A stretch of DNA of 64,000 nt from Pseudovibrio japonicus. GTDB lineage: Bacteria > Pseudomonadota > Alphaproteobacteria > Rhizobiales > Stappiaceae. Shown here piece after piece: positions 1-64,000 of this stretch (positions within the stretch are counted from its first letter, which is position 1; every line of letters begins with the position of its first letter). Where the stretch lies: contig NZ_BMXE01000003.1 of NCBI RefSeq assembly GCF_014651595.1, positions 124,001-188,000 of the forward strand. The letters run 5' to 3'. Under the pieces are notes generated by a model, which ran no database searches, had not been told where the DNA came from, and saw nothing but the letters and a program-made list of their open reading frames with translations. The position numbers were made by a program, and so were the translations under genes.

Positions 1-779
1 AAGCCGTCAGCTTCTCCGGGGCGGGCAGCGCGGACCAGTTTGAGTATGGCATCCATGACGCTTTCACCAACCGGGATGTGCCGCACGAGTTGCTGCATCT
101 GCTTAAGCTCGTCCAACTGCAAAACCTGTTTGGATTGGGCTTCCGAGGCACCGGTTGTTTCAATGAGAATACGGCGTTCTGCATCAATATCAGGATAGTG
201 CACGTCGATCTGCATCAGGAAGCGATCAAGCTGGGCTTCTGGCAGTGGGTAAGTGCCTTCCTGTTCAAGCGGGTTTTGGGTTGCCAGAACGTGGAAGGGG
301 CTGGGCAGGTCGTGGTGATGTCCTGCGATTGTGACCTGGTATTCCTGCATGGATTGCAGGAGGGCGGACTGGGTGCGCGGGCTGGCGCGGTTGATCTCGT
401 CGGCCATGAGAAGCTGGGCGAAGACCGGGCCGGGGATGAAGCGGAAGGAACGTTTGCCGTCTGGTGCTTCCTCCATGACTTCTGAGCCAAGGATATCGGA
501 GGGCATCAGGTCCGGGGTAAACTGAATGCGGCTGGAGTTGAGGCCCAAGACTGTGCCCAAACTTTCCACCAGCTTGGTTTTTGCCAGACCGGGAACACCG
601 ACGAGCAGGCCATGTCCGCCAGCTAGTATGGTGACCAGTGTACGCTCAACAACGCTTTCCTGACCGAATATGGACCGGGCGATCTCCGCTTTTGCCTGTT
701 GGATCTTCTCGCAAGCCGCTTCTGTGCGTGCGACGATATCCTCTGGTTCGGGGGGCATGCCTGTCATACTGGTGTTCAT
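1..779 (-). CDS. MoxR family AAA+ ATPase (partial, C-terminus outside window)
   Basis: The reading frame begins at the ATG at 777-779 (MNTSMTGMPPEPED) and runs off the left edge with about 259 residues present. Visible features are a Walker A motif, GVPGLAKTK, at about residues 61-69 and a Walker B region, LLMADEINRASPRTQ, near residue 120, followed by LATQNPLEQEGTYPLPEAQ, which is characteristic of MoxR ATPases. MoxR proteins act as chaperone-like AAA+ ATPases with von Willebrand A proteins, and in alphaproteobacteria usually precede DUF58 and DUF4159 genes, which would lie to the left. It is divergent from the DUF1285 operon. The family call is firm; the cellular target is unknown. Confidence 0.93.
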   Translation of the reverse strand, partial: MNTSMTGMPPEPEDIVARTEAACEKIQQAKAEIARSIFGQESVVERTLVTILAGGHGLLVGVPGLAKTKLVESLGTVLGLNSSRIQFTPDLMPSDILGSEVMEEAPDGKRSFRFIPGPVFAQLLMADEINRASPRTQSALLQSMQEYQVTIAGHHHDLPSPFHVLATQNPLEQEGTYPLPEAQLDRFLMQIDVHYPDIDAERRILIETTGASEAQSKQVLQLDELKQMQQLVRHIPVGESVMDAILKLVRAARPGEADG

Positions 780-1333
780 CGCTGCTCTCTTTTTGTCGCG
801 CGTTACAACCCTGCCTGGTTCACACTCACATCATACCCGGTTTTAAAAAAGGTGATCCCCAGCAAATTTATAGGCCTGTGCTTTTCATTGACTGATGAGG
901 TGGGGAGGCACAGGTGTAACTGTGGGTGGGATTGCCAGTTTTGATTGGAATTTCCCCTTGGACTTCCCCGGTTTGGATGGTGACTGGTTTTTGTTGGATC
1001 TACCCTAGCGGCATTTTTGTGAACAGATGGTGACTGTGGCTACGAAGAACTGCTTTGCCCCTGAGAATTAAGTGCATTTGGGGCGTTGCCTCGGGTGCTG
1101 GTTTTGCTAATCAGTTTTGCGGTATGCGGATCGTGGCCGAAGGATCCGTTTTCGCTTTGTGGCAGAGGCAGTTGCATGGATATCGCAAAGGTATAACTTG
1201 GCGCAGGCGTGTGGTGAGGGTAGCGTTAGGGCTTCTGCGACACCATATTACCCAAATAGTGGTGTGTTCAGCGTGACTTCCTGATATTCGATTGAATTTC
1301 ATCAAGGGGACACGCTTTAGATGTACTGGTGGA
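780..1333. other. Intergenic region between divergent moxR and DUF1285 genes
   Basis: About 550 bases with no convincing coding region. Short ORFs on both strands have no ribosome binding site or recognisable protein character. It must carry promoters for both divergent operons, but I cannot place them with confidence. An A-rich stretch lies near 843-850. Confidence 0.5.
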
Positions 1334-1954
1334 ATGACCGTGGTAACTGAACTGAAAGAAAAGAGCGCTCCAGAGATTACTGAAATGCCGAAGGGTCTTC
1401 AGGCCTTGATCTCGCGTGCGGGGAAATCCAAGAGCTTACCTCCCATCCATCTTTGGAACCCGGATTTTTGCGGTGATCTGGACATGCAGATCAAACGGGA
1501 TGGCTCGTGGTTTTACATGGGAACTCCTATTCAGCGCGAGGCTTTGGTTCACCTGTTTTCAACTGTTCTCAGGCAGGAAGACGACGGAAAGTTTTATCTG
1601 GTCACGCCAGTTGAGAAGATCGGTCTGACTGTCGAGGATGCACCCTTTGTGGCTGTGGAGATGGATATTCACCAGCAAGACGGGGAGCAGGTGGTTACTA
1701 TTCGGACCAATTGCGGCGATGTCGTCGAGGCTGGACCGGAACACCCTATCCGCTTTGTGCAGCAGGATGAGGATGGGGGGCTGAAACCCTATATTCTTGT
1801 TCGTGGCCGGCTGGAAGCGTTGTTTGGGCGGGCGCTGGTGCATGAACTTGCGCCTTACCTGCAAGAGCGGGATGGCCCGCAGGGACGGGTTGTCGGCCTT
1901 GAAAGCCATGGCGAATTTTTCGTGGTGGATACGGTTCAGAACCTTGGATTTTAG
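1334..1954 (+). CDS. DUF1285 family protein
   Basis: A 206-residue soluble protein beginning MTVVTELKEK. It carries the DUF1285 signature near the N-terminus: a PPIHLWNP segment followed by GDLDMQIKRDGSWFYMGTPI, where a short strand-turn-strand unit precedes QREALVHLFS. I chose the ATG at 1334, with a GGTGGA just upstream, over the in-frame codon at 1292 that would add 14 non-conserved residues. It heads the conserved DUF1285-NUDIX-DUF6111-CCA cluster and ends 27 bases before the next gene. Biochemical function is not established; the fold is described as a small beta-rich domain. Confidence 0.88.
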   Translation: MTVVTELKEKSAPEITEMPKGLQALISRAGKSKSLPPIHLWNPDFCGDLDMQIKRDGSWFYMGTPIQREALVHLFSTVLRQEDDGKFYLVTPVEKIGLTVEDAPFVAVEMDIHQQDGEQVVTIRTNCGDVVEAGPEHPIRFVQQDEDGGLKPYILVRGRLEALFGRALVHELAPYLQERDGPQGRVVGLESHGEFFVVDTVQNLGF

Positions 1955-1981
1955 AAAGATACATTAGGACGGCGCATAATC

Positions 1982-2602
1982 TTGTCTGAGTTTACGGCAG
2001 AAAATTTCAGGTCGCGGGTGATGGATCGGTTGGGTAGCCGGCCCCATGAACCTGCTGGAGACCATATCCTCAATCCGGATCTTGTTGATTATGGCGAGGA
2101 TCTGGACAGGCTGAGGGATGCTGCTGTTCTGATTGGCATTGTTGATCGCGGTTCCGAAGCCTCCATTCTTCTCACACAGCGGACGGCACACCTTCGCTCC
2201 CATGCAGGGCAGATTGCGTTTCCTGGTGGCAAGATTGATGATGATGATGAAGGGCCTGTGGGCGCTGCCTTGCGCGAGGCGCATGAAGAGGTGGGGCTGG
2301 ATGCCAATCTGGTAGAGATCCTTGGAGATCTTGGACACTACTACACGGGTTCAGGCTATCGGGTGGTGCCGGTGCTGGCAACTGTCAAACCACCATTGAT
2401 CCTTTCTCCCAATCCGGCAGAGGTGGATGAAGTATTTGAAGTGCCTCTTTCTTTTCTGATGAATCCTGAAAACCATCAGAAAAAAAGCGGAGAATTCAGA
2501 GGGAAAACGCGCTATTATTACGCTATGCCGTTTGAGCAGCGTTATATATGGGGTGTCACCGCAGGCATCCTGCGCGTGCTTTATAATAGGGTCTATGCCT
2601 GA
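1982..2602 (+). CDS. nudL: CoA pyrophosphatase (NUDIX hydrolase)
   Basis: A 206-residue NUDIX hydrolase. Residues 63-83 fit the CoA pyrophosphatase signature (LLTQRT, then HAGQ and FPGG), followed by the NUDIX helix REAHEEVGL at 98-106. Family members split CoA and its derivatives into 3',5'-ADP and 4'-phosphopantetheine. The start codon is TTG at 1982 (MSEFTAENF); an ATG at 2021 is the alternative but would trim the N-terminus. The stop shares one base with the ATG of the next gene, so translation is coupled. The specific substrate is inferred from the motif. Confidence 0.9.
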   Translation: MSEFTAENFRSRVMDRLGSRPHEPAGDHILNPDLVDYGEDLDRLRDAAVLIGIVDRGSEASILLTQRTAHLRSHAGQIAFPGGKIDDDDEGPVGAALREAHEEVGLDANLVEILGDLGHYYTGSGYRVVPVLATVKPPLILSPNPAEVDEVFEVPLSFLMNPENHQKKSGEFRGKTRYYYAMPFEQRYIWGVTAGILRVLYNRVYA

Positions 2603-2874
2603 TGATACGAATGCTCCTAACACATGGGTTGTTGTTCTTTGTTCCATTCATTGCCTACGCAGTGTGGGTAATGGTTGTGCGCAAGGCAAAGAGTGATAAG
2701 CGCTTTCGTGATGGCCCGTTGTTGTGGTTGAGCATCAGCGGGATCGCTCTTGTCATCGCCAGCCTGGTGTTGCTTGCCGAGACAAGCCATGCGCCGCTTG
2801 GGTCGCAGTATCGACCGGCGCAAGTGATTGATGGCGAATTTGTACCAGGCGGACACGAGACCCCCGAACAATGA
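2602..2874 (+). CDS. DUF6111 family small membrane protein
   Basis: A 90-residue protein with two hydrophobic segments, about residues 5-24 and 40-59, joined by a basic loop (VRKAKSDKRFRDG). The C-terminal tail is polar and includes YRPAQVIDGEFVPG. It starts at ATG 2602, overlapping the NUDIX stop by one base, and its stop overlaps the CCA gene start in an ATGA arrangement. This is the usual alphaproteobacterial neighbour between the NUDIX and CCA genes. No biochemical role is known. Confidence 0.85.
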   Translation: MIRMLLTHGLLFFVPFIAYAVWVMVVRKAKSDKRFRDGPLLWLSISGIALVIASLVLLAETSHAPLGSQYRPAQVIDGEFVPGGHETPEQ

Positions 2875-4097
2875 CCAAGTTACAAGAGAGAGGCTGGCTG
2901 GACAGTGCCGCTGTTCAGCGTGCCTTTGACGTGCTGGAGCAGGATGGCGATGTTGCGCGGGCGGTTGGCGGAACCGTGCGCAATTCCCTGCTGGGTGAAG
3001 TGGTTGACGATGTGGACATCGCGTGCACTGCTTTGCCGGATGTGGTGCTGGCCAGAGCAAAGGCTGCTGGCGTCAAAGCAGTTCCGACGGGTGTTGACCA
3101 TGGAACGGTGACGTTGGTGATTGACCATCGGCCGATTGAGGTGACGTGTCTGCGTGAAGATGTGGAGACTCATGGCCGCCATGCGACTGTAAAGTTTGGG
3201 CGGGACTGGACAAAAGACGCTGAGCGCCGGGATTTCACGATGAACGCGGTTTACGTGGACCGTCATGGTGATCTGTTTGATCCGTTGGGCGGGGTTGAGG
3301 ATTGTCTGAACCGACACCTGCGTTTTATCGGCGATGCTCGGGCGCGTATTCGCGAAGACTATCTGCGTATCCTGCGGTTTTTTCGTTTCTTTGCGACCTA
3401 CGGGCGTGGGGACATCAACCCAGAGGGTTATGCGGCCTGTCTTGAGCTGAAGGATGGGCTTGCGCATCTTTCCAAGGAGCGCATTACCAAGGAAGTATTG
3501 AGAACGCTAACCGCGCCGCGTACATTGGATGCGCTGGAGTTAATGGAGCAGGGCGGTATTCTGAAGCTTATTTTGGGCGAGGACGCCGACTGTTTGCGCC
3601 TGAAGCGCTTACTGCAGCTGGAGGACTTGCCGGAAGCTGCAGCTGACCCTGTGTTGCGGCTTGGTGGGCTTGCGGGGCCGCAGGTTTGTGAGCATCTGCG
3701 CCTTTCCAATGGACAGAAGAAGCAGATTGAAGTCGCTGCTGCTGTTGCAGAGGCCTTGCGTTCCTCTGGTCAGAGCACACAGGACTTGAAGGCGCTTCTG
3801 GTGGCTCACGGAACTGCCGGTGTTATTGATGGTCTTTTGACTGCGTGGATGTATGGTTTTGTTCAAAGCGAAGCGCAGCTTCGGGAAATGCTGGATTTTG
3901 CGCAAGGTTGGGAGATCCCGACATTTCCGCTGACTGGCAAGCTGATGATTGCCGCTGGCATTCCGGCGGGACCGGGAATGGGCAAGGCCATGCGGCTTGC
4001 GCAGCAGATTTGGGCGGATGCGGATTATCAGTGTCCTGCCGACCAGTTGATGGCTGAGTTGAAGACTCTGCTTGGCGATAAGGGCAAGAAAACGTGA
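2871..4097 (+). CDS. cca: CCA tRNA nucleotidyltransferase / poly(A) polymerase family
   Basis: A 408-residue class II nucleotidyltransferase. The head domain shows RAVGGTVRNSLLGE at about residues 30-43 and the catalytic pair in DDVDIA (Asp47 and Asp49). RRDFTMNAVYVD and the RIREDYLRILRFFRF segment follow, both typical of tRNA-CCA and poly(A) polymerase enzymes. It should add or repair the 3' CCA end of tRNAs, although the sequence alone does not exclude a poly(A) polymerase activity. It overlaps the genes on both sides by four bases (ATGA upstream, GTGA downstream), so the cluster is a coupled operon. Confidence 0.94.
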   Translation: MTKLQERGWLDSAAVQRAFDVLEQDGDVARAVGGTVRNSLLGEVVDDVDIACTALPDVVLARAKAAGVKAVPTGVDHGTVTLVIDHRPIEVTCLREDVETHGRHATVKFGRDWTKDAERRDFTMNAVYVDRHGDLFDPLGGVEDCLNRHLRFIGDARARIREDYLRILRFFRFFATYGRGDINPEGYAACLELKDGLAHLSKERITKEVLRTLTAPRTLDALELMEQGGILKLILGEDADCLRLKRLLQLEDLPEAAADPVLRLGGLAGPQVCEHLRLSNGQKKQIEVAAAVAEALRSSGQSTQDLKALLVAHGTAGVIDGLLTAWMYGFVQSEAQLREMLDFAQGWEIPTFPLTGKLMIAAGIPAGPGMGKAMRLAQQIWADADYQCPADQLMAELKTLLGDKGKKT

Positions 4098-4516
4098 GCG
4101 TTAAACTACGTGGGCATCACCTGCTCTGCATTTTGACGTTTGTGGGCCATGGCTATTCGCGTGCATTTTCGGATAACTACAAGGCAGTGGTTCGGCGTTT
4201 GAACGCCGGGGAGCCGGTGGTGCTCGTGGACGGGCCGGATGATATCTGCGCTGCTCTGATCAAGGAAGAAGCCGAGCCGCATTGCTTCAAGTGCAGTGTT
4301 ACCAAGCGCGATGCTGCTGCGCTTGAGATTGTGGGTGCGGTGCTGGAGCGTCCGCTTGGGATCGGCGAGGAACTGGTGTTATCGGCTGACATGATTGCCC
4401 TGCTGCGCGATGCCTATGGCAACGGGAAAATGGAAGCGGCATGTAATGGCTGCGAGTGGCAACCGTTTTGTGATGACATTGCTAAGAGCGGTTTTAAAAA
4501 AGGTTTGCTCGGTTAA
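4094..4516 (+). CDS. DUF1284 family cysteine-rich protein
   Basis: A 140-residue protein with a GTG start that overlaps the cca stop. The N-terminus carries the DUF1284 hallmark LRGHHLLCILTFVG. Cysteines at about 12, 52, 64, 67, 117, 120 and 126 include CxxC pairs in HCFKCS and ACNGCEWQPFC, which suggests a metal or iron-sulfur site. That metal role is inference; the family has no assigned reaction. Position at the end of the CCA operon suggests co-expression with tRNA maturation but does not prove a link. Confidence 0.85.
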   Translation: MSVKLRGHHLLCILTFVGHGYSRAFSDNYKAVVRRLNAGEPVVLVDGPDDICAALIKEEAEPHCFKCSVTKRDAAALEIVGAVLERPLGIGEELVLSADMIALLRDAYGNGKMEAACNGCEWQPFCDDIAKSGFKKGLLG

Positions 4517-4526
4517 GTGGATGCTG

Positions 4527-4548
4527 GGCAAAGACCTTTGGCTTTGCC
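4527..4548 (+). terminator. Weak stem-loop after the CCA-DUF1284 operon
   Basis: A 7-bp perfect stem, GGCAAAG and CTTTGCC, encloses an 8-base loop eleven bases after the DUF1284 stop. No T-run follows directly, so termination here is only a possibility. Confidence 0.35.
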
Positions 4549-4703
4549 AAGAAGGTTTCGTACAGGCTCAAATCGTTGTTTTTCCGCATATTTCTGAGTG
4601 AAATCTGTTTTCTACTTTTCGGGAACACAATTAGGGCTTCAAATTTAAATAGAATGCCCCCATATGAGACGAACATGAGTTTACAGGCAGGTTTAGGGGT
4701 TAC

Positions 4704-5765
4704 ATGCTTGCAATGAATAAGTTTCCAAGGTTCTTAACCTTGTTGGTGTTTTCGATTGGTCTGATCTTTGTGACAGCAGACTTTGCAGAGGCAAAGCGTG
4801 GCTTTAGTTTCGGTAGCCGTGGCACACGCAGTGCCACAGCGCCGAAGACAACTAATACTGCACCCAAGACTGCTCCGGTTGAGCGGACCATGACACCAAA
4901 CACCAGCACCAAGCCGGGTACGCAGCAAAATGCTGCCGGCGCTTCTCAGGCGGCTGCAAGTAAGCGTGGTGGTTTATTTGGCGGCGGGTTCCTAGGTTCC
5001 ATGCTGGGTGGTCTGGCTCTGGGCGGATTGCTCGGTATGCTGTTCGGTTCCGGCTTTGGCGGGATGGCCGGAATGTTCGGTATGATCGTTCAGGCCCTGT
5101 TGATCGGTGGCGGTATCATGCTGCTGATGCGCTTCCTGCGTAACCGGAAGCAGCAACAGCCACAGGCAGCAGGAGCTGCAGGTGCTTATGGCCACCAGCC
5201 AGAGCCACAGGAAAAACAGAGCTTCAGTTTTAATGATGCCGGTGCGCAGGATGCGCCACGGCGTTCGGGTTCCTCTGGCATTCCAAACACCGGGTTTGGT
5301 GGCAGTCAGGCACCTCAGTTTGAGGAAAAGCCAGTCGCTTCTACCGAAGCAGACAACGAGATTGGTGTGAACGCCGATGACTTTGATAAGTTTGAGGAAA
5401 TGCTGACCACCGTCTGGACGGCTTACGGCTCTGAAGATTACGGTAAGATCCGCGAGATCGCCACGCCGGAGATCATGGGCTACTTCGCTGAGGAGCTGGG
5501 CAAGGCTGCATCCAACGGTCTGGTCAACGAAGTGCGCGGTATCAAGCTGCTTCAGGGTGACCTGAGTGAAGCGTGGCGTGATGGAGACAAGGACTATGCG
5601 TCTGTTGCCATGCGTTATGAATCCATTGATGTGATGCGCGACCGTTCCAACAATAAGGTTGTTGAAGGCAATCCGGATGTACCGGAAGAGCGGACCGAGA
5701 TCTGGACGTTTGTTCGCGGTACTGGCGAAAGCTGGAAGCTCTCCGCCATTCAGCAGGCCGACTAA
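4704..5765 (+). CDS. Tim44-like domain protein, exported or membrane-anchored
   Basis: A 353-residue protein with an N-terminal signal-like segment (LTLLVFSIGLIFV, then FAEAKRG) and a Ser/Thr/Pro/Ala-rich linker. A glycine-rich membrane region spans about residues 92-145 (LGGLALGGLLGMLFGSG and a second hydrophobic stretch), and a Tim44-like domain follows from about residue 220 (DFDKFEEMLTTVWTAYG). The C-terminus has ERTEIWTFVRG, typical of bacterial Tim44-like proteins. Bacterial members are membrane-associated and their role is unclear. ATG 4713 (MNKF) is an alternative start. A strong terminator follows. Confidence 0.88.
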   Translation: MLAMNKFPRFLTLLVFSIGLIFVTADFAEAKRGFSFGSRGTRSATAPKTTNTAPKTAPVERTMTPNTSTKPGTQQNAAGASQAAASKRGGLFGGGFLGSMLGGLALGGLLGMLFGSGFGGMAGMFGMIVQALLIGGGIMLLMRFLRNRKQQQPQAAGAAGAYGHQPEPQEKQSFSFNDAGAQDAPRRSGSSGIPNTGFGGSQAPQFEEKPVASTEADNEIGVNADDFDKFEEMLTTVWTAYGSEDYGKIREIATPEIMGYFAEELGKAASNGLVNEVRGIKLLQGDLSEAWRDGDKDYASVAMRYESIDVMRDRSNNKVVEGNPDVPEERTEIWTFVRGTGESWKLSAIQQAD

Positions 5766-5806
5766 AACAGGTCGGCGCTGCGCTGAGAAATCATATAAGA
5801 ATAAGA

Positions 5807-5835
5807 AAAGGGGCCTTGAAAGGCCCCTTTTTTTT
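5807..5835. terminator. Bidirectional rho-independent terminator
   Basis: Arms AAAGGGGCCT (5807-5816) and AGGCCCCTTT (5821-5830) pair perfectly around a TGAA loop, with T-rich flank on the plus strand and A-rich flank giving a T-run on the minus strand. It lies between the convergent Tim44-like and ohr genes and can serve both. Confidence 0.92.
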
Positions 5836-5890
5836 GATCGATGGGTCAAGTGCCGCTCAGAGCATCGCGGGGATGCTCTGAGCGTGTTCT

Positions 5891-6322
5891 CTAAACTGCA
5901 ACAGAGAGTTTTACGTCGATGTTGTTGCGGGTTGCGTTGGAGTATGGGCAAACCTGGTGGGCTGCAGCAACAACCTCTTCCGCCTTCGCCTGGTCCAGAC
6001 CTGGGATGGTGACTGCCAGAGCAATTTCCAGACCAAAGCCGCCTTCAGAGCGCGGGCCAATTCCCACTGTGGATTCGACGGTGAGGTCTGCTGGCAAGAT
6101 GACACCTTCGGTCTGAGAGGCAACGACCTTCATCGCGCCGATGAAACAAGCGGCATAACCGGCTGCGAAAAGCTGCTCTGGGTTGTTACCGTTACCACCT
6201 GCGCCACCTAGCTCTTTAGGTGTTGTCAGTGTCACTTCCAGCGCACCATCTTTGGTTTTTGCGGTGCCATCACGGCCACCGGTTGCAACTGCGCTTGTCT
6301 CGTAAAGAACCTTAACTGACAT
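5891..6322 (-). CDS. ohr: Organic hydroperoxide resistance peroxidase (Ohr)
   Basis: A 143-residue Ohr of the OsmC superfamily, beginning [11 protein letters not shown]. The redox pair is present: Cys59 in GYAACFIGA and Cys125 in [11 protein letters not shown]. The conserved Arg17 (GGRDGT) and Glu49 (NPEQLFAAG) are also visible. Ohr reduces organic and fatty-acid hydroperoxides using lipoyl-linked or dithiol reductants in the cytosol. I trimmed 28 upstream codons because MSVKV is the family start. It is divergent from the MarR-type ohrR gene, its expected repressor, with a palindrome in between. Confidence 0.96.
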
Positions 6323-6420
6323 AGTATATTCCTCTTTGTTTTTATGTGTCGTGCACAAATAAATCGTCTGCGATATATAGTTAAGAACAATTCTGGAGGG
6401 TGTCAATCGAAAAGTGATTT

Positions 6421-6434
6421 AATCGTGTTCGATT
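6421..6434. promoter_or_regulatory. Candidate OhrR operator
   Basis: Perfect arms AATCG and CGATT surround a TGTT spacer in the AT-rich region between divergent ohr and ohrR. A further ATTTAA-type sequence flanks it, and CAATCGA occurs upstream at about 6404. OhrR repressors bind AT-rich palindromes in exactly this position; the assignment of this repeat is inference. Confidence 0.5.
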
Positions 6435-6503
6435 TAATTTGACGGCAATTGTTTGTGTGGGTAAAACGGATCGATTGATAAAACCCAGGACTGGAATGCG
6501 GCT

Positions 6504-6974
6504 ATGGCCGAGAAAAAAACAGAAGAATTTCAAGGCTTTGAACTAGATCAGCATTTGTGTTTTGCGATCTACAAGGCCAATCATGCCTTCAATCGTTTCT
6601 ACAAACCGGTGATGAAGAAGCTTGGAATCACCTATCCGCAGTATATTACGTTGCTCGCTTTGTTCGAAAAGGACGATCAGCGCGTGTCGGAGCTGGGGGA
6701 GCGGTTATTCCTCGAGTCGAACACGCTGACACCGCTGCTAAAGCGTCTGGAAGAGATGGGTTTTATTTCCAGAACGCGCTCCAAAGAAGATGAGCGGCAG
6801 GTGATTGTCAGTCTAACGGATGAAGGTCGAGGCCTGAGCGATGGGGTGATCGACGTGCAGCACTGTGCCTTTACCAGTCTGGATGCTTCTCTGGAAACCG
6901 TGACTGAGCTTGTTGACCAGCTCAATGATATTCAGCGGAAGCTGACAGCTGCCAAAGCAAAGGTGCCCGCTTAA
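6504..6974 (+). CDS. ohrR: MarR-family organic peroxide sensor-repressor OhrR
   Basis: A 156-residue winged-helix MarR regulator. The reactive cysteine of OhrR proteins is present at Cys19 in [13 protein letters not shown], followed by [17 protein letters not shown] and the wing region [14 protein letters not shown]. In known OhrR proteins this cysteine is oxidised by organic hydroperoxides, releasing the operator and inducing ohr. Divergent placement next to ohr is the classic arrangement. Autorepression through the shared operator is likely. Confidence 0.95.
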
Positions 6975-7265
6975 TCGTTGAATTTGGTCAGGTTGTTCGG
7001 TCTAGAGCTTGTCTTGGGTTTGATTTTTGTCGCCCATCTTTGGGCGTTGCGTGTTGTACCATTTCAGCAATCGCGGCAGATAGGCTGCACTGGCTTTTGA
7101 CGATTAGGCATCGACAAAATCATAACGTTATTTGACGACGATATTGAATTAGTCAATTGTTGAATAATTATTTTACAGTACTTCTATTTGACATCTAAAC
7201 ACTTTTTATATTTCCCCATTTGGGATTTATTTCGTGTCAATCTGTTGCTGAAGGTATTCGATTAG

Positions 7266-8489
7266 ATGATTTGGAATAAAAATTTGAGGCCAAGCCTAGT
7301 AAAGAAGGAAATTGGCGCTTCAAATGCTTATCTCATGTTTATTGGCTCTTTACTGGTAGCGACGGGATATGGGGCGACCTTTGTTTTGAATCGCCACTAT
7401 AAGAGCTTCGGGGGCAATGAACTTGACACAGGAACCGTATTGCTCGCAGCCATGGTAGGCACTTTTGCCAGTGTCTCCATTGTCGGCTGGTATTCGCGGA
7501 AGGTCGGGGCTGCAAACTTGGCTTCGATAGGAGCAGTCTTCCTTGCCATTGGCTTTCTCATCCTTGCGTCAAGCAGCGAAGTTTCCCTTATTGGGGCAAT
7601 CGGTGGCTGCGCGATTGGTATTGGCTGGGGGGCTTTCTATCTTGCGGCGCCAATGGCACTCTCACAGCGTGTGACCAACGAAGGGCGGTCGTACTGGTTT
7701 ATGCGTTTTGCAGCATTTCAGATGGCCGGCATAGGCTTCAGCCCCTTTGTCGCAGAGTTGTTTCTGGACAATTTGGGTCTCAGCACCACGGAGTTCTTCT
7801 ACTACGTTTCCCTTTCTTGTTTGGGTGCCAGTTTTTTGCTGCTGGCTTTTGAGAAACGCGAACCTTTACAAAGAGACACCCGCGCAATCGAGCCCTGGGT
7901 CAAATCACTTCCGCGGATTCTTGCAAGTCCGGCGAGATTTCCCATTGTCATGGTTGCTTTGGGGGCCTGTGTGTTCAGCGGTGTAATGACCTACCAATCC
8001 TCCTTGGTGGAAGGGACTGGACTTTTCGCAAGTACATTCTTCCTGACCTATGCGGTGACCGTCGTATTTGCCCGCTGGACGTTGGCTGAGCTTATCAGTC
8101 GGCTGCCCTCATCAGGCACAGTTCCTGCGCTGCTGGTGGCAATGGTGTTGGGCACCACTCTAATTTTTTGGTTTGAGTTCGGTGTTGCGGCTCAGGTTCT
8201 GGCCGCTGCACTTTTGGGATTGGGTTACGGCCTTGTTTACCCGCTCATCCAAGCTCAGGCAGTTAACGACATTTCCGATCCAGCCGATCAGAATGCAGCA
8301 CTGACTTGGTTTGTGTTCTCATATTTTATTGGGGTCTTCGGGTTCCCGCTCCTGGGCGGCTGGATCATCGTTGCGTTTGGCAAAACAGCACTGATCTCAG
8401 TTGTTGTGCTACTGGGTAGTATCGAGTGCTTATTTGCCTTGCTGCGGAACAGGTCCGTACTCACTTCCCAAGCGTTGTCTAAGACCTGA
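7266..8489 (+). CDS. MFS transporter
   Basis: A 407-residue, strongly hydrophobic protein with about 12 predicted membrane helices. The first is YLMFIGSLLVATGYGATFVL, and a cytoplasmic basic loop (GWYSRKVGAAN) sits at the usual 2-3 loop position. The layout fits the major facilitator superfamily. No substrate can be read from the sequence. It stands alone, preceded by about 290 AT-rich bases that probably contain its promoter. The ribosome binding site is weak (GAAGG about 12 bases upstream). Confidence 0.85.
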   Translation: MIWNKNLRPSLVKKEIGASNAYLMFIGSLLVATGYGATFVLNRHYKSFGGNELDTGTVLLAAMVGTFASVSIVGWYSRKVGAANLASIGAVFLAIGFLILASSSEVSLIGAIGGCAIGIGWGAFYLAAPMALSQRVTNEGRSYWFMRFAAFQMAGIGFSPFVAELFLDNLGLSTTEFFYYVSLSCLGASFLLLAFEKREPLQRDTRAIEPWVKSLPRILASPARFPIVMVALGACVFSGVMTYQSSLVEGTGLFASTFFLTYAVTVVFARWTLAELISRLPSSGTVPALLVAMVLGTTLIFWFEFGVAAQVLAAALLGLGYGLVYPLIQAQAVNDISDPADQNAALTWFVFSYFIGVFGFPLLGGWIIVAFGKTALISVVVLLGSIECLFALLRNRSVLTSQALSKT

Positions 8490-8542
8490 GTTTTGAAGAG
8501 ACCCAACGTTTTCAGAATTCACACCTAATCGTTTCCGGTGGT

Positions 8543-9016
8543 TCAGGTGTCGGGAAATAGTGCCTTCTCGAATGGTGCGCGGCCTTGCTCGTCAAACAGC
8601 TTGCATAGTTGCTGCACTTCGTCCTTCAGCATAATGAACTGTGAAAAGCCGACCAGCTCTCCGTCAATATGGATGGGCGAGACGGTGACGAACAGGGGCG
8701 TGTTGAAGTAGGGATTTGCCACGTAGTGGTGCGGATCTTTTCGGCCATCCTTAAACAGCTGCAGTATGGCATCAAAGCGAGGGTTGGTGATGGGGCGATG
8801 GTGATGCTCCTTCACGCTGCGCCCAATATAATCGGGGGCACGGTCCAGATGTTCTGCGGCCCATTTGTTGTAGTAGAGCAGTTTGCCGTCTTTATCGATG
8901 ATGGAGATACCGACACCTGCCTCTTCCAGCAGGCGGTCCGCCCATGCAGACAACTTCCATGCTTCCAGAATGCGTTTTTCGGTGACTTCCGGCAGTTCGC
9001 TGTTTTTTTTTGTCAT
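8543..9016 (-). CDS. Single-domain PAS protein
   Basis: A 157-residue cytosolic protein with one PAS fold, about residues 30-135. Recognisable elements are GVGISIIDKDGKLLYYNKWA, then SVKEHHHRPITNPRF, and the terminal strands PLFVTVSPIHIDGELVGFSQ. No kinase, GGDEF or DNA-binding output domain is fused. The HHH segment and overall layout resemble the PAS domain of DUF438-type proteins, so a metal or heme ligand is conceivable but unproven. Its ribosome binding site lies inside a perfect 13-bp inverted repeat. Confidence 0.8.
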   Translation of the reverse strand: MTKKNSELPEVTEKRILEAWKLSAWADRLLEEAGVGISIIDKDGKLLYYNKWAAEHLDRAPDYIGRSVKEHHHRPITNPRFDAILQLFKDGRKDPHHYVANPYFNTPLFVTVSPIHIDGELVGFSQFIMLKDEVQQLCKLFDEQGRAPFEKALFPDT

Positions 9017-9020
9017 GCCT

Positions 9021-9063
9021 ACTTACTCGCTGTTTGCCGAAATTCTAGCGACAGCGAGTAAGT
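9021..9063 (-). promoter_or_regulatory. Perfect inverted repeat over the PAS-gene ribosome binding site
   Basis: ACTTACTCGCTGT at 9021-9033 is the exact complement of ACAGCGAGTAAGT at 9051-9063, with a 17-base spacer. On the transcript of the minus-strand PAS gene the proximal arm contains the AAGTAGG-type ribosome binding site just before the ATG at 9016. It could fold to hide the site, or could be an operator for a dimeric regulator. No T-run follows, so it is not a terminator. Confidence 0.75.
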
Positions 9064-9096
9064 AATTGCTTTCAGAAATACTTGGGTTTTAGTGGG

Positions 9097-10083
9097 CTAG
9101 GAGAACGCGGTTGCGGTTTTGAGCTTACGTTGACGTGCCCATAATATGCCCATTGACCCAGCGGTCATGATTACACCCGCCAGAATGGTAATCGGGTCTG
9201 GGACAGCCTGTGGCAGGTAGTTGACCTTGTCTGCAATCACCTCAAACAGCAGTGAGGTGAAGGGCAGGGCCGCGATTGTGGCCACATAGTTTTGCCCTCC
9301 GACCAGACTGATGGCTTGCATGGACAGGAACATGGAGACACCGCGCAGGGTGATGCCGACGGCGATGGCGGTGAGCCACATGGTCGGGCTCCAGACCTGC
9401 GACAGATCTATGAGCGGCAGGTTGCTTGTCCAGTCTGCTACATCCTGTGCCGTGGTTGCAGGGCCGTCCGTGACAAAGGACAGAGCTGCCAAACAGATGA
9501 GCATGATCAAAGCGCTGGCGACAAGCATGACGCCGCTGAGGGAGGCGCGCTCATTGAGGTTGTCACCCTGATTTTGCGGGTGGAACTCAGCGATAATAAC
9601 TGAGGCGACCACTGCGAACTCCGAGAAAATCATCAGATAAACAGCAGGGTTGGAGTAGGTGCCTTCCAGTGAGGAAATGAGCAGTGCAACGCCGAGGATG
9701 ATGATCAGGTGGCCGGGCAGTTCCAGAAGGGATGGCTTGCGGAGAAACAAAAGGAGAAATGCGAGCGCGGAAAAAGGGACGGAGATAAGGCCAAAAAAGC
9801 CCGCGTTTGCGGCACTGATGTAAAGCAGGGAGGCGGTGAAGCAGGCGGCGGAGAGCACTCGGGCAACGCCATAGGCCCAGGTGTACGGGCTTTTGAGCGC
9901 CTCTATGGTTGCACCAAGCTTTCGGCTGATGGTGATCAGGAACAGGCCGCCAAACATCAACTGGATGATGGTGAAGATCCATGGATCGAGATTGTAGGTC
10001 AGCAGCAAACCCTTGCTGATAACAATAAGAAGCGCCCAACTTACCATAGTGGCAAGGCAGACAATCAAACCTTTGGGGGTCAA
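9097..10083 (-). CDS. DMT superfamily (EamA) transporter
   Basis: A 328-residue membrane protein with about ten predicted helices in two EamA-like halves. The first begins LIVCLATMVSWALLIVISKG, and the second includes MWLTAIAVGITLRGVSMFL. Family members export or import small metabolites; no substrate is evident. The start is TTG at 10083, three bases after the upstream ATPase stop, supported by GGAGAGGA about nine bases ahead. This makes it the second gene of a two-gene operon with the ATPase. Confidence 0.87.
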   Translation of the reverse strand: MTPKGLIVCLATMVSWALLIVISKGLLLTYNLDPWIFTIIQLMFGGLFLITISRKLGATIEALKSPYTWAYGVARVLSAACFTASLLYISAANAGFFGLISVPFSALAFLLLFLRKPSLLELPGHLIIILGVALLISSLEGTYSNPAVYLMIFSEFAVVASVIIAEFHPQNQGDNLNERASLSGVMLVASALIMLICLAALSFVTDGPATTAQDVADWTSNLPLIDLSQVWSPTMWLTAIAVGITLRGVSMFLSMQAISLVGGQNYVATIAALPFTSLLFEVIADKVNYLPQAVPDPITILAGVIMTAGSMGILWARQRKLKTATAFS

Positions 10084-10085
10084 GT

Positions 10086-11210
10086 TTAGTAGTCCTCTCC
10101 GATGAATTCGCCGGTGATCTTCAGACCATCAATTCCGGTTTCGCCGTTTTCTTTATGAATTCGCCTCGGGAATGCCCCTGCATGATTGGCAATATGATCA
10201 GCAAGTTGCTCTGAATGGGTGACGAGCCAGATCTGGCTTCTTTCCGAGGCTTTGGCAATGACTTTGGCAAGTGGTTCCAGCAAGTCCGGGTGCAGGCTGG
10301 CTTCGGGTTCGTTGAGTGCAATGAACGATGGCAGGCGGTAGGACAACATGGCGCCCAGCAGGGCGAGATACTGCAAGGTGCCGTCCGACAGCTCCTGAGA
10401 GGGGAACGGGCGGCGGATCTCCGGTGTTTGCAATGCGAAGCGGCAGTCCTGTCCATTGGCCTCGATAATCAGCTGGCTTTGTGGGAAGGCATCGTCCACG
10501 GCTTGCTGCAGAAAGTAGGTATCCTGCTGGATTTCCTTCAATGTTGCGAACACGGCTGCCAGATCATTTCCGTCAGATGACAGCGTCGGGGTGGTCACGT
10601 TGGGGCTGGGGCGACGCAGCTGGCTGTCGCGGTCACTTCGGAAGGTGTGGTAAAACCGCCAGTCGGCAATGGCGCGGCGGACCAGATCCAGCTCAGGAAA
10701 CCGACTGCCATCGCGAATGCTTGCGAGCGCTGTTTCCGAGGGGAGCAGCTCGTTTTCATAGTTGATGCGGCTGCCGTCGCTGGTTCGCAAGAAAGCGCTT
10801 GGGCCTTTGCGGTTCATCAGCACAACGGATTTGGGGCCAGTCATGAGTGTGAGTTCTTCCTCCCGGACCATGGTTTCAAGAGGAAGAGCAGGCTCGGAGA
10901 TCGGGTTGGGGAGCCCCAGCTGGATGCGGTAGGAGAGATCGCCCAGATCAGCCCGCAGGATGATGCGCTTTTTCTCATGGGTCTTCAGCTCTCCAGCCCA
11001 CATGACGCTTTCGACGCCGCCTTCCTCGGAGACTGCACGGGTGATGCGGCCCAGTGCTGCCTGCTGCAGAAGCTCCAGCGACTTGTAAAGATTGGTTTTG
11101 CCCACGCCATTGTTGCCGACAAACACGTTGACGGCGCCAACCCGCATGAAGAGCTTATGTACGGACCGGTAATTCTCAATTCCGATCGCCGAGAGTGGAG
11201 GCAAGGTCAT
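10086..11210 (-). CDS. RecF/SMC-like AAA ATPase (AAA_21 type)
   Basis: A 374-residue P-loop ATPase of the ABC/SMC-like clade. Walker A is GNNGVGKTN at about residues 33-41 after the usual IENYRSV start. The ABC-like signature is LSDGTLQYLALLGAML and Walker B is FIALNEPEASLHPDLL, followed by the switch region IWLVTHSEQL. No nuclease (TOPRIM) or other effector domain is fused. Such single-domain ATPases occur both as housekeeping proteins and in defence pairs; here the partner is a DMT transporter, which does not suggest defence. Function unknown. Confidence 0.85.
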   Translation of the reverse strand: MTLPPLSAIGIENYRSVHKLFMRVGAVNVFVGNNGVGKTNLYKSLELLQQAALGRITRAVSEEGGVESVMWAGELKTHEKKRIILRADLGDLSYRIQLGLPNPISEPALPLETMVREEELTLMTGPKSVVLMNRKGPSAFLRTSDGSRINYENELLPSETALASIRDGSRFPELDLVRRAIADWRFYHTFRSDRDSQLRRPSPNVTTPTLSSDGNDLAAVFATLKEIQQDTYFLQQAVDDAFPQSQLIIEANGQDCRFALQTPEIRRPFPSQELSDGTLQYLALLGAMLSYRLPSFIALNEPEASLHPDLLEPLAKVIAKASERSQIWLVTHSEQLADHIANHAGAFPRRIHKENGETGIDGLKITGEFIGEDY

Positions 11211-11451
11211 CTGGTGAAACTTTTTTGATATATCTTAGGTAGGTATGGTTGAGAATAAGCAGGTTAGGTTGTGATTGTAAATTGAACCGTGCGGTTCGTA
11301 CACTGGAAATTCACGTTTTGTTCTCGCGCAGGTTCAAACGCGAATTTGTGTTTGGACCGGAGCACTCAAATTGTCGTATGGTGTGTGTTTCGCGTATTTC
11401 GCCTGAAGAGCACTGTCTGTTTGCGGGAATGCGTTTAAGAGGAAGGTTTCA

Positions 11452-12858
11452 ATGTCTGTTCGAAATTCTGAAGGTATGCGACAGGAGTCCGATAGTTTCG
11501 GAGTGCTGGACGTTCCCAGTAACAAGTATTGGGGCGCACAAACCGCACGGTCTTTGATCAACTTTCCTATTGGCCGTGAGCGTCTTCCCTCCGCACTTAT
11601 TCATGCGCTGGGTGTGGTGAAACTGGCTGCTGCCAAGGTGAACATGGATGAAGGGCGGTTGCCCGAGAATCTGGGTAAGGCCATTTGTCAGGCGGCGACG
11701 GAAGTGATTTCCGGCCGGATGGATGACCATTTTCCGCTGGTGATCTGGCAGACGGGCTCCGGCACGCAGTCGAACATGAACGCCAACGAAGTGATCGCAA
11801 ACCGAGCGATTGAGTTGCTGGGCGGGGAGATTGGAAGCAAGTCTCCTGTTCATCCCAATGATCACGTGAATATGGGGCAGTCCTCCAACGACACATTCCC
11901 CACTGCGATGCACATTGCGGCGGCCTGTGAGATCAACAAGGTGCTGCTGCCTGCGCTGATTCATCTGCATGATGCGCTGGAAGCCAAGGTGGCGGCCTTT
12001 GCGGATATTGTGAAGATTGGCCGCACGCATACGCAGGACGCCACGCCTTTGACATTGGGGCAGGAGTTTTCCGGTTATGTGGCGCAGCTGGAGTACTCCA
12101 AGGAACGTATTGAGCAGAGCCTTGTCGGGCTCTATCGCCTTGCACAGGGTGGCACGGCGGTGGGAACCGGCCTCAACTCAACGCCTGAGTTCGCCGAGGC
12201 TTTTGCGGCGTGTGTTAGCTCGGTTACAGGTGTGCCATTTGTGACGGCAATCAATAAGTTTGAAGCTCTGGCAACTCATGATGCGGCGGTGTTTACCCAC
12301 GGCGCACTGAATACGCTTGCTGTTTCTCTTATGAAGATTGCCAATGACATTCGCTTCCTGGGCTCCGGTCCGCGATCTGGTCTCGGGGAGCTCAACTTAC
12401 CTGCCAATGAGCCGGGGTCTTCTATTATGCCGGGGAAGGTGAACCCGACCCAGTGTGAGGCCATGACAATGGTGTGCGCGCAGGTGATGGGTAATCAAAC
12501 TACAGTGAGTATGGCAGGGGCGACCGGGCACTTTGAGCTGAACGTGTTCAAGCCTGTGATTGCCAATAGTCTGTTACAATCTATCTCGCTGCTCGCGGAC
12601 AGTATGCGGAGCTTTGCGGATCGCTGTGTTGTTGGCATTGAGCCGAATATTGAACGCATTGAAGAGCTGATGGAGCGCTCGCTGATGCTGGTGACAGCAC
12701 TTGCGCCGACCATTGGCTATGACAAGGCAACGGAAATTGCCAAGGCCGCGCACAAAAACGGGACGACCCTGAAAGAAGAAGCGCTTCGCCTTGGGTATGT
12801 GACCGCAGAAGAGTTTGACAGTGTTGTACGGCCTGAGAAGATGGTCAGGCCGGGGTAG
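11452..12858 (+). CDS. fumC: Fumarate hydratase class II
   Basis: A 468-residue protein with the fumarase/aspartase signature [11 protein letters not shown] at about residues 323-333. The substrate-site motifs [10 protein letters not shown] and the [13 protein letters not shown] helix are also present. It interconverts fumarate and malate in the TCA cycle without an iron-sulfur cluster. The length matches the family. It stands alone, with the upstream 240 bases carrying the promoter. AGAGGAAGG ahead of the ATG is a good ribosome binding site. Confidence 0.97.
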
Positions 12859-12907
12859 GGCGGTTGCCCACGCCGAAACCAACATTCGTGTCAGAATGCT
12901 AGCGTTG

Positions 12908-14041
12908 CTATCTTGAGATATTTATTCGCTCAATAAGTGCGATGTCGCTTATTTTTAGGCGCTTGATGAGTTCAGGTTCTCCGCTCTGAAGAGAATATTG
13001 CCACAAGGAATACTCACCGCGCTCGAGCTGTATGTATCTAATGGTCGTGTCGTCAATGAATACGGGCATAGAAAGATTGTTGGCGTTGCCAGTTTCCATC
13101 GGGGCAAACACCTCGACAACACTTTTGGTCTGCACATCGGCAATAACAAATACATAAACGTAGCCACGGGTCTCAGATCGGCTTGTGGCGGCTTCAAAAA
13201 CGAGGTGCCTCCCGTCGGGAGACAGTGAAGGCCTTAAGTTGGGTTTGGTTCCGTAGGAGATAAAGGGTTCTGTTATGGCTTCAACTAGATCTTCAAACTG
13301 GTTATCACTGTTCAGAGTGGCTAAATAGATCTCGCTTTTAAAGCGGCGAAACCTGCTATCCATCTGAAATGCGACACGGCGTCCGGCAACACTAATTGGT
13401 GCCAGCACAATTGCATTAATGCCAGTTAGCTTTTCGGTGGCTTTGGTTCGTTGATCAAAAAGATAAAATTCAAAATCGCGATATCCAACAAAGACAGCCT
13501 TGGGCGCAAAAGGATCGGCCATGTTTGAGGGTGTTCCGCCGGAGAATAGAATATTGCCATCTGAGAGCTCTGCGGAAGCTCGGATATTTCCGGGAAAGTC
13601 AAACTGTCGGTCACAGCTGTCGTTTGTTATGTTGCATTTGTAAAGGTGGCTCACAAAAGTTCCGGTGTTGGCATCACTATTGGTGGGGTCACTGTTCAAG
13701 CGTGGGTTTGCAGCAAGGAATATCTGGTCAGCGTTTTTACCAAAGTGCGGAGACTGAATTCCTTTTTCTGACGCAGTATATAGCTTTGTTTCATCTGTTT
13801 TTGAATTGTAAAGGACCATACCAGCCTCCCCCTTGGCGAGGACGTGGAAAAATGCAAAATATGTCTTGTTGGCATCAAAATGAAACCCGAAAGCAATTTG
13901 CTTTGGGACAGCATTTGCTCCGTAATCCTTCCATAATACAAAGGAGCAGATGATCAAGATTGCAAGAGATAGAAGAGCTATAGATAGATATGTTCTGAAT
14001 GCAGAGGGCGAAGGCTTATCAGATTTGGAGGACTGGACCAT
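12908..14041 (-). CDS. Membrane-anchored beta-propeller-like protein, function unknown
   Basis: A 377-residue protein starting MVQSSKSDK at 14041, with GAGGA about 11 bases upstream; an in-frame extension of 74 codons lacks support. One N-terminal membrane anchor (IALLSLAILIICSFVLW, about residues 19-35) precedes a large extracytoplasmic region. Blade-like repeats such as LRPSLSPDGRHLVFEAA and DGNILFSGG recall TolB/PD40 propellers. The substrate or partner is unknown. It converges with fumC with no clear terminator between them. The beta-propeller call is inference from repeat texture. Confidence 0.65.
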   Translation of the reverse strand: MVQSSKSDKPSPSAFRTYLSIALLSLAILIICSFVLWKDYGANAVPKQIAFGFHFDANKTYFAFFHVLAKGEAGMVLYNSKTDETKLYTASEKGIQSPHFGKNADQIFLAANPRLNSDPTNSDANTGTFVSHLYKCNITNDSCDRQFDFPGNIRASAELSDGNILFSGGTPSNMADPFAPKAVFVGYRDFEFYLFDQRTKATEKLTGINAIVLAPISVAGRRVAFQMDSRFRRFKSEIYLATLNSDNQFEDLVEAITEPFISYGTKPNLRPSLSPDGRHLVFEAATSRSETRGYVYVFVIADVQTKSVVEVFAPMETGNANNLSMPVFIDDTTIRYIQLERGEYSLWQYSLQSGEPELIKRLKISDIALIERINISR

Positions 14042-14244
14042 AATAAGAGTATTCCTCAAAAAATAGCTGGACTGAAAGCAAGTAGTCCGGTCGATCAAAA
14101 ACAAGAATCTATTTATTGCACTCAAAGAAAAACTTTGAACATGATCGCGTGAGCGATCTTCTGGCAAATGTATAAAACAATCGCATTGGGTAAGACGTTT
14201 AGCCATACTGGCATCTTCAATGTCACGTAATGTTATGCCTTCAG

Positions 14245-14442
14245 CTACCCAAGAATCCCCCAAGCAAATTTTGATGACGGTACTTGAAAGTTAGCAATAA
14301 GCGCAACTGGATATTTGGTATGCCAATCAATGTAAACTCTTGGGGTGGGCGCATGCAAAGTACTTTCATCACAATAATCGTGTCGCAACTGCTGAGGCAG
14401 GTCATTGGAACGGACGCAACCGTGTGTTGACATCCTGCATTT
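14245..14442 (-). pseudogene. Possible L,D-transpeptidase (YkuD) C-terminal remnant
   Basis: The fragment reads KCRMSTHGCVRSNDLP and ends about 50 residues later after PRVYIDWHTKYPVALI. STHGCVR matches the catalytic [ST]HGC[IV]R motif of YkuD-type peptidoglycan cross-linkers, and the VYIDWHT strand resembles their C-terminal end. A stop lies three codons upstream (TAG at 14443-14445), so the catalytic domain is missing. No good ribosome binding site is seen. The match rests on one short motif and could be coincidence. Confidence 0.35.
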
Positions 14443-14452
14443 CTAGCACCTA

Positions 14453-14530
14453 TTGTCGTGGCAGGTCGGCAGTTCCCTAGGCGTCGCTGCCCCGGGAGGG
14501 GAGCTAAACCTGCCAGTCACTTCGACAGTA
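14453..14530. other. Structured element of nested inverted repeats (candidate RNA)
   Basis: Outer arms TGTCG and CGACA enclose GGCAGGT and ACCTGCC, which enclose GGCAG and CTGCC and a CCCCGGGAGGGG core. The GC-rich block sits in otherwise plain sequence, 75 bases ahead of the DUF2087 gene. It could be a small RNA or a leader element of that gene. It does not match the cobalamin, FMN, TPP, glycine or SRP RNA consensus as I know them. Confidence 0.4.
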
Positions 14531-14605
14531 ATCGACATTTATGTCCGATGCCGCTTTGTAAGTCAGCGACCACGAAAATCAGATGCGGCCCAAAAGGATT
14601 TTGCT

Positions 14606-15196
14606 ATGTCGAGAGTCCCGGTCCCTTTAAGCGCGCCCGATGTTTCCCAGTTTGCACGCAGTGTTGCCCGTCAAATAAAATCCCGTGGCAACGCGCCTTC
14701 GCATGTGGAGCTGATGAATATGCTTGCCAAAGCAGCGGGTTTCCAGAACTTCCAGCATATGAAGGTGGCACACACTGCGGAGCGCCGTGTTGATACGCCT
14801 CCAGTTGCGGAAGTGGTTGATCATCGGCTGGTGGGGCGTGCTCTGAATCAGTTTGACGAAAGTGGGCAGTTGGTGAGTTGGCCGGCCCGCCGACAAGTGC
14901 AGGTGCTTTGCCTGTGGCAGTTATGGTCGCAGATACCTTCAGGCACATCCATGAGCGAGAAGGAAGTCAGTTCGCTACTGAATGCTATCCATCGCTTTGC
15001 CGATCCAGCTCTTCTGAGGCGAGAGTTGTTTTCGCTCGGGCTGCTGCATCGCAAGCGTGATGGTTCTGATTACAGACGACAGGAACAGAAGCCCCCTGCC
15101 GAAGCGCGTGAGTTGAATGGGCGTTTGAAGGCAAGGCGGTTGGAAAGCAGTGCGGGCAGCTCTGCGCTATCGTTCATTGTGAGGCCGAGCGCTTAA
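14606..15196 (+). CDS. DUF2087 domain protein
   Basis: A 196-residue protein starting MSRVPVPLSAPD, with AAAAGGA upstream; an ORF extension of 51 codons runs through the structured element and is rejected. The C-terminal half (about residues 85-160) has the DUF2087 pattern: LVSWPARRQVQVLCLWQLW, then SEKEVSSLLNAIH and LRRELFSLGLLHRKRDGSDY. This fold is a winged-helix-like unit. The N-terminal half contains SHVELMNMLAKAAGFQNFQH, which resembles a small helical domain found in glyoxalase-like regulators. A transcriptional role is plausible but unproven. Confidence 0.75.
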   Translation: MSRVPVPLSAPDVSQFARSVARQIKSRGNAPSHVELMNMLAKAAGFQNFQHMKVAHTAERRVDTPPVAEVVDHRLVGRALNQFDESGQLVSWPARRQVQVLCLWQLWSQIPSGTSMSEKEVSSLLNAIHRFADPALLRRELFSLGLLHRKRDGSDYRRQEQKPPAEARELNGRLKARRLESSAGSSALSFIVRPSA

Positions 15197-15269
15197 GCTG
15201 GCTGTACCTTGCAATCAGTCAGAAGGCTTCCCGACCTGTCGGCCGGGGAGCTTGTTGTGGTTGGTCTGC

Positions 15270-16181
15270 TTATGGCCACTTTACGATGGGTGGCATGGAG
15301 GACAGGATGGAGGCGACGTTTCCGCCTGTCTTGAGGCCAAAGATGGTGCCGCGGTCGTAGAGCAGGTTGAACTCCACGTAACGGCCACGGCGGACCAGCT
15401 GCTCTTCGCGCTGTTCGTCTGTCCATGGGGTCAGGAAGTTCTTGCGGACCAGCTTTGGATAGATGTCGAGGAAGGCGTTGCCGACAGATTTGGTGAAGGC
15501 AAGGTCTGCGTTCCAGTCGCCGGTGTTGTGGCGGTCGTAGAAGATGCCGCCGATGCCGCGTGCTTCGTTGCGGTGTGGCAGATGGAAGTACTCGTCACAC
15601 CATTTCTTGAAGTGGTCGTAGTCTGCGCCCGGATGGTCGGCGCAGGCTGCTTTCATGGCCTCGTGGAATTCGACTGTGTCCGGATCTTCCTGTGTCCGGC
15701 GGGCGCCAAGAACAGGCGTCAGATCTGCGCCGCCGCCAAACCACTGCTTGGTGGTGACCACCATGCGGGTGTTCATATGCACTGCCGGTACATTTGGGTT
15801 GTGCATGTGAGCGATCAGGGAGATGCCGGAGGCCCAGAAGCGTGGGTCTTCGCTGGCGCCGGGGATCTGGTCGCGGAATTCGGGGGAGAACTCGCCATGG
15901 ACTGTGGAGACATGAACGCCGACTTTTTCAAAGACGCGGCCATGCATCAAGGACATGACGCCGCCGCCGCCGTGCCCACCGCTGTGATCGGTGCGTTCCC
16001 ATGGGGTGCGCTCAAAGCGTCCGGCTGGCTGGTCCGAGAGGGGCCCATTTGTCTCTCCGACTTCGTCTTCCAGCTTTTCAAAGGCGTTGCAGATGTTGTC
16101 GCGCAGCTGGCTAAACCAAATGGATGCTTCTTGCTTTTTGTCTTCCAGATCAGCTGGAAGGGTGTTTTGTGTCTCGCTCAT
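15270..16181 (-). CDS. hemF: Oxygen-dependent coproporphyrinogen III oxidase
   Basis: A 303-residue enzyme starting [12 protein letters not shown], preceded by a strong AAGGAGGGAC ribosome binding site. Conserved motifs are [16 protein letters not shown], then [13 protein letters not shown] and [11 protein letters not shown]. It converts coproporphyrinogen III to protoporphyrinogen IX using oxygen, in the heme pathway. The nearby hemG-type gene (55.8 kb) and cytochrome bc1 operon (21-24 kb) are consistent with aerobic heme use. Length is normal for the family. Confidence 0.97.
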
Positions 16182-16270
16182 CGTCCCTCCTTGAGCGCAA
16201 AGCGTTCTTTGCTGCTCTATGTAATGGAGGGGCACTGAGAAGTACAGGTGAGGCAGCGCTGGGCGCTGGA

Positions 16271-16828
16271 CTATTCCTGTCTCTCAAGGATGACGGGATA
16301 ATTCGCTGGCTGATCGTAATTGCCATCGCACTCAGGTTTGGCGCGGTACTCAAGCAAGTAGGGGTAGCCTTGTGGGGTGAACCTGTGGACCTCATAGGTC
16401 CCGCAGTCTCCAAGGCCAGTACCCTTCATAAAGCTGGTCAAATCTCCGGTCTTGATGTCCCAGACACCGTTGAAGACGACCTCGGGATCATCGTTGGGTA
16501 CACTTGGGGGACGCTCAAAGGCCAGCAATGCTGCTTCGTCCGGGTCTCTGGAATCCAGGTGGACGTAGAGATGGGCATCGTTATATGGGGTCATGGAACA
16601 GGAAAATTCCAGCACCTGTACGAACTCATTGAACGTCAGGCGGTGATGGCCTCTCGTCTCGTAGTCTTCTCTCCAACTGCAGGGGTGAGCTGCATTTAGC
16701 ATGTCTATGTAGTGGTTCAGGATTGTCGGATCATTTTCTTTTACGGGTTGAACGGGCTCGGCTTGTGTCGGGCTGGTCAGAAGGGCCGCAAAGATAAAAG
16801 CAATGCTTGGATACACGTATCTGGGCAT
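16271..16828 (-). CDS. Secreted DUF1176-like protein, paralogue A
   Basis: A 185-residue protein with a signal peptide ([17 protein letters not shown], cleavage after about PTQA). GAGGAAGG stands upstream, and I trimmed 18 codons of the longer frame. The mature part has cysteines in [24 protein letters not shown] and KPECDGN, suggesting disulfides. The GDCG segment followed by [12 protein letters not shown] resembles DUF1176. It is about 40 percent identical by eye to the next gene, so the two are tandem duplicates. Function unknown; likely periplasmic. Confidence 0.65.
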
Positions 16829-16956
16829 GGTGGCCTTCCTCGTTGACTGGTCGTGTCCTGTCACAGAATGCCGCCTAGCCATTACGCTTGCCTAAAAACT
16901 CTTGGTTTAAATGTGTTTACCGGCAAAGGGAGGGCTTTAGCTGTTGGCTTGCCCGG

Positions 16957-17535
16957 TTACATCATCGGGTAGACCAACGGATACTCGGTGGGTTCGCGGA
17001 ATTTTCCGTCACAGGTGTGCTTGGCGCGATATTCCACCAGTTCCAGATTGCCTTGTGGCGTGAAGCGGTGGACCTCAAACGAACCGCAGTCTGACAATCC
17101 GCGATCTACCGTGAAGCTAGTCAGAGCGGCGCGATTATGATCCCAGAAGCTGTTGAAGAGGATGTATTTGCTGGTGATCGGCTGTCCCTTTGGCCGGCGC
17201 AGAGCAACGAGTTTTGCCGGTTGGCTGCGGTCTATGTATTTGCGAACGTACAGGTTTGCCAGATTGTGCAGGCCGACGGTGCAGGAGAACTCCAGGACCT
17301 GAATGCCATTGCCAAGGTCGTAGAGGTTATACCCGTTCCGTTTGTGTGCATCATACCATTTGCAGGGGTATATCTGGTTGAGCAGGTGTAGGTGGCGCTC
17401 CAGTTCCGCCTCATCGAAGCGGCGGGGATAAAGTATCGGCTCAAGCGGAGCCCCTGCCAAAGCGGGCAGGGGGATCATGAGAACGCATGCGCTGCGCAAC
17501 AGATGAGCAATTTTTCTTGTGATACTTTCAAACAT
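16957..17535 (-). CDS. Secreted DUF1176-like protein, paralogue B
   Basis: A 192-residue protein with a signal sequence (LLRSACVLMIPLPALAGA). It shares the order of motifs with its neighbour: [33 protein letters not shown], then LVEYRAKHTCDGKF, with all four cysteines kept. The N-terminus upstream of the ATG at 17535 has a weak AGGT ribosome binding site. It lies between hemF/paralogue A and trmL on the same strand, with 130-base gaps that suggest separate or loosely linked transcription. No function is known. Confidence 0.65.
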   Translation of the reverse strand: MFESITRKIAHLLRSACVLMIPLPALAGAPLEPILYPRRFDEAELERHLHLLNQIYPCKWYDAHKRNGYNLYDLGNGIQVLEFSCTVGLHNLANLYVRKYIDRSQPAKLVALRRPKGQPITSKYILFNSFWDHNRAALTSFTVDRGLSDCGSFEVHRFTPQGNLELVEYRAKHTCDGKFREPTEYPLVYPMM

Positions 17536-17603
17536 CGCAGAAAAAACCTAACCAGCGCAAAGCAACGCATTTAGTAACGTAGCCAGTCTAGGTTGTGTCT
17601 TGC

Positions 17604-18059
17604 TCAAAAACAATCTGTTTGGCGCAGGGCCTCACCAAGCACCATTCCGGTGGAGACGGCCATGTTGAGTGAGCGCATACCATTCTTCATAGGAATCAGT
17701 AGTCTGGCGTCAGCGACCTGGTGGACATTTTCAGGAACGCCTGAGCTTTCGCGGCCCATCAGGATCAGGTCGTCCTTCTTGAAGGCAAACTGGGTGTACG
17801 GGCGCGATCCCTTGGTGGTCATCAGGATCAAGCGACGTTTTTCCGCCAACTGCCATTCACGAAAACTCTCCCAATCCATATGGCGTTGGAGCTTTGCCCG
17901 CTCGATGTAATCCATGCCGGCGCGCTTCAGTGCTCGGTCAGACAAGGGAAACCCGGCGGGTTCGATCAGGTGCAGGGTCACATCCATGCAGGCGGCCAAC
18001 CGCAACAGTGTCCCGGTGTTTTGCGGAATGTCGGGTTGGTACAGGGCAATATCTGGCAT
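17604..18059 (-). CDS. trmL: tRNA (cytidine(34)-2'-O)-methyltransferase
   Basis: A 151-residue minimal SPOUT (SpoU-class) methyltransferase. Family landmarks are the start LYQPDIPQNTGTLLRLAACM and the knot motifs LILMGRESSGVPENV and IPMKNGMRSLNMAVSTGMVL. TrmL methylates the wobble base ribose of tRNA-Leu isoacceptors. Alphaproteobacteria commonly keep trmL divergent from petABC, and that is roughly the case here, except that a membrane protein and an ABC exporter gene are inserted between them. Confidence 0.95.
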   Translation of the reverse strand: MPDIALYQPDIPQNTGTLLRLAACMDVTLHLIEPAGFPLSDRALKRAGMDYIERAKLQRHMDWESFREWQLAEKRRLILMTTKGSRPYTQFAFKKDDLILMGRESSGVPENVHQVADARLLIPMKNGMRSLNMAVSTGMVLGEALRQTDCF

Positions 18060-18330
18060 GGTGCGTGGTGCTCGCTTTCGGTCCTATCAGAATGGCTTAT
18101 GGAAGCATTACTCGGGCATCTAGCGGAACCCAGTGAAAATCTCCAGAAAAAACATAGTGTTTGTTGATAGGTGCGGGCGCCCATTGTGATTTTGCTGATA
18201 GGAATCAAGTGCTTTCATTGTAATTGGTGATATATGTTGCGAAAAAGATACAGTGCAATCTAAAGTGTTTTTCCCTAGTTTTAGGGGCTAGGCATGTTTC
18301 GGTCTTTATGAGTATAAGCATCTCGCACCG

Positions 18331-18395
18331 GCCGAGAGCCCTCATCTCATTTGACGAGACTCTCCGAGTTGCTGATCGCCCGATCAGCTATTTTT
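18331..18395 (+). promoter_or_regulatory. Stem-loop followed by terminator-like hairpin (attenuator or small-RNA end)
   Basis: GAGAG (18334-18338) pairs with CTCTC (18360-18364), enclosing CTC and GAG arms. It is followed by GCTGATC (18371-18377), loop GCCC, GATCAGC (18382-18388) and TATTTTT, a good intrinsic terminator shape. It lies about 27 bases before the short ORF at 18422. It could end a small RNA or attenuate the downstream genes. Confidence 0.6.
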
Positions 18396-18421
18396 AAAAC
18401 GTTGGAACCAGGGAGACATAC

Positions 18422-18523
18422 ATGAATACTGAATTTGTGCTCGTGAACGCAAATGTTCTCCCGGCGACTGGCAAATGCGCTATGCATTCTGCTTGGTACA
18501 CAGGCCGCCCATTTTCCGCTTAG
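18422..18523 (+). CDS. Putative 33-residue small protein or leader peptide
   Basis: The ATG at 18422 follows CCAGGGAGACATAC, a strong ribosome binding site, and the frame runs MNTEFVLVNANVLPATGK to a stop at 18521-18523. A stem CCGCTT/AAGCGG (18516-18530) spans the stop codon. It lies downstream of a terminator-like hairpin and upstream of a membrane protein and ABC exporter, which is the usual position of a leader peptide. No family is recognised, and it may simply be a small independent gene. It was too short for routine ORF calling. Confidence 0.45.
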   Translation: MNTEFVLVNANVLPATGKCAMHSAWYTGRPFSA

Positions 18524-18628
18524 AAAGCGGATTTCCAACACTTCCTAACTCGTATTTTCTTAATGCAGCCCTCCCTTACGGACGCTTCACGTCTGCGGTT
18601 GCATGCATATGTTGTCGGAGTATCTCCA

Positions 18629-19018
18629 ATGATTACGTCGTTTATCTGGGCGCAGATTGCGTCCCGTGATGGTTCTATGTCTCAAATTCCAGTCGATGGC
18701 GGTCGCTATGTGCGCTCTGCGGGATTGGGAAAAACCACACTTTCACAGGGCCTTGTGCATGCCTTCTGGTTCTTGATGATTAGTGCTGGAGTTGCATTTT
18801 TTGCAATTATTCCAACGCTTTACGCAGAGCTGGGTCTGGTTGAATTTGTACGGTCCAACGGAGCCTATGAGGCTGGCACGCTGTTCAAAGGGCGTGTCAT
18901 CGATACCATAGTTGGCGCCTTTGCGGTTGGTGTCGGCATTGCCAGTTTGATCTGGTCTTTTGCCGGCGCGCCTAAAGATAGCCGCGATCCATATGAACGA
19001 GATGAGCGGCTGCAGTAA
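18629..19018 (+). CDS. Small two-helix membrane protein, function unknown
   Basis: A 129-residue protein beginning MITSFIWAQIASRDG, with CGGAG eight bases ahead of the start; ATG 18677 (MSQIPVDGG) is an alternative. Two hydrophobic stretches are visible, about residues 45-65 (AFWFLMISAGVAFFAIIPTL) and 95-113 (IVGAFAVGVGIASLIWSF), and the C-terminus is charged and acidic. It precedes the ABC exporter by 73 bases on the same strand and may be an accessory subunit. I recognise no family. Confidence 0.6.
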   Translation: MITSFIWAQIASRDGSMSQIPVDGGRYVRSAGLGKTTLSQGLVHAFWFLMISAGVAFFAIIPTLYAELGLVEFVRSNGAYEAGTLFKGRVIDTIVGAFAVGVGIASLIWSFAGAPKDSRDPYERDERLQ

Positions 19019-19091
19019 GCAGCCGTCATCCTCTCACCATGTTGACGTGGTAATGCGCTTTATAGTCCAAGTATATTAATTGGGATTTATC

Positions 19092-20930
19092 ATGTTCTCT
19101 TATTTTGAGAAGCTTATTGACCCATTCAAAGTGGAGGATATAAAGACTCCTCCAAGTACGTTTTGGGGTTTTATCTGGTTCTATACTAAGCCAGTGTCAG
19201 TGTTGCTTGCTATTATTGCATTCTTTGCTGCTGGAATTGCTATTCTGGAAGTCATTGTATTCACGTTTATGGGTGATCTGGTCAATTGGCTGGGCAGCGA
19301 AAGTCCTGAGACCTTCTTTGCGGACAACTGGAGCCATCTGATTTGGATGGGCGTGGTGCTCTTAATCATATCGCCGCTTGTGTCAGGTTTATGGGAGCTG
19401 CTCTTTCATCAGGGGCTGGTTGGCAACTATCCTATGGTGCTCCGCTGGAAGGGGCATCGGCAATTACTTCGGCAAAGCTTGAGCTTCTTCCATAATGATT
19501 TCGCGGGTCGCATCGCCAACAAGCTGATGCAGACTTCTCTCGCTGTCAGAGAGGTGATTACGCGCATTGTCGATATTTTTGTCTATGTGATTGTTTACTT
19601 CCTTGCCGCGATTGCTGTGCTTGCAAACGCTGACTGGCGACTTGCTCTGCCAATGGTGGGGTGGTTGGTAGCCTATTTCGTTGTCATGTACGTCTTCGTG
19701 CCAAAACTGAAGAGAATATCTAAGAAACAGGCAGATGCCCGATCTGTGATGACCGGTCATGTGGTTGATGCGTATACGAATATCTCGACGGTGAAGCTGT
19801 TCTCGCATGCCGCGCGCGAAGAAGATTATGCCAAGAATTCCATGAGCAAGTTCATGGATACTGTGCATTTGCAGATGCGGAATGTGACGAAGCTGAATAT
19901 CTGCCTGACAATGATCAACAACCTGTTGCTTCTGGCGCTAGGTGGTATTTCCATCTGGCTGTGGAAGGGTGCGTTAGTGACCACGGGTGACATTGCGATT
20001 GCGATTGCCCTGGCCCTGCGTTTGCAAGGCATGTCCCAATGGATCCTTTGGGAAGTGGCAGGTCTGTTTGAAAACATCGGTACAGTGCAGGATGGCTTGG
20101 GCATGTTGTCCCGGCATACTGAAGTGCGCGATCAGGAGAATGCCAAGGAACTTGTCGTTTCTGATGCGGAAATTCGCTTCGAAGATGTGAAGTTCCACTA
20201 TGGCAAAGGCAGTGGCGTTCTGGAGAACCTGTCGCTTAACATCAAGCCGGGTGAGAAGATCGGCATTGTTGGGCGCTCCGGTGCTGGTAAGTCGACGCTG
20301 ATGAACCTGCTGCTGCGCTTCCATGATCTGGAAGGCGGGCGTATTGCCATTGATGGTCAGGACATCCGCAGTGTGACGCAGGAAAGTCTGCGCAAGCATG
20401 TGGGTGTTGTCTCTCAGGATACCTCGCTGCTGCACCGGACAATTCTGGAGAACATCACTTACGGCAAAGATGGTGCGAGTCTGGAAGAGGCGAGGGAAGC
20501 GGCACGGCGTGCCCATGCTCTGGAGTTTATTGAAGGCTTGAAAGACCCTGAAGGGCGCACTGGCTTTGATACTCTGGTGGGTGAGCGCGGTGTGAAGCTT
20601 TCCGGTGGTCAGCGTCAGCGTGTTGCCATTGCACGGGTGTTGTTGAAGGACGCTCCTATCCTTGTTCTGGACGAAGCAACGTCTGCTTTGGACTCCGAAG
20701 TGGAGGCGGCTATTCAGGAGAGCCTGTTCGAATTGATGGAGGGTAAGACGGTGATTGCGATTGCTCACAGACTTTCCACAATTGCGGCAATGGACCGCCT
20801 AATTGTCATGGATCAAGGCAAAATCGTAGAAATGGGTACTCACGAAGAGCTTTTGAAATCTGACGGTATCTACGAGAATCTCTGGAACCATCAATCCGGC
20901 GGATTCCTTGCGCAGGTTGCCGCTGAATAA
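19092..20930 (+). CDS. ABC exporter, fused permease and ATP-binding domain
   Basis: A 612-residue half-transporter starting MFSYFEKLIDPF; the upstream TTG at 19080 is less likely. Residues about 25-315 hold the type-1 exporter membrane domain, six helices. The nucleotide-binding domain shows Walker A GRSGAGKST, the ABC signature LSGGQRQRVAIARVLL, Walker B APILVLDEATSALD and the H-loop IAHRLSTI. It should work as a homodimer or heterodimer; the substrate is not evident. It sits between a small membrane protein gene and petABC. Confidence 0.93.
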   Translation: MFSYFEKLIDPFKVEDIKTPPSTFWGFIWFYTKPVSVLLAIIAFFAAGIAILEVIVFTFMGDLVNWLGSESPETFFADNWSHLIWMGVVLLIISPLVSGLWELLFHQGLVGNYPMVLRWKGHRQLLRQSLSFFHNDFAGRIANKLMQTSLAVREVITRIVDIFVYVIVYFLAAIAVLANADWRLALPMVGWLVAYFVVMYVFVPKLKRISKKQADARSVMTGHVVDAYTNISTVKLFSHAAREEDYAKNSMSKFMDTVHLQMRNVTKLNICLTMINNLLLLALGGISIWLWKGALVTTGDIAIAIALALRLQGMSQWILWEVAGLFENIGTVQDGLGMLSRHTEVRDQENAKELVVSDAEIRFEDVKFHYGKGSGVLENLSLNIKPGEKIGIVGRSGAGKSTLMNLLLRFHDLEGGRIAIDGQDIRSVTQESLRKHVGVVSQDTSLLHRTILENITYGKDGASLEEAREAARRAHALEFIEGLKDPEGRTGFDTLVGERGVKLSGGQRQRVAIARVLLKDAPILVLDEATSALDSEVEAAIQESLFELMEGKTVIAIAHRLSTIAAMDRLIVMDQGKIVEMGTHEELLKSDGIYENLWNHQSGGFLAQVAAE

Positions 20931-21293
20931 GGGTTCCTGAGCGGGAATCAAGTGGTTTAAACCAAAGGTGGTTTGGGGAAATATTGCGTCTTTTGGTCCC
21001 CAAACCACCCTACTTTCGGCGGAGTTTTGTTTTTTCAAAACGCGTTTCTCCCCTCTTTTCGGCTTTTATGCCCAAATTGTCTGCGACAATAAGTCCTCAA
21101 TTTTTCAACGAGCCTAGACAAGTGCGACCATTGGTGGCAGATAGCATCCGTTAATGTAAGTGCGTAGTTTGCGCATTTTCACCTGTAGCTCTTTGAAGAG
21201 TAGATAGTGGTTGGCTCCGCCAGCCGTGGGTACTGTCCTCTCACGAGAGTTTCTGGGTGTTCCCTTTCAATTTTGTTTCGAGAGGACGCGACC
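20931..21293. other. Intergenic region before petABC
   Basis: About 360 bases between the exporter stop and petA. It contains one strong inverted repeat (listed separately), AT-rich sequence around 21020-21110 and a possible petA leader from about 21180. No coding region is supported; the petABC promoter is presumably here. Confidence 0.6.
20967..21009. promoter_or_regulatory. 13-bp perfect inverted repeat downstream of the ABC exporter
   Basis: GGTGGTTTGGGGA (20967-20979) pairs with TCCCCAAACCACC (20997-21009) around a 17-base spacer. A T-rich but interrupted stretch follows from 21023. It may terminate exporter transcription, or be an operator ahead of petABC. Confidence 0.6.
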
Positions 21294-21854
21294 TTGGAAC
21301 ACACGGACACGGCTGAACCGACACGCCGCGATTTTCTTTACATCGCGACCGGCGCCGTGGGCGCGGTCGGTGCGGGAGCTCTGGCTTGGCCCTTTATCCA
21401 TCAGATGAACCCGGATGCATCTGCACTGGCTTTGGCTTCTATTGAAGTTGACGTTTCTGCGGTTGAAGTTGGGCAATCAATCACTGTGACCTGGCGTGGT
21501 AAGCCAGTCTTTATCCGTCAACGTACGGAAAATGAGATCGCTGAGGCGACTGCAGTGCCAATTGCTGATCTGCCAGACCCGTTTGCCCGAAATGCAAACC
21601 TGGAAGACAATGCAGAGGCGACTGACGCCAACCGAGCGACTGTTGGTCATGAAGCCTGGCTTGTTATGGTCGGCGTCTGTACGCACCTTGGCTGTGTGCC
21701 TCTTGGTGAAGCAGGTGATTTCGGCGGTTGGTTCTGCCCATGTCACGGTTCTCACTACGACACTGCTGGTCGTATTCGCAGAGGCCCGGCGCCAGAAAAC
21801 ATGCTTGTGCCGCCTTTCCAGTTCTCCGACGACGATACTATCGTAATCGGCTGA
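21294..21854 (+). CDS. petA: Ubiquinol-cytochrome c reductase Rieske iron-sulfur subunit
   Basis: A 186-residue Rieske protein with a TTG start at 21294 ([16 protein letters not shown]); AGAGGA stands seven bases ahead. The RRDFL motif and a hydrophobic segment (residues 17-36) form an uncleaved Tat-type anchor. Cluster ligands lie in CTHLGC (Cys129, His131) and CPCHGSHYD (Cys148, His151), with Cys134 and Cys150 forming the disulfide. It transfers electrons from ubiquinol to cytochrome c1 in the bc1 complex. An upstream frame from 21207 is rejected because it would displace the Tat motif. Confidence 0.97.
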
Positions 21855-21877
21855 CGTGACCCCTTCAGGAGGCTGCT

Positions 21878-23113
21878 ATGTCTGGTCATTCTACTTATGA
21901 ACCGCAAAGCGCACCTGCCAAGTGGCTGGAGCGTCGTTTGCCGGTAATCTCCCTTGTACATGGGAGTTTTGTTGCTTTTCCTACCCCGAAGAACCTGAAC
22001 TACTGGTGGACCTTCGGCGGTATTGCTTTCTTCGTGCTGGTTGTGCAGCTCGTTACCGGCATCGTGCTGGTTATGCACTACACACCTAACGATGCGTTGG
22101 CATTTGCATCCGTTGAACACATCATGCGTGATGTGAACTACGGTTGGTTGTTGCGTTATCTGCACATGAACGGCGCATCCATGTTCTTTATTGCGGTGTA
22201 CATCCACATGTTCCGTGGCATGTATTACGGCTCTTATAAAGAACCGCGCGAAATCGCCTGGATCCTCGGTGTTCTGCTGTTCCTGCTGATGATGGCAACT
22301 GCATTCATGGGCTACGTGCTGCCATGGGGTCAGATGTCTTTGTGGGGCGCAACGGTTATCACCAACCTGTTCTCTGCTATCCCGGTTGTTGGTGAGAGCA
22401 TTACAACATGGCTCTGGGGTGGTTTCTCCGTTGGTAACCCAACACTGAACCGCTTCTTCTCACTGCACTACCTGCTGCCATTCGTGATTGTTGGTGTTGT
22501 GCTGCTGCACATCTGGGCGTTCCACATTGCTGGTAACAACAACCCAGTTGGTGTTGATCCTAAGTCCGAGAAGGACACGATCTCTTTCCACCCGTATTAC
22601 ACGGTGAAGGATCTGTTCGCGATCGTGATCTTCATGATCTTCTTCTCCTGGTTCGCATTCTACCTGCCGAACTACATGGGTCACCCGGACAACTACATCG
22701 AAGCGAACCCAATGGTTACGCCTGCACACATCGTTCCTGAGTGGTACTTCCTGCCGTTCTACGCGATTCTGCGCGCTATCCCGGACAAGCTCGGTGGCGT
22801 TATCGCGATGTTTGGTGCGATTGCAGTTCTGTTTGTTCTGCCTTGGCTCGACACTTCCAAGGTGCGTTCCGGCGCATTCCGTCCAGTGTTCAAAGTGTTC
22901 TTCTGGCTGTTTGTGTTCTACTCTGTCATGCTTGGCTGGCTGGGCGCGATGCCTGCGGAAGGTATCTACGTGATCCTGTCACGTATCTTTACCGCACTGT
23001 ACTTCATCCACTTCTTGGTGATCCTGCCAGTCCTTGGCCTGATCGAAAAGCCGAAGAAGGTACCTGACTCAATCAATGATGCTGTGCTGGGTAAAACCGG
23101 CAGTGCGTCCTAA
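21878..23113 (+). CDS. petB: Cytochrome b subunit of the bc1 complex
   Basis: A 411-residue membrane protein with the cytochrome b fold. [20 protein letters not shown] and HLLPF-region histidines supply the heme ligands, and the quinol-site PEW motif occurs in [16 protein letters not shown]. The ribosome binding site AGGAGG lies just ahead of the ATG, 23 bases after petA. It carries the low- and high-potential hemes and the two quinone sites in the inner membrane. Length matches other alphaproteobacterial PetB. Confidence 0.98.
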
Positions 23114-23133
23114 GGGCAGGGGATTTTGGTAAG

Positions 23134-23976
23134 ATGAAAAATCTGATGTTCAAAAGCGTACGTGCCCTTGCTGTTGTTGCAGGTCTGGCAATTGCCGGAC
23201 CAGCTCTCGCAGCTGGTGAAGGCCCGCATGTAGAAAAGCAGCCTTGGTCTTTTGCTGGCCCGTTCGGCCAGTTTGACAAAGCGCAGCTGCAGCGCGGCTT
23301 TCAGGTGTACAGGGAAGTTTGTGCTGCCTGTCACGGTCTGAGCCTCGTTGCATTCCGTAACCTTGCTGAAGAAGGCGGTCCGGGTTTCTCCACGGATGAA
23401 GTCAGCGCGCTTTCTGCTGAGTACTTCATTCAGGATGGTCCGGATGAGGAAGGTGAGATGTTCGAACGCGAAGGTAAGCCGTTCGACAGATTCCCATCTC
23501 CATTCCCGAATGAGCAGGCAGCCCGTGCTTCCAACAATGGTGCTTACCCACCAGATCTGTCTCTGATCGCAAAGGCACGCGCGGTTACTCGTGGTTTCCC
23601 ATGGTTTGTTTTGGATATTGCGACGCAGTATCAGGAAAATGGCCCGGACTATCTGTACGGCCTGCTGACCGGTTATCACGACGCTCCTGAGGGCGTAGAG
23701 GTTCCTGAAGGCCAGTACTACAACCCTAACTTCATCGCGGGTCAGACGCTTGCTATGGCGCCACCGCTGTTTGATGAAGCCGTTGAGTACACCGATGGTT
23801 CTCCTATGACTGTTGATCAGTACGCTCGTGACGTTTCTGCATTCCTGATGTGGACTGCTGAACCTCACCTTGAAGCCCGCAAGCGCATTGGCTTCGGTGT
23901 GATGGCGTTCCTGATCCTGTTTGCTTCGCTGCTGTACTTCACAAAGCGTAAGATCTGGAGAAATGTGGACCACTAA
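23134..23976 (+). CDS. petC: Cytochrome c1 subunit of the bc1 complex
   Basis: A 280-residue protein with a signal peptide (ALAVVAGLAIAGPALA), a heme c site EVCAACHGLS (Cys63, Cys66, His67) and a C-terminal anchor (GVMAFLILFASLLYFTKRK). The axial methionine lies in the region ETLAMAPP-like QTLAMAPPLFDE. It passes electrons to cytochrome c on the periplasmic side. It is the last gene of petABC; a rho-independent terminator follows. Confidence 0.97.
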   Translation: MKNLMFKSVRALAVVAGLAIAGPALAAGEGPHVEKQPWSFAGPFGQFDKAQLQRGFQVYREVCAACHGLSLVAFRNLAEEGGPGFSTDEVSALSAEYFIQDGPDEEGEMFEREGKPFDRFPSPFPNEQAARASNNGAYPPDLSLIAKARAVTRGFPWFVLDIATQYQENGPDYLYGLLTGYHDAPEGVEVPEGQYYNPNFIAGQTLAMAPPLFDEAVEYTDGSPMTVDQYARDVSAFLMWTAEPHLEARKRIGFGVMAFLILFASLLYFTKRKIWRNVDH

Positions 23977-23994
23977 GGTCACATTTATAAGTTC

Positions 23995-24030
23995 AAAAGG
24001 GGCTATCCTATTTGGGTAGCCCTTTTTTTT
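23995..24030 (+). terminator. Rho-independent terminator of petABC
   Basis: AAAAGGGGCTA pairs with TAGCCCTTTT, one G bulged, around an 11-base loop, and ends in a run of eight T. It lies 19 bases after the petC stop. Confidence 0.93.
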
Positions 24031-24120
24031 GGGGGTGCTGGCTGGATTTGATATACCGCCAACTTTCCCCGACTGAATCTGATAGGGTTGCGCCGAGACC
24101 GATTTCTTAAGGAGAGCAGG

Positions 24121-24993
24121 ATGCAGGCGGTTCTAGGTATTATTGGTGGTTCCGGGCTCTATAATATCCCCGGGTTTGAAAAGGCCCGCTGGGAGGCAAT
24201 CAAGAGTCCCTGGGGCGAACCGAGCGATGATGTCTGCATTGGCGAGATTGATGGCCTTAAGGTTGTCTTTCTGCCGCGTCATGGCCGGGGCCATGTGCAC
24301 TCTCCAAGCGAGATTAATTATCGGGCAAATATCGATGTGCTGAAGCGGGCCGGTGTCACGGATCTGATTTCGATCAGCGCCTGTGGCTCCCTGAAGGAAG
24401 AGTATGCACCGGGCACGTTTGTGCTGGTTGATCAGTTCATCGACCGGACGTTTGCACGTGAAAAGAGTTTCTTTGGGACGGGCTGTGTGGCACACGTTTC
24501 CGTAGCTGATCCGGTATCGCCGTTGCTGGTGGATGTAGTTGAAGGCGCTTGTCAAGAAGAGGGCCTTACGTATAGCCGCGGTGGTACTTATCTGGCTATG
24601 GAAGGGCCACAGTTCTCCTCACTGGCAGAGAGTAACCTCTACCGTTCCTGGGGCTGTGATGTCATCGGAATGACCAACATGCCTGAAGCCAAGCTGGCGC
24701 GTGAGGCGGAGCTGAGTTACGCAACAGTGGCAACGGTCACAGATTACGATAGCTGGCATCCTGATCATGGAAACGTCGATATCAATGCGATCCTGAAGGT
24801 GCTACACGAAAATGTTGAAAGCGCTCACAGGTTGGTGCGTGCAATTGCCAGAAAGCTGCCGAGAGAACACCAGCAATGTCCGACCGGGTCCAACACGGCC
24901 CTTGATTTTGCGATTGTCACCGCAGAAGACAAACGAGATCCGGCGCTGCTTGCCAAGCTGGATGCTGTTGCCGGGCGTGTGCTGAACAAATAA
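24121..24993 (+). CDS. mtnP: S-methyl-5'-thioadenosine phosphorylase
   Basis: A 290-residue purine phosphorylase of the PNP/MTAP family 2. The start MQAVLGIIGGSGLYNI follows AAGGAGAG; earlier in-frame codons are not used. LPRHGRGH, and MEGPQFSSLAES with the conserved MTNMPEAKLAREAEL are visible. It cleaves methylthioadenosine to adenine and methylthioribose-1-phosphate, so the adenine feeds the next gene, apt. An 83-base gap separates them. Confidence 0.95.
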   Translation: MQAVLGIIGGSGLYNIPGFEKARWEAIKSPWGEPSDDVCIGEIDGLKVVFLPRHGRGHVHSPSEINYRANIDVLKRAGVTDLISISACGSLKEEYAPGTFVLVDQFIDRTFAREKSFFGTGCVAHVSVADPVSPLLVDVVEGACQEEGLTYSRGGTYLAMEGPQFSSLAESNLYRSWGCDVIGMTNMPEAKLAREAELSYATVATVTDYDSWHPDHGNVDINAILKVLHENVESAHRLVRAIARKLPREHQQCPTGSNTALDFAIVTAEDKRDPALLAKLDAVAGRVLNK

Positions 24994-25076
24994 CCGACTA
25001 TCAGAATACCTAATCGAGGCTCTGGCTGCAGCGCCTCAAGTAGATCAAAATTTAATAAAGAAACGCGGAAACAACC

Positions 25077-25631
25077 ATGACTGACACACTCAACACAATC
25101 TCAGAGGAGCTGATTGCGTCCATTCGGACCATCCCGGACCATCCGAAGGAAGGCATTCTGTTTCGGGATATCACTACTCTCCTGAGTGATCCGCGCGCGT
25201 TCCGCCGTGCTGTTGATGCGTTGGTGCAGCCGTGGGCCGGGTCCAAGATAGCGCAGGTGGCCGGTATTGAGGCGCGTGGCTTTATTCTGGGTGGTGCTGT
25301 AGCACACCAGCTGTCTGCCGGATTTTTGCCGGTTCGTAAAAAGGGCAAGTTGCCGTTTGAGACCATCGAGCAGGACTACGATCTTGAGTACGGTACCGAT
25401 ACTATCGAGATCCACAAAGATGCCATCAAGCCGGGTGAGAAGGTTATTCTGGTTGATGATCTAATTGCGACTGGTGGCACTGCGGAAGCTGCTGTCAAAT
25501 TGCTGAGAAGTGTCGGTGCAGATATTGTTGCTGCGTGCTTTATTGTGGATTTGCCAGAACTGCAGGGACGTGCAAAACTGGAAGCTCTGGATATTCCGGT
25601 AAGAACCCTGGTGGAGTTTCCTGGTCATTGA
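25077..25631 (+). CDS. apt: Adenine phosphoribosyltransferase
   Basis: A 184-residue type I phosphoribosyltransferase. The PRPP-binding motif [16 protein letters not shown], and the base-site region [14 protein letters not shown], are intact. It makes AMP from adenine and PRPP in the cytosol, salvaging adenine released by MtnP just upstream. The stop codon overlaps the probable TTG start of bluB. Confidence 0.96.
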
Positions 25632-26347
25632 ATGACTCTGTTGTAGAGAACGGGCCACAGTTTTCTGAGGCCTTCAATCAAGATTTCGAATTGCTTTTGA
25701 AATGGCGCCGAGATGTACGCCATTTCAAGCAAGACCTGATTGATCGCGAAATTATTGATGAACTTTTGCGATTGACTGACCTTGCCCCAAGCGTCGGTAA
25801 TAGTCAGCCATGGCGCTTTATTGAGGTGTGCCGATCTGAAAACAGAGAGGCCGTCTATCGCAACTTCCAACATGCCAATGCAGAGGCCCTGAAGGGCTAC
25901 AAGGGTGAGCGCGCCGAGAGCTATGCCAAGCTCAAGCTTCAAGGGCTGATGGACGCGCCACTGCAATTTGCCGTGTTTTGCGAGGCTGATCCTGAACAGG
26001 GTGCGGGGCTGGGACGTCAGACCATGCCGGAAACGCTTGCTTATTCCTGTGTGAGTGCGATCAACTGCCTCTGGCTTGCTGCCAGAGCGAAAGGCATTGG
26101 TGTTGGCTGGGTTTCCATTCTGGACCCCGACAGTATGGGGCAGGTGTTTGGGGTGCCTGACGGCTGGCGGTTTGTTGCCTATCTTTGCGTCGGATACCCG
26201 CTTGAGAATAATGAAATGCCCGAGTTAGAGCGCACAGGCTGGCAGGCGCGTACTGCTACTGAATTGCGAATGTTAAAAGATACTGATCTAGTTAGGCCAG
26301 ATGCCGAACAGGAGTCGCTTCGTGTCAATCCAAATAAGGGCAATTGA
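25628..26347 (+). CDS. bluB: 5,6-dimethylbenzimidazole synthase (BluB-type nitroreductase fold)
   Basis: A 239-residue FMN enzyme. Diagnostic segments are [11 protein letters not shown], then [12 protein letters not shown] and [14 protein letters not shown], close to BluB. BluB uses FMN and oxygen to cut reduced FMN into dimethylbenzimidazole, the lower ligand of B12. The start is probably TTG at 25628, overlapping the apt stop (TTGA) with GGTGGAG upstream; the longer frame inside apt is rejected. No cobalamin genes adjoin it. The identity could be tested against a general nitroreductase. Confidence 0.82.
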
Positions 26348-26816
26348 GCCTGAAGATCGAGAGCAGGTTGTTGAGCTGCTTGTGAACCGCTGGACCAGCC
26401 CCGAACAATTGCTGGACGGGGAAGTGGTGGATGCCTCCAAGTTGCCGGGCTATCTGGCTTTGAATGAAGGTCGTCTGGTCGGGATGATTACACTGATCAA
26501 GCGTGAGAGCGAATGGGAGATCCTTACGCTCGATTCATTGCAAAGATGGGGTGGTATTGGCACCCTGTTGCTGGATGCAGCTGTAGATGCTGCACGCCAT
26601 GCGGAGATTGGCCGCATTATGGTGCGCACGTCCAATGATAATCTGGATGCCTTCCGGTTCTATCAAAGGCGTGGTTTTCACTTAGAAAAAGTGGTGCAGG
26701 GCGTCATTGACGAGGAGCGTAAGTTAAACCCTGAGATTCCGGTTACAGGTCTGAACGGTATTCCACTGCGCGACGAAGTGATCTTTGGCCGGGATATCAC
26801 TGCAAATCGGTCCTAG
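26322..26816 (+). CDS. GNAT-family N-acetyltransferase
   Basis: A 164-residue acetyltransferase. I chose GTG 26322 ([12 protein letters not shown]) with AGGAG eight bases ahead; it overlaps the bluB end by 26 bases. The acetyl-CoA motif region is GIGTLLLDAAVDAARH, and the C-terminal NLDAFRFYQRRGFHL is typical of GNAT motif B. The substrate is not evident. Overlap with bluB and apt suggests an operon mtnP-apt-bluB-GNAT, or at least apt-bluB-GNAT. Confidence 0.87.
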   Translation: MSIQIRAIEPEDREQVVELLVNRWTSPEQLLDGEVVDASKLPGYLALNEGRLVGMITLIKRESEWEILTLDSLQRWGGIGTLLLDAAVDAARHAEIGRIMVRTSNDNLDAFRFYQRRGFHLEKVVQGVIDEERKLNPEIPVTGLNGIPLRDEVIFGRDITANRS

Positions 26817-26885
26817 CCTTACTTGCAAGTTTGGGTTGGCTAATCCTAGGATATATTTGATCTAATTGCGGTTGAGGGGTGTGTT

Positions 26886-27680
26886 GTGATTGTCCGCATA
26901 ATCGAAATGGTGCGGCGTTATAGAACCATATCGCTTCCCCTGCTGGCCAATGTGCTGGATTGCTCCATCGACGACATATTGTGTTCGGTCGCTCATCTGG
27001 AAGACAGCAGTATACTGCGTGTGCGCGGGAACGTGCTGGTCTCTCAGGAAGCAACGGCCGAGAGCGATATCAGCGTGCGCATGCATTCCCGTTTTGCAGA
27101 GAAGAATGCGATCGGCAAGCTGGCGGCCAGCCTGATTCAGGATGGCGATCGTTTGCTGATTGAGTCGGGCAGTACGCCTGCGATTTTTATCAATCACCTC
27201 AAAGAAAAACGAGATCTCTTTATTGCAACGCCAAGTCCGCGGATTGCGGAGAGCCTTGTGCGGCATCACAGTGGGCTGTTCAGCATTGAACTGATTGGCG
27301 GCAAGCTCGGAACACATACCACTGCGCTCTTTGGCGAGGAGACGCTGGCGCGTATTCGTGATCTGGCAGTGGACTGGACCATCATGAGCCCGACCAGCCT
27401 ATGCATTGAAAAGGGAGCCAGCTACTTTCACGAGGTTGATGCGCAGACCAGCTTAATGATGCAGCAAAGTGCGCGGAAGACCATGATGCTGTGCGATAGT
27501 TCCAAGTTTGGTGTTCCCAGCCGGTTTTCAGCGCAAACCGAGCGTGGTGTGGACGTCTTTGTTACCGAGAACCACGGGGAAGCCGGGTTTTCTGAGATTG
27601 AGCATCATCTTAAAAGTGCGCGTGTTTTCCGGGGCGTTCTGGAGGACACTGATGGGGACGAATTCACTTTTTTTGAGTAA
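26886..27680 (+). CDS. DeoR-like transcriptional regulator, paralogue 1
   Basis: A 264-residue protein with a GTG start. An N-terminal winged-helix region (about residues 1-55, IVRIIEMVRRYRTISLPLL) precedes a DeoRC effector domain. That domain begins AIGKLAASLIQDGDRLLIES and contains CDSSKFGVPSRF, the conserved sugar-phosphate region. DeoR proteins repress carbohydrate genes and sense phosphorylated sugars. No sugar kinase or transporter adjoins it. The helix-turn-helix is poorly conserved. Confidence 0.78.
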   Translation: MIVRIIEMVRRYRTISLPLLANVLDCSIDDILCSVAHLEDSSILRVRGNVLVSQEATAESDISVRMHSRFAEKNAIGKLAASLIQDGDRLLIESGSTPAIFINHLKEKRDLFIATPSPRIAESLVRHHSGLFSIELIGGKLGTHTTALFGEETLARIRDLAVDWTIMSPTSLCIEKGASYFHEVDAQTSLMMQQSARKTMMLCDSSKFGVPSRFSAQTERGVDVFVTENHGEAGFSEIEHHLKSARVFRGVLEDTDGDEFTFFE

Positions 27681-27791
27681 TTGCGCCGAAATAAGTGGGC
27701 TCGCTGCATCGTTTGATATTTCTTAGTCATTTTCGCTAAAATGGAACATTGTTTACATAGGGGTCAAAACCCTGAGTCTAGGCCAATTTAG

Positions 27792-28601
27792 ATGATGAAT
27801 GATTTGAGGGTGGATGTTCTTGCCAATCTGGTGAAGCACCACCGGCGCATATCCTTGACTGCCGCTGCAGATATTCTGGGAATGGGCTTTGACGAGCTTA
27901 CTGTGCTGGCGCAGGCATTGTCAGTGCGCGAGGATTATGAGCTTTTCGAGAATTCCATTTGTTATCTGTTGCCACAAAGCCAGGATTCCTATCGGGTCAG
28001 GCTGCGTACCCATTACATTGAGAAATATGCAATTGGACGGCTGGCAGCTTCTTTCTTCAAGAAAGGGGACCATGCGATTGTTGAGTCCGGCAGCACCATG
28101 ACCATTCTTGCACAGCACCTTGCGCAGGTTGAGCAGATTAAGGTTTCGACCAATTCCTATGCTGTGGCCTCCATGATCATTGGTGCGGAAACCGCCGCTG
28201 ACGTTCACGTCGTTGGCGGGAATCTTTACGCTGATGGGCAAGGCTCTCTTGGTCCGATTGCTCTGGCGGCTGTAGAGGGGCTTGAGGCGGACTGGGGCGT
28301 GATCAGCCCTGTGGGCTTATCCGTGGACGGTGAACTCATGTACTACGTTGAGGAAGAGGCCAAGTTTGCGCAGGCGATCATGGCTTCCTGCAAGCGTACG
28401 ATGTTTCTTTGTGACTCCAGCAAATTTGGTGTGCCCAGCCGTTATTTTGCGGGCACCTGCGCGCAAGCGGATATGCTGATTGTGGACAGCGGCGTTGAGC
28501 AGAGCATCCTTGCCAACCTGATTACTAAGGGGCTGAAAGAGGTCCACGTGGCGGATGTGGATGCCGAGGCCTCCAGCGAAATTGTGCTGCTGGATCTTTG
28601 A
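27792..28601 (+). CDS. DeoR-like transcriptional regulator, paralogue 2
   Basis: A 269-residue protein of the same layout as its neighbour: HTH-like N-terminus (VLANLVKHHRRISLTAAADI), then AIGRLAASFFKKGDHAIVES and CDSSKFGVPSRYFAG. The tandem copies appear to have arisen by duplication and diverged. GGGTcaaaACCC (27761-27772) stands ahead of it as a possible operator. The effector is unknown. A terminator follows at 28626. Confidence 0.78.
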   Translation: MMNDLRVDVLANLVKHHRRISLTAAADILGMGFDELTVLAQALSVREDYELFENSICYLLPQSQDSYRVRLRTHYIEKYAIGRLAASFFKKGDHAIVESGSTMTILAQHLAQVEQIKVSTNSYAVASMIIGAETAADVHVVGGNLYADGQGSLGPIALAAVEGLEADWGVISPVGLSVDGELMYYVEEEAKFAQAIMASCKRTMFLCDSSKFGVPSRYFAGTCAQADMLIVDSGVEQSILANLITKGLKEVHVADVDAEASSEIVLLDL

Positions 28602-28625
28602 GGTTTAATCGGCTGTTTTTCAATA

Positions 28626-28653
28626 AAAAAGGCGCCCCTTGGAGCGCCTTTGA
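28626..28653. terminator. Bidirectional terminator between DeoR-like gene and ychF
   Basis: AAAGGCGC (28628-28635) and GCGCCTTT (28644-28651) form a perfect stem around an 8-base loop, with A-rich sequence to the left giving a T-run for the minus-strand ychF operon. It lies between convergent genes. Confidence 0.85.
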
Positions 28654-28676
28654 TGTTTTATAGTGATCTTGATCGA

Positions 28677-29777
<1,101 letters not shown>

Positions 29778-30542
29778 TTATTTTTGTCCTTTCGATCCAA
29801 ATAGCTGCTCAAGCGCTGAGGCGAGCGGCCCTTTTTTGTTTGCTTCTTTGTCCAGATAGCCAGTTGCTTTTGGGGCTGGCTTTTTCTGTGGCTCGGGCTT
29901 GGCTGTTTCCTGCTTCTTTTTTTCAGCAGCGTCGCGTGAGCTTTCTTTTTTGTAAGGCTTGCCAGAGCCTTCCGGGCGTGTTGCCAGTGTAACTTTGTTT
30001 GCGAACTGATTGTCGTTGTGTTGTGCAAGCAAAAGAGCGTTGTCTGCGATGGCCTCCAGCAGAGGCTCGAGCCACTCCTGATCCGCTTTTGCAAAGTCAC
30101 CCAGAACCCACTGATGCACGCGGTCCTTGTGGCCCGGATGGCCGATACCAAGGCGTACGCGGCGGTAGGCGTCTGTGATGTGTGCTGTGATTGAGCGCAG
30201 GCCATTGTGGCCACCGTGACCGCCACCATTTTTCATGCGGAATTTGGCGGGGGGCAAGTCCAGCTCATCATAGAGCACGACAACATCTTGCGGGGTGAGT
30301 TTGTAGAAACGGAGTGCTTCGCCCACTGAACGACCGGATTCGTTCATGAAGGTCATTGGCTTCATCAGCAGGACTTTTTCGCCCTCCAGATTGCCTTCAG
30401 AAACGTGAGCCTGAAAGCGGGCCCGCCACGGGCCGAATGAGCGATGGCGGCGATGAATTTCATCTGCCGCCATGAACCCGATGTTGTGACGATTATTCTC
30501 GTATTTTGGACCTGGGTTTCCGAGGCCAACGAACAGCTTCAT
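29778..30542 (-). CDS. pth: Peptidyl-tRNA hydrolase
   Basis: A 254-residue enzyme with the active-site Asn9 in GLGNPG and catalytic His19 in NRHNIGF, then [12 protein letters not shown] and [10 protein letters not shown]. It frees peptides from peptidyl-tRNA after premature drop-off. The catalytic domain ends near residue 185; a basic, low-complexity tail ([15 protein letters not shown]) extends it by about 65 residues, a trait common in alphaproteobacterial Pth. It lies between rplY and ychF, all on the minus strand. Confidence 0.96.
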
Positions 30543-30574
30543 GGGAATAGCTCCACGTCCAAATTACTTAAGAA

Positions 30575-31210
30575 TTAGGCTTCGCCTTCGCCTTCGCCTT
30601 CACCTTCTTCAGAAGCTTCAGCTTCTTCGTCGGCTTCTTTCAGGCCTGCAGGAGCTGCGATGGTGGAGATGGTGAAGTCACGGTCTGTGATGGTTGGTGC
30701 ACAACCAGCTGGCAGTTCAACAGCAGAGATGTGCTGGGAAGAACCGAGGTCAGCTTCAGCGAGATCGATTTCCAGAGCTTCTGGAATTGCGTTTGCTGGA
30801 ACAGTCATTTCAACAGTGTGACGTACAACGTTGAGAACACCGCCGCGCTTCAGACCTGGGGAAGTTTCTTCGTTCAGGAACTTCACTGGAATTTCAACTG
30901 TCAGCGTTGCGTTTGCAGAAACGCGCAGGAAATCAACGTGCATCAGCGTGTCTTTTACTGGATGCAGCTGGAAGTCCTTCGCGATTACAGAAGTTTTTTT
31001 GCCGTCCAGGTCGATTGTACCGACGTGAGACAGGAAGCCGCCCTTATGAAGGGTCATGGTTGCTTCTTTGATTGGCAGGCTGATAGAAACTGCTGCTTTT
31101 TTGCCGCCGTAGATGACTGCAGGTACAAGACCTTCACGACGAGCTGCACGAGCGGCCCCCTTGCCACCCAGTTCACGCACCTGTGCTTTCAGCTCATAGC
31201 TGTTTGCCAT
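30575..31210 (-). CDS. rplY: 50S ribosomal protein L25, Ctc-type
   Basis: A 211-residue L25/general stress Ctc protein: the N-terminal 5S RNA-binding domain (about residues 1-95, LKAQVRELGGKGAARAARR) precedes a TL5 C-terminal beta domain and an acidic tail (EEAEASEEGEGEGEGEA). It binds 5S rRNA in the large subunit. The stop-to-pth gap is 32 bases, consistent with an rplY-pth-ychF operon. Confidence 0.96.
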   Translation of the reverse strand: MANSYELKAQVRELGGKGAARAARREGLVPAVIYGGKKAAVSISLPIKEATMTLHKGGFLSHVGTIDLDGKKTSVIAKDFQLHPVKDTLMHVDFLRVSANATLTVEIPVKFLNEETSPGLKRGGVLNVVRHTVEMTVPANAIPEALEIDLAEADLGSSQHISAVELPAGCAPTITDRDFTISTIAAPAGLKEADEEAEASEEGEGEGEGEA

Positions 31211-31476
31211 GGTGGAATCTCCTAGTTAGATTATAAAAGTAAGGCCGCGGGAGCGACAGTTTTCTGTGCTCGACTACGGCCAACTTTGCACGCCTCCTCC
31301 AAGGGTGTCGACGTACGCGGCTCGTATAGCTGAACTTGTCTTAAAGAGCAAGGCCAACGGTGGAGCCTTAAGGCAGTTTGTCTGAAAACTTTAAGAGACT
31401 CTGCAGTTTGATTCTGCTTGTGTTGTATTCCTGCCTGAAAATCGGTTTTGCGGATGCAAAACAGGCACAAAACGAG
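31211..31476. other. Intergenic region between prs terminator and rplY
   Basis: About 265 bases upstream of the minus-strand rplY start, so it should hold the rplY promoter and leader. AT-rich with no tRNA shape; a 79-codon minus-strand ORF here looks random. I cannot identify a regulatory element. Confidence 0.5.
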
Positions 31477-31502
31477 AAAAACCGGAGGGGACCCCGGTTT
31501 TT
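31477..31502. terminator. Rho-independent terminator after prs
   Basis: AAAAACCGG (31477-31485) and CCGGTTTTT (31494-31502) form a symmetrical stem-loop with T-runs on both strands, 25 bases after the prs stop on the minus strand. Confidence 0.9.
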
Positions 31503-31526
31503 CAAAACTCGTGTATTTAAGGTGGA

Positions 31527-32459
31527 TTAATCGAACAGGCTGGAAACAGAGCGTTCCTGCGATGTGCGATTGATCGCTTCGCCCATCAGAGGGGCGATTG
31601 AAATGGTGCGGATGTTTGGTGCCGCCTGCACAGCAGCCGTTGGCTCGATGGAATCGGTGATCACCAGTTCCTTCAGCTTGGATGCAGACACGCGTGCAAC
31701 TGCGCCGCCGGATAAGACGCCGTGCGTAATGTAGGCGGTTACAGATTTTGCGCCAGCATTGAGCAGAGCTTCCGCCGCATTACATAGAGTGCCGCCGGAA
31801 TCGACGATGTCATCTACGAGGATACAGTCATATCCGCTCACATCACCAATGATGTTCATGACTTCGGATTCACCAGGCTTGTCGCGACGCTTATCAACGA
31901 TGGACAGAGGTGCTTCGATCCGCTTTGCAAGTGCGCGTGCACGAACCACACCGCCAACATCGGGAGAAACAACCATGACGTTGGTTGTGTCGTAGCACTC
32001 TTTGATGTCACGGGTCATCACAGGCGCGCCGTAGAGGTTGTCGGTTGGGATGTCGAAGAAGCCCTGAATCTGCGCAGCATGCAGGTCAAGTGTGAGAACC
32101 CGGTCCGCGCCAGCGTTGGTGATCAGGTTAGACACGAGTTTTGCAGAGATTGGTGTGCGTGGCGCCGACTTACGATCCTGACGGGCGTAGCCAAAGTATG
32201 GAACCACTGCGGTAATACGACGTGCTGACGAACGACGAAGTGCATCAATAATGATGAGCAGTTCCATCAGGTGGTCGTTTGCCGGATAGCTTGTCGGCTG
32301 AATGACGAAGACGTCTTCACCGCGCACGTTCTCCTGGATTTCAACGTAAATTTCCTGGTCTGCAAAGCGGCGAACCTGGCACTTCGCCAATGGCACATCA
32401 AGATACTTTGAAATTTGCTCGGCCAGCGCGCGATTGGAGTTACCCGCGACGATTTTCAT
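31527..32459 (-). CDS. prs: Ribose-phosphate pyrophosphokinase
   Basis: A 310-residue PRPP synthetase starting [15 protein letters not shown]. The PRPP-binding motif [15 protein letters not shown], and [20 protein letters not shown], which contributes to ATP binding, are conserved. It makes PRPP for nucleotide, His and Trp synthesis; in this window apt consumes it. AAGAAGGA is the ribosome binding site. I trimmed twelve codons that would add [12 protein letters not shown]. Confidence 0.97.
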
Positions 32460-32558
32460 AACCCGCAAGTCCTTCTTGGGCTTTGGTCTCACCAATCGAC
32501 AATGGTCGGTAGTGAGGTGGATATTTGCGTCCCTTGGTGGAACCCGACTTCTTCTGAG

Positions 32559-32591
32559 AAGGCGCCCTGACAGGTCGCCTTGGGGCGCCTT
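32559..32591. terminator. Hairpin in the prs leader region
   Basis: AAGGCGCCC (32559-32567) and GGGCGCCTT (32583-32591) pair around a 15-base loop, ending in TTTT on the plus strand. It sits about 100 bases upstream of the minus-strand prs start. On the minus strand, where the prs transcript would run, it has no T-run, so it may end a transcript of the opposite strand or be a leader structure. Confidence 0.5.
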
Positions 32592-32694
32592 TTAACAACC
32601 TCGCTGTAAGCCGACAATAGCCAGAACGCACTGCGGCTCAGCTTTTTTACAAAAGCTGAGCCGCATCATCGTGTATCCCATTGAATTTGCTAGG

Positions 32695-33198
32695 TCATGA
32701 GCTGTAGAGCCATGCTTTTATTGATGCAACAGTTCTACCTGCAATTCTGCGAAGCGCGTCACGTGTCACAGAATTCCAAGGATCGCCCGCGTTGCCACCT
32801 GTTTGCTCCTGGCCATCGATTCGATGAACCCGGTTGCCACTTTCATCTATTATATCAAATACGTAGAAAACGGTGGTGGTGTACTGGTCGCCTGCAGCGG
32901 TCAAGAATCCCTTGACTCGGTAAGTTGCTGGTGCACCAACGCGCCTGACGAGGGTAAGATCTGCGGCAACTGTGCGATCTCCAAGCTCCATAAACAGATC
33001 GTCGGCAATGTTGCCGGGTAGTCCGGTTAGCTGCTCAAACGCAAAAGTTGCTCTGTCCGGAGCGACGGCTGGAGGGGCTGACTTATTTTCGATCATGTCC
33101 CCGATGCTGGAAGGGGGAATGGGGTTTGCCGAACAGCCTGCAAGAATTGCCGCAACGGCAATGATTAATACCCGAGGTAGAAGTACGAGCTTCAGCAT
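32695..33198 (-). CDS. Predicted lipoprotein, function unknown
   Basis: A 167-residue protein with a lipoprotein signal peptide and lipobox AAILAGCSAN, cysteine at about residue 22. The mature part is folded, with strands such as VRRVGAPATYRVKGF and TTVFYVFDIIDESGNRVH, then RDALRRIAGRTVASIKAWL. It resembles the small LptE/penicillin-binding-activator-type accessory lipoproteins only loosely; I name no family. AAGGA precedes the start. Confidence 0.75.
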   Translation of the reverse strand: MLKLVLLPRVLIIAVAAILAGCSANPIPPSSIGDMIENKSAPPAVAPDRATFAFEQLTGLPGNIADDLFMELGDRTVAADLTLVRRVGAPATYRVKGFLTAAGDQYTTTVFYVFDIIDESGNRVHRIDGQEQTGGNAGDPWNSVTRDALRRIAGRTVASIKAWLYSS

Positions 33199-33274
33199 GT
33201 CAGTCCTTAACGTCCACGTAGAGAATCAGCGTGGGGTGCCCCAATAGATTCGTAAAGTTCAATTATGCCAGTCT

Positions 33275-34435
33275 TTAGCCCGCCTTCACAGGGAGGTCGA
33301 GAGAAAGCTGTGATAATGTTTCAGGGCCATCTGCATGTGTGATGTACGTTTGGCCCAAAGTCATCGCGGTTTCGCTGTCAGAATCCATGATCATCATGTG
33401 CATGAACAGTACCATGTTTTCCTGAATTTCATGTGCATTTTCTTTAAATGCCATGTATGGAGCCTCCATCCAGCTTGGTGTGAAGCGTGCACCAAGGGAA
33501 TATCCGCAGGCGTTCAGGCGGTGTGGCATCAGGCCCCGGTCATCCAAAACGTTGGCATGGGCAGCAAATAAATCCCCAAAAGTATTGCCCGGCAGCATGG
33601 CTTGCTCCACGGCCAGCAGCGCGTCTTTTGCAGCCCGGTGCAACTCAAGATGCCGTGGTGTTGGCTCGCCCAAAATGATGGTGCGGATGGAGGCGGCATG
33701 GTAATGGCGGTAAACGCCTGCCCATTCCAGTGTGAGCTGATCATTCTCGGAGAGCGTTCTGCGACCGGATTTGTAGCGGCAGAGCAGCGCATCAGGGCCA
33801 GACCCGATTACAAATTCATTGGCCGGATAATCTCCCCCACCTTCAAAGATGGTACTTTGCATCTTTGCCAGAATGTGGCCCTCGTTGGCTCCGGGTTTGA
33901 TTTCTTCCATTGCAGCGAGGAAGGCCTCGTCGGCCAGCTTGCCAGCTGTTCTGACATACTCCAGCTCCTGGGGAGACTTGACCTGACGCAGTGCTTTCAC
34001 GATGTCAGAAGCATCGCTGACGTTGGCGAAGGAGTGGAGCGATTCGTCCAGCAGGCGGCCATTGGCAGCAGTGAGGCCGTGGGTGTCGTACTCAACGCCG
34101 ATGCGGGTTCCTAAAAGGTCCAGATCAAATAGCAGCTCTTTGACCTGCCCAACAGGCGACCTGCCTGCCACGTCCATCCAGAGGCGGATGTCTTTTAGAT
34201 TGGAGGTGTTGCGGGCTTGTCTGAGATCGGCAGAGCGGGTGAGGAGAATGGGTTCTTCGCCGGGGCGATAGATCAGGCACTGGAAGAAGCAATAGCCAAA
34301 GGTGTCGAAACCGGTCAGCCAATACATGCTTTCTTGCGCAAAAATCAGCAAGCAATCCAGATGGCGCTCTTTGAGTTTGGCATCCAGAGCAGCACGGCGC
34401 TCAGCAAATTCTTCCGGTGAAAAGTGCAGGGCCAT
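33275..34435 (-). CDS. M24 (creatinase/ectoine hydrolase-like) family protein lacking metal ligands
   Basis: A 386-residue protein with a creatinase N-terminal domain (about residues 10-140) and a pita-bread M24 domain. The five usual metal ligands are not conserved: the DxGxxxxGYxSDITRT region reads LEWAGVYRHYHAASIRT, the GHGIG histidine site reads GYSLGARFTP, and the two Glu sites read VLFMHMM and LGQTYI. This matches metal-free relatives such as creatinase or DoeA-type ectoine hydrolase, so an amidohydrolase on a small substrate is likelier than an Xaa-Pro peptidase. Start MALHFS was chosen for its GGGAGAA site. Confidence 0.8.
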   Translation of the reverse strand: MALHFSPEEFAERRAALDAKLKERHLDCLLIFAQESMYWLTGFDTFGYCFFQCLIYRPGEEPILLTRSADLRQARNTSNLKDIRLWMDVAGRSPVGQVKELLFDLDLLGTRIGVEYDTHGLTAANGRLLDESLHSFANVSDASDIVKALRQVKSPQELEYVRTAGKLADEAFLAAMEEIKPGANEGHILAKMQSTIFEGGGDYPANEFVIGSGPDALLCRYKSGRRTLSENDQLTLEWAGVYRHYHAASIRTIILGEPTPRHLELHRAAKDALLAVEQAMLPGNTFGDLFAAHANVLDDRGLMPHRLNACGYSLGARFTPSWMEAPYMAFKENAHEIQENMVLFMHMMIMDSDSETAMTLGQTYITHADGPETLSQLSLDLPVKAG

Positions 34436-34506
34436 GGTGTTCTCCCAATCCATAGTTTGCAGTGCAATCTCAAACAGAACTTACTCTTGCTTGTTGGCAA
34501 GCACAA

Positions 34507-35274
34507 TCAGCCGGTCAACATGATAGTTGATATTTGGCGTCCGTAATCTGGTTCATTGTTATGGGTGGTTCTGCGGTAGGAGAAGAACCTATCCTCATCT
34601 GCATAGGTGCACAGTTCAAGGTCAATGATGTTTTTCAGGCCGAGTTTGTCCAGCTGCGCTTTAATGAAGGCAGGCAGGTCGAACATGCTGTGCTCGGGTT
34701 TTGGGGAGGGAACGAAGAAGCGCTGATTGTCTTGCGAACGCTCCAGAAAACGGTGGGTGAACTCCGGGCCGACCTCGTAGGCGTTTTGTGAGATCATTGG
34801 GCCCATGACAGCGGTAATATTTGCAGGATCTGCCCCCAGTTTCTGCATGGCTTCGACTGTGTTGGGCAAGATGCCGTCCATGGCGCCTTTCCAACCGGAG
34901 TGGGCTGCACCAATGACGCCGTTGTCAGGATCGGCAAACAGGATCGGACCGCAGTCGGCTGTCAGAATGCCGATGGCAAGGCCGGGGGTGTTGGTCACAA
35001 CCGCATCGGCGCGTTTGTCATCTTCCTGGGTGAAGGGGCGGGACACGCTCAGGACTTTGGCGGAGTGGATCTGGTAGAGGGTTACCAGTTGCTCAGGTGT
35101 GGTGCCCATGCTGCTGGCAACGCGGCGGCGGTTTTCGAGCACGTCTTCTCGGGTGTCGTTGGAGCCGATTCCCACGTTCAGGCCTTTGTAAATGCCTGAG
35201 GAAACGCCACCTTCGCGGGTGAAGAAGCCATGGGCAATGTGTTGCATTGCTTCAAGCTCAGGCACTTTAATCAT
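34507..35274 (-). CDS. pgeF: Peptidoglycan editing factor PgeF (laccase-domain, YfiH family)
   Basis: A 255-residue protein starting MIKVPELEAMQ with GGGAG six bases ahead. The conserved metal/active-site pieces are ILTADCGPILFAD and GAAHSGWKGAMDGI, with ALMGPMISQN-like VMGPMISQNAYEVG. PgeF hydrolases incorporate correct muropeptides or act on purine nucleosides; which is active here cannot be read from sequence. It follows an NDUFAF7-like methyltransferase and lgt in a conserved alphaproteobacterial gene order. Confidence 0.93.
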   Translation of the reverse strand: MIKVPELEAMQHIAHGFFTREGGVSSGIYKGLNVGIGSNDTREDVLENRRRVASSMGTTPEQLVTLYQIHSAKVLSVSRPFTQEDDKRADAVVTNTPGLAIGILTADCGPILFADPDNGVIGAAHSGWKGAMDGILPNTVEAMQKLGADPANITAVMGPMISQNAYEVGPEFTHRFLERSQDNQRFFVPSPKPEHSMFDLPAFIKAQLDKLGLKNIIDLELCTYADEDRFFSYRRTTHNNEPDYGRQISTIMLTG

Positions 35275-35298
35275 TGGCTTCTCCCGCAATTGGTGGGT

Positions 35299-36390
35299 TC
35301 ACTGTTGAAATGGAATTGGTTTTTCAGAGGTGTTGGTGATGCAAAGGACCTTGAAGAGTGCGCCCATCTGGTCATCGGCGGCAAGGCGTTCCACGTCTTT
35401 GCGGATCTGGTCCTGATCAAGGGTGGATTTACCTGCACCGAGCTGGCCGGCGCGCTCCAGCAGGCCGAGGCCGAGCAGGAACTGGCCCTGACCGATCGGG
35501 CCGTGCGGCTTAGCGCCTTCTGTTAGTGCTGCGTTGGCGAGGGCCTGAAAGTTGACGTGGGCGGTGAGATCCGCTTCGCCGCAATGGTCCAGCGTTGAGA
35601 CGTATTCGTGCTTTTTGAGGGCCTGAAAGGTATCGCCAGTGGCGGTTTTGGCGTAGCCGTAATCAATCAGCAGCGCTGCGCCGCCGTTTTTGCGGATGCG
35701 CTGGCCGATCTGTTTGGCAATTGCGTTGGAGGCGGGAGACAGTTCCAGTGTATCGCCCATTTTGGCCTGCAGGTTTGCTTTGGCTACATCTGCCGGAGAT
35801 AGCGTGCCGGCGCCGATGCCGAAGGTGAGGTTGTCTTCGTTATCCAGTCCGACACATCTTTCACGCCATCCTTGTTCCGTCAGCTGGTACTGGTGGATCG
35901 GGAGGGTGTCAAACAGTTCGTTGGCGACGAGCAGGGTTGGACCTTCCGGGATGGTCTCCAGTGTGTCGTGCCACTTGATTGTGTAGGCCTTGAGCAGCTT
36001 GCGTTGTGCCTTGCGCAGGGACGGGCTGGTTTCTGCCAGATGGATCTGCAGGTTGGCGAGCATTTGCGGGCGCAGTGAGACCACACGCAAAATGTCTTTC
36101 ATTAAAGTGCCGCGGCCTGGACCCATTTCGACCAGGTGAACCGGACCTTTGAGATCTTGCGAGAGATATTGATGCACGAACCATGCACCGATCAGCTCGC
36201 CAAACAGCTGCGAGATTTCGGGTGCGGTGGTGAAGTCGCCCTTGGTGCCGAAGGGTTGTTGGCGCATGTAGTAGCCGTGCTCGGGATCAGACAGGCACAT
36301 GCTCATATATTCGGCTACGGACATGGGACCATGATCCACAATCCGCTTTTTGATTTTCTCCTGAAGGGGCGTGGACGCGGAACTGGTCAT
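35299..36390 (-). CDS. NDUFAF7-like class I SAM-dependent methyltransferase (COG1565)
   Basis: A 363-residue protein: PMSVAEYMSMCLSDPEHGYY and GDFTTAPEISQLFGE at the N-terminus are the hallmark of the MidA/NDUFAF7 family; the SAM site is VEMGPGRGTLMKDI. The mitochondrial homologue symmetrically dimethylates an arginine of complex I; the bacterial target is unknown. Its ATG overlaps the lgt stop in an ATGA arrangement, so the genes are translationally coupled. Confidence 0.92.
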   Translation of the reverse strand: MTSSASTPLQEKIKKRIVDHGPMSVAEYMSMCLSDPEHGYYMRQQPFGTKGDFTTAPEISQLFGELIGAWFVHQYLSQDLKGPVHLVEMGPGRGTLMKDILRVVSLRPQMLANLQIHLAETSPSLRKAQRKLLKAYTIKWHDTLETIPEGPTLLVANELFDTLPIHQYQLTEQGWRERCVGLDNEDNLTFGIGAGTLSPADVAKANLQAKMGDTLELSPASNAIAKQIGQRIRKNGGAALLIDYGYAKTATGDTFQALKKHEYVSTLDHCGEADLTAHVNFQALANAALTEGAKPHGPIGQGQFLLGLGLLERAGQLGAGKSTLDQDQIRKDVERLAADDQMGALFKVLCITNTSEKPIPFQQ

Positions 36391-37223
36391 TTGGCTGCTT
36401 TATTCTCTTCCGGATTTCTTTTCAGGGCCCAGACTATGATTGCTGCTCCGATAAGGACCATTGGCAGGCTCAGGAGCATGCCCATAGTGAGGAAGCCGGA
36501 GAGGTATCCGATATGGGCATCCGGCACGCGGTAGAGCTCTACGAACGAACGGGCCAGACCGTAGCCGATGGCGAAGCTGCCAGCCAGAACGCCGGGTTTT
36601 TGCAGCAGTTTGAAGCGGTGTGACAGCAAGCGTAGCACGAGGAACAGAACGGCTCCTTCCAATGCGGCTTCATAGAGCTGGCTTGGGTGTCTTGGTTCTG
36701 GTCCACCATTGGGGAAGACGACTGCCCAGGCCACGTCGGTTGGGCGCCCCCAGAGCTCGGAGTTGATGAAGTTGGCGATGCGCCCGAAGAAGAGGCCGAT
36801 TGGGGCGGCGATAGCTGCCAGATCGAACATGGTCCAGCCGGACAGGTTGCGTGCTCTGGAATAGATGATCAAAACAACGATCATACCAAGCAGGCCGCCA
36901 TGGAAGGCCATGCCACCTTCCCAAACCGCGAAAATCTCAAGCGGGTTGGCGAGGTAATACGGCAGGTTATAAAACAGGACGTAGCCTAAACGCCCGCCAA
37001 GGACGATGCCGAGTGTCGCCCACATGACGAAATCGTCGATGTTTGTTGCTGTGGGGTGAGGGGTCTTGTTCCAGAGCGCTGTGTTGCGGACGGTTACGAC
37101 CATGTAACGCCATGCAAGCAGAATTCCGGCTATATATGCCAGAGCATACCAACGGATGGCGAGTGGGCCGAATTCAATAAGAACCGGATCAATCATCGGG
37201 AAAGGTATAGCTAAGAGCGGCAT
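36387..37223 (-). CDS. lgt: Prolipoprotein diacylglyceryl transferase
   Basis: A 278-residue inner-membrane protein with about seven helices and the Lgt signature GRIANFINSELWGRPT. GGRLGYVLFYN and HPSQLYEAALEG, which contribute to the active site, are conserved. It attaches diacylglycerol to lipobox cysteines, the first step in lipoprotein maturation, so it should act on the lipoprotein at 32.7 kb. Start MPLLAIPFP preferred; a longer in-frame start at 37256 is possible. Confidence 0.96.
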   Translation of the reverse strand: MPLLAIPFPMIDPVLIEFGPLAIRWYALAYIAGILLAWRYMVVTVRNTALWNKTPHPTATNIDDFVMWATLGIVLGGRLGYVLFYNLPYYLANPLEIFAVWEGGMAFHGGLLGMIVVLIIYSRARNLSGWTMFDLAAIAAPIGLFFGRIANFINSELWGRPTDVAWAVVFPNGGPEPRHPSQLYEAALEGAVLFLVLRLLSHRFKLLQKPGVLAGSFAIGYGLARSFVELYRVPDAHIGYLSGFLTMGMLLSLPMVLIGAAIIVWALKRNPEENKAAK

Positions 37224-37427
37224 TTGAGACCTATCTGTTATTAACTGAGCGAGCATTCCGACAAGTGACGGAATTGGTCAAGTGGTTTATCGCAGGTGTT
37301 CAACACAAGCTTTCGTCATTTTACTGACAGGTTCTTTAGGCTTCTGGTTGCAAAACAGACCTGAGCGCTTGAATCTGTCGGGCCAGACCAATACTTGTTT
37401 ATGAGATATAAATTTAAAGAGGACGCC

Positions 37428-37712
37428 ATGAGCCAGTCACCTAATCGCATGTTCGACGAGTTTGCAAAGCTGATGACCGATGCCGCTGGTGTTGCGCAGG
37501 GTGCAAAGCGGGAAATGGAAACCGCCTTCCGTGCGCAGATCGAGCGTTTCATGTCAGATATGGATCTGGTTTCCCGCGATGAGTTTGACACAGTCAAAGA
37601 CATGGCGATCAAAGCGCTTGATGAAGTTGAGAAGCTGGAAGAGCGTCTTAAAGCAGCTGAAGAACGCCTCGCTGCACTTGATAAAAACACTAAGCCTGAA
37701 GACAAAGCGTAG
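37428..37712 (+). CDS. ubiK: Ubiquinone biosynthesis accessory factor UbiK
   Basis: A 94-residue protein starting MSQSPNRMFDEFAKLM with AGAGGA upstream. It has the UbiK/BMFP layout: an amphipathic N-terminal helix and a C-terminal coiled coil (LDEVEKLEERLKAAEERL). UbiK assists assembly of the aerobic ubiquinone-synthesis complex. It is divergent from lgt. Ubiquinone is the substrate of the bc1 complex encoded at 21-24 kb. Confidence 0.88.
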   Translation: MSQSPNRMFDEFAKLMTDAAGVAQGAKREMETAFRAQIERFMSDMDLVSRDEFDTVKDMAIKALDEVEKLEERLKAAEERLAALDKNTKPEDKA

Positions 37713-37992
37713 TTCTGGCCGAAAATTACATGTGAATATGCTGTGGGCGGCGGAGAGTCGTCCACAATTTTCGCAATGTTCTGTCGGTTCCCCCTATAGG
37801 GGAAAGAGCAGGTCTATCGGTATATTGGCAAAAAAGAGATTCTATGTTTCGCATCAATAGTTCCTCTTAGGAACTTCCTTTGTAATGCATGTTTCTAGTA
37901 AAGAGCACGTAAGTGTCTGGTCCATGAACACTCAACCCGTCTCCGTCTGGAGTGGGTAGAAAACCATTCCTCAAACGGAAAGAGGACCGGAA

Positions 37993-38493
37993 ATGAGCCT
38001 AATTGAGTTTGGCACGGAACGCCCCCTGAATCCGGTTGATACCATCGAAAACCTCGCGACCGGAAATGACTGGTCCTTCGAGCGTCTCGGTGATGACGAA
38101 ATTTCCATTTCGGTTACAGGGTCTTGGTGCGACTATCACGTTACCTTTTCATGGATGGAAGAGTTGGAGGCGCTGCATATGGCAAGCGCGTTTGACCTGA
38201 AAGTCCCAGCCCCCAGAAAAGACGAGATTGTGCGCCTGCTTGCTCTGATTAACGAGCAGCAATGGATGGGGCATTTCGATATCTGGGGGAGGGAAGGTGT
38301 TGTCATCTTCCGCCAGTCGCTTTTGCTTGCTGGTGGCGCGGAAGCCAATCCATCCCAGATCGAGGTTCTTTTCTCCAATTCTCTTGATTCCTGTGAGCGG
38401 TACTATCAGGCATTCCAATTTGTCGTGTGGGCTGGCAAAACAGCGCAGGAAGCGATGGAAACAGTGATGTTTGAAACTGCCGGTGATGCGTGA
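37993..38493 (+). CDS. YbjN-domain protein
   Basis: A 166-residue protein with the YbjN fold throughout. Landmarks are NPVDTIENLATGNDWSFER, then YHVTFSWMEELEALHMASAF and FVVWAGKTAQEAMETVMFE. YbjN proteins resemble type III secretion chaperones and influence envelope and stress phenotypes. In relatives the next gene is proC; here only a remnant of proC remains six bases downstream. Ribosome binding site AGAGGA precedes the start. Confidence 0.9.
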   Translation: MSLIEFGTERPLNPVDTIENLATGNDWSFERLGDDEISISVTGSWCDYHVTFSWMEELEALHMASAFDLKVPAPRKDEIVRLLALINEQQWMGHFDIWGREGVVIFRQSLLLAGGAEANPSQIEVLFSNSLDSCERYYQAFQFVVWAGKTAQEAMETVMFETAGDA

Positions 38494-38498
38494 AATTA

Positions 38499-38636
38499 AT
38501 GAATGATTGCGCGTCGGTTCTGGCAGGAGCTGGCTAAACGAGTGGTGCCATGCTGGCTGGATGCATGAAACAGGGTGTAGCACCTGAGCAGGCAACCGCA
38601 ACGGCTGCCCTTCGCACAGCAGAACGTGCTGAGTAA
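38499..38636 (+). pseudogene. proC: Relic of pyrroline-5-carboxylate reductase (proC)
   Basis: The frame reads MNDCASVLAGAG, stop, TSGAMLAGCMKQGVAPEQ, then ATATAALRTAERAE and a stop at 38634-38636. SVLAGAG and GAMLAGCMKQGVAPEQ match the N-terminal dinucleotide-binding segment of ProC (a GCGNMGGAML-type motif). The rest resembles only its last helix, so about 230 residues are deleted and an in-frame TAA (38535-38537) breaks the start. Its place after ybjN is where intact proC occurs in related alphaproteobacteria. The identification rests on short similarity plus synteny. Confidence 0.72.
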
Positions 38637-38666
38637 GCAGGTACCAAAATTGCTCGATATTGACGT

Positions 38667-38700
38667 AAAGCCTCGGTTACTAGACTGAGGCTTTTTCTTT
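38667..38700 (+). terminator. Rho-independent terminator after the proC relic
   Basis: AAAGCCTCGGT (38667-38677) pairs with ACTGAGGCTTT (38684-38694), one G-T pair, around TACTAG, then TTTCTTT. It probably ended the ybjN-proC transcript. Confidence 0.88.
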
Positions 38701-38774
38701 GTATCTGTGCTGGTCCTGTGTGTATGATTAGGTGTTGATGCGTAGACACAGTGTTGGTCATACAGGAGCGTGCC

Positions 38775-39467
38775 ATGCCCACCGAGAAGACCCATCAGAA
38801 AGTCGTGGAAAGTTTCATCGAGCTGCTGAAAACGCAGCGCATTGAAGAAATCACCTATGCGGCGATTGCGGATAACGCTGGTGTGAAAATTGAGGTGGTG
38901 CGCGCGTGTTGCAATGGCAAGCTTGATCTGCTCGCAGCGTTTTTTCGGGAAATTGACCAGAAGGTTCTTCAGGAACGTGACCCTGACCTGATGGATGAGA
39001 CGGCACGTGACCGCCTTTTCGATGTTCTTATGTGCCGACTTGATCTTATGGAGCCGCATAGAGAGGCAGTCATGAATTTGCGCAGGACTGCGGCGAAAGA
39101 CCCGGCTTTTGCCATGCACATACACAAGCTTGTGACACGCTCGATGAAGTGGATGCTTGTGGCCGCAGGGATTGAAGAGTTTGGCTTGCGCAGTGTTGGA
39201 ATGTCCAATGCTCTGGCTTTGGGATACGAGCGTGTGGTGCGGGTATGGCTTGAAGATGACGCGCCCGGGCATCCAAAGGTTATGGTTGCGGTTGATGAAA
39301 TGCTGGCAAAAGGTGAGAAATGGATGGGGCGTGCTTGCAAAGTGGAGAAAGTCGCCGCACCAATTCTTGAGGGACTGGGGCGCTTGTGCCAGAAACCGAC
39401 ACGCCCGGCTGATAGGAAGGCTCAGGGGCCTGAACCTACAAATGGCGGGGCTGAAGCCAGCCCCTGA
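38775..39467 (+). CDS. TetR-like transcriptional regulator
   Basis: A 230-residue protein starting MPTEKTHQKVVESFIEL with AGGAG upstream. The helix-turn-helix is about residues 10-55: EEITYAAIADNAGVKIEVVR. The C-terminal part has a ligand-binding layout (TRSMKWMLVAAGIEEF) and a Pro-rich polar tail. The effector is unknown. It is followed by csaA after 18 bases and probably shares its transcript. Confidence 0.8.
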   Translation: MPTEKTHQKVVESFIELLKTQRIEEITYAAIADNAGVKIEVVRACCNGKLDLLAAFFREIDQKVLQERDPDLMDETARDRLFDVLMCRLDLMEPHREAVMNLRRTAAKDPAFAMHIHKLVTRSMKWMLVAAGIEEFGLRSVGMSNALALGYERVVRVWLEDDAPGHPKVMVAVDEMLAKGEKWMGRACKVEKVAAPILEGLGRLCQKPTRPADRKAQGPEPTNGGAEASP

Positions 39468-39485
39468 TTTAGATTAGAGAAGATT

Positions 39486-39842
39486 ATGGACCAAACAGAA
39501 GATACGAAAACAATCAGTATTGATGATTTTTTGAATGTGGATGTGCGGGTCGGGACCATTATTGAGGCCGTTGATTTTCCAGAGGCCCGCAAGCCCGCTT
39601 ATAAGCTTAAGATTGATTTTGGGGCAGAGATCGGTGTGAAGAAAACTTCTGCCCAGATCACTGCGCATTATACGCCAGACGCGCTTATTGGCCGTCAGGT
39701 GGTCGCGGTGGTGAACTTTCCGCCGCGCCAGATCGGACCGTTCATGTCGGAGGTTCTGACACTGGGGCTATCTGATGAAAATGGCGACATCGTCTTGCTG
39801 CATCCGGATAGCAAGGTGCCCAACGGCGGACGCATGCACTAA
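39486..39842 (+). CDS. csaA: CsaA-type tRNA-binding protein
   Basis: A 118-residue OB-fold protein. Motifs are TISIDDFLNVDVRVGTIIEA and FGAEIGVKKTSAQIT, and the C-terminus reads SDENGDIVLLHPDSKVPNGG, exactly the CsaA pattern. CsaA binds tRNA and also has chaperone-like or export-related activity. Length matches the family. GATTAGAGAAGATT is a weak ribosome binding site, so it may depend on the upstream transcript. Confidence 0.95.
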   Translation: MDQTEDTKTISIDDFLNVDVRVGTIIEAVDFPEARKPAYKLKIDFGAEIGVKKTSAQITAHYTPDALIGRQVVAVVNFPPRQIGPFMSEVLTLGLSDENGDIVLLHPDSKVPNGGRMH

Positions 39843-40315
39843 GCTTGAAGAGCTTCATTCGAGAAAAGGGGGAGAAAAACTTATCCCCCTAACGTTTTCA
39901 CGGATTACTCTGAGACCCATGCCTATGTATCGGGTTGCTGGCGGACCGTCCGTCAGTTTGTCGTAGGCTGGGCGGGGCTACTGCGAAAGGTAACGTATTT
40001 TGTAGCAGGTCCGTGGAGGTTGCCCAAACGCCATGAGTGTTGAGGCGGGCGGATGCGCGGCCAAACCAAAGGGCGTCAACACTGGGAAGGTACCTGCAAC
40101 AGGCGGGTTCTCTTTCTTCAAGCGTCTTTTGGAGCTTGGCCATAGCCTCCTGCAAAAACGCCCGGGCAAGGCGACAGCCAATGCCGAAGAAACATATCTA
40201 ATAAGTAGCGCAGGCGTTGCCTGCTCGCCTTGCTCGTCCCGTTTTACGGGAAACTCAGGTGCAACACTGCATGGCTTGCCATGTGGTGCTCTTCGTGCGT
40301 CGTGCAGATAATGCT
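39843..40315. other. Intergenic region after csaA
   Basis: About 470 bases between csaA and the minus-strand kinase. AGGGGGA/TCCCCCT (39867-39873 and 39884-39890) makes a weak stem-loop after csaA. Several overlapping frames on both strands look coding-like but lack start signals. I assign no gene; gene debris or an interspersed repeat is possible. Confidence 0.45.
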
Positions 40316-41698
40316 CTAGATCGGGATACGAATGCGTACGCGCAGGCCGCCCAGTGGGGATTGGCGTAGGAAGATCTCACCGCCGTGGCTTCTGACGATA
40401 TCTCTTGCAATGGCAAGGCCCAGACCTGAGCCACCACTGTCCTGATTGCGGGCGGTGTCGAGCCTGTGGAAGGGGCGGAAGACGTTTTCGCGCTCTTCGC
40501 GCGGGATGCCCGGACCGTCATCATCAACGGTGATGATCAGCCAGTCTGGTGTGCGATTGCCCTTGATGCGCAGGGTTTTGCTGTAGCGGGCAGCGTTGGA
40601 AATGACATTGAGCAGGCAACGGCGGAACGCGCGGCCTTTGACGATGACCAGAGGATCGCCATCAAAGGAGGAGGCAACGTCAGCGCCGACAACTTCGGCC
40701 TCAACTTCCAGATCTTCCAGCATCAATGCAATATCAACGGGGGCGGGCTGTTCATCGCCATACCCCTTGGAAAAGGAGAGGTAGTCCTCCAACATCCGGT
40801 TCATTTCGTCGACATCATTGCGCAGGGCGTCGGCTTCAGGGGAGTCATAGAGCAGCGCCAGCTGCAGGCGGAAGCGGGTCAGGATTGTACGAAGATCATG
40901 ACTGACGCCTGCGAGCATGGTGGTGCGCTGGTCAACGTGGCGCTCGATGCGGCGGCGCATGTCGATGAAGGCGAGCGCTGCGCGGCGGACCTCGCGGGCG
41001 CCATGGGGACGGAAGTTGACGACTTGCCGACCTTTGCCGAACTCCTCAGCGGCGTCGGCCAGTTGTTCAATTGGCCTGATCTGGTTGCGGAGGAACAAGA
41101 CTGCTATGACAATCAGAACCAGAGATGTGGCGATCATCCAGACGATGAAAATGTGGGAGTTGGAGGCGTAGGTCTGGCTTCTGCGGGCAATGACACGCAG
41201 TGTCTGGTCTTCCAGCTGGATGCGGATCTCGACATACTTGGCAGCGCCGATGGTATCAATCCAAAATGGCCTGCCGATGCGTGCGGCGATCTCGCGGGTC
41301 AGGTAGCGGTCCACCAGATCAAAGAGCGGTTTTGGCTTTGAAGGAGGAAGCGGTTCCTTGGGAAGGACGGTGACAGACAGGCCCAGTGCACTTGCGCTGA
41401 TCTGTTTCAGAATGGCGTAGTTGTCGTCGTGAGCGTAAGTCTCGGTCATATCGATGACAGCGGCGATGTCACGGACAACAGCTTCTGACAGGCGGCGCGT
41501 CACCAGATCGTAGTGGCGCTCCATGAAGACAAACGCGAGGACTGATTGCAGGATCAGAAACGGGATGATGATGATCAGCAGCGCCCGCACATACAGGCCC
41601 TTGGGGAGCTGATAATGCAGCCAGCTCGTCACCGCGAAGTAGGGCGTTAAAAGCGTTCTGACCCATTGAGGGAGTTTGAAACGGTCTGATAAGCCCAT
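40316..41698 (-). CDS. Sensor histidine kinase (EnvZ-like), partner of PetR-type regulator
   Basis: A 460-residue membrane kinase: TM1 (LLIIIIPFLILQSVLAFVFM), a periplasmic sensor of about 120 residues, TM2 (IFIVWMIATSLVLIVIAVLF) and a HAMP-like linker. The H-box is AGVSHDLRTILTRF and the catalytic domain has NVISNAARYSK, then DDDGPGIP and GSGLGLAIARDI. It should phosphorylate the OmpR-type regulator encoded upstream on the same strand. The signal is unknown. Confidence 0.93.
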   Translation of the reverse strand: MGLSDRFKLPQWVRTLLTPYFAVTSWLHYQLPKGLYVRALLIIIIPFLILQSVLAFVFMERHYDLVTRRLSEAVVRDIAAVIDMTETYAHDDNYAILKQISASALGLSVTVLPKEPLPPSKPKPLFDLVDRYLTREIAARIGRPFWIDTIGAAKYVEIRIQLEDQTLRVIARRSQTYASNSHIFIVWMIATSLVLIVIAVLFLRNQIRPIEQLADAAEEFGKGRQVVNFRPHGAREVRRAALAFIDMRRRIERHVDQRTTMLAGVSHDLRTILTRFRLQLALLYDSPEADALRNDVDEMNRMLEDYLSFSKGYGDEQPAPVDIALMLEDLEVEAEVVGADVASSFDGDPLVIVKGRAFRRCLLNVISNAARYSKTLRIKGNRTPDWLIITVDDDGPGIPREERENVFRPFHRLDTARNQDSGGSGLGLAIARDIVRSHGGEIFLRQSPLGGLRVRIRIPI

Positions 41699-41740
41699 TG
41701 TCCTCTCGCTGCTGATGCGTGCTGGCTGCCTTTGAGGCGG

Positions 41741-42442
41741 TTAATTGGTAATAAGCCGATAACCTATCCCACGCACGGTCTGCAGGTACAAGGGATTGCC
41801 GGGGTCTTCCTCAATCTTTCTTCTCAGGCGGTTCACCTGTACGTCGATTGTGCGTTCGCCCAATGAGACGTCGGAGCCGACCAGATCAGTGCGGGCAACG
41901 GTCTGGCCGGGCTTTTCCGCGAAAGTGTTGAGGATTTGCTTTTCGCGATCGGTCAGGCGGACGTATTCGTCATTGCGTTTGAGCTCGCCGCGTTCGGAAT
42001 TGTATTGGAACGGGCCAAATGCGAGGACCTCAAGTTTCATTTTTGGTTTCGGTCCACCGCGTCGGAGGATAGCCGAAATCCTGAGGAGGAGTTCGCGGGG
42101 CTCAAACGGCTTGGATACGTAGTCATCTACGCCGGCTTCCAGTCCTTCAATGCGGTCTTCGGTGTCGGAGCGCGCGGTGAGCATGAGGATTGGGACCGCT
42201 TTGGTACGGCGCAGGTCCTTTGCAAGCTCTAGACCGCTTTCTCCCGGCATCATGACGTCGAGAATAAGCAGGTCGAACTCGAGACCGGTTAGTCTGCGGC
42301 GGGCTTCTTCGGCGTCTTTTGCGACGGTGACGCGAAATCCGCTTTCGCCGAGGAACCTTTGTAGTAGGTCGCGAATACGGCTGTCATCGTCAATCAGGAG
42401 AATGTGAGGTGCATCATCATCCGGAAGAGCTGAGCGGGCCAA
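41741..42442 (-). CDS. petR: OmpR-family response regulator, PetR-like
   Basis: A 233-residue protein. The receiver domain has acidic residues in LLIDDDSR, the phosphorylated Asp62 in LLILDVMMPG and Lys in YVSKPFEPREL. The C-terminal winged helix shows SLGERTIDVQVNRLRRKIE. With the adjacent MarR-type gene it matches the Rhodobacter petP-petR arrangement, where both are needed for cytochrome c2/bc1 expression. The name rests on that gene order. Confidence 0.85.
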   Translation of the reverse strand: MARSALPDDDAPHILLIDDDSRIRDLLQRFLGESGFRVTVAKDAEEARRRLTGLEFDLLILDVMMPGESGLELAKDLRRTKAVPILMLTARSDTEDRIEGLEAGVDDYVSKPFEPRELLLRISAILRRGGPKPKMKLEVLAFGPFQYNSERGELKRNDEYVRLTDREKQILNTFAEKPGQTVARTDLVGSDVSLGERTIDVQVNRLRRKIEEDPGNPLYLQTVRGIGYRLITN

Positions 42443-42451
42443 GGTAACTCC

Positions 42452-42928
42452 TCAATCTGTTTCTTTGCCAATGAGACGGGCAACTTCGCTGCGGTCATTC
42501 TCATCAATCATAAGATATAAAAACTGGCGAACAATATCATCACTGCCATCTGGCATGAGTGAAATTGCCTTGTTAATACGTTGGGTCTGAAGCTTGGAAA
42601 GCTGGGCACAAAATTTCGTCCCCTTTTCGGTGGTATAAAGCAGACGCTGGCGGCGGTCCAATGCTCCTGGTTCCTGACAGATGAAGTCTTCGTCGACCAA
42701 CTGCTTTAATACACGGCCCAAGCTTTGTTTCGTGATCTTTAAAATATCGAGCAGGTCGGAGACTCTGATTCCGGGGTTTCTGTGCACAAAATGAAGCACA
42801 CGGTGATGGGCGCGGCCAAAGCCAAGCTCATCGAGAAGCACATCCGGATCACCCGTAAAATCGCGATAGGCGAAGAAAAACAGCTCAATGAGGTCAAACC
42901 GTGGTGAATTGATGTCTTTTTTGCTCAT
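42452..42928 (-). CDS. petP: MarR-family regulator, PetP-like
   Basis: A 158-residue winged-helix protein. The DNA-binding region is SDLLDILKITKQSLGRVLKQ and the wing DRRQRLLYTTEKG. It is divergent from ilvE and lies upstream of the PetR-like regulator, nine bases apart. In Rhodobacter capsulatus PetP works with PetR in cytochrome gene expression. PetP activity here is inferred from synteny, not tested. Confidence 0.83.
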   Translation of the reverse strand: MSKKDINSPRFDLIELFFFAYRDFTGDPDVLLDELGFGRAHHRVLHFVHRNPGIRVSDLLDILKITKQSLGRVLKQLVDEDFICQEPGALDRRQRLLYTTEKGTKFCAQLSKLQTQRINKAISLMPDGSDDIVRQFLYLMIDENDRSEVARLIGKETD

Positions 42929-43241
42929 TTCCTATCCTGGGTAACTGCCTATTTTTTAATCTTACAAAAAATACGTCAGTTATGTTGACTTATTTCGGAT
43001 TGATAGTTACTAATTGCCCATCGGTGAAGAAAGGAAATAACTCAACACGTCGCGTACGCGCAATAGTTGAAAAAGTCATTTCTACATCGGTTTGTAGTGG
43101 TGGGTAGGTTGTAATCACTTGCAGTCAGACTGCTCGGATTCACTGCCCTCCAGGAACCCTTTGATTTAGCTAGAACACACCTTGACTGGCAAGGTCTTAC
43201 CTTGCCTGCACCGTGAATTGTTCGCCATATGGAGAAGAGTG
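42929..43241. other. Divergent promoter region between petP and ilvE
   Basis: About 310 bases, AT-rich near the petP side. GTCA and TGAC (42975-42978, 42986-42989) form a short inverted repeat 7 bases apart that could be a MarR-type operator. No gene is seen. Confidence 0.45.
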
Positions 43242-44141
43242 ATGGCGGGTATATCCTTTGATCAACTGGAAGGCTCAATCTGGTTGGATGGAAAAATCGT
43301 TCCGTGGTCAGAGGCCAAGATGCACGTGCTAACCCACGGTCTACACTACGGAAGCAGTGTGTTCGAAGGGCAACGTGCATATGGCGGTGAGATCTTCAAG
43401 CTGGAAGAGCACACCAAGCGTCTGCATGAATCTGCGGAAGTTCTGGGTTTCACCATTCCCTGGAGTGACGAGCAGATCAACGATGCCTGTAGGCAAATGC
43501 TCGTTGAGAACAATCTGAAAGATGCTTACCTGCGTCCGGTCGCATGGCGTGGTAGTGAGATGATGGGTGTTTCTGCCCAGGCTAATACGATCCACCTGGC
43601 GATTGCAGCCTGGGACTGGCCAAGTTACTACTCTCCTGAAGAGCGTCTGAAAGGCATTCGTATGGACATGGCGGAATACCGTCGTCCTGATCCGAGCACT
43701 GCGCCGTTCAAGTCCAAGGCAGCGGGCCTTTACATGATCTGCACAATTTCCAAGCACGCAGCAGAGGCGAAAGGGTACTCCGATGCACTGATGCTTGACT
43801 GGCAGGGCCGTATTGCCGAGGCAACGAGTGCGAATGTGTTCTTCGTACAAGATGGCGCGATCCATACACCACTTGCCGATTGCTTCCTTGATGGCATCAC
43901 GCGGCGCACAGTGATTGATCTGGCGCGGGCTCGCGGTATCGAAGTTATTGAACGACGGATCATGCCTGAGGAGATGGAAGTCTTTGAAGAGTGCTTCCTG
44001 ACCGGTTCAGCTGCTGAGGTCACACCGGTTTCAGAAATCGGACCATACAGCTTTGCTCCGGGAAATATCTGCAAGCTGATGATTGAGGATTACATGGCGG
44101 CTGTACAGCCTTCTGCTGAAAAGATGCTTATTGCGAGCTAA
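43242..44141 (+). CDS. ilvE: Branched-chain amino acid aminotransferase
   Basis: A 299-residue fold-type IV PLP enzyme starting MAGISFDQLEGSIWLDG, with GGAGAAG just ahead; the longer frame from 43182 lacks support. The PLP lysine lies in PFKSKAAGLYM, and LTHGLHYGSSVFEGQRAY and GRIAEATSANVFFV are family landmarks. It makes valine, leucine and isoleucine from their 2-oxo acids. A terminator follows. Confidence 0.94.
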   Translation: MAGISFDQLEGSIWLDGKIVPWSEAKMHVLTHGLHYGSSVFEGQRAYGGEIFKLEEHTKRLHESAEVLGFTIPWSDEQINDACRQMLVENNLKDAYLRPVAWRGSEMMGVSAQANTIHLAIAAWDWPSYYSPEERLKGIRMDMAEYRRPDPSTAPFKSKAAGLYMICTISKHAAEAKGYSDALMLDWQGRIAEATSANVFFVQDGAIHTPLADCFLDGITRRTVIDLARARGIEVIERRIMPEEMEVFEECFLTGSAAEVTPVSEIGPYSFAPGNICKLMIEDYMAAVQPSAEKMLIAS

Positions 44142-44164
44142 TCTTCTAGTCACATAAAGAATTT

Positions 44165-44198
44165 AAAGCCCGCTGCTCTGGCTGAGTAGCGGGCTTTC
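44165..44198. terminator. Rho-independent terminator after ilvE
   Basis: AAAGCCCGCT (44165-44174) and AGCGGGCTTT (44188-44197) pair perfectly around a 13-base loop. It lies between convergent ilvE and the MFS gene and can serve both. Confidence 0.88.
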
Positions 44199-44206
44199 TT
44201 GTCTGG

Positions 44207-45463
44207 TTATTTTGTCGCGAGCTCGTGCTCGTGCTGCGGTTTGAAGAGTTTTCCGTTTTCGGTTATCAGCACGCAGATCAAGCCAAGGATTGCAAAGAGC
44301 GCAATGCCGTAGACCAGTGGTAGTTCGGTCCCGTCATACAACTTCCCGATCCCAGCGCCGAGCAGAGCGCCGATCAGCGTGGTGATGAAGCCAATCATTG
44401 CAGAACCTGCACCGGCAACACGTCCTAACGGTTCCATTGCCATGGTGTTGAAGTTTGGTCCAATAAAGCCGAAGAAGAACATCGCCAGTGATTGAATTGC
44501 GATGAACACGACTAGAGTTAGCTCGCCGCTATAGGCAATTGCAGCCATGAGTATGGTCGTGGCGGTGAAGCCAAGCAACGCCATGTGTGACATTCGCCGC
44601 AAGCCGTGCTTCTCCACCATCTGTGAGTTGAGGTATGAAGACAGGGCCATGGCAACGGAGATCGCCGCGAACACGATTGGGAACAGGTCTGTGAGTTCAA
44701 ACCGCTCCATGAAGACCTGCTGCGCGGAATTGATGAAGGCGAACAGGCAGGCGAAAATGAACGTCATCGCCATCATGTAGCCGACGGTGACGCGGGTGGT
44801 CAGAGCGAGCCGGTAGGCACTGAGTATGGACCGAACTTCCAATGGACGCTGGTTCACTGGGTCCAGACTTTCCGGAAGACGGGTGAAGCACCAGAAGAGC
44901 AGAAGAACGCCGAACAGGGTCAGAGCCGCAAACACACCCTGCCATGGCGCGACCCACAGGACCATCTGCCCGAGGAATGGTGCAATCACCGGTGCAATCT
45001 GGAAGGCGACCATGACGAGCGACATGACCTTGCCCATCTGGCGACCGCTATACCAGTCGCGGACCATGGAAATGGAGGCGACACGGGGCGCAGCAGCGCC
45101 CACGCCCTGAAGCGCCCGTGCTGCAAGCATGTGCTCGTAGCTCATCGCAAAGGTCGAGTACACTCCGCCAATGATGTAGAGGCTGAGGCCGATCAACAGT
45201 GTGGTTCTGCGCCCGATCGTATCGGAGAGCGGGCCGAAAAAGAGAGAAGCACAAGCAAGACCAATCATGTAGGCAGTGATCACCAATTGGCGATCATTGT
45301 CGGGGACAGACAATGCTGCGCTCATGGCTGGAAGAGCCGGGAGCATCATTGATGTCGCAACCGCATTCAGCGCCATAAGCGCTGCAATAAGGCTGACAAT
45401 TTCCCATAAGGAAAGCCCAGGATGAGGTGCTCGCTCATGCCGCAGATTAGAGACTGCAGACAT
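44207..45463 (-). CDS. Bcr/CflA-family MFS drug exporter
   Basis: A 418-residue MFS protein starting MSAVSNLRHERAP. It has about 12 helices and the Bcr/CflA pattern: NAVATSMMLPALPAMSAAL, then LFFGPLSDTIGRRTTLL and RALQGVGAAAPRVAS. Bcr-type proteins export bicyclomycin, sulfonamides or small sulfur compounds; this substrate is unknown. A loop carries charged residues and it stands alone on the minus strand. Confidence 0.88.
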   Translation of the reverse strand: MSAVSNLRHERAPHPGLSLWEIVSLIAALMALNAVATSMMLPALPAMSAALSVPDNDRQLVITAYMIGLACASLFFGPLSDTIGRRTTLLIGLSLYIIGGVYSTFAMSYEHMLAARALQGVGAAAPRVASISMVRDWYSGRQMGKVMSLVMVAFQIAPVIAPFLGQMVLWVAPWQGVFAALTLFGVLLLFWCFTRLPESLDPVNQRPLEVRSILSAYRLALTTRVTVGYMMAMTFIFACLFAFINSAQQVFMERFELTDLFPIVFAAISVAMALSSYLNSQMVEKHGLRRMSHMALLGFTATTILMAAIAYSGELTLVVFIAIQSLAMFFFGFIGPNFNTMAMEPLGRVAGAGSAMIGFITTLIGALLGAGIGKLYDGTELPLVYGIALFAILGLICVLITENGKLFKPQHEHELATK

Positions 45464-45613
45464 CAGAGACCTGTTTGTTGGGTGCAAAAGGGTAAGAGGT
45501 CGAATTTACGACCAAATTAAATAAATGAGTTTCTATTTGAACCAGCAAGCACAGGGATGTCAAGCAAAGTGTGACTTCATCCTTGCGCAATGCATATTAA
45601 CAAGAGGTGGAGG

Positions 45614-46102
45614 TTATTTGGTTTTTGGTGCGTCCCAGCGCGCCGCGTCAGCATCATCTGCTGCTTTGGCTTCGACCCAGGTGCCCTCGGATGCCTCCCT
45701 GAGGTGTTCTTTCTTCCAGAACGGTGCCTTGGTTTTCAGGAAGTCCATCAGGAAGTCAGCAGCTTCAAATGCAGCACGGCGGTGTGGGCTGGTGGCGATG
45801 ACGAGCACGATATTGTCGCCTGGAGGGATTTTGCCGAAGCGGTGAATGATAGTGAGACCGGTGAGGGGCCAGCGCTCGACAGCCTGCTGCGCAAACTTTG
45901 AGATCTGCGCCTCGGCCATGCCCGGATAGTGTTCCAGCTCCAGAGCTTCCAGTGCGCCGCCTTCGTCGCGGCACAAGCCGGTGAAGGTGACAATGGCGCC
46001 TACATCCTTACGGCCCTTGGTGAGAATTTCGGTTTCTGCCAGAACATCGAAATCTTCGGCCTGTACGCGAACTGTGAAGTCTGTGGTGCTGGTCTTTGAC
46101 AT
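45614..46102 (-). CDS. moaE: Molybdopterin synthase catalytic subunit
   Basis: A 162-residue protein. Conserved pieces are GAIVTFTGLCRDEG, then HRFGKIPPGDNIVLV and ATSPHRRAAFEAADFL with KAPFWKKEHL, which contains the active-site lysine. MoaE joins MoaD-thiocarboxylate sulfur to precursor Z to make molybdopterin. It lies 43 bases downstream of moaD on the same strand, so the two are co-expressed. Confidence 0.97.
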   Translation of the reverse strand: MSKTSTTDFTVRVQAEDFDVLAETEILTKGRKDVGAIVTFTGLCRDEGGALEALELEHYPGMAEAQISKFAQQAVERWPLTGLTIIHRFGKIPPGDNIVLVIATSPHRRAAFEAADFLMDFLKTKAPFWKKEHLREASEGTWVEAKAADDADAARWDAPKTK

Positions 46103-46145
46103 GGTACTCGCAGGTTTTTATTAATGCTGGGAGCTTAGATCTTCC

Positions 46146-46397
46146 TCAACCGCCTGTCATGGGCGGGAAGAATGCGACTTCTTCGGTTCCGGACAAAACG
46201 TGATCTTCTTCCACGTGTTCCTGATTGACCGCTATGCGGATGGTTTCCGGTTGCTCGAAGGCAAAGGCGTAGCCTTCATCGCGGGCTGCGAGCCAGCTCA
46301 TCAAATCGCCAGTTGTTTTGACGCCTTCGGGAAGCTCAATGGTTTCCTCGGAGGTTCCAGTGCGCTCACGCAGCCAGGCAAAATAACGAATTTTCAT
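46146..46397 (-). CDS. moaD: Molybdopterin synthase sulfur-carrier subunit
   Basis: An 83-residue ubiquitin-like protein starting MKIRYFAWLRERTG and ending EEVAFFPPMTGG. The Gly-Gly end is thiocarboxylated, as in all MoaD proteins. It gives the sulfur to MoaE. I trimmed seven codons of the longer frame because the start MKIRYFAW is the family start. Confidence 0.96.
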   Translation of the reverse strand: MKIRYFAWLRERTGTSEETIELPEGVKTTGDLMSWLAARDEGYAFAFEQPETIRIAVNQEHVEEDHVLSGTEEVAFFPPMTGG

Positions 46398-46457
46398 AGG
46401 ATCAGGCCCCGGTATCATGCGGCTTCCTGCTATTGAAAGCCTCGTCTTTTGCTGGAG

Positions 46458-47030
46458 TTAGTCTTCAATCAGATGACCAATTCCGGCGCGGAAATAGTCA
46501 TAACCCGTATATAGGGTCAAAATCGCTGCGACCCAAAGAAGCACTATACCAGTGGAAGTGGTGTACGGGAAAATGAGATCTCCTGCCTGACCTGCCAGCA
46601 GGAAGCCCAGAGCCACGAGCTGTACGGTTGTTTTCCACTTTGCAAGCTGTGTGACGGGTACGGATACGCGCAGTTCTGCGAGGAATTCACGCAAACCGGA
46701 GACCAGTATTTCTCTGCACAGGATGATGATTGCAGCGATGATGGACCATTCTCCGATCGTGCCATCCCATGCCAGCATCAAGAGGCTGACTGATACAAGG
46801 AGCTTGTCTGCAATCGGGTCCAACATGCGACCGAGAGCTGATTGTTGCTGCCATGCTCGTGCAAGGTACCCGTCAAAAAAGTCAGTGACGGCTGCTGCCA
46901 GAAAGATGCCAAGGGCCACCCAACGTGCTGAGTCTTCTGGAAAGTAAAAACAAACAGCCAATGCCGGAACCGCAGCAATACGGCCGTAAGTAAGAATATT
47001 TGGAAGTGAAAATATAAGCTTACGGGACAT
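46458..47030 (-). CDS. pgsA: CDP-diacylglycerol-glycerol-3-phosphate 3-phosphatidyltransferase
   Basis: A 190-residue inner-membrane enzyme starting MSRKLIFSLPNILTYGR. The CDP-alcohol phosphotransferase motif is TDFFDGYLARAWQQQ followed by GRMLDPIADKL. It makes phosphatidylglycerolphosphate, the precursor of phosphatidylglycerol. In many relatives pgsA follows uvrC directly; here HlyU-like, tdk, HAD and EEP genes lie in between. The GAAGG site supports the ATG at 47030. Confidence 0.95.
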   Translation of the reverse strand: MSRKLIFSLPNILTYGRIAAVPALAVCFYFPEDSARWVALGIFLAAAVTDFFDGYLARAWQQQSALGRMLDPIADKLLVSVSLLMLAWDGTIGEWSIIAAIIILCREILVSGLREFLAELRVSVPVTQLAKWKTTVQLVALGFLLAGQAGDLIFPYTTSTGIVLLWVAAILTLYTGYDYFRAGIGHLIED

Positions 47031-47147
47031 CTGGACCTTCAAGTTTACGCGTCTAACGAGCGTTCATACGCAGGGTGTGCACGTCAAAGCGGTTCCTGTC
47101 AATTGTGGCCCGCTTATTTATGTGGGACTTTGGGGAGAGATACGGGA

Positions 47148-47429
47148 TTATGTAAACATCCCGTCGCCCATTTCTTTAATGATCTGCTTTGCCTTGCGCG
47201 AGGAGAACTCGATTGCTTCCTCTTCAGAGCCATGGGTATCGGCGCGAATAAATGCGTGTTCTTTGATTTCTTCACCAAATTGCTTGGTGATGCGGCCTGC
47301 TGTTTGCCACTGGCCGTCACGACGAGTTGGTTCAGAGTAAATCAGATAACCTTCAAATTCTTCTGCTTGTACAGCAGGTTTTGATGTTTCTTCTTTATTG
47401 CCGCCGAACAGACGTGAGAAAAAGCCCAT
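47148..47429 (-). CDS. HlyU-like small protein
   Basis: A 93-residue protein starting MGFFSRLFGGNKEET with GGAGAC ahead. The conserved core is AEEFEGYLIYSEPTRRDGQW, then AGRITKQFGEEI and SSRKAKQIIKEMGDGMF, matching the HlyU family. Despite the family name, this alphaproteobacterial group is not clearly a DNA-binding regulator. It lies 26 bases from tdk on the minus strand. Confidence 0.85.
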   Translation of the reverse strand: MGFFSRLFGGNKEETSKPAVQAEEFEGYLIYSEPTRRDGQWQTAGRITKQFGEEIKEHAFIRADTHGSEEEAIEFSSRKAKQIIKEMGDGMFT

Positions 47430-47455
47430 GGTTGTCTCCGAGACTAAACTTCGTT

Positions 47456-48094
47456 TTAGTGATCTACAGGTTCGCACAGTATGTCTGCGAGCGCATCCTT
47501 GTTTTCACTGTTTGGTTCACCAAGCTTGCGCATTGACCAGTGCTTTCTGCAGAGCGAAATGTAAGATTCCTCGCCGCCGATAACAACCTGGTCACCTTCT
47601 TCGACAATCTTCCCGGTTTCATCTACGCGTGCGACCATGGTCGCCTTGGAGCCGCACCAACAGATCGTTCTAACTTCGCGAAGGATATCTGCAAGTGCTA
47701 GGAGCGCGGCGCTGCCCGGGAACATCTTGCCCTGAAAGTCGGTTCGCAGGCCATACGTCATCACCGGAATGTGTAGGTGGTCGGCGACGCGGGCTAGTTG
47801 CCAGACTTGTTCTTCGGTCAGGAACTGGGCTTCATCAACGAAGACAGCGTTGATTTTCTGCTCTTTCAGCTGCTCTTCAATGCAAGCGTATAGATCGAGC
47901 TTTGGGTCGTAGATCAGGGCCTCTGATTTCAGGCCGATACGCGAGGAAATTTCTCCAACCTTTGTGCGGTCGTCGAGTGCTGCTGTGAACAGCAGGCTGC
48001 GCATGCCACGTTCCTGATAGTTATAGGAAGCTTGCAACAGCAGAGTAGACTTACCAGCATTCATTGCGGAGAAATTAAAATATAGTTTTGCCAT
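47456..48094 (-). CDS. tdk: Thymidine kinase (type II, TK1-like)
   Basis: A 212-residue kinase: P-loop SAMNAGKST, Walker B AVFVDEAQFL, and the zinc-lasso cysteines in TICWCGSKA and ISLCRKHW. The lid loop with MVARVD precedes the zinc site. It phosphorylates thymidine for salvage. The HlyU-like gene follows it on the minus strand after 26 bases. Confidence 0.97.
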   Translation of the reverse strand: MAKLYFNFSAMNAGKSTLLLQASYNYQERGMRSLLFTAALDDRTKVGEISSRIGLKSEALIYDPKLDLYACIEEQLKEQKINAVFVDEAQFLTEEQVWQLARVADHLHIPVMTYGLRTDFQGKMFPGSAALLALADILREVRTICWCGSKATMVARVDETGKIVEEGDQVVIGGEESYISLCRKHWSMRKLGEPNSENKDALADILCEPVDH

Positions 48095-48266
48095 TTGCCC
48101 TTCGCGGCGTAGAGCGCCTCATCGCATTCAATTTGATTAGGTCTTCATACATGGATTCGTGAAGGAGGCTAGAACCCTTGGCGGTTACTCACAAGGTTCA
48201 GTGGTAAACTTTGGACAGAAGGCGTGATGTACCCGGAAAAACGGCGGATGCCTTTGAAAAAACAAT

Positions 48267-48956
48267 CTATCGTGTGGCGTACCCGGCGACCAAGCTGGGC
48301 AGTTCTCTCATGCAGGCAATGGAATAATCGGGCAGGACAGGGGAGCTGTTGTCGTCGTGAAGCGGATTAAACCAGACGGAGGTGGCACCGATGTTGTTTG
48401 CGCCTGCGATATCATCTTCAAGAGAGTCCCCGACATGAATCAGTTTGTCCGGGCCCATGCCTGCCATTGACAACATGGCATTGAAGAGACGCGGGTCCGG
48501 TTTTTTGTAAGGGTATTCTTCTGCCATCACCACATAGTCGAAGAGGTGGGCGATGCCTGCGCTTTTGGGGCAGGAGTTGCCGTTGGTGATGAGCGCGGTC
48601 TTGTAGTTGCGCTTTAGTGTGGCCAGAGTTTCTTTCACATGGGGATAGAAGTATGGATCTCCGAAGCGGACCTTTTCGAATACTTCCAGAGCCTGCTGTG
48701 ACAATTCCTTAGCATTGCTCAGTGGATTAAGTGCTTGTTCAAAAGACGCTCTTCGTATTTCCAGCAGGCGAATGCTGTTGGGACCGGCGTCTTCGACGAG
48801 CGAGTTACGTATCTTCTTGAGGCGCCGGGGGGTGATTGGTTTCTTGGAATAGTGACTTAAAAAACTTGCCGTGGTTATCAGGGCTTCATCGAGAATGCGT
48901 TGAAAGTCAAAGAGGGTTTGGTCTGCGTCGAACGATACGAGTAACTCACGTGGCAT
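48267..48956 (-). CDS. HAD-superfamily hydrolase
   Basis: A 229-residue HAD protein with a strong GGAGGGAAG site ahead. Motif I is SFDADQTLFDF with nucleophile Asp9, motif II is ALITNGNS, and motif III/IV is YPYKKPDPRLF and HVGDSLEDDIAGA. The layout, with an alpha-helical cap after motif I, matches YjjG/haloacid-type phosphatases. The substrate is not known. Confidence 0.88.
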   Translation of the reverse strand: MPRELLVSFDADQTLFDFQRILDEALITTASFLSHYSKKPITPRRLKKIRNSLVEDAGPNSIRLLEIRRASFEQALNPLSNAKELSQQALEVFEKVRFGDPYFYPHVKETLATLKRNYKTALITNGNSCPKSAGIAHLFDYVVMAEEYPYKKPDPRLFNAMLSMAGMGPDKLIHVGDSLEDDIAGANNIGATSVWFNPLHDDNSSPVLPDYSIACMRELPSLVAGYATR

Positions 48957-49005
48957 TCCAAACTTCCCTCCGGATTTGTTCCTAGAATATTATTATAGGC
49001 TTACT

Positions 49006-50067
49006 TTAAGGTAGTATGTGCAGTGTTGCAAAGATTGGAAAGTGATCAGACCCCACGTTTTCAGCAATGAAGTGCTCTTTAATTAGTATTTCTTCAGAGG
49101 AAGCGATGTGATCGACTTTCGAGCCCAGCATAACTTCAAAGGATGGGTGGATAAAGTATCGAGTTGTCCGGGGTAGGAAACTGGTGAAAGCAGTCTTCAG
49201 GTTTAGTTCTGTGAGAAAGCTCTGGAAAGTCTGTGACCAGACCGGCGTGTTCCAGTCGCCCTGAATGATTATTGGTACTGTTTTATCTTGCGATTTTATT
49301 AGGTCGCGCACGTGGTCGAGATATCTGGTGCGTCCTTCCAAGCGGTTTGGTCCGCGTGGGCTTGCTGGATGGATCGCGTAGATCTGAACAGGCGTGCCGT
49401 TGATGTCGATTTGCGCGCTGAGGAATTCGCGTGGAATGTGGGGGCCTTCTTTGAGGCCGGGTACGACAATGCGTTCAGCATCCTTTATCGGGAATTTGCT
49501 AAACAGCGTGATGTCTGTGTCATGCTTATCTGGTGGCAGAATTGTGTGCTGGTAGTGCTCGGTCAGGAATGCCTTGAGGCGCGGCGTTGCGCTTGCTGTT
49601 TCCTGGAAGGTGATCAGATCTGGCTGGCGCTTTTCGATCAGCTGCTTAAGCGCCTCTGCGTCGAACCCCATGTGTAGGAGGTTGAGGCTCATGACGCTAA
49701 ACGTGGTTCCGCCTTCCTGTGTGCTTGAAATAGTCGCTGGTTGAACGACTTGTCTGACGCTTGTGACCATCCAATAGCTTGAGATGATTAAGCCGATCAG
49801 GGCAATTAAATGAATCCAGTGAAGCGTCTTGGCCGTAGCGATCCAAATCAGGAGCCCGATGAAGCCAGCTGCGGTTAGTTGAGGTATGAAGAAGGCGGCG
49901 GCTTCGCTCACCAGATTTCCCGGCACCATAAACGTAAACAGGAGCAGGGCTGTGACTGCAAGCGTGCCAGCACGCGCCAAACGGAGCAGTATTGGGGCCT
50001 TTCGCTCTCTTTCTAAGAAGATCCTGACTGATCCCACGTGTTGCACCTTTGACTTCAAAATTTTCAT
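49006..50067 (-). CDS. Membrane-anchored endonuclease/exonuclease/phosphatase-fold protein
   Basis: A 353-residue protein with three predicted helices in the first 115 residues (for example TLAVTALLLFTFMVPGNLV), followed by an EEP domain. Catalytic pieces are ITFQETAS, IIQGDWNTPVWSQ, KVDHIASS and GSDHFPIFATL. The domain should face the periplasm, so it may act on lipids, sugars or extracellular DNA rather than chromosomal DNA. It lies 50 bases downstream of uvrC on the same strand. Confidence 0.88.
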   Translation of the reverse strand: MKILKSKVQHVGSVRIFLERERKAPILLRLARAGTLAVTALLLFTFMVPGNLVSEAAAFFIPQLTAAGFIGLLIWIATAKTLHWIHLIALIGLIISSYWMVTSVRQVVQPATISSTQEGGTTFSVMSLNLLHMGFDAEALKQLIEKRQPDLITFQETASATPRLKAFLTEHYQHTILPPDKHDTDITLFSKFPIKDAERIVVPGLKEGPHIPREFLSAQIDINGTPVQIYAIHPASPRGPNRLEGRTRYLDHVRDLIKSQDKTVPIIIQGDWNTPVWSQTFQSFLTELNLKTAFTSFLPRTTRYFIHPSFEVMLGSKVDHIASSEEILIKEHFIAENVGSDHFPIFATLHILP

Positions 50068-50117
50068 GAGAGTAGCGCATCATGGTCGATCTGAGAACAC
50101 GGCGCGCTATCTCGTGA

Positions 50118-52151
50118 TTATTCGTGAAAGTGGTTATAAATCAACTTTGCAATACTCTCGGATATGCCGGAGACGGCTCTCAAGTCGTTGATGCCTGCTT
50201 TTGAGACTGCTTTAGCTGTACCGAAGTGCCTGAGTAAAACACGCTTTCTTGCCGGCCCAATACCTGCAATCTCGTCCAGTGGATTTGTCACAATCGCTTT
50301 TTTGCGGCGTGCTCGGTGGGAGCCAATCGCAAAGCGGTGCGCCTCGTCGCGCATGCGTTGCACGAAGTAAAGCACGGGGTCGCGTTCTGGCAGCATGAAG
50401 CTTTGCGCGCCGGTTTTGAAGAACTTTTCGCGGCCAGCGTCGCGGTCGGGGCCCTTTGCAATGCCAACCAGCGGTATGTCGGTGATGCCCATTTCTTCGA
50501 GAGTTTCACGCACGGCGCTAAGCTGACCTTTACCGCCATCGATCAACACGAGATCGGGCCATGCAGGGATGTCTGCGTTGGAGGGTGCCGTTTCCGGCTC
50601 ATCCTCACGGGGCTTTGGGTCTACCTGTGATTGGGCTGTGAAGCGGGCGGCTTGCTCGTAGCCTTCCGGGTTTTCTTTCATCAAGCGGGCGAAACGGCGG
50701 GAAAGTACTTCTCTCATCATGCCGTAGTCATCGCCCGGGATCAGGTCTTCCGACTTGATGTTGAACTTTCGGTACTGGCCTTTGGCAAAACCATCGGGTC
50801 CAGCAACGATCATGCCGCCAACGGCGTTTGTTCCCGAGATATGGGAGTTGTCGAAGACATCAATCCTGCGCGGTACACGATCAAGATCGAAGGCTTCGGC
50901 CACACCTTTGAGCAGCTTGAGCTGGCTTGATGTTTCGGCGAGCCTGCGGCCCAATGCGCCTTTGGCGTTGGTGAGCGCGTGTTCCACCAGTTCGCGTTTT
51001 TCGCCGCGCTTTGGTGTCGCGATCTCAACCTTGCGGTTGGCTCTTGCAGACAAGGCTTCTGTTAGCAGGTCGTGTTCTTCAACCTCATGGGAGAGCAAGA
51101 CCATGCGTGGTGGTGGCTTGTCCTCGTAGAACTGGGAGAGAAAGCTCTCCAGAACTTCAGAGGGTTCGTAACTCTTGTCCGCCTTTGGAAAGTACGCGCG
51201 GTTGCCCCAGTTTTGACCGGTCCGGAAGAAGAAGACCTGCACGCATGTTTGTCCGCCTTCCTGATAAGTGGCGAAAACGTCGGCTTCCTCAATGCCTTGA
51301 GGATTGATGCCCTGATGGCTTTGGACGTGGGAAAGAGCTGCGATCCGGTCGCGGTAGACTGCGGCCTGTTCAAAGTCGAGGTTGTCGGAGGCCTGTTCCA
51401 TGGCTTTGGCCAGATCCTGCTTGATGAGTTGGCTTTTGCCGGAGAGGAAAGCCTTGGCTTCTGCTACGAGGCCTTTGTAGTCATCGATGGAGATCTCGCC
51501 GGTGCACGGCGCTGAGCAACGTTTGATTTGATAGAGCAGGCACGGGCGCGAGCGGTTGGCGTAGTAACTGTCTGTGCAGTTGCGGATCAGGAACGCCTTT
51601 TGCATGGCGTTGATGGTGTCGTTTACTGCTCCGGCGGAGGCGAACGGTCCGAAGTAGTCGCCTTTTCTGGCGCGGGCACCGCGGTGTTTGATCAGGGCAG
51701 GGGCTTCGTGGTCCGCGCTGATCAGGATGTACGGAAAGGACTTGTCGTCGCGCAGCAGCACGTTAAAGCGCGGGCGCAAGCGCTTGATCAGGTTTGCTTC
51801 CAGCAGCAGGGCTTCGGGTTCGGTGCGGGTTTCAACAAACTCCATGGCAGCGGTTGCCATGATCATGCGCATGATGCGGTTGGATTGACCTTGCAGCCGT
51901 GTGTAGCTGGTGACACGCTTTTTCAGAGAACGGGCTTTGCCGACGTAAAGGACTTCGCCATCCTCATCGAACATGCGGTAGACACCGGGGCCGAGTGGTA
52001 AGCGTTTGACGAAGTCTGCAATGACTTCAACGCCTTTGACACCGGGTTTGCGTGGGGAGGCGTTGCTCTCAAACTGGATCTGCGGGTTGTTTTCAGGCAC
52101 ATCAACATTGTCTTCTGCTTGTGCAGGCATGTCTGATGTGTCTTTTGCCAT
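50118..52151 (-). CDS. uvrC: Excinuclease ABC subunit C
   Basis: A 677-residue UvrC. The N-terminal GIY-YIG nuclease is at residues about 50-130 ([20 protein letters not shown]), the UVR domain follows ([20 protein letters not shown]), then the RNase-H-like second nuclease ([16 protein letters not shown] and [13 protein letters not shown]), and C-terminal HhH repeats ([18 protein letters not shown]). It makes both incisions in nucleotide excision repair. The 40 N-terminal residues are an acidic extension. Confidence 0.97.
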
Positions 52152-52250
52152 GATTTACGTGCTCTCGGTGTGCTGAAGCAAAATATTGAGCCGCATCCTA
52201 TCCGATTCAACGTTTGGTGCGGCTTCTCATACATGTTTTAGTTGGGTGGG

Positions 52251-53240
52251 TTAGATGAAGTCCAGAGCAAATACGCCGTAGATGTAAGCGATGTAGGCAA
52301 CACTCAGGAAGATGCCCCATACTTTTCCGAGGCACAGGCGTTTGGCGGCAAATATGTAGAGCAGCACAGCACAGGCCAGCATGACCCAAATGTCATAGAC
52401 GAGGATCTGCTCAGGAACCGGGATCGGAATAACGGTGACGGTGATCCCCATAATCGCCAGCAGGTTAAAGACGTTGGAGCCAATGACGTTGCCGATCGCT
52501 ACAGCCGAATGCTGACGGATGGCTGCCATTACCGTTGTGGCGAGCTCTGGCAGGGATGTTCCAAGAGCAACGACGGTCAGGCCGATCACTGCGTCGGAGA
52601 CACCCCAGGATGAGGCGAGTTCTGTTGCGCCGTTGATGGTGAGCTGGGCGCCAAGTGGTAGGCCCACCAGACCAAAGAGAATGTAGGCTGTTGCAACCAA
52701 CTTGTTTTCCGGCACGGATTCAACGTCGAGCTCATCTTCGTCGTCGTCATCGTCTGCTTCGGCTGTGGTGCTGACGCCGTTCTCTTTCTTGTGCTTTCTT
52801 GTTGCGCGTACTGAATCAGCAAGGAAGATTACAAGCAGTATAAGAAGACCGATGCCGGCATAAAAATTGAGCGTGCCCAAGAAGCAGAGTGCGGCGAAGA
52901 TCACGGAGACGACAAGCATGAACAGTGCGTTTCTGTGGGCGCCTTTTTCATCGCATGGTGTTGCGGCAATGAGTGCCGGGACACCCATAACCAACAGGAC
53001 ATTCGCGATGTTGGACCCGACAACGTTACCGATGGCAACGCCGCTGACGCCGTCGAATGCTGCACTTAATGAGATAAAGAGTTCTGGTGCGGAGGTGCCA
53101 AAGGCGACAATGGTCAAGCCGATGATGAGTGTTGGAATTCCCAAAGCCTTAGCAATTGACACAGCGCCGCGAACAAGAAGATCACCGGCAAAGATCAAGA
53201 GTGCGAGACCTCCGAGGAGGGCAGCATATGAGAAAAGCAT
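52251..53240 (-). CDS. Calcium/sodium antiporter (CaCA family, YrbG-like)
   Basis: A 329-residue membrane protein with about ten helices in two inverted halves, each with the alpha-repeat motif: GLTIVAFGTSAPEL and GLTVVALGTSLPEL. The central cytoplasmic loop is very acidic (AEADDDDDEDELDVE). CaCA proteins export calcium in exchange for sodium or protons. The start is ATG 53240; a TTG 15 bases upstream is the alternative. Confidence 0.92.
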   Translation of the reverse strand: MLFSYAALLGGLALLIFAGDLLVRGAVSIAKALGIPTLIIGLTIVAFGTSAPELFISLSAAFDGVSGVAIGNVVGSNIANVLLVMGVPALIAATPCDEKGAHRNALFMLVVSVIFAALCFLGTLNFYAGIGLLILLVIFLADSVRATRKHKKENGVSTTAEADDDDDEDELDVESVPENKLVATAYILFGLVGLPLGAQLTINGATELASSWGVSDAVIGLTVVALGTSLPELATTVMAAIRQHSAVAIGNVIGSNVFNLLAIMGITVTVIPIPVPEQILVYDIWVMLACAVLLYIFAAKRLCLGKVWGIFLSVAYIAYIYGVFALDFI

Positions 53241-53635
53241 TGGCTTAAATTCCAATTATATAAGGTTATTTGATTACACCAAAGGGGGCATACCGGAGCT
53301 TGACCGGGTATATAGACAGGTTTGCAGCGTTCTTGAAGTGTCTCAGATCACTTTTGACATCAGATAACTCCGAATATTTCAGTAGGTAGAACTGATTGTA
53401 GTTCGAGTATAGCAAAAAAGTCACTCAAATACCCTGTATTACCTAGCGTAAACAAAGGGTTGCTAATTATGTCATATTCTTTCTGTAGTTTGCCTTGAAT
53501 TAGACAGAATTCCTGTCAGATCCAGCCACAAAGTCAAATCATACATTCTCTCCATCCCAAGGCGGTCTTATTTGATCGCTTTCCCCTAGCGGTTGCGTTT
53601 CATACGTGCCGCAAATATTTGTTGGAGAATGATAG
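53241..53635. other. Divergent intergenic region between antiporter and Omp25-like gene
   Basis: About 395 AT-rich bases with promoters for both divergent genes. No coding region is supported. A long AT-rich leader precedes the Omp gene, as often seen for abundant outer-membrane proteins. Confidence 0.5.
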
Positions 53636-54301
53636 ATGTTGCGTATTGCGTCTTTTACCACGATTGCCCTCGGCCTGATGGCTGGCACCTCCCTTGCTGC
53701 TGACCTCCCTCAGCCAGTGCAGCCAGTACAGCCAGAAATTTCCTACGATACACCAGCGACCTTCTCTTCCTATGATTGGTCAGGCGCATACATTGGTGCC
53801 AACGCTGGTTGGGGCTTCCTCGATGCGAATGGCAAAAACGGAGCGTCTGGTGCTCTGGATGACAATCAGGATGGTGTCACCGCAGGCGTGCACGCTGGTT
53901 ACAACTTCATGATTGCTCCAAGCGTGGTGCTGGGTGCTGAAGCTGACATTCAGTACAATGACTTTGACGAGACAAAAGCGGGCGTTAAGCTTGAGTCTGA
54001 CTGGAACGGAACTGTTCGCGGTCGTGCTGGTTACGCTCTTGACCGTACCCTTGTTTACGGTACCGGTGGTGGTGCTGTTAAGAACCTGACTGCTAAGACT
54101 GCTGATGGCAAAGATAACATCAACGCAATTGGTTACGTTGTTGGTGCCGGTGTTGAACACGCGGTAACTGACACTCTGACTGCTCGTGTTGAATACCTTT
54201 ACGAGGACTTCGGTACTCAGAAATTTGACTTTGGTGACAGCACTGAGAAAACCCGCCTGAACGAAAATCTCGTTCGCGCAGGTGTTTCCATGAAGTTCTA
54301 A
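53636..54301 (+). CDS. Outer-membrane beta-barrel protein, Omp25/RopB-like
   Basis: A 221-residue protein with a signal peptide (ASFTTIALGLMAGTSLAAD) and a Pro/Gln-rich linker. The barrel has typical strands: SGAYIGANAGWGF, then GVHAGYNFMIAPSVVLGAEAD and the last strand NLVRAGVSMKF, ending in Phe as required for BAM folding. Family members are abundant surface proteins of Hyphomicrobiales. The GGAGAATG upstream supports the start, and a strong terminator follows. Confidence 0.93.
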   Translation: MLRIASFTTIALGLMAGTSLAADLPQPVQPVQPEISYDTPATFSSYDWSGAYIGANAGWGFLDANGKNGASGALDDNQDGVTAGVHAGYNFMIAPSVVLGAEADIQYNDFDETKAGVKLESDWNGTVRGRAGYALDRTLVYGTGGGAVKNLTAKTADGKDNINAIGYVVGAGVEHAVTDTLTARVEYLYEDFGTQKFDFGDSTEKTRLNENLVRAGVSMKF

Positions 54302-54321
54302 GCGAACTGATGTTCTGCTTA

Positions 54322-54354
54322 AAAGGCGCATGCTTTCCGCATGCGCCTTTTTTT
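54322..54354 (+). terminator. Strong rho-independent terminator of the Omp25-like gene
   Basis: AAAGGCGCATGC (54322-54333) and GCATGCGCCTTT (54339-54350) form a perfect 12-bp stem around TTTCC, then a T-run. It ends the plus-strand gene and can also serve the minus-strand GST operon that stops at 54359. Confidence 0.95.
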
Positions 54355-54358
54355 GTTT

Positions 54359-54991
54359 TTAGCTTTTTTCGAGCATCTCAGGTGCCAGCGTTTCGTTGTA
54401 GGCTGGAATTTGCGCAATAAAAGCTTTGTGCCAGCGCACCAGCTCCGGGTTTTGCTTACGCCAGTCGCCATTTGCCCGCAGATCCAGATAGCCCAGTGAG
54501 CAGGCGAGTGCGATTTGTGCGCAATCGGGAATGCCGTTGCTCTGGTCCGGGGTTGGCAGCGGTGTGTCATTAAAGGCTTTGAGTGTGCGGTCCACTTTGC
54601 CTTGCTGACGTTCAATCCAGACTATGTTCCAGTGCTCTTTGCTGTGATTTCTCATCTCGATCTGAGCTTGAATTGCCGCATCGGTGATGCCGTCTGCCAT
54701 CGCCTGTTTGGTCAGAGCCGGGATGCGTGCTTCACCAGTCGGAATGATCTTGCCACCGCCTGCGCGTGTATCCAGGAACTCTAGTGTAACACGGCTGTCG
54801 TAAACGACATCGCCGTTCTCCAGCAGGAGTGTGGGTACTTTCGCGAGCGGGTTTTGCTTGTACAAAGAGCCTTCGCTGGCTCTTGTATCTGCCCAGTCAA
54901 TCTTTAGGAGATCCTGAAGGCCGAGCACGGCGGCTGCCAAGCGAACCTTACGCCCGTAAGGAGATGTGGTTGATGTGCGTAGAACAATCAT
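54359..54991 (-). CDS. Glutathione S-transferase family protein 1
   Basis: A 210-residue GST: thioredoxin-like N-terminus (TSTTSPYGRKVRLAAAVLGL with the Ser/Tyr region), VPTLLLENGDVVYDSRVTLE with the conserved cis-Pro and Glu-Ser site, and a helical C-domain with IPDCAQIALACSLGYLDL. Most such proteins conjugate glutathione to electrophiles. It starts two bases after the upstream GST stop, so the pair is an operon and probably a duplication. Confidence 0.92.
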   Translation of the reverse strand: MIVLRTSTTSPYGRKVRLAAAVLGLQDLLKIDWADTRASEGSLYKQNPLAKVPTLLLENGDVVYDSRVTLEFLDTRAGGGKIIPTGEARIPALTKQAMADGITDAAIQAQIEMRNHSKEHWNIVWIERQQGKVDRTLKAFNDTPLPTPDQSNGIPDCAQIALACSLGYLDLRANGDWRKQNPELVRWHKAFIAQIPAYNETLAPEMLEKS

Positions 54992-54993
54992 GG

Positions 54994-55611
54994 TTATGCC
55001 CCTGGCTCAGGTTTGGTTTTGTCGTAGGCGGGGACGCTGGATGCGAAGTCATCAAGCCATGCAACGGTTGTCGGATATGATTTGCGCCATTCGCCAGCAA
55101 AGCGGAGATCAAGGTAGCCCAGAGCGCAAGCGAGGGCGATTTGTGCGGCGTCGGGTGAGTTGTGTTGAACCGGGGGCAGTGGGTTGTTTTCAAACGCGTT
55201 CAGTGCGCGGTCAATCTTGGCCTGCTGATAATCCATCCAGTCCTGATGGACCTTTTCTTCAGGGCGCATACGTTTTTCATAGACGATCTGGATTGCGGCA
55301 TCGGTGAGGCCATCGGCGAGTGCTTGTTTGGTCAGGACCTCAAAGCGTTCCGCGCCGGCGGGGATCAGCTTTTCGCCACCAGCCATATAGTCGAGATACT
55401 CGGTGATGACGCGGCTGTCGTAAAGCACATTGCCGTCCTCAAGGATCAGGCAGGGGATCTTGCCCAGAGGGTTTTGCTGGCGAAGTGTATCATTGGGGTC
55501 AAGTGTCTTGGCGGGATCAACGCTTACTTTATCTGAGAAGCCCAGGACATACAGCGCAAGTTTGATTTTTCTGCCAAACGGAGAAGCGCTGGAGGAACGA
55601 AGAGTTTGCAT
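54994..55611 (-). CDS. Glutathione S-transferase family protein 2
   Basis: A 205-residue GST starting MQTLRSSSASPFGRK, preceded by AGGTGG; an in-frame GTG nine bases upstream is less likely. Shared motifs with the next gene are IPCLILEDGNVLYDSRV and SPDAAQIALACALGYLDL. The N-terminal catalytic region SSSASPFGRK is Ser-rich. The substrate is unknown. The two GSTs share about half their residues by eye. Confidence 0.92.
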   Translation of the reverse strand: MQTLRSSSASPFGRKIKLALYVLGFSDKVSVDPAKTLDPNDTLRQQNPLGKIPCLILEDGNVLYDSRVITEYLDYMAGGEKLIPAGAERFEVLTKQALADGLTDAAIQIVYEKRMRPEEKVHQDWMDYQQAKIDRALNAFENNPLPPVQHNSPDAAQIALACALGYLDLRFAGEWRKSYPTTVAWLDDFASSVPAYDKTKPEPGA

Positions 55612-55773
55612 ATCAGCCACCTGTAAAACACGGGATCATGTTGTTGCGCATTTATATCCGAAAGAGGGAGTTCTTTCAGCGACGCGCTCTGGATGAAATA
55701 AGTGGGCTGAACGATATCCGCGTTTCTTCCAATAATGCAAGTGACTTCGCTCTGATTGTAGTAGAGCTATGTG

Positions 55774-56301
55774 CTAGTGGGTGAGTTCCTCTGCGAAACG
55801 TTCGACAGCGTCCCAATCCGTAAATTCGATTGAGAGCGTCGGGTCTGTTGGGCCGTTGGTTATCTTCATGATGAGCTGGATCATCAACCGGTCCCAGGGC
55901 TTATAGTTTGGGTAGCAAAGGGCACCGGCGAAGACGGCTGTCGTCTTGGGCTTGAATTTTGATTTTTCGAGGAATTTCCTGAGATAGCCATTGGTCTGGG
56001 GAGTGCGCTTCTCAGGCTTTCTGGCTGTTAGGTTGACCGAGAAGAAGGCAGATTGGGCGGTGTTCAGGTCCACAAGGTTGCGCTTTACGAATTGGCGCAC
56101 CGGCCGCAAGTGGAAGCCGTAGCGGATCGGAGCGCCGATCAGAATTCGAGCGCTCTGCAAATCAGAGGGCAGCACTTCCAGTCCCGTTGTGAGGGGGAGG
56201 GGCACGACTTCTTCGCCACTTCGCTCAAGAACCTCGGAGATCTTGCGGATTATCTTTTTGGTTTGGCCATCGTGGCTGGCGTAGGCGAGATAGTGCTTCA
56301 T
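55774..56301 (-). CDS. hemG: Menaquinone/ubiquinone-dependent protoporphyrinogen IX dehydrogenase, flavodoxin type
   Basis: A 175-residue flavodoxin-fold protein. The FMN loop is YASHDGQTKKI, and the HemG-type insertion with LTARKPEKRTPQTNGYLRKF and the end TGGPTDPT-like NGPTDPTLSIEFTDWD are present. HemG oxidises protoporphyrinogen IX to protoporphyrin IX with a respiratory quinone. HemJ is the usual alphaproteobacterial enzyme, so hemG here is a little unusual. ATG 56301 is preferred; a TTG precedes it. Confidence 0.87.
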   Translation of the reverse strand: MKHYLAYASHDGQTKKIIRKISEVLERSGEEVVPLPLTTGLEVLPSDLQSARILIGAPIRYGFHLRPVRQFVKRNLVDLNTAQSAFFSVNLTARKPEKRTPQTNGYLRKFLEKSKFKPKTTAVFAGALCYPNYKPWDRLMIQLIMKITNGPTDPTLSIEFTDWDAVERFAEELTH

Positions 56302-56413
56302 CAACTGAACCCCGGAGGACTGTGCTGAGACCCACTATAGATCTCAGAGTTAGGCCCTCCTAGGAGACATCATGTAGCAACGCACGATGTAATAGCGCCC
56401 ATGAGGCAACGGG

Positions 56414-56941
56414 TTAGCGGGGGATGATTTCCTGCTCAGGGCGCACAACCCGGCAGTCACCGTCGTAGACCCGGAACTTGTCGAGGCCATCCAGGCAGAC
56501 TTTGGCACTCCATGAGATGCCGAGAAATCCATCGTATTGCACCAGTGCGTAATAGACACGGTAGCGAGTGTCGTCGGTCAGCGTTGCCATGCCATTGCAG
56601 TAACGACGGCCCACAGGGCTTGGGCTTCGGATTGTGAAACCGGACTCGCGAATATCTTCGAGCAGCTTGATCCTTCGCCCATCGTAGTAGCTGCGATAGG
56701 CGCGTGCCACCCGACGCATGACTGCGCGCTGAGCCCTGCGAGAATCACAGGTGGGCAGATAATCACCAGCCCATCCAAAGTAGACCCTGTCTTCTCGACC
56801 AATTAGATCCTGATCTTCTACTTGAGGAATGGTGGCGTCGTAGGAACCGGGTGCGACCGCATCAGCAGAAAATGTGGTCTCGGTGGCGATGACGCTCATT
56901 AGAGTTGCAGTCAATAGGGTAAGGATCGATCTCGCGCGCAT
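56414..56941 (-). CDS. Secreted protein of unknown function
   Basis: A 175-residue protein with a signal peptide (ILTLLTATLMSVIATETTFSA). The mature part has four cysteines (LPTCDSRR, YCNGMA, KVCLDGLD, DGDCRVV) that could form two disulfides, and a central basic helix (RRAQRAVMRRVARAYRSYYDG). I recognise no named family. It stands between hemG and rlmJ on the minus strand, with 110-170-base gaps. Confidence 0.68.
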   Translation of the reverse strand: MRARSILTLLTATLMSVIATETTFSADAVAPGSYDATIPQVEDQDLIGREDRVYFGWAGDYLPTCDSRRAQRAVMRRVARAYRSYYDGRRIKLLEDIRESGFTIRSPSPVGRRYCNGMATLTDDTRYRVYYALVQYDGFLGISWSAKVCLDGLDKFRVYDGDCRVVRPEQEIIPR

Positions 56942-57115
56942 TCACACTCTCCACGGAAAGGCTGGCTGGTCCAGAACAGCGTAGGCTGTCTGCAGGAAGC
57001 TATATGCACCAGCCTCAAAGAGGCGCGACGAGATACTAAAAGCGCATGAGCTTTTGCCCTGCGCTTCTAGAAAGCAGTGATTTGCGGGATTTGGTCAATA
57101 TAAGGTTCTGAGGGG

Positions 57116-57970
57116 TTACTCAGGTATAACCTGCTCCACATTCCACGAGGCATTGGTGCCCTGTGTCAGAGTTTTGCAGAGCCATGGCAAGGCGGTGTTC
57201 ATGTCTTTTGCTAGCGTCCACGGTGGGTTGATGACCATCATGCCACTGGCTTTCATAGGCGCATCTGCGCTGACCTTGCCTGCAGACAACTCCATTTTCA
57301 CGGTATTGCGGATGCCAGCTTCGTCAAGTTTTGCAACAAGTTGCCGGACTGCTCTGAAGTCTTTGACCGGATACCAGATGGCGAATGTGCCGGTTGGCCA
57401 TCTCTTCCAGCCACGAATGACGCCTTCTGCAACGCGGGCGAACTCATCCTCTACTTCGAAGGCCGGATCAATCAGTACGACGCCGCGTCTTTCTTTAGGG
57501 GGGAGGAAGCTACCCAATGCTAGCCACGCATCCAGTGCAATCACCTTGATCTTTTTGTCCCCGCCGTAATTGTTCTTCAGCTCTTCAAAATCCTCTGGAT
57601 GAAGTTCTGTGAGTGTCAGACGGTCCTGCTTTCTGGCCAGCATGCAGGAAATTTCCGGGGAGCCGGGGTAAAACTGCACGCCGCCGCCGGGGTTGAGAGT
57701 TTCAACGGTTTCCAGCCAGGGGGCGAGGACTTGCTTTACAGGCTCGGGAGCAGAGGCAACTTCTTCCAGCACTTTGCCAACGCCTTGCTGCCACTCTCCG
57801 GTTTTCTGCGCTTTTTCGGAGGTCAGGTCATACAGGCCAACCCCGGCATGGGTGTCCAGTACCCGGTAGGCACCTTCTTTCTTTTGAAGATATTTCAGGA
57901 TGTTGGCGAGGACGACGTGTTTGAGTACATCGCCAATATTGCCTGCGTGGTAAATGTGCCGGTAATTCAT
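57116..57970 (-). CDS. rlmJ: 23S rRNA (adenine(2030)-N(6))-methyltransferase
   Basis: A 284-residue enzyme. The family start MNYRHIYHAGNIGDVLKHVV sits at 57970; 47 upstream codons of the frame are rejected. The SAM site is YRVLDTHAGVGLYDL and the catalytic DPPF-like motif reads VVLIDPAFEVEDEF. It methylates A2030 in 23S rRNA. The sequence fits E. coli RlmJ in length and motif order. Confidence 0.94.
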   Translation of the reverse strand: MNYRHIYHAGNIGDVLKHVVLANILKYLQKKEGAYRVLDTHAGVGLYDLTSEKAQKTGEWQQGVGKVLEEVASAPEPVKQVLAPWLETVETLNPGGGVQFYPGSPEISCMLARKQDRLTLTELHPEDFEELKNNYGGDKKIKVIALDAWLALGSFLPPKERRGVVLIDPAFEVEDEFARVAEGVIRGWKRWPTGTFAIWYPVKDFRAVRQLVAKLDEAGIRNTVKMELSAGKVSADAPMKASGMMVINPPWTLAKDMNTALPWLCKTLTQGTNASWNVEQVIPE

Positions 57971-58113
57971 TGTGAGCGCCTGTTGGCCTTTATCGCGCGC
58001 TGCTGCAAGGGTGGAGTTCTTTAGAGGCGCTATTGTTAATGGGTTCGTTGTCGGCCTTATAGTCTGATGGCAGGCAGGGACACAAGGCGCAAAGCGTGGT
58101 TGCGCGCCCAAAA

Positions 58114-58140
58114 CTAAAGGCAGCGTAGTGCTGCCTTTAG
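58114..58140 (-). terminator. Terminator after the cold-shock gene
   Basis: CTAAAGGCAGC and GCTGCCTTTAG form a perfect 11-bp stem around a 5-base loop. On the minus strand it is followed by TTTT, 28 bases after the cold-shock gene stop. Confidence 0.85.
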
Positions 58141-58167
58141 CAAATCAACAGTGCTGTTCCAGAAGGG

Positions 58168-58806
58168 TTAGTCCTGGCTCACGCTGTCAAGATCGTTGTT
58201 CATCTCAGGCTGAGGTTCAGCGCTCTCAGATGGCTCTGCCGGGCTGTCTTCCAGTCGCAGTTCAACTGCCTTTGGACCTTTGCCCCTGCGATCTGGCTCA
58301 GTCTCAAAAGAAATCCGCTGCCCGCTGTCCAGCGTTGTCAGGCCGGAGCGTTCAACCGCCGAGATGTGGACGAACACGTCGTTTTCGCCTTCGTCTGGTG
58401 TGATAAAGCCGAAGCCCTTATCCAGCTTGAAGAACTTGACAGTGCCTGATTGGCGCGGTCCGCGTTCCACTGGTGGGTAGCTGCGTCGTCCGCCTCCACC
58501 ACCGTTAGGTCCGTCGCGGAAACCACCGCCACCGCCCTGGTTGCCATATCCACCACGGCCACCGTCGTCCTGCCCGCTTGCGTGGTACCCGTTATTCTGG
58601 TCTCCGCCGTACCCTCCCGGTCTGCGGTTACCGTAGGGACCTCTGCGTTCATTTTCCATCCGAGGAGGCGCGTAGGCAACACGCTCGGAATCTGCCGGAA
58701 AATATGCTGGTGCCCCAAACTCCGGGCCGAAATTCTGCGAATCCCCAAATTCGCGCTTGCCACCGCGTTTGCTGCGTGGCCGACGACCCGAATTCCCATT
58801 ATGCAT
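58168..58806 (-). CDS. RGG-rich protein with C-terminal cold-shock domain
   Basis: A 212-residue protein. Residues 1-115 are Arg/Gly/Asn/Tyr-rich and disordered (GRRPRSKRGGKREF, then GNRRPGGYGG, GGYGNQGGGGG and GGGGRRSYPP). A cold-shock domain spans about 117-185: SGTVKFFKLDKGFGFITPDE with RNP1 KGFGFI and RNP2 VFVHIS. An acidic tail follows. It probably binds single-stranded RNA and may form condensates through the RGG part. Typical CspA proteins are only about 70 residues, so the N-terminal extension is distinctive. A long leader lies upstream. Confidence 0.87.
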   Translation of the reverse strand: MHNGNSGRRPRSKRGGKREFGDSQNFGPEFGAPAYFPADSERVAYAPPRMENERRGPYGNRRPGGYGGDQNNGYHASGQDDGGRGGYGNQGGGGGFRDGPNGGGGGRRSYPPVERGPRQSGTVKFFKLDKGFGFITPDEGENDVFVHISAVERSGLTTLDSGQRISFETEPDRRGKGPKAVELRLEDSPAEPSESAEPQPEMNNDLDSVSQD

Positions 58807-59353
58807 TACAATATCGCCTTTCCTGCGGATTTAACCTGCCAGTATCCGCATGTACTCGCTTTCTCAAAGCCAAATGCCCGTCCGAAAACAAACAAATAAT
58901 AATATCAAATGTCTTAGTGGGGCTTTGGTTAAGAGCTCCTACCTGCCTTACACCGCAAACACTCCTAGGTTGCTTGGCTGGATAACAATATTGGCCAGTT
59001 CAACGTAGGCAATCTTCACGAGTGTGCGGCATATAATAGGGTTTACTCGGGTAATAGAGCAAGCTTTTCCTAGGGAAGTTAGAGGTAAAACCCTGTGAAA
59101 TAGGGGGTTATGTCATGGAATGAGGAAAAAGAATCTATGATTTACCTCAGAATGACTGAATATTTTTGTTTGATGAAATGAAAGCTGCATGCATTACTGC
59201 GGCTGCAATTATAGGTGGCATAAAAATGGATGAGTTTTTTGGAAGTGTGAAAGAAATCAGTCGTATCAGCTTGGTTCCGGCTGAAGGGAGAGTAGCCCGG
59301 CATATCTGATTACTGTATGGTGCAAAAATTCGGAATTTGGAGATGAAGCGCTC
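58807..59353. other. Divergent intergenic region between cold-shock and hydrolase genes
   Basis: About 550 AT-rich bases. It should hold the promoter and long leader of the minus-strand cold-shock gene and the promoter of the plus-strand hydrolase gene. No gene is supported. Confidence 0.5.
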
Positions 59354-60019
59354 ATGAGTGACGTCAGCAATAAAGCAGACCTGTCAGACATTCAGATAAC
59401 TGTTGTCCCGGTTACGGCCTTCCAGCAGAACTGTAGCATCGTTTGGAACAAGACCACGCATAAAGCGGTTGTTGTCGATCCGGGTGGAGACGTGGAAAAC
59501 ATCCGTGCTGCGCTGAATGAGCTCGGTGTTACTGTTGAGCATATCCTCATCACTCATGGACACATCGATCACATCGGTGGTGCGGCTGAACTGGCAGAAG
59601 CGCTGGGCGTTAAAGTGATCGGGCCACATGAAGCTGATCGTCCGCTGATTGACCGCGTTGAAGAGCAAGCAAAGCAGTTTGGTTTGGACGCTGTGCGAAA
59701 AGTGGAGCCAGACCAGTGGCTTGTTGAAGGGGATGTGGTCAACGCGGCTGGTGTTGAGTTTCAGGTACTGCATTGTCCGGGTCATGCGCCGGGGCATGTG
59801 GTGTTTTTCAATGCGGATCTGAAGCTGGCGATCTCAGGTGATGTGCTCTTTGCTGGCTCTATCGGACGTACGGATTTGCCGGGTGGCGATCACGATACAC
59901 TTATTGCCTCAATCAAGAACAAGCTATTGCCGCTGGGTGATGACATTACCTTCCTGCCGGGACACGGACCTGCGTCTTCGATTGGGCACGAGAAGTTAAA
60001 CAACCCGTTTCTGAAATAG
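59354..60019 (+). CDS. Metallo-beta-lactamase-fold hydrolase, glyoxalase II-like (YcbL/GloC type)
   Basis: A 221-residue protein. The metal site is THGHIDHIGG (His, Asp and His), then HCPGHAPGHVVFF and GDVLFAGSIGRTDLPGGDHD and LPGHGPASS. It matches the YcbL/GloC group, which hydrolyses S-lactoylglutathione or related thioesters. It is shorter than classical glyoxalase II, without the C-terminal helical domain. The terminator follows at 60043. Confidence 0.92.
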   Translation: MSDVSNKADLSDIQITVVPVTAFQQNCSIVWNKTTHKAVVVDPGGDVENIRAALNELGVTVEHILITHGHIDHIGGAAELAEALGVKVIGPHEADRPLIDRVEEQAKQFGLDAVRKVEPDQWLVEGDVVNAAGVEFQVLHCPGHAPGHVVFFNADLKLAISGDVLFAGSIGRTDLPGGDHDTLIASIKNKLLPLGDDITFLPGHGPASSIGHEKLNNPFLK

Positions 60020-60042
60020 TTCGGGCGATATGCCGAAATGAT

Positions 60043-60065
60043 GGGGAGCTTGGGCTCCCCTTTTT
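60043..60065 (+). terminator. Rho-independent terminator after the hydrolase gene
   Basis: GGGGAGC (60043-60049) and GCTCCCC (60054-60060) pair around TTGG, followed by five T. Confidence 0.92.
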
Positions 60066-60084
60066 GTTGTAGAAACGCCTGGCG

Positions 60085-61062
60085 CTATTGGAGGACTGCG
60101 CGGAGTTCATCGATCCGTTCGTTGATGAGCCAACCGTAGTAATTCTCGCGCGGCAAATGTGAAGGCCTTGTTCTGCGCTTGTTTCGGTAGGAAATGGCTC
60201 GTTCCCAAGGGTTGCCAAGATTGTAGAGCGTTGAGGTGATGCCGGGGTTCCTTGAGATGTCGACGTTGGCCACCTGTTTATAGGCGTTGATGGCATCCCT
60301 TAGGACTGCTGCGGTGTAATGGATTGATTTGTTTGGGTCCATCACTGTCTTATAGAGCCCTGACGCATCCTTTGAGCTGAGCTTTGGCAGGCCGCTGATG
60401 CTGCTGACCATATCATTCATCTTTAGCGCAGTGAGCGGAGTTATCTGCCCCAAACCGAAGCTTTGCCCTGCATACATTGGTCTGAAGAAGGCTCTGTGAA
60501 ATGGTTCGTGCGGATAGCGGGTACCGCCGACTGTCTTACCCATGAACCTTGTGTTCCAGACAAGTTCGTAACACCTCCAGCGACTGTTGCTGGTTTCCTC
60601 TTGGCGGCATTTGTTAAACTGGGGGCGCTTGACGAAGCTCCAGACTTCTTCTCCCTCATACTGAAAGGAAATCCGAATGCGCGCATATTGCAAGGCCTTC
60701 ATGTAATAGCCTTGCGCGCTGTCGAGGCTATCGTAATTATAGGTGTGTTCGCCGACGATTGCGCCCAGAATGTGAACGGGATCAATGTTGTATAGAGCGG
60801 CAACCTGCTTGATGTTTCGGATCAAGCGATGTTCTCTTTTGAGCACTGCGAGAATGCGTTGGAACTTCTTCTCATATGTCCGATTGAAGGCATTGGTGCG
60901 TGTTGCAGACGCAATCGGAATGGTCGGTTGGCTTTTTAAACGGTTGCCAGCGGGCACAACAAGGGGAACATTGGCCTTGGCCGGGCTTAAGAGTAAGTCA
61001 GTAGAAGGTAAGGTCAGGGCTATGGCTAAAAGAAAGAGGCTCGTTTTACGCGATAACTTCAT
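60085..61062 (-). CDS. DUF1402 family secreted protein
   Basis: A 325-residue protein with a signal peptide (TSLFLLAIALTLPSTDLLL). The mature part has a lysozyme-like pattern: HILGAIVGEHTYNYDSLDSAQ (Glu near residue 104) and GQSFGLGQITPLTALKMNDM, typical of DUF1402, a family with a transglycosylase-like fold. This points to peptidoglycan, but the reaction is untested. It converges with the hydrolase gene and lies 120 bases from rlpA. Confidence 0.87.
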   Translation of the reverse strand: MKLSRKTSLFLLAIALTLPSTDLLLSPAKANVPLVVPAGNRLKSQPTIPIASATRTNAFNRTYEKKFQRILAVLKREHRLIRNIKQVAALYNIDPVHILGAIVGEHTYNYDSLDSAQGYYMKALQYARIRISFQYEGEEVWSFVKRPQFNKCRQEETSNSRWRCYELVWNTRFMGKTVGGTRYPHEPFHRAFFRPMYAGQSFGLGQITPLTALKMNDMVSSISGLPKLSSKDASGLYKTVMDPNKSIHYTAAVLRDAINAYKQVANVDISRNPGITSTLYNLGNPWERAISYRNKRRTRPSHLPRENYYGWLINERIDELRAVLQ

Positions 61063-61182
61063 AGCAATCAGACTCTGAATTATAATTGTTATCAGTCTTG
61101 GTTGCCTGATATTTACCTGAATTATCCTAAAAATTTACTCATAGGTGCGTTTGATCTTGATGGAATAAGTATAGTGTAATTT

Positions 61183-61626
61183 TTAGCAGGAATGCCCGTT
61201 CATGTAGTGGCTGAATTCACTTGAGACGGAAATGCGGACCTGAGTTACCCCACTGTTCAGGAAATCCAATTCAGCCGCAGCAGCTCGGGACAGGTCAATC
61301 AAACGACTTTTTGCATAGGGGCCGCGGTCATTTACGCGTACTGTCAATGTTTTGCCATTGCGCAGGTTTGTGACGTGAACGTTGGTTCCCATTGGCAGGG
61401 TCAGGTGTGCGGCGGTGAATTTCCTGGGGTCCATCATTTCCCCGCTGGCAGTCTTGGAATGCAGGGCATACCAGGATGCTTCTCCGCATTGTGCGGTTCT
61501 GGAAACTTGTATCTGTTGGGGGGTTAAAACAAAGGCGAACAGGACGATCAGCATAGTGGCAATTAGGAGGAGGAGGGCGTAGATGCGGCTGCCGCTATGG
61601 GTCAGCCCTTTTGTATTCCATGACAT
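61183..61626 (-). CDS. rlpA: RlpA-like septal ring lytic protein (DPBB domain)
   Basis: A 147-residue protein with one N-terminal membrane segment (YALLLLIATMLIVLFAFVLT) and a double-psi beta-barrel. Motifs are GEASWYALHSKTASGEMMD, then LPMGTNVHVTNLRNGK and VRVNDRGPYAKSRLIDLS, with the catalytic Asp in NDRGP. RlpA acts as a lytic transglycosylase on denuded glycan. No SPOR domain is present and it is a short form. Confidence 0.9.
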   Translation of the reverse strand: MSWNTKGLTHSGSRIYALLLLIATMLIVLFAFVLTPQQIQVSRTAQCGEASWYALHSKTASGEMMDPRKFTAAHLTLPMGTNVHVTNLRNGKTLTVRVNDRGPYAKSRLIDLSRAAAAELDFLNSGVTQVRISVSSEFSHYMNGHSC

Positions 61627-61794
61627 TCCGAGGCCTTTTGGCAGTTTATTTACACCAATTATACAGGGTTCCTCTCACTATTGGGACCAGAGAGATTTTC
61701 TGTGTTTGTGAGTTGGTTTATGAAGATTGAAGATACTCAACGTGTTTGTAGTGGTGTGAACCGCTTGAGCTATCTCTGGTAGAAGGGGACAACG

Positions 61795-62751
61795 ATGCAG
61801 CAACACGCATTGACTGGAAGACTTATCCTCGCGGACGTGGCGCGTGGTCTCGCGCTTTTGGCGATGGCGATCTACCACTTCTCCTGGGATCTCACATGGT
61901 TTGGTATTGTGGGCTGGAACGTGGCCGCTGGCCCAGACTGGCGCTTGTTCGCACAGTTGATTGCAGGGAGCTTTTTGTTTCTGGTCGGCTTCAGCCTGGT
62001 ATTGGCGCATAAGGATGGTATTCGCTGGAAGAGTTTCTGGCGACGGGAAGTGAAAGTTGCAATTGCGGCGCTTGCGGTTTCTGTGGTCACCTATTTTGTC
62101 TTTCAGGATCAATGGGTTCGCTTTGGAATCTTGCACTCCATTGTTGTCTCCAGCCTTCTTGCTTTGCCATTTTTGCGTGTTCACTATCTTATTGCGTTGC
62201 TATGTGGTGCCGGGGTGATCCTGCTCTATCATTGGATGGGGGATTTCGTGCTGCCTTATAACCAGCTGTTCTGGCTTGGGCTCACATCTTCTCCGCAGTC
62301 TTCCGTTGATTATGTGCCGCTTATCCCTTGGTTCGGGCCTGTGCTGCTCGGGGTTGGGTGCGGGAGTTTCTTTGCGCGTTATGACCTGCTGCGCCTGTTG
62401 CGTGGATCTGCGTCACCTAACGTTTTTTCGCGTTTTTTTGCGTGGTTTGGTCGCCATTCACTTGCAACCTACCTTTTGCATCAGCCGATCCTGTTCGGAC
62501 TTGTTTGGACCGCAGTTACTGTTGGCGTGATCGGTAATACGAGTGGTGAAGCGCAGGTCAGGAGCTTTCAGCAATCCTGTGTGGCTGCTTGTAGTCAGAG
62601 TGTGGACGTTGAGCAGTGTGAGCGGGCTTGTGCTTGTACCTCCTCTGAGATGATTGACCGTGGGCTCTGGGAGGAGCTGTTGAGTAGGCCGAATGATCCT
62701 GACATGCGGGAGCTTGCGCAGCGGGTATTTCAGATGTGTTTGCAGCGTTAG
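61795..62751 (+). CDS. DUF1624 (heparan-alpha-glucosaminide N-acetyltransferase-like) membrane protein
   Basis: A 318-residue membrane protein with about eight helices. DVARGLALLAMAIYHFSWDL and ARYDLLRLLRG are family features, and RHSLATYLLHQPILFGLVW is the usual last helix. The tail of about 60 residues carries a cysteine cluster (SCVAACSQSVDVEQCERACA). The group is related to acyltransferases of surface glycans, but the reaction is unknown. Confidence 0.88.
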   Translation: MQQHALTGRLILADVARGLALLAMAIYHFSWDLTWFGIVGWNVAAGPDWRLFAQLIAGSFLFLVGFSLVLAHKDGIRWKSFWRREVKVAIAALAVSVVTYFVFQDQWVRFGILHSIVVSSLLALPFLRVHYLIALLCGAGVILLYHWMGDFVLPYNQLFWLGLTSSPQSSVDYVPLIPWFGPVLLGVGCGSFFARYDLLRLLRGSASPNVFSRFFAWFGRHSLATYLLHQPILFGLVWTAVTVGVIGNTSGEAQVRSFQQSCVAACSQSVDVEQCERACACTSSEMIDRGLWEELLSRPNDPDMRELAQRVFQMCLQR

Positions 62752-63403
62752 GCCAGTGTTTACGGATGGAGTATGGCGCCCGCTTTCTTTTGTGAGCGGC
62801 CAGCTTTTGTGTAGGCAGAAAAATAGTTCAGTTTGATTCAAATACGAGTGAATCAATTCGCTGGCGTCTGCCTGATATTGCGATTCTGGGTACCCAAAAA
62901 AGCCGTTAGGCCTTCATTCCATTGAAAAAAATGACTTTTTGCCCGCTGAAATTTCAGGGGCTGCAGCGTTGCTACGCGCGCTTTCTATGATCGCAAAAAT
63001 TTCACTCTTCCGTAAACGTAAGCTTCGGAATTGAATGGGTTTTTTGCTGTCAATGCGGAGTTTCTAGATGCACGCGGAAGTCATATTTTGTGCATCTGTT
63101 GGGGTGGTGAAAGGGAAACCTCAGAAGAAAAATGCCTAAAACTACATATAGATGGTATTGACCACGTCAAATGTACGGATAATATATTACTCGGTAAATA
63201 TACGCAGTTCTATTGAAGTGATGTTGGGATATTCGTGTTGGTGGGGGAAGTATAGATTCAGTCTATGCTAATATAGTGTTTTAAACATAGCATCACCTCG
63301 CTCTGTGAGGTGGGCTCATCTATTACGACATATTCTCGCATCCCTTCAGAAGTGAGTTCGGTTTTGGGGAATTACCCGAAGCTCACAAGCATGGGGGAAG
63401 ATA
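62752..63403. other. Long intergenic region before the FadL-like gene
   Basis: About 650 bases with no supported gene. CTGAAATTTCAG (62946-62957) is a perfect palindrome. Nearer the gene, ATGCTA/TAGCAT (63265-63270, 63288-63293) and CACCTC/GAGGTG (63294-63299, 63307-63312) form two adjacent stems in the probable leader. An 61-codon ORF at 63031 looks random. Confidence 0.5.
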
Positions 63404-64000
63404 ATGCGGGTTTTAAAGAATGCAGGGCTAGGCCTTGCAGCAGGCAGCTTTGTGCTGGCTGGATCAGGTGCCGCTTTTGCGGGTGCGTGGGATAATTTAG
63501 GTATTGGCTCCCTTAACCTGCTGTTTGCACCTGAAAAATTTGTGGTTGAGGCGGGTGCGACCTATGTGGATCGAAATGTCGATTACAAGATAACGAGTTC
63601 GACGGGCCAACTTGGTGAAGATATTACTGACGGTTCTACAACCGAACGCGTAACGCCAAATGTCTGGGACTACCGAGTGGGCGTTAAGGCTCAGTTGCTG
63701 GATAATCTTAATTGTCTTGGGCGTTTCAATGAACCGTTCAATATCAATGAAGAGATGGACCCTTCCTGGAATGGGCGTAACGGTGGGTATGAGACCAAAG
63801 CAACTACGTTAGGACTAGATGCGACATGCGCTTATACATTTGACATTGATGGAAGTAGCAATTTCCGGGTGATCGCAGGTGTTAAGGCTATTGACCTGAC
63901 TTATGAGTCTCATAGCATGGCGACTGTGAATTTCGGGCTTGGTAGGACCGACTACCCTGGTGGCGCTGAGGTTAAGTCAGATGGTATGGCGTGGGGGTGG
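63404..64000 (+). CDS. FadL/OmpP1-like outer-membrane protein (partial, runs off right edge)
   Basis: The first 199 residues are present. A signal peptide (LGLAAGSFVLAGSGAAFA) leads a beta-strand-rich part with alternating residues, such as FVVEAGATYVDRNVDYKI and GVKAIDLTYESHSMA. YPGGAEVKSDGMAWGW at the end resembles the FadL gate region preceding the membrane barrel. FadL proteins import hydrophobic compounds. GGGGGAAG just ahead supports the ATG at 63404. Confidence 0.6.
   Translation, partial: MRVLKNAGLGLAAGSFVLAGSGAAFAGAWDNLGIGSLNLLFAPEKFVVEAGATYVDRNVDYKITSSTGQLGEDITDGSTTERVTPNVWDYRVGVKAQLLDNLNCLGRFNEPFNINEEMDPSWNGRNGGYETKATTLGLDATCAYTFDIDGSSNFRVIAGVKAIDLTYESHSMATVNFGLGRTDYPGGAEVKSDGMAWGW

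Follow-up and report, generated by a model that had tools for sequence, protein, structure and literature searches.

A putative translation-sensing leader ORF ahead of a membrane-protein and ABC-exporter operon in Pseudovibrio japonicus and related alphaproteobacteria

Classical leader-peptide attenuators of amino-acid operons place a short leader ORF upstream of structured RNA. The described system closest to the leader analysed here is the duf1127_1 uORF (sORF26) of S. meliloti, which the relevant sections of its source present as a translation-sensing attenuator with a tested and probably Rho-dependent mechanism (PMC12218461). In this 279-nt leader, a predicted pairing joins the ribosome-binding site (RBS) to the C-rich codons 3–10 at the start of the uORF; a segment with an excess of C over G (38% C, 18% G) comes right after the uORF stop, and 3′ ends cluster after it; a candidate intrinsic terminator proved irrelevant; and attenuation is relieved by tetracycline, with a discontinuous rut site put forward by the authors as speculation (PMC12218461). 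Two other uORFs, as far as excerpts of their source papers go, offer points of comparison: toiL-topAI of E. coli, whose uORF is a proposed sensor of several classes of translation inhibitor (PMC12121999), and CruR (bp2923) of Bordetella, a copper-responsive uORF that heads a transporter operon and is followed by Rho-dependent termination (PMC9426467).

Here we analyse a leader in Pseudovibrio japonicus that lies within a stretch of 64,000 nt (the window, whose coordinates are used throughout). Its parts match those of duf1127_1, and by analogy we infer its function: a translation-sensing uORF attenuator ahead of a membrane-protein/ABC-exporter operon, in which it would be translation of the uORF, and not its peptide, that matters. 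We give this reading slightly better than an even chance; the mechanism, the signal and the direction of the switch are taken from the analogy. Full-text searches of the open-licence literature gave no title or abstract that deals with this leader at the exporter operon, which, given that scope, is weak evidence, and as far as 12 of 13 passages of PMC11109978 tell, the leader is not among the eight uORF candidates of that paper.

Layout of the leader and its gene neighbourhood

Every element named in a sequence-only reading of this DNA, namely SL1, SL2 with its TATTTTT tail, the Shine–Dalgarno (SD) sequence, the ORF and the stem at its stop codon, was found in place (Table 1). Its remark that no known family matched is borne out by Rfam, which finds nothing in the leader when the gathering threshold is applied and nothing in 14 relative loci at E ≤ 1; elsewhere in the window, Rfam RF02940 (COG3860 RNA) matches 14463–14515 (+) with 64.4 bits. 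The promoter-like pair ahead of SL1, a candidate promoter, is absent from the list of a sigma-70 scan.

Table 1. Leader features and flanking genes, in window coordinates
Feature	Position	Strand	Basis or remark
Divergent trmL-like SpoU methylase gene	17604..18059	-	NCBIfam TrmL model match below cut-off
TGT-N12-ACA imperfect palindrome (TGTTGC GAAAAA GATACA), candidate transcription-factor site	18235..18252	+	Genus alignment
Promoter-like CTAGGCA (18288–18294) and TATAAG (18313–18318)	18288..18318	+	Similar letters in most genus members
SL1 stem-loop, GAGAG/CTCTC	18334..18364	+	
SL2 hairpin, GCTGATC-GCCC-GATCAGC (18371–18388), then TATTTTT (18389–18395)	18371..18395	+	
Strong SD of the leader ORF, GGGAGA	18411..18416	+	
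33-codon leader ORF (uORF), ATG at 18422 to TAG at 18521–18523	18422..18523	+	
Anti-SD ATGTTCTCCC, ORF codons 11–14; possible partner GGGAGACAT (18411–18419)	18453..18462	+	Folds
Stem flanking the stop codon, CCGCTT (18516–18521)/AAGCGG (18525–18530)	18516..18530	+	
C-rich, G-poor tract 3′ of the ORF stop, possibly belonging to a Rho-loading site	18532..18571	+	
3′ hairpin, ATGCAGCC/GGTTGCAT around GACG/CGTC	18563..18604	+	
Small hairpin GGAG-TAT-CTCC holding the membrane-gene SD	18617..18627	+	Letters kept in close species
Gene for a 129-codon membrane protein; two stretches look hydrophobic by eye	18629..19018	+	
ABC exporter, 612 aa, ABC_membrane and ABC_tran	19092..20930	+	

The order trmL, leader, membrane gene, exporter is kept in all 16 genus genomes, each of which has a short ORF with a strong SD at the leader position. 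Next after the exporter in the window comes petA (Rieske), and petA and petB lie 3′ of the exporter in 29 of the 30 loci examined, the sole exception being a shorter locus (L071) in which they were not seen. The 129-codon membrane protein has no Pfam or NCBIfam match; its profile finds matches in 53 of 121 relatives, all of the same family as the window, and by coordinates the gene lies directly upstream of the exporter in relatives. Among the Rhizobium-type loci (L210–L289, mostly of Rhizobium, Sinorhizobium or Agrobacterium type and the top 80 out of at least 586 relatives of a Rhizobium query), trmL lies divergently upstream of the exporter in 79, a second same-strand ABC gene follows the exporter in 52, which suggests a heterodimer, and petA was found within the 1.5-kb flank in none.

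Some irregular loci deserve mention. At L051 (G003:C7:60371-62125), the exporter gene looks broken near its start, aligning in two pieces with one TAG. At L045, L046 and L047 (G002, G004 and G015), the frame of the membrane gene stays open back into the region of the short ORF, for up to 194 codons, which is probably chance, an upstream start being possible. On the reverse strand of the window, the adjacent genes at 16271–16882 and 16957–17535 resemble each other on visual inspection, and the latter matches DUF1176.

Conservation of the leader ORF and its frame

Comparison among relatives shows the 33-codon ORF to be more than a chance reading frame, and it is conservation that sets the leader above chance, the single-sequence statistics being mixed. 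Non-conservation of the ORF between related genomes, which had been named as an outcome that would count against it, is not what we find: start, SD, frame and, mostly, stop are kept.

First, 66 of 68 family loci carry a short ORF (sORF) that starts with ATG 120–420 nt before the next gene, runs for 6–60 codons and has an SD whose duplex energy is −7 kcal/mol or lower; in dinucleotide-shuffled leaders the count averages 2.6 and never exceeds 6. With 13 loci added, it is present in 79 of 81 exporter loci analysed in the window's family, with ATG, 18–42 codons and a strong SD, so that a short uORF with an SD in the 5′ leader is shared with duf1127_1, as the passages of PMC12218461 describe the latter. 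Of the 87 family genomes analysed, 82 have the exporter at the cut-off applied, and the family sORFs sit 180–318 nt ahead of the next gene, the distance at L161 resting on a mis-set membrane-gene start. The two family loci in which the sORF is missing at the searched place are L121 and L061; the latter carries two tandem copies of the membrane gene, which accounts for the miss, the leader ORF lying 5′ of the first. Further out, the picture is uneven. Rhizobium-type relatives have the sORF in 80 of 80 loci (the best 80 of at least 586), 184–317 nt before the exporter itself, and a wider, even sample of the Rhizobium-type family (f24) has it in 14 of 30 (the best 30 of 58 places), f13 in 1 of 3, and single loci across the order in 8 of 21, several of them doubtful. 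This wider sampling weakens universality: nearly every locus of the window's family has the leader ORF, whereas its occurrence beyond the family is patchy. The order-level scan missed many membrane-gene starts, and the family counts are taken from a later scan; L151, a 146-base contig end, was left out of the order-level scan. G129, whose contig starts at the gene, contributed no leader. At the paralogous upstream exporter (7 loci, L170–L176), there is no ATG sORF at an equal SD threshold within 900 nt. A DNA match in G025 and weak peptide matches outside the locus look like chance.

Second, the SD is strong. The duplex energy with the 16S tail is −8.2 kcal/mol for the window ORF, and the family median is −10.8 kcal/mol for the sORF, compared with −6.6 for the membrane gene.

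Third, insertions and deletions are rare within the sORF and respect its frame. In ten groups of related leaders that we chose (100 of 159 leaders, L161 belonging to none), we counted 9 indel events in 766 sORF columns compared with 132 in 2175 columns outside, a rate at which 46 would be expected inside. Multiples of three make up 6 of the 9 events inside and 22 of the 132 outside (Fisher p 0.002); RNA structure may suppress indels as well, but it would give no preference for multiples of three. The start lies in a common column in 100 of 100 rows and the stop in 92 of 100; in the 10 close species, the ORF length is identical and its alignment holds no indel.

The amino acids are a different matter: on these comparisons, the frame is protected and the residues are without clear protection. 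Five groups outside the Rhizobium-type set give pN/pS values of 0.63 (the window's clade), 0.75, 0.78, 0.88 and 1.54, close to the 0.72–1.35 obtained when the same DNA is read out of frame, and 66 sORF peptides fall into 25 clusters, several of them within the genus. The 33-residue peptide has no Pfam or NCBIfam match, and no conserved run of regulatory codons is seen among the 66 peptides, which are without clear purifying selection. The suggestion of a small protein gene is therefore disfavoured, the peptide not being conserved. That the 33-residue peptide itself acts would suit the strong SD, the conserved frame and the better conservation of the first half of the ORF in the close clade (pN/pS 0.41 at codons 2–15), but those conserved letters fall in the anti-SD arm, and with the number of peptide clusters, the out-of-frame pN/pS values and the loss of an initially universal cysteine, we consider it very improbable. 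The cysteine was itself tried as a sensor and rejected: present in 66 of the first 66 peptides, it was found in 77 of 79 in the larger set, compared with 49 and 69 of 79 in the other frames, and in the genus termed g2 the usual Cys16 codon falls in a predicted GCAACC/GGTTGC helix.

An R-x-R stalling motif is known from macrolide leader peptides. It finds no support in the Rhizobium-type peptides, in which the Arg codon 8 sits in the anti-SD: in the 18-codon group, 28 of 40 sequences have Arg at codon 8, encoded by CGC in 28 of those 28, and codons 8–10 are C-rich and complementary to the SD, so that RNA pairing explains the codon better than the motif does. The CGC bias is, as far as these alignments tell, a nucleotide-level constraint. 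The comparison with CruR, in the excerpts of PMC9426467, diverges at the same point: CruR belongs to a conserved protein family (DUF2946) that acts through peptide motifs, whereas the peptide here is unconserved, lacks the CXXC motif and, in the window, holds a single Cys.

Predicted structure of the leader RNA

Compared with its shuffles, the leader (18325–18642) gives the better fold (z −2.98, none of 100 shuffles equalling it); the first 100 nt taken alone are unremarkable (z −1.36, equalled by 18 of 200 shuffles).

The sequence-only reading had likened the order of elements to an attenuator with a leader peptide. A leader-ORF attenuator before the exporter is still the best reading, but the classical order does not hold: the hairpin with the U-tract, SL2, lies 5′ of the ORF and none is listed downstream, so SL2 cannot be a leader-peptide-controlled terminator of the ordinary sort. 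Unlike in classical attenuators, the ORF holds no single-amino-acid run, and a scan of the window finds no terminator-like site between ORF and membrane gene (18524–18628). The latter absence accords with a duf1127_1-type attenuator, and both leaders have a terminator-like hairpin, unused in duf1127_1 according to the sections of PMC12218461 on it. The SL2 stem has 7 pairs (−9.4 kcal/mol), and its tail contains at least 5 T in 8 in 9 of the 10 close species but, among the distant genus members, in only 1 of the 5 where SL2 could be placed (L056 being the sixth). In g2, the SD comes almost directly after a hairpin at the SL2 place (helix 1), which shows two-sided changes in 3 of its 5 pairs. 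On this evidence, SL2 is probably not the switch. A short RNA ending at SL2 (about 18325–18395), with read-through or a second promoter serving a constitutive operon, would account for the 7-pair stem and T-rich tail in the window and its close species; we give it hardly any credence, since that tail is missing in g2 and nearly so in the distant genus members, and terminator-like patterns are as frequent as in shuffles (5 sites in the 4-kb region compared with a mean of 4.5, that is, chance).

Folds of the window's clade allow GGGAGACAT, which contains the SD, to pair with ATGTTCTCCC inside the ORF, in the same stretch of codons 2–15 that is better conserved, and for 10 of the 13 genus loci shown the best anti-SD arm starts with codon 11. 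Distant genus members have other letters in SD and anti-SD that can still pair; in the 10 close species, these pairs (helix 7) vary on one side at most. In g2, GCCGCCC codons are the predicted partner of the SD, GCAACC/GGTTGC closes this pairing, and the start codon is paired too. Partition-function probabilities of SD–ORF pairing have group means of 0.79–0.89 compared with 0.64–0.75 when the ORF is shuffled (0.83 compared with 0.77 in the window), a modest excess, so composition accounts for much of the SD pairing. A pairing between RBS and C-rich codons is predicted for duf1127_1 and also for this leader, where its position is conserved and its probability only modestly above that of shuffled ORFs; the anti-SD starts with codon 11 in the window and lies near codons 11–13 in g2, compared with codons 3–10 in the passages of PMC12218461.

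Covariation support for the structure is weak in the window's close clade. SL1 (helix 3) has 7 of its 10 pairs invariant in the 10 close species and none changed on both sides; the stop-codon stem (helix 10) has 94% of cells paired and one pair changed on both sides; and the two helices of the 3′ hairpin (11 and 12) have 100% and 92% of cells paired with no two-sided change. Altogether, 4 pairs changed on both sides compared with 1.1 in shuffles, and the covariation score is not above shuffles. An alignment for compensatory changes in two named stems had been proposed: both stems are kept in close species, and they are mostly invariant, so covariation does not test them there.

Stronger signals come from g2, aligned with 23 of its 24 loci (alignment A5, L162 omitted); alignment A6 took in 21 of 38 others and A7 22 of 24 printed loci, and the membrane-gene start of L117 was moved by 33 nt for the g2 and indel alignments. 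In g2, 9 pairs changed on both sides compared with 3.6 in shuffles, and 97.5% of cells are paired compared with 30–42% when slid. The two-sided changes are confined to helices 1, 6 and 8, the SD helix having one-sided changes only. Covariation in helices 6 and 8 of the 3′ domain, together with invariant junction letters, would suit a riboswitch or other ligand-sensing RNA with the uORF as accessory, but neither Rfam nor a 3′-domain model (R1, 70 sources) speaks for it: R1 matches none of the 12 genus and none of the 14 Rhizobium-type loci searched, so the 3′ domain is not the shared core, and we rejected a riboswitch core there and regard a ligand sensor as quite improbable. The matches of R1 are L161, L163, L162, L157 and L060, which lie near the sequences it was trained on, followed by L065, L102, L061, L105 and L127 and, more weakly (E > 0.1), by L113 and L098; at L061 the match also lies before the first copy of the membrane gene.

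That covarying downstream structure, with the protected frame, also suggests more than a strong SD and short ORF that only load ribosomes and, without acting as a switch, shield the leader RNA against RNase E or Rho. Such loading would fit the unconserved peptide and the very strong SD; we nevertheless rate it a distant outsider.

A further alternative is occlusion of the next RBS as in toiL, in which leader structure would hide the start of the membrane gene, ribosomes stalled on the uORF would re-fold it and Rho would be secondary, acting inside the gene. The excerpts of PMC12121999 propose that toiL acts so, and the likeness is a uORF with leader structure ahead of a start that structure may occlude, here putatively through the small hairpin around the next SD (18617–18627), whose stem in g2 (UCGGA/UCCGA) is identical in 23 of 23 loci with a variable loop. 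Against it stand the size of this hairpin (only 4–5 pairs), the distance of about 105 nt from the uORF stop to the membrane-gene start in the window, and genus members L054 and L055, which show no SD hairpin. Gene, organism and sequence differ from toiL-topAI, and any alternative pairing between uORF and SD hairpin would be hypothetical in this leader. We consider this mode of action unlikely.

Between the uORF stop and that hairpin lies a tract of C over G. Its composition in the window is 0.325 C and 0.075 G; across 79 family loci, the means are 0.333 and 0.178 (33% and 18%, compared with 38% and 18% after the stop of duf1127_1 in the sections of PMC12218461), and across 80 Rhizobium-type loci (the top 80 out of at least 586 relatives) 0.315 and 0.187. 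It is the leader's most C-over-G 40-nt segment in only 35 of the 79 family and 32 of the 80 Rhizobium-type loci, and it is shorter than the usual rut site.

Proposed control of the exporter and a possible counterpart in S. meliloti

By analogy with duf1127_1, the translation-sensing attenuator that we favour would work as follows. In healthy cells, the uORF would be translated and the C-rich RNA periodically exposed, and Rho, occlusion of the next start site or both would keep the exporter low. When ribosomes are stalled or scarce, the start region of the uORF would be covered or re-folded and transcription or translation would proceed; relief upon stalling would make the exporter inducible by translation stress, for example by ribosome-targeting antibiotics. 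In both this leader, as known from sequence comparison, and duf1127_1, as portrayed in the passages of PMC12218461, it is RNA and not peptide sequence that would matter. The leaders differ in their targets, an ABC exporter operon here and a DUF1127 gene there, and in the extra structured 3′ domain and next-gene SD hairpin of the former. With CruR, going by the excerpts of PMC9426467, the proposal shares a uORF at the head of a transporter operon and Rho-dependent termination.

A broader proposal, which we hold tentatively and regard as rather unlikely, is that fast-evolving, 'peptide-free' regulatory uORFs, in which SD, frame and length are kept, switch on the trmL-adjacent ABC exporter under any translation stress across the order, in marine and plant-associated alphaproteobacteria. 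If the attenuator reading favoured here is right, an exporter operon of unknown substrate would join the translation-stress response in many alphaproteobacteria, and its uORF, conserved without its peptide, would be of a kind easily missed by screens for protein conservation.

The idea would be testable in S. meliloti. The passages of PMC12218461 place sORF3 and sORF55 ahead of SM2011_RS23660, which is the first large gene in an operon for ABC-type multidrug transport and one of the top 30 tetracycline-upregulated genes. At the orthologous locus of S. meliloti 4H41 the order is trmL, an 18-codon sORF and two consecutive ABC genes, which fits a putative identity with SM2011_RS23660 and makes MTVLMLTRLPRVTRPFLA a candidate counterpart of sORF3/sORF55; at locus L281, the 18-codon sORF lies 214 nt before the exporter. 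Passages of the ribosome-profiling paper PMC10117765 do not place sORF3.

Control by a transcription factor in addition is suggested by the palindrome upstream. TGT-N12-ACA stands 40–260 nt before the sORF at 66 of 79 loci in the family (mean in shuffles 3.1, maximum 8) and at 49 of 80 in the Rhizobium-type set (the top 80 out of at least 586 relatives; mean in shuffles 3.1, maximum 9). A genome-wide palindrome regulon did not emerge, the strict pattern occurring 0–4 times per genome per strand compared with 0–5 for a control in 41 genomes; by coordinates, strict palindromes lie at the exporter locus itself in G016, G018 and G023.
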